Of a DNA stretch of 7,442 nt, positions 1 through 7,442 are shown piece by piece. The stretch is from Elusimicrobiota bacterium (GTDB lineage Bacteria > Elusimicrobiota > Elusimicrobia > UBA1565 > UBA9628). The notes below the pieces were generated by a model. It searched no databases. It worked only from the letters and a program-made list of their open reading frames with translations, and had not been told where the DNA came from. Location of the stretch: the NCBI GenBank assembly GCA_016194625.1, contig JACQBB010000226.1, positions 1 through 7,442 of the forward strand, given 5' to 3'. The translations under genes were made by a program, and so were the position numbers. The first letter of the stretch is position 1. Every line of letters begins with the position of its first letter.

Positions 1-1
1 C

Positions 2-886
2 GCGTGCCTGCACTGCTGCACCGACTCGGCGCCGGGGAAGGCCCTGCCCCACGAGCTGTCGCGCGAGCGCGCGCTGTCCCTGGCCCGCGAGATCGTCGCC
101 GCGGGCGTGCCTTACGCGATGATCGTCGGCGGCGAGCCCACCCTCGTCCCGCACTTCGCCGAGGTGTGCCGCGTCCTGTCCGACGGCGGCGTCCTGCTCA
201 AGATCGAGACCAACGGCATGGCCTTCGACCCGGGCCTTCTGAAGGGCCTGGCGGTGCGCTCGGTGCAGATCTCCCTGGACGGCGCCACCCAGGAGACCTA
301 CGCCCGACAGCGGCCGGGGGGGGACCTCTCCAAGGTCCTCGCCGCCTGCCGCGGGACCGTCGCCGCCGGCCTGCCGCTGGAGGTCACCTTCGCGCCGACC
401 CGCCTCAACATCCATGAGGCGAAGGCCGTCCTGGACCTGGCGGTCTCCGTCGGCGCCTTCCGCTTCAACACCGGCCGGCTGATGCGCTTGGGCACCGCGG
501 CCAAGCTGTGGGACCGTCTGGAGCCGTCGGCGGCCGAGTACGCGGCGTTCCGCGCGATGCTGGAGGCCTCGAAGGCCCCCATCGAGCTTTGCTATCTTCC
601 GTTCTCCATGGAAGAGGAGCTGGCCGGACGCCGCATCGAGCCGTCGGGCACGCTCCTCGTCCTGCCGGACGGCCGCGTGAAGGTCTTCGCGGCCCTGCCG
701 TACACCTGCACCGATCTGACGAAGCATTCTTTCTTGGAGGCGTGGGACGCGTATCGCAAGGCCTGGAGCGATCCGCGCGTCCGCAACGCCCTCGAGCGCC
801 TCTCCGCGGACCCCGGGTACGCGGCGAAGGCGAATCAGTGGGTCCCGCTGGATTCGATGTCTCACGATCTGCCGGTCGTGGTCTGA
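2..886 (+). CDS. Radical SAM peptide-modifying enzyme, 5'-truncated (rSAM1)
   Basis: Partial CDS, open at the window's left edge; first complete codon is at base 2. It is the C-terminal 294 residues of a radical SAM enzyme, which reductively cleaves S-adenosylmethionine at a 4Fe-4S cluster. The last two cysteines of the CxxxCxxC motif are visible (ACLHCC at visible residues 1-6); the first lies just outside. GGEP (residues 43-46), which binds SAM in this family, follows, then LKIETNG and VQISLDGA strands typical of the SPASM/PqqE-like branch. The C-terminal part keeps the SPASM-like outline (LVLPDGRVKV, then SFLEAW) but lacks the usual cysteine set: only two scattered Cys remain, so a full auxiliary cluster is unlikely. 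It is collinear with rSAM2 downstream and clearly a paralogue. With the PqqA-like peptide 19 nt downstream, a role in modifying that peptide is inferred. The stop at 884-886 is clear. Confidence 0.93.
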   Translation, partial: ACLHCCTDSAPGKALPHELSRERALSLAREIVAAGVPYAMIVGGEPTLVPHFAEVCRVLSDGGVLLKIETNGMAFDPGLLKGLAVRSVQISLDGATQETYARQRPGGDLSKVLAACRGTVAAGLPLEVTFAPTRLNIHEAKAVLDLAVSVGAFRFNTGRLMRLGTAAKLWDRLEPSAAEYAAFRAMLEASKAPIELCYLPFSMEEELAGRRIEPSGTLLVLPDGRVKVFAALPYTCTDLTKHSFLEAWDAYRKAWSDPRVRNALERLSADPGYAAKANQWVPLDSMSHDLPVVV

Positions 887-895
887 CCGGCAAAA

Positions 896-900
896 GGGAG
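896..900 (+). promoter_or_regulatory. Shine-Dalgarno of the PqqA-like peptide gene
   Basis: GGGAG preceded by AAAA, five bases before the ATG at 906. It lies inside the only 19-nt gap of the operon. It is the main evidence besides the protein pattern that the 39-codon reading frame is translated. Confidence 0.75.
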
Positions 901-905
901 TAACA

Positions 906-1025
906 ATGAACGACCAGAAGACCGTGACCGATGCCAAGGCCGAGCCGAAGCTCGCTTGGGAGACGCCCTCCATGGAGGAAGTCTCCGAGCGCGTGATGGC
1001 CCAGCCGTACATCCGGTTCACGTGA
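906..1025 (+). CDS. PqqA-like precursor peptide, 39 aa
   Basis: Short ORF between two radical SAM genes, with a good ribosome binding site, ending in TGA that overlaps a possible start of the next gene (TGATG). The product begins MNDQKTVTDAKAEPK, a polar Lys/Glu-rich, leader-like stretch. Then come W18, P21, E24-E25, Y35 and I36, with the C-terminus PYIRFT. Measured from Trp, Pro (+3), an acidic residue (+7), Tyr (+17) and Ile (+18) fall exactly where PqqA has W, P, D, Y and I, with no gap. PqqA's crosslinked Glu (+13) is Met31 here, and this peptide has about 16 extra N-terminal residues. From family knowledge, PqqA-like peptides are substrates of radical SAM enzymes. By inference this is a ribosomally made precursor whose C-terminal region is modified by rSAM1 and/or rSAM2. 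It has no Cys and no Gly-Gly processing site. It could be a chance ORF, but spacing, SD and motif together argue against that. Confidence 0.78.
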   Translation: MNDQKTVTDAKAEPKLAWETPSMEEVSERVMAQPYIRFT

Positions 1026-1987
1026 TGCACCGGAGGGGGGCGTCCGTGGGCGACTACGGCGCCCCCCTCTTTCTTGCCTGGCAGTTGACCAACGATTGCA
1101 CCGGTCGCTGTCTGCACTGCTGCGAGGAGTCAGGCAAGGACTTCGTCTGGAAGGACGAGATGGACCGCGCGCAGTGCCTGTCGCTGGCCCGGCAGATCGT
1201 GGACCTCGGCATCGCGTACGTCGCCTTCGGCGGCGGCGAGCCGATGAGCTCCCCGCACGTGTGGGAGATCTACGACATCCTGTCCAAGGGCGGCGTCGAG
1301 ATCAAGATCGAGACCAACGGCCTCGACCTGGACGACGCGGCCTGCGACCGCCTGAAGGCGATGAACATCGCCTGCGTGCAGATCAGCATCGACGGCGCCG
1401 TCGCGGCCACGCATGAGAAGCTGCGCCCGGGTTCCGGTTATCGCCCCGCCTGGGACGCGCTCGACCGCCTGGTGGCGCGCGGCCTGGAGCCGGAGCTGGT
1501 CTTCATCCCGACCAAGTTCAACGTCAAAGAAGCCGTCGCCGTCTATGAGCAGGCGGCGGCCAAGAAGATCCGCACCTTCGTCACCGGCCCGATGATGCGC
1601 CTGGGCCGCGCCGCCCACGCCTGGGACTCGCTGGCCTGCGCCGACGAGGACTGGTCCGAGGCCGTGATGGGCCTGAAGGCCGCCGCGGCGGCGCTGAAAG
1701 GTCCGCGCCTGGCGGTGTACCCGTGGGGCATCCAGCACGAGATGAAGACGCGCGCCGAGAGCCCGCAGTCGATGGTGCTGGTGGTCCCCAACGGGCGCGC
1801 GAAGCTCCTCAACGCCCTGCCGTTCGCCGTGGCCGACCTCAAGAAGGACTCCCTCGCCTCCGCCTGGCCGAAGGTCGGGGCCGCCTGGAAGTCCCGGGAG
1901 GTCCAGGACTTCGTGCGCCGCGCGCAGACCGAGACCGACCTGCTCAAGCACGCCAACGAGTGCTGGGACCTGTCCGTCTCCGCTTGA
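1025..1987 (+). CDS. Radical SAM peptide-modifying enzyme (rSAM2), paralogue of rSAM1
   Basis: A 320-residue radical SAM enzyme counted from the ATG at 1025, which overlaps the peptide stop by one base (TGATG). C25, C29 and C32 form the CxxxCxxC cluster motif in NDCTGRCLHCC; GGGEP is at 69-73, followed by IKIETNG and VQISIDGA. The C-terminal third keeps the SPASM-like pattern (VLVVPNGRAKLLNALP, then SLASAW) but has none of the closely spaced auxiliary-cluster cysteines. There is no PqqD/RRE-like N-terminal domain, so peptide-leader recognition must come from elsewhere. Start choice: reading upstream to 956 would overlap the whole second half of the peptide gene and is rejected. A GTG at 1046 preceded by GGAGG is a real alternative and would give a 313-residue protein. 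Likely partner of rSAM1 in acting on the 39-aa peptide (inference from context). The substrate bond is unknown. Confidence 0.93.
   Translation: MHRRGASVGDYGAPLFLAWQLTNDCTGRCLHCCEESGKDFVWKDEMDRAQCLSLARQIVDLGIAYVAFGGGEPMSSPHVWEIYDILSKGGVEIKIETNGLDLDDAACDRLKAMNIACVQISIDGAVAATHEKLRPGSGYRPAWDALDRLVARGLEPELVFIPTKFNVKEAVAVYEQAAAKKIRTFVTGPMMRLGRAAHAWDSLACADEDWSEAVMGLKAAAAALKGPRLAVYPWGIQHEMKTRAESPQSMVLVVPNGRAKLLNALPFAVADLKKDSLASAWPKVGAAWKSREVQDFVRRAQTETDLLKHANECWDLSVSA
1032..1075 (+). terminator. Attenuator-like hairpin between precursor peptide and rSAM2
   Basis: Bases 1032-1042 (GGAGGGGGGCG) pair with 1060-1070 (CGCCCCCCTCT), including one terminal G-T wobble. After a bulged T1043, CCGT (1044-1047) pairs with ACGG (1056-1059) around an 8-nt loop. 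The pyrimidine tail TCTTTCTT occupies 1068-1075. This has the form of an intrinsic terminator lying 7 nt past the peptide stop codon and within the first codons of rSAM2. The left arm is also a Shine-Dalgarno-like GGAGG for a possible GTG start at 1046, so folding would hide it. By inference it is a partial terminator or translational gate giving more peptide than enzyme. The tail is not a pure T run and the sequence is coding under the ATG start, so chance is possible. Confidence 0.5.
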
Positions 1988-2018
1988 CGCGGGCTCTTCC
2001 GTTGCGCCGCTCAAAGTC

Positions 2019-3284
2019 ATGAGGGTCCGGGGCCTCGCCGCCGCCGTCCTCGTCGCCGCGGCCGTCGTCACCGGCGGCTGCGCGTCCGACCCGTTCGCGG
2101 TGGCGCAGGAGCGCCCCGCCCCGCGCGTCCTGGTCCGCCAGCACGCCACGCCCGGCTCCAGCCGGGTGATGCGCTGCACCTACGCCGAGGCCTACCGCGC
2201 CGCGGCCCGCGCCTTCGACCGCACGCCTTACTACTCGGTGAAGCGGGAGCGCGCCGCGCTGTACGCCGACGACTTCCACGACCTCGTCTCGGTCGGGGTG
2301 TTCCTGCGCTCGACCGGCGAGGAGGAGCGCACGCGGGTGGAGGTTCTGGCCCTGCGCGCGGACCCCGAGACGGACCCGGGCCTGCGCCGCCGCACCGAGG
2401 CCGGCTACCTCGACGAGATCGAGGGGGAGGTGCGCCTCCTGCGCGGGGAGCCGGCGCCGGCCCGCCCCGCCGCGGCGGCCGTCTCGGCGCGGGGCGCGGC
2501 GACGTCGGCCGTGGACTCGGTCGCGGGGCTGACGGCGCGCTCTCGGCCCGGCGACTGGGCGATCATCGTGGGGGCGGAGCGCCATCAGTGGCTGGGCGAC
2601 TCCGAGTACGCGGGCCGCGACGCCGAGGTGTTCCAGCGCTACGCGGAGACGGTGCTCGGCGTGCCCAAGGCGCACGTGATCGCCCTGCGCGACGCGGACG
2701 CCTCGCGCGAGTCGGTCCTGCGCGCGATCGCGCGGCTGAAGGCCTCCGCGGGCGCCGAGGCGCGCGTGTGGTTCTACTTCGCGGGGCTGGGGGCGTCCGA
2801 CGAGGGCAGCGGCGCGCCCTATCTCATCACCTGGGACGCCAGCCCGCGCTACTGGGTCACGACCACGCTCCCGCTGGCGGAGCTGTACCGCGAGCTGGGA
2901 GGCATCGACGCGGCGCAGATCGTGGCCGTCCTGGACGCGTCCTTCTCCGGCGCCGGCGACCGCTCCTGGTCCGAGTCCGACCACGCGCCCGGCTTCCGCG
3001 AGGTGCGCCCGCAGGCGGCCCTGACGGGCCTCCTCTCGATCCTGTACGCCTCCCAGCCCGGCGAGACGGCGCAGACGCTCGACGAGCAGGGCCACGGGCT
3101 GTTCACCTACCACCTCCTGCGCGGCCTGCGCGGGGAGGCGGCGGGAGGGGGGCGGCGCCTGGACCTGGAGGACCTGGCGCACTTCGTCTACCGCGAGGCC
3201 AGCGCCGACGCCAAGGCCCGCGGCCGCGTCCAGTCCCCGCACCTCGACTCGACCGGCCCGCTGACGCCGGTCTGGTCGGAGTAG
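2019..3284 (+). CDS. Putative lipoprotein with degenerate caspase-like (peptidase C14) domain
   Basis: 421 residues. The N-terminus has a hydrophobic segment (6-18) ending in TGGC with C21 as a possible lipidation site; Thr at -3 makes the lipobox imperfect. Residues about 30-150 form an uncharacterised domain (YAEAYRAAARAFDR onwards), followed by an Ala/Pro-rich linker. From about 175 to 400 the order of strands matches the caspase/C14 fold: WAIIVGAE, then GRDAEVFQRYAE, a PKAHVIALRDADAS stretch, VWFYFAGLG, and VLDASFSG. In active members these last two read YFSGHG and DaCxSG. Here Leu257 replaces the catalytic His and Ser308 replaces the catalytic Cys, so cysteine-protease activity is not expected. 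The gene starts 31 nt after rSAM2 on the same strand without a strong Shine-Dalgarno and may be cotranscribed. A link to the peptide pathway is unproven. It could be a binding or scaffold protein at the membrane. Confidence 0.84.
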   Translation: MRVRGLAAAVLVAAAVVTGGCASDPFAVAQERPAPRVLVRQHATPGSSRVMRCTYAEAYRAAARAFDRTPYYSVKRERAALYADDFHDLVSVGVFLRSTGEEERTRVEVLALRADPETDPGLRRRTEAGYLDEIEGEVRLLRGEPAPARPAAAAVSARGAATSAVDSVAGLTARSRPGDWAIIVGAERHQWLGDSEYAGRDAEVFQRYAETVLGVPKAHVIALRDADASRESVLRAIARLKASAGAEARVWFYFAGLGASDEGSGAPYLITWDASPRYWVTTTLPLAELYRELGGIDAAQIVAVLDASFSGAGDRSWSESDHAPGFREVRPQAALTGLLSILYASQPGETAQTLDEQGHGLFTYHLLRGLRGEAAGGGRRLDLEDLAHFVYREASADAKARGRVQSPHLDSTGPLTPVWSE

Positions 3285-3310
3285 GCCCTCCGGCCCTCCG
3301 GGCCGTGGCC
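3284..3310 (+). terminator. GC hairpin after the caspase-like gene
   Basis: CGGCCC (3291-3296), a TCC loop and GGGCCG (3300-3305) form a perfect 6-bp stem. Flanking GGCC (3284-3287 and 3307-3310) can extend it across a small internal loop. It begins in the stop codon of the upstream gene. There is no T run, so it may only stabilise or slow the transcript. Confidence 0.3.
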
Positions 3311-3343
3311 CGTCCGGCCCAAGCGCTCGCGCGCGCCCACGGC

Positions 3344-3349
3344 TACACT
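3344..3349 (+). promoter_or_regulatory. Possible -10 element of the PPK2 gene (near-leaderless)
   Basis: TACACT eight bases before the ATG at 3358. No recognisable -35 lies at 16-18 bp spacing. The PPK2 gene has no Shine-Dalgarno, so a leaderless or nearly leaderless transcript would fit. The same arrangement is clearer at the DUF4279-like gene. Confidence 0.3.
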
Positions 3350-3357
3350 GTGTTCAG

Positions 3358-4608
3358 ATGAGCAAGGCCCTCGCGACGCTCCTGGCGCTCCTCCTGCTGG
3401 CCGCGCCCGTCCGTTCCCAGGTCGTCTCCGCCGCCGCGTCCGCCCGTTCCCCCGTCGTGCCGGTGGTGCCGCACGGCGCCTACATGAGCGCGCTCGGCAC
3501 GCAGGCCGCGGCGCTGACCCAGGCGGCCGCGCTGACCACGCTCCCGACGGCTTTCTCGCGGACCCTGGCCGCCGCGCCCGCCGCGGCCGCCGCGACGCCC
3601 GAGGCCTTCGCCGCCCGCTCCGCCCTGGTCTCCGCCCTGGCCGCGCCCGCCTCCGCCAAGGCCGTGCCCGCGCTGGCCGCCGCCGTGCGCGAGTCGGGGG
3701 GCAAGCACGCCGACTCCGCCGCCGAGGCCATCGAGGAGCTGGGCAAGGCGATCAAGGACGCCCCGGCCGGCGAGCGCCGCGGCCTGGCCTCCGCCGCGTC
3801 CGCGCTGAACGCGCGCTTCGACGGCGCCTCCGCGGCTCCGGGCGAGTCCATCGATTTCGACGCCATCCCCACCGACGCCGGCGAGCGCTCGGAGAAGAAG
3901 GCGCGCAAGGCGATGAAGAAGGACCGCCGCGAGGTCCTGGACCTGGAGGAAGCCCTGGCGGCCTCCAAGGAGCGCGCGGTTCTGGTCGTCCTTCAGGGCA
4001 TGGACGCCGCGGGCAAGGACGGCGTCATCAAGCGCGCCCTGCGCCTGAACCCGGCGTGGACGAAGGTCGCGTCCTTCAAGAAGCCGACGGAGGAGGAGGC
4101 GAAGGAGGACTTCCTCGCCCGCATCAAGCGCCAGCTCCCGCAGAAGGGCGTCATCGGCGTGTTCAACCGCTCCCACTACGAGGACCTGGTCGTGCCCAAG
4201 GTGTACGGGACCTTCTCGAAGGACGAGGTCGAGTCCCGCTACCGCAAGATCAACGAGTTCGAGAAGGAGCTGGTCGCGCAGGGCGTGCTCATCGTGAAGA
4301 TATTTTTACACGAATCGAAAACAGTGCAGAAGGAGCGCCTGCAGGCCCGTTTGGACCGCCCCGAGAAGCGCTGGAAGTTCTCCATGGCCGACCTGGAGAC
4401 GCGCAAGATGTGGGATCAGTTCCACGCGGCCTATGCCGAGGTCATCGCCCGCACCAGCACCCCCTGGGCGCCGTGGCGCGTGATCGGCGCCGACGACAAG
4501 CCCAACCGCGACGCGAAGGTGGCCCGCATCCTGCGCAAGGCGCTCTCGCGCCTGGGCCTGCGCTTCCCCGACCCGCCCGACACGAAGGGCGTGGTCATCC
4601 CCGACTGA
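3358..4608 (+). CDS. ppk2: PPK2-family polyphosphate kinase with signal peptide and Ala-rich N-terminal extension
   Basis: 416 residues. Residues about 162-416 are a single PPK2 domain, which transfers phosphate between polyphosphate and nucleotides. Seen directly: Walker A QGMDAAGKDG (K220), SFKKPTEEE, Walker B FNRSHYED (269-276), a KIFLHESK strand, the lid region RPEKRWKFSMADLETRKMW, and TSTPWAPW. The usual HDFLWRI reads EDFLARI and PADDKW reads GADDKP, so it is a somewhat divergent member. Nucleotide preference cannot be told from sequence alone. Residues 1-20 look like a Sec signal peptide (Lys3, a Leu/Ala core, then PVRSQ). Residues 21-160 are an Ala-rich, low-complexity extension absent from typical PPK2 proteins. 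Export of a nucleotide kinase is unusual; alternatively the extension is a membrane or envelope tether. No Shine-Dalgarno is visible. The last 12 nt before the neighbour are convergent with the cupin gene. A short AT-rich codon run (4300-4323) interrupts otherwise uniform GC-rich codon use. Confidence 0.9.
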   Translation: MSKALATLLALLLLAAPVRSQVVSAAASARSPVVPVVPHGAYMSALGTQAAALTQAAALTTLPTAFSRTLAAAPAAAAATPEAFAARSALVSALAAPASAKAVPALAAAVRESGGKHADSAAEAIEELGKAIKDAPAGERRGLASAASALNARFDGASAAPGESIDFDAIPTDAGERSEKKARKAMKKDRREVLDLEEALAASKERAVLVVLQGMDAAGKDGVIKRALRLNPAWTKVASFKKPTEEEAKEDFLARIKRQLPQKGVIGVFNRSHYEDLVVPKVYGTFSKDEVESRYRKINEFEKELVAQGVLIVKIFLHESKTVQKERLQARLDRPEKRWKFSMADLETRKMWDQFHAAYAEVIARTSTPWAPWRVIGADDKPNRDAKVARILRKALSRLGLRFPDPPDTKGVVIPD

Positions 4609-4630
4609 CGGGCCGTCGGCTCAGTCCGGG
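4600..4630. terminator. Shared hairpin over the two convergent stop codons
   Basis: CCCGACTGA (4600-4608) pairs with TCAGTCCGGG (4621-4630) with one bulged C. A small GCC/GGC stem sits in the interior. The PPK2 stop (4606-4608) and the cupin stop (4621-4623 complement) are the facing bases of the stem. It could end or protect both transcripts. There is no T tract on either side. Confidence 0.4.
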
Positions 4631-4959
4631 CCGACGATGTCCACCGACACCTCCACCGCCGGGACCGCGCCGCGGTTCTCCAGCCAGTGGCGGGTGTTCC
4701 GGTCCTCGGGCCAGCCCAGGCCGGGTCCGTAATCGGTCGCGACGCCGTCGCGGTGGTCGGTGATGACGCCCGACAGCACGTAGACCAGCCCCGGCCGGCC
4801 CTTGTGGTCGTGCAGCGGCCCGAACACGGCGCCGGGCGCGAAGGTGAACAGGCGCATGCGCAGCTTGCGGCCCGCCATCCCTTCGATCTCCGGCCCCAGG
4901 TCCACGGAGGACAGCAGGCGCGAGGTGACGCCTTGGGTGGGGGGGACTTCTTCGCTCAT
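4621..4959 (-). CDS. Small single-domain cupin protein
   Basis: 112 residues, matching a single cupin-2 barrel. Motif 1 appears as PGAVFGPLHDHKGRPGLVYVLSG with H50 and H52; the Glu that usually follows in this motif is missing (Gly57-Leu58). Motif 2 appears as RNTRHWLENRG with H91. Metal binding by three His is therefore possible, without the fourth ligand. It is probably cytoplasmic, as no signal peptide is present. Cupins of this size range from dioxygenases and isomerases to sensors, so no reaction is assigned. It is the second gene of a minus-strand pair, 13 nt after the DUF4279-like gene, and is preceded by a strong Shine-Dalgarno that fixes the start. Confidence 0.85.
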   Translation of the reverse strand: MSEEVPPTQGVTSRLLSSVDLGPEIEGMAGRKLRMRLFTFAPGAVFGPLHDHKGRPGLVYVLSGVITDHRDGVATDYGPGLGWPEDRNTRHWLENRGAVPAVEVSVDIVGPD

Positions 4960-4961
4960 CG

Positions 4962-4970
4962 CTCCTCCTC
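4962..4970 (-). promoter_or_regulatory. Shine-Dalgarno of the cupin gene
   Basis: On the minus strand GAGGAGGAG ends two bases before the ATG, with AGGAGG at 4969-4964 (4-nt spacing). It fills most of the 13-nt gap after the upstream stop codon, and decides the start of the cupin gene. Confidence 0.75.
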
Positions 4971-4972
4971 GG

Positions 4973-5461
4973 TCAGCCTTGGTAGCCGCCGGTGGAGGGC
5001 GGCGGCGTGGTCCCGGGCGGGGGCGTGCCCGCGGCGGGCGCCGCCGCCGGGGCGCGCGCGCCGGGGTCGTTGAGGACGAAGATGTCCACGTCCAGCCGCG
5101 CGCCCATCACGCCCAGCCAGCGCAGGTCGTCGCGCTCGAAGCGCAGCATCGGCGCCTGCTTGCGGTGGACGGTGCACACGAACTCGATCGAGCACTCGTT
5201 GACCAGCGCCCCGATCTTCTGCGCGGCGGGCGCCAGGCGCTTGAGCATCGCCTTGATGTGGTCGTCCAGCGACGCGCTGAAGATCGCCTTCGACTCCATC
5301 ACGAAGCCGTGCTTCTTCTCCACGTTGCCGAACCGCCCGCGCGCGTCGCCGAGCTTCCACGTCTCGTCGGCGGTCAGCCCGGTGCGCGCGGCGATGTCGG
5401 CGGCGCTAAGCGTCGCGCTCAGGATGCGGAAGGTGACGGCGGTCTGCTCTCTCAGGGCCAT
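4973..5461 (-). CDS. DUF4279-like protein with Pro/Ala-rich tail
   Basis: 162 residues. The first ~130 fit the outline I know for DUF4279: an initial strand with ALREQTAVTFRILSATLS, ITxxLGL-like ARTGLTADETWKLGD, a mid-region FVMESKAIFSASLDDHIKAMLKRL, then LVNECSIEFVCTVH and a final LDVDIFVL strand. The function of this domain is unknown to me; it is often a small cytoplasmic protein. Residues about 132-162 are a low-complexity Pro/Ala/Gly/Thr tail ending GGYQG, which is unlike the compact domain and probably disordered. The start is the ATG at 5461, six bases below a good -10 box, implying a leaderless message. The cupin gene follows in the same transcript. Confidence 0.8.
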   Translation of the reverse strand: MALREQTAVTFRILSATLSAADIAARTGLTADETWKLGDARGRFGNVEKKHGFVMESKAIFSASLDDHIKAMLKRLAPAAQKIGALVNECSIEFVCTVHRKQAPMLRFERDDLRWLGVMGARLDVDIFVLNDPGARAPAAAPAAGTPPPGTTPPPSTGGYQG

Positions 5462-5467
5462 GCCGCG

Positions 5468-5496
5468 AGTTTAGCCGGGCGCGCGCGCCCCGTCAA
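5468..5496 (-). promoter_or_regulatory. Sigma70-type leaderless promoter of the DUF4279-like/cupin operon
   Basis: On the minus strand, TTGACG (5496-5491), a 17-bp spacer and TAAACT (5473-5468) precede the ATG by six bases. Transcription would therefore start at or within a base or two of the ATG. The spacer contains a perfect 14-bp self-complementary GC alternation (5477-5490). Confidence 0.7.
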
Positions 5497-5603
5497 GGCC
5501 GGGAGTCCCGGGGCTGAACCGCGCGGACGCGCCCCCGACTCGTATAAAAAGACTATACCGCCCGGCTCCGCAGTCTATCGCCCCTCTTCCCATCGTCCCA
5601 CAC

Positions 5604-5616
5604 TGGAATAATTCCA
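5604..5616. promoter_or_regulatory. Perfect inverted repeat, possible operator
   Basis: TGGAATAATTCCA: 6-bp arms around a single A. It covers the place where a -35 element would sit for the TATAAT at 5627, a usual position for a repressor or activator site. No cognate regulator is in the window. Confidence 0.35.
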
Positions 5617-5626
5617 ATAACCCCTC

Positions 5627-5632
5627 TATAAT
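5627..5632 (+). promoter_or_regulatory. Consensus -10 box upstream of the cassette-like units
   Basis: TATAAT, an exact match to the sigma70 -10. The -35 region at 17-18 bp (CTGGAAT) is a poor match to TTGACA and lies inside the inverted repeat. The predicted start, near 5639, is about 48 bp before the first unit and could drive its ORF. Confidence 0.5.
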
Positions 5633-5639
5633 CCGAGGA

Positions 5640-5663
5640 AGCACGCTTATCAGTAGTCGTGCT
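5640..5663 (+). other. Leader hairpin
   Basis: AGCACG (5640-5645) and CGTGCT (5658-5663) form a 6-bp stem with a 12-nt loop. It would sit at the very 5' end of a transcript started from the TATAAT box. It has no T tract. Confidence 0.3.
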
Positions 5664-5686
5664 ATACAGGCCAATCCAATCTTAAG

Positions 5687-6524
5687 TTAGGTTGCCTGGA
5701 AAAAGATGAAACTAAAGTGGGGAATCGCGGTAGTGTTCGTAACACTGGGCGCCATCTTTGGCGCAAAGTTCGTTCTTCTGTGGCTCAGCGCTGCCTTTTC
5801 AGAAGCACCCATATCAGTTATTTTTCACCAGCAAGGGAAGTGGCGCGGCTTTCTCGGTCTGGCTTCGGATGTTCAGCTAGCATCCGATTCAGATCCACTG
5901 ATAGCTTTTCATGCCGTAAGTCGCCTATTACACCATTGCGATCAAACGGATGGCATGATCAGGCTAGCCCAGAAGGAGCGGAGGCCGGAAGTTCAGTGGC
6001 GGCTTCTGCAGTCGCTAGGTTCATGCATGGATTCGCGCACGATCCCAATCTATCTCGAAGCTTTACATTCAGATAATCAGGTGGTAGTCGCTGTAGCCGC
6101 GCAAAGTCTCGGTATGCTGAAAGCGAAAGAAGCTATCCCGGAACTTGAACCTCTTGTTGAGCGCTACGAACCGAAAGTTGCGGGGGTGATTGCCTACGCT
6201 TTGAGCCAAATAGGAGAACGGAAGGTGTCCTATCCGTGGGCCGTTAAGGTTCTCTCCCGACCGAAGCCGGACAAAGACATAGGCTCACAGGATTCTCTAA
6301 GTCGTTACTACGCCAGCAAGGTTCTCGAGGAAGTTGGAGACCGCAACGACTTGAGATATCTTGAAATGAACAAAACTCACATGGGACTCAATGTGGAATT
6401 TAAAGAAACTGAGCGGATTCTTAGAAGCCGATCGGCGAAGAATTAAGCAACCTAACCATTCGCTTCTGCCGCCCGCCGCCTCGTTTGGGTGGATAGTTGA
6501 AGCGGCGTCGGCAGAGCGTCTGCG
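5687..6524 (+). mobile_element. Integron-type gene cassette 1 (HEAT-repeat ORF)
   Basis: An 838-bp unit bounded by G^TTAGGTTGC on the left and G^TTAGCGGT on the right, with one ORF starting 19 nt in and an attC-like site at its end. GTTAGGTTGC (5686-5695) is exactly complementary to GCAACCTAAC (6447-6456), the outer left box of its attC. In a circular cassette these two would be the paired R' and R'' boxes, which is a strong architectural argument. Composition is well below the GC of the flanking core genes. No integrase is visible. Confidence 0.75.
5706..6446 (+). CDS. Membrane-anchored HEAT-repeat protein
   Basis: 246 residues. Lys2 and Lys4 precede a hydrophobic segment (about 6-29) that should be an uncleaved anchor or signal sequence. 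Residues about 60-170 show helical HEAT-like repeats: pairs of helices with patterns such as VQWRLLQSLGSCMDSRTIP, VVVAVAAQSLGMLKAKEAIP and VAGVIAYALSQIGE, where the Leu-Gly/Ile-Gly turn recurs at about 33-residue spacing. HEAT repeats mediate protein-protein contacts and have no catalytic role of their own. The C-terminus (about 195-246) is charged. The start follows an in-frame TAG at 5688-5690 formed by the cassette border, with only a weak GGAAAAAG ribosome site. It lies between the unit's left border and its attC, and the stop falls directly before the attC. Codon use is much less GC-rich than in the neighbours, consistent with transfer. Confidence 0.85.
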   Translation: MKLKWGIAVVFVTLGAIFGAKFVLLWLSAAFSEAPISVIFHQQGKWRGFLGLASDVQLASDSDPLIAFHAVSRLLHHCDQTDGMIRLAQKERRPEVQWRLLQSLGSCMDSRTIPIYLEALHSDNQVVVAVAAQSLGMLKAKEAIPELEPLVERYEPKVAGVIAYALSQIGERKVSYPWAVKVLSRPKPDKDIGSQDSLSRYYASKVLEEVGDRNDLRYLEMNKTHMGLNVEFKETERILRSRSAKN

Positions 6525-6530
6525 TTAGCG
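6450..6530 (+). other. attC-like recombination site 1
   Basis: The left box ACCTAAC (6450-6456) fits RYYYAAC; the right box GTTAGCG (6524-6530) nearly fits GTTRRRY. Between them CGCT-CTGCCG-CGCCGC (6461-6479) pairs with 6502-6518. One T (6464/6465) is extrahelical, and a C-C/T internal mismatch sits opposite 6508. Unpaired spacers CATT and TCTGC lie next to the boxes, and a 22-nt loop (6480-6501) closes the fold. Extrahelical bases, an unpaired central spacer and a terminal loop are the hallmarks by which IntI recognises attC in single-stranded form. Confidence 0.75.
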
Positions 6531-7055
6531 GTACTTAGCACATGATAACTATAGCCGCCGTTCTTGTGGCGCTCGCCGCCCCAGCTTTCGCTGGAGGTGA
6601 CTATGTCGCTGGACGGATAACGACTTTTTCAGGAAAGGCTGGGCACTATAAGATGCACTTCGTCCAAACGGCGAAAACGGAGGCGCTCCTCCGCGGATGC
6701 CCCGAATTTGATGTCAGCATCGATTTCAAACGCGTGCCCGCTCTGCCTTTAGGGCAATCATCCAATCCATCGCAAAAACAGACCATTGCCGCAGCTGAGT
6801 ATCTCCAGAAAGCGCAGACAAGCGGACGGGAGATCAATTTCGGATACATGGGATCGGGATTAATCCCAACCGGAAAGACATGCTCATTTTCCAGCTTTGG
6901 CTTAATGTTGATGGACGACAGAGAGAAAGGCAAAGAGAAGACCAAGGAATTTGTCCTCGCGTTTCATGATCAAGTATGACCGCTAACCATTCGATTCTGC
7001 GGACGGCGGCCTCGTTTGGTTGGACTGCGGTAGCCGCCGCCGCTCATCCTCGGCG
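6525..7055 (+). mobile_element. Integron-type gene cassette 2 (small exported protein ORF)
   Basis: A 531-bp unit from G^TTAGCGGT to G^TTGAGA. Its first bases, GTTAGCGGT (6524-6532), are the exact complement of ACCGCTAAC (6979-6987) at the left edge of its own attC, again the relation expected of a once-circular cassette. The ORF begins 17 nt inside, and its stop codon shares its last base with the complementary box, leaving almost no waste sequence. Confidence 0.73.
6542..6979 (+). CDS. Small exported protein of unknown function
   Basis: 145 residues. Residues 1-17 form a signal-peptide-like stretch with a good AFA cleavage site before Gly18, though without the usual positive charge at the N-terminus. 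An in-frame TAG at 6536-6538 rules out a longer start. The mature part (~128 residues) is probably beta-rich (YVAGRITTF, YKMHFVQT, FDVSIDFKRVP) with exactly two cysteines, C53 and C114, which could form a disulfide in the periplasm. The end is Lys/Glu-rich (DDREKGKEKTKEFVLAFHDQV). I do not recognise a family. No Shine-Dalgarno is visible. It is the sole ORF of cassette-like unit 2. Confidence 0.72.
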   Translation: MITIAAVLVALAAPAFAGGDYVAGRITTFSGKAGHYKMHFVQTAKTEALLRGCPEFDVSIDFKRVPALPLGQSSNPSQKQTIAAAEYLQKAQTSGREINFGYMGSGLIPTGKTCSFSSFGLMLMDDREKGKEKTKEFVLAFHDQV

Positions 7056-7061
7056 TTGAGA
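6981..7061 (+). other. attC-like recombination site 2
   Basis: Left CGCTAAC (6981-6987) and right GTTGAGA (7055-7061) are imperfect core boxes. GCGG-CGGCGGC (6999-7010) pairs fully with 7033-7043, with A7003 extrahelical. The loop 7011-7032 is 22 nt. The left arm and loop closely match attC-like site 1: both contain CTAACCATTCG, TTCTGC, CCTCGTTTGG and TGGA at the same spacing. The right arm next to the box pairs poorly, so the site may be decaying. Confidence 0.68.
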
Positions 7062-7245
7062 CGGGGCCAGGAAGCGCCGATGAGCGGGCCGTAGCTCAAC
7101 TTCGAGGGGCGGACGGTCCTCCAATCGACCGTTCCGGTCCGGGAACTAGCTGGGACTAGCACCGGCGCAGGTCGAATCACTCGAAACGCGATTCCGGTGA
7201 CGCTGGAGTCACCATTTTCCGGCCGCGCCGCTAAACGGCTCGGCG
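7062..7245. other. Non-coding end of the island, with a possible third attC remnant
   Basis: No convincing ORF. GCTCAAC (7094-7100) fits RYYYAAC and complements GTTGAG at 7055-7060. It is followed by TTCGAG (7101-7106), which can pair with CTCGAA near 7180-7185. An inner hairpin, GGACGGTC (7111-7118) with GACCGTTCC (7127-7135), has one extra T. No GTTRRRY box closes it, so if it is an attC it is broken. Confidence 0.4.
7222..7244 (-). terminator. Hairpin downstream of purH
   Basis: Reading the minus strand, GCCGAGCCG (7244-7236) and CGGCGCGGC (7230-7222) form a 9-bp stem with one mismatch and a 5-nt loop, directly after the purH stop. No T run follows, so intrinsic termination is uncertain. 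Confidence 0.38.
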
Positions 7246-7442
7246 TCAGTGGCGGAAGTGGCGCACGCCGGCGGCGACCAGGGCCACGCCCTTGCGGTCG
7301 CAGGCCAGCGCGGCGTCGCGGTCCTCGGCGGCGCCGCCGGGGTGGATGACGGCGGAGACGCCGCCTTCGGCGGCGGCGAGGATGTGCTCGGCGGTGAGGG
7401 CGCCGTCGGAGGCGAGGACCAGGGGCTCGCCGGCGGCGAGGA
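7246..7442 (-). CDS. purH: PurH (AICAR transformylase / IMP cyclohydrolase), C-terminal end
   Basis: The last 64 codons of a minus-strand gene that continues past the right edge. PurH catalyses the final two steps of IMP synthesis in the cytoplasm. The fragment reads PLVLASDGALTAEHI, then GVSAVIHPGGAAEDRDAAL and ends GVRHFRH. The invariant C-terminal RHFRH, the IxPGG turn and the LASD strand are characteristic of the transformylase domain. It is divergent: the usual SDAFFPF appears as SDGALTA, and the serine after PGG is Ala. Lysine and GC content match the core genes on the left, so the lower-GC island lies between two core regions. Confidence 0.87.
   Translation of the reverse strand, partial: LAAGEPLVLASDGALTAEHILAAAEGGVSAVIHPGGAAEDRDAALACDRKGVALVAAGVRHFRH

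Follow-up and report, generated by a model that had tools for sequence, protein, structure and literature searches.

On balance, we read the window analysed here, a stretch of 7,442 nucleotides from an Elusimicrobiota bacterium, as carrying the 3' end of a RiPP operon of the cofactor type that is so far undescribed. It would yield a prenylated, membrane-held redox cofactor, which in respiring Elusimicrobiota would plausibly act as the respiratory lipoquinone. The full operon runs from a polyprenyl diphosphate synthase gene, where present, through genes for a PqqD protein, radical SAM enzyme A, a UbiA prenyltransferase and radical SAM enzyme B to a short peptide and radical SAM enzyme C. Only its last part is contained in the window (Table 1); PqqD, enzyme A, UbiA and the synthase fall outside. 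We found no description of such a radical SAM/UbiA/PqqD/peptide cassette in the open-licence literature searched.

Table 1. Features at the 3' end of the operon within the window
Feature	Position	Strand	Basis
Radical SAM enzyme B, partial	2..886	+	ORF open at left edge; PF04055 51 bits; orthologue 5' of the peptide in relatives
GGGAG ribosome-binding site of the peptide gene	896..900	+	Sequence; Shine-Dalgarno-like purine stretches ahead of the start in relatives, whose starts were picked partly by these stretches
Precursor peptide, 39 aa, MNDQKTVTDAKAEPKLAWETPSMEEVSERVMAQPYIRFT	906..1025	+	Homologous ORF in 61/64 loci
Conserved leader part WETPSMEEVSER, WxxP...E	957..992	+	W 59/60, P 60/60, E(-16) 58/60, V(-14) 58/60
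Near-invariant C-terminal ten residues VMAQPYIRFT	993..1022	+	60-locus alignment, codon differences, database matches
Radical SAM enzyme C	1025..1987	+	CTGRCLHCC motif; PF04055 77.5 bits; SPASM-like C-terminal part without cluster cysteines

The precursor peptide gene

A preliminary description of this DNA had placed a 39-codon gene with a ribosome site between two paralogous radical SAM genes, and this arrangement was confirmed. The ORF follows the end of the enzyme B gene after 19 nt, its stop codon overlaps the start of the enzyme C gene by 1 nt (TGATG), and the two enzymes are paralogues with 37% identity. The 5' end of the enzyme B gene lies beyond the window edge, as does the first Cys of its CX3CX2C motif.

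The pattern AQPYIRFT-stop was present in 61 of 64 loci, comprising 63 relatives and the window. The three other loci begin 0, 1 and 596 bases ahead of the matched enzyme gene; the last one is a short form (L059) in which the peptide lies further away, and absence there decides nothing. Relatives lacking the ORF and frame breaks within the 39 codons, both raised in the preliminary description, were sought: all relatives with enough upstream DNA had the pattern, by which the 60 alignment rows were also chosen, and frame breaks were not seen among the relatives. Across these 60 loci VMAQPYIRFT showed a single change, one Met-to-Thr, and the last ten codons contained 5,610 synonymous versus 54 non-synonymous pairwise differences. 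Purifying selection was strong in the frame of the peptide, but not in the other two frames. Moreover, a profile of 24 relatives retrieved 2,701 clusters at E<=10 from a collection of 5.8 billion proteins, and VMAQPYIRFT was identical in all 120 matches listed. Pfam and NCBIfam scans of the 24 peptides gave scattered weak matches only (best E 0.011).

The 39-codon ORF is a real gene. As the preliminary description had pointed out, W, P, an acid, Y and I stand at PqqA spacing; the register is right, but the resemblance is statistically weak, as an equally good score was reached by 662 of 5,000 shuffles, and taken alone it would suit an ORF that lies between the radical SAM genes by chance. We reject that explanation, to which we give practically no credence, in view of the conserved pattern, the selection in one frame only and the reversed pattern, which as a control had no matches in 247, 300 and 200 genomes. 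The drift that was expected around conserved W, P and Y lies in the N-terminal half; the last ten residues are nearly fixed. These ten residues are the probable core of the precursor, and the WxxP...E leader is the probable recognition segment for PqqD and the radical SAM enzymes. A near-invariant C-terminus fits a cofactor precursor and not an antimicrobial.

Operon structure and distribution

The six core genes occur in the same order in 48 of the 50 loci with at least 3.5 kb upstream, and in these the peptide gene lies between the genes for enzymes B and C. Both radical SAM genes flanking the peptide are part of its locus, as had been proposed. The earlier proposal of an undescribed RiPP locus was right as to its type and its precursor but incomplete, since the operon also includes PqqD, a third radical SAM enzyme, UbiA and often the polyprenyl diphosphate synthase. 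The cassette genes belong to the Pfam families PF05402 (PqqD), PF01040 (UbiA), PF00348 (polyprenyl synthase) and PF04055 (radical SAM). The PqqD-type RiPP chaperone occupies the corresponding position in 48 of the 50 long loci and is also present in the two short forms, with PF05402 above cut-off in L007, L048 and L056. For each of the 15 gene pairs the Mantel correlation lay at r 0.70-0.89 and was reached by 0 of 200 shuffles, which indicates that the cassette genes share their history. In the short forms L056 and L058 only one radical SAM gene is located at the locus; UbiA is retained.

Carriers belong to the Elusimicrobiota and Pseudomonadota and include Betaproteobacteria bacterium GR16-43 and Rhodovibrio sodomensis DSM 9895. 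For Usitatibacter palustris the likeness is known from UbiA (84% identical) and not from the operon. The synthase gene was present in 31 of the 50 long loci, with record titles that are all Elusimicrobia or unassigned 'bacterium'. Among plasmids, enzyme C retrieved 101 records, each below 60% identity; the five listed stood at 22-33%.

Among the genes conserved with the cassette there was no protease, and no further gene, including any receptor, immunity or exporter gene, was conserved with it across both phyla. The downstream caspase-like, PPK2 and DUF4279 genes of the window were rejected as parts of the system, as their clusters are present in 7, 10 and 11 of the 64 loci (window included). 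The Pfam families of genes neighbouring the cassette, among them an aminotransferase, a sigma factor and a MarR-type regulator, showed no common theme. Directly behind enzyme C, six loci whose titles are Alphaproteobacterial have a RatA-like START-domain gene (PF03364; clustered in six loci, Pfam run on four of them). It is suggestive of a quinone-binding partner, but it occurs on either strand and is not general among the loci.

Radical SAM enzymes and prenyltransferase

Enzymes A, B and C score above the cut-off of PF04055 and hence belong to the radical SAM superfamily; the CX3CX2C cysteines are present in 52/53, 53/57 and 54/54 aligned rows, respectively. A conserved set of SPASM auxiliary-cluster cysteines was absent from the aligned A, B and C sequences. 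For enzyme B of the window the top NCBIfam equivalog reached 71.9 bits versus a cut-off of 265, and the best model for both B and C was the mycofactocin maturase, below cut-off. The predicted fold of enzyme C (pLDDT 89.8) is closest to SkfB and PqqE. Enzyme A scored highest against the NCBIfam model of AhbD, which is a haem b synthase (140.6 of 500 bits); a haem-related role was considered, and no other cassette gene points to haem.

Four cassette UbiA proteins scored 73-85 bits for PF01040 (cut-off 34.2). The motifs NxxxDxxxxxD and DxxQDRLVGK and the residues N81, D85, D91, D209 and D213 are kept in at least 95% of 52 rows, which places the protein in the UbiA family. All 52 form one group in the tree (support 100/99) that branches weakly beside MenA-like rows (89/43). 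With MenA, the DHNA polyprenyltransferase, the cassette enzyme shares the superfamily, the closest curated models and the Asp-rich motifs, the spacing of which we take to be MenA-like. It differs in its own tree group, in its position inside a peptide-maturation operon and in scores below all MenA cut-offs (PRK06080.1-3 at best 107.9 of 264; TIGR00751 72.8, 63.3 and 49.5 of 102), so that it does not fall within the MenA equivalog. To our knowledge, UbiA enzymes act on small molecules and not on peptides.

Comparison with known pathways

A PqqD protein with SPASM-type radical SAM enzymes is the layout of the PQQ and mycofactocin systems. With the PQQ system the cassette has in common PqqD, a radical SAM maturase and a short peptide with the PqqA-like register. 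In contrast, at the position of the PqqA Glu, which PqqE cross-links to Tyr, the peptide has Met (59/60) or Thr (1/60); the Tyr is present. Further differences are UbiA, the VMAQPYIRFT core and the lack of conserved auxiliary-cluster cysteines. PqqE equivalog scores of five cassette enzymes were 36.1, 41.7, 62.4, 73.3 and 94.1 bits versus a cut-off of 381, and neither pqqB nor pqqC was identified among the genes conserved with the cassette. The PqqA model matched none of the 24 peptides, such short profiles being insensitive. Membership in PQQ biosynthesis was rejected on the precursor Glu, the SPASM cysteines and the PqqE score, in agreement with the preliminary description.

Similarly, the mycofactocin system (MftA/MftB/MftC) has a PqqD-like chaperone, a radical SAM enzyme and, in MftA, a strongly conserved precursor C-terminus like that of the cassette peptide, but the cassette additionally encodes UbiA and two more radical SAM enzymes. 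Membership was rejected, as the mycofactocin precursor model matched none of the 24 peptides and MftC scores reached at best 138 of 265. The SynChlorMet cassette (ScmD/ScmE/ScmF) likewise combines a pair of radical SAM genes and a PqqD-like protein, and we know of no UbiA in it; it was rejected with best scores of 88.7 of 400 (ScmF), 81.5 of 400 (ScmE) and 21.6 of 100 (ScmD). A precedent for a bacterial quinone beyond the long-known set is the novel methyl-plastoquinone of Nitrospirota, an aerobic lineage; it differs in that it has no peptide origin, its enzymes being homologous to those of the UQ, PQ and MK pathways (cited in PMC13386864). Elusimicrobiota are not singled out in this 2026 survey of 26,264 genomes (PMC13386864).

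Quinone genes in carrier genomes

In a sample of 60 Elusimicrobiota genomes of unstated completeness, MqnA/D was found in 0 of 29 carriers versus 9 of 31 non-carriers. None of the 28 genomes with the motif had MqnA/D or MenB over cut-off; MenB was above cut-off in 0 of all 60, with below-cut-off MenB-family matches in 49. The complex I family PF00146 was present in 60/60. The haem-copper oxidase family PF00115 occurred in 23 of the 28 motif-bearing genomes; of the five lacking it, one (G109) encodes an enzyme that is MenA-like and above cut-off. Among the 34 genomes with PF00115, 23 had only the cassette and 7 only Mqn, while 4 had neither and 0 both. However, five of the 11 non-carrier matches are weak, with scores of 141-199 bits and one of them partial, and could represent the nitric-oxide-reductase type. 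At E<1e-100 there were 23 carriers, 0 with Mqn, and 6 non-carriers, 3 with Mqn (one weak); the exclusion between cassette and Mqn is softer once the weak matches are dropped.

Three of these six non-carriers (G200, G202 and G242) had neither the cassette nor Mqn. UbiA rows L098 (G221) and L099 (G242) fall together with a MenA-like enzyme, so that genomes with such an enzyme but no MqnA/D or above-cut-off MenB also occur outside the cassette. Sixteen of the 23 carriers with COX1 had, apart from the cassette UbiA, only UbiA matches adjacent to COX1, and these match haem O synthase. The quinone reading rests mainly on this UbiA inventory, which is unchanged without the weak COX1 matches. All 16 Pseudomonadota carriers searched had other UbiA-family genes, which makes the cassette product unlikely to be the sole quinone there.

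Proposed pathway and alternatives

The near-invariant C-terminus together with the prenyltransferase favours a prenylated cofactor over a generic RiPP product. In the pathway that we propose, the short peptide with its hardly varying last ten residues would be bound at its WxxP...E leader by PqqD, as family knowledge suggests, and presented to enzymes A, B and C. These may act by radical chemistry on the Gln-Pro-Tyr-Ile-Arg-Phe region, with the Tyr as the most likely target and with no need for SPASM clusters. The MenA-like UbiA, which the operon encodes, would then prenylate the phenol or quinol so formed; in most Elusimicrobiota loci the polyprenyl chain would probably come from the polyprenyl diphosphate synthase that the operon itself encodes. 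Peptidases encoded elsewhere would release the membrane-held redox cofactor. In respiring Elusimicrobiota the product would probably be the respiratory lipoquinone, as the tested menaquinone genes are missing and often no UbiA but haem O synthase accompanies that of the cassette. Points against the proposal are the small-molecule substrates of known UbiA enzymes, the single radical SAM gene of the short forms, the absence of a conserved protease, the MenB-family matches below cut-off and the non-carriers with PF00115 and neither system.

Alternatively, the product could be a soluble cofactor like PQQ or mycofactocin, with UbiA and the prenyl synthase acting elsewhere, for example on an anchor or a partner lipid. 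The layout of PqqD with SPASM-type radical SAM enzymes and the mycofactocin maturase as best-scoring model of B and C favour this, but UbiA is flanked on both sides by radical SAM genes of the operon in 48 of 50 loci, tracks their divergence and is kept even in the short form, and we consider a soluble product unlikely. Some sources label the cassette UbiA MenA, and its nearest models and weak tree position would allow a variant menaquinone route with this enzyme as MenA and the peptide cofactor separate or part of naphthoquinone synthesis. The lack of MqnA/D in carriers and of MenB over cut-off in all 60 genomes speaks against such a route, which moreover does not account for finding UbiA inside a RiPP operon whose peptide is near-invariant; it seems to us quite improbable. 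A peptide with a prenyltransferase is also the layout of prenylated RiPPs such as ComX, although we know of no ComX or cyanobactin prenyltransferase of the UbiA family. A ComX-like or cyanobactin-like prenylated signal or antimicrobial is very unlikely given a core nearly invariant in two phyla and the absence of receptor, immunity and exporter genes from those conserved in both. For such peptides cyanobactin prenyltransferases provide a precedent (PMC11002830).

Our preferred reading remains the prenylated, membrane-held cofactor. Tentatively, and with less confidence than in that reading, respiring Elusimicrobiota may use as electron carrier a peptide-derived lipoquinone rather than a chorismate-derived one, and some Pseudomonadota may carry the pathway beside other UbiA-family enzymes. 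Few redox cofactors have a ribosomal origin; we know of PQQ and mycofactocin, and of none that is prenylated. The cassette is a concrete candidate for a prenylated, ribosomally derived redox cofactor, and the named carrier strains make the question directly testable.

Conservation and distribution of the operon

Scanning genome contigs with an alignment of 19 rows of enzyme C, the radical SAM enzyme following the peptide gene, yielded 63 loci. Most belong to Elusimicrobia or unassigned 'bacterium' MAGs; the remaining ones are titled Acidocella, Rhodopila, Acidiphilium, Rhodovibrionaceae, Azospirillaceae, Kiloniellales, Burkholderiales and other Proteobacteria, including GR16-43 (complete chromosome) and Rhodovibrio sodomensis DSM 9895. 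L042 carries the title Bordetella parapertussis, yet it is a MAG bin and its cassette is otherwise found in environmental Proteobacteria, and this label looks doubtful. Clustering and tblastn revealed an invariable upstream order of PqqD, radical SAM A, UbiA, radical SAM B, peptide and radical SAM C, and 48 of the 50 loci whose upstream DNA reaches 3.5 kb or more contain all six genes in order. In the exceptions, L056 and L058, the cassette has a short form that runs peptide, PqqD, a lone radical SAM gene, UbiA. In the 13 loci with shorter upstream DNA the genes that fit are present in order, except in L059, where the peptide was not found in 596 upstream bases, and L055, where the second enzyme's best score is to A. 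L056, L058, L059 and L103 (genome G230) share the short form, in which the locus has just one radical SAM gene; L059 and L103 start too near the contig end for the peptide to be visible. A polyprenyl diphosphate synthase gene lies 5' of PqqD in 31 of the 50 loci and is missing in the 15 Pseudomonadota loci and in L049, L056, L057 and L058. Representatives match PF00348, PF05402, PF04055 and PF01040 (Pfam).

Locus distances were correlated for each gene pair (r 0.70-0.89, reached by 0 of 200 shuffles), for part of which host kinship alone could account. The 52 cassette UbiA rows clustered together, apart from the 22 other UbiA rows compared (100/99 support, with long-branch warnings). The DNA pattern of the peptide end was present in 28 of 247 genomes in the phylum of locus L007, versus 2 of 300 in the order of GR16-43 and 1 of 200 in the order of L029 (centre genomes included), while the reversed pattern gave no match in any of these three sets. 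The pattern is therefore frequent in one phylum, with only sporadic occurrence in Pseudomonadota. Six loci, all with Alphaproteobacteria titles (L026, L029, L032, L037, L044, L053), have a START-domain gene (PF03364, RatA-like) just 3' of enzyme C on either strand; COQ10, a relative of such proteins, binds quinones.

Genes of the window and their neighbours

Features of the window
Feature	Position	Family match	Remark
Radical SAM B	2-886	PF04055 (Pfam)	left edge cuts gene
39-codon peptide gene	906-1025	none (Pfam)	
Radical SAM C	1025-1987	PF04055 (Pfam)	
Caspase-like protein	2019-3284	NF047832, 68.3 bits	below cut-off 140
PPK2 polyphosphate kinase	3358-4608	PPK2	Ala-rich N-terminal extension of ~150 residues
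Low-G+C stretch	~5500-7000		50-53% G+C vs 64-78% in rest of window
HEAT-repeat protein	5706-6446	HEAT repeat	in low-G+C stretch
ORF	6542-6979	none above cut-off	in low-G+C stretch

B and C share 37% identity, and neither reached an NCBIfam equivalog cut-off, the closest being mycofactocin maturase (71.9 and 99.3 bits, cut-off 265). The closest protein to enzyme C is 92% identical and the closest Elusimicrobia-titled locus, L003, 88%. The PPK2 and DUF4279 neighbours also occur in Elusimicrobia-titled loci, which makes Elusimicrobiota the most likely origin of the window. A PPK2-cluster gene lies 3' of the cassette in nine further loci. L016 has a caspase/ankyrin protein (PF00656) directly 3' of enzyme C, with cluster relatives in L019, L020, L021 and L025, so that caspase neighbours are seen in two different layouts. 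The low-G+C stretch looks like a foreign island.

Peptide and enzymes

The AQPYIRFT-stop pattern was found in 61 of the 64 loci (window counted); in the other three the matched gene is preceded by 0 (L060), 1 (L051) and 596 (L059) bases of the locus. VMAQPYIRFT is identical in 60 complete C-termini but for one Met-to-Thr, where the rows were selected by AQPYIRFT-stop and the invariance of these eight residues depends on no eligible locus failing. W is retained in 59 and P in all 60. The peptide is under strong selection: across 55 distinct sequences, the ten C-terminal codons showed 5,610 synonymous versus 54 non-synonymous pairwise codon differences, compared with 188 to 4,693 and 289 to 4,629 in the other two frames. 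A peptide profile search gave 2,701 clusters at E<=10 from 3,772 candidates, and VMAQPYIRFT ends all 120 clusters listed.

The preliminary description had aligned the peptide with PqqA. In the ungapped placement on Klebsiella PqqA (sequence confirmed) W, P, Y and I indeed coincide and Glu25 stands opposite Asp9; the score, however, was matched by 662 of 5,000 shuffles, and the resemblance would be leader-type at best. In PqqA, PqqE cross-links a Glu to Tyr; the matching residue of the peptide is Met31. With Met at this position the product cannot be PQQ made via the PqqE Glu-Tyr route.

CX3CX2C is conserved in A (52/53), B (53/57) and C (54/54). Further cysteines are Cys268 (53/53) and Cys105 (47/53) in A, and Cys138 (55/57), Cys223 (47/57) and Cys262 (50/57) in B; C has an adjacent fourth Cys in 53 of 54 rows and any other in at most 39. 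No SPASM cysteine set was found in the aligned rows of A, B or C. Structure prediction for C (pLDDT 89.8, pTM 0.88) gave a fold closest to those of the RiPP maturases SkfB (TM 0.72) and PqqE (TM 0.60). UbiA retains NxxxDxxxxxD and DxxQDRLVGK and is closest to MenA models, yet below all MenA cut-offs. We infer that A, B and C act on this peptide, and likewise which residues would change; UbiA would prenylate the peptide-derived part. Against such a prenylated cofactor speak the operon's lack of a protease and the short form with its single linked radical SAM gene.

Possible relation to respiratory quinones

MqnA/D was absent from all 16 Pseudomonadota carriers, which have at least two further UbiA-family matches apiece. 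As UQ occurs in 98% of Pseudomonadota genomes (PMC13386864), the cassette product would be additional there.

For Elusimicrobiota we compared the 28 motif genomes with 32 motif-free ones of 2.6-4.5 Mb from the same 247, the latter chosen by eye for size and not exhaustively (G029, G054 and G081 are among those omitted). A profile search identified G230 among the 32 as a short-form carrier whose contig begins just 5' of the enzyme gene, leaving 29 carriers and 31 others. MqnA/D was found in 0 of 29 carriers versus 9 of 31 others, G062 being weak (Fisher p 0.002, kinship ignored). MenB exceeded its cut-off in none of the 60 genomes versus 7 of 14 control genomes; 49 of the 60 have weaker matches, of the kind that crotonase-family relatives would produce. 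COX1 (PF00115) was present in 23 of 29 carriers versus 11 of 31 others. Of these 34 genomes, 23 have the cassette only, 7 Mqn only, 4 neither and none both (p 6e-5). All 23 carriers match at E<=2.1e-131, whereas five non-carriers (G107, G111, G206, G209, G221) have weak matches only, perhaps of the nitric-oxide-reductase type. Restricting the comparison to E<1e-100 leaves 23 carriers without Mqn versus 6 non-carriers, with Mqn in G062 (weak), G171 and G240 and neither system in G200, G202 and G242 (p 0.005; 0.04 leaving out G062).

A UbiA-family enzyme is needed for UQ, MK and PQ. In 18 of the 28 motif genomes no UbiA match was found beyond those of the cassette and adjacent to COX1, and 16 of the 18 are COX1-positive. 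PF00146 is present in all 60 genomes, with a best match of E<1e-70 in 15 of these 16. Of the COX1-adjacent UbiA proteins 23 were sampled, one of them from G062 and the other 22 from carriers; each matches TIGR01473 (haem O synthase) at E<=1e-20, one with 264 bits against a cut-off of 210. Should a UbiA-family enzyme be required for all isoprenoid quinones, that of the cassette is the only candidate seen in the 16. Extra carrier UbiAs were classified where scanned, a G167 fragment and a sub-threshold G229 match lying outside the scan: they are DPPR-synthase-like in G085 and G241, archaeal-lipid-synthase-like for one of two in G211, a haem O synthase fragment in G151 and MenA-like, above cut-off, in G109, which lacks COX1; those of G153, G165 and G192 received no assignment from the scan. 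UbiA rows L098 (G221), L099 (G242) and L100 (G058) group with the MenA-like L086 (100/100). These three genomes have no cassette, MqnA/D or MenB above cut-off, and their UbiAs possibly belong to another unexplained quinone route.

The cassette product may carry electrons in respiration. Against a role as quinone it can be held that COX1-positive genomes with neither system exist, that MenB and MqnA/D were the sole menaquinone markers, that genome completeness is unstated and that controls were hand-picked. Cofactor RiPPs from PqqD and radical SAM enzymes are a known kind; our literature searches found no description of a UbiA-bearing one. If the product is indeed a quinone, it would constitute a new category.
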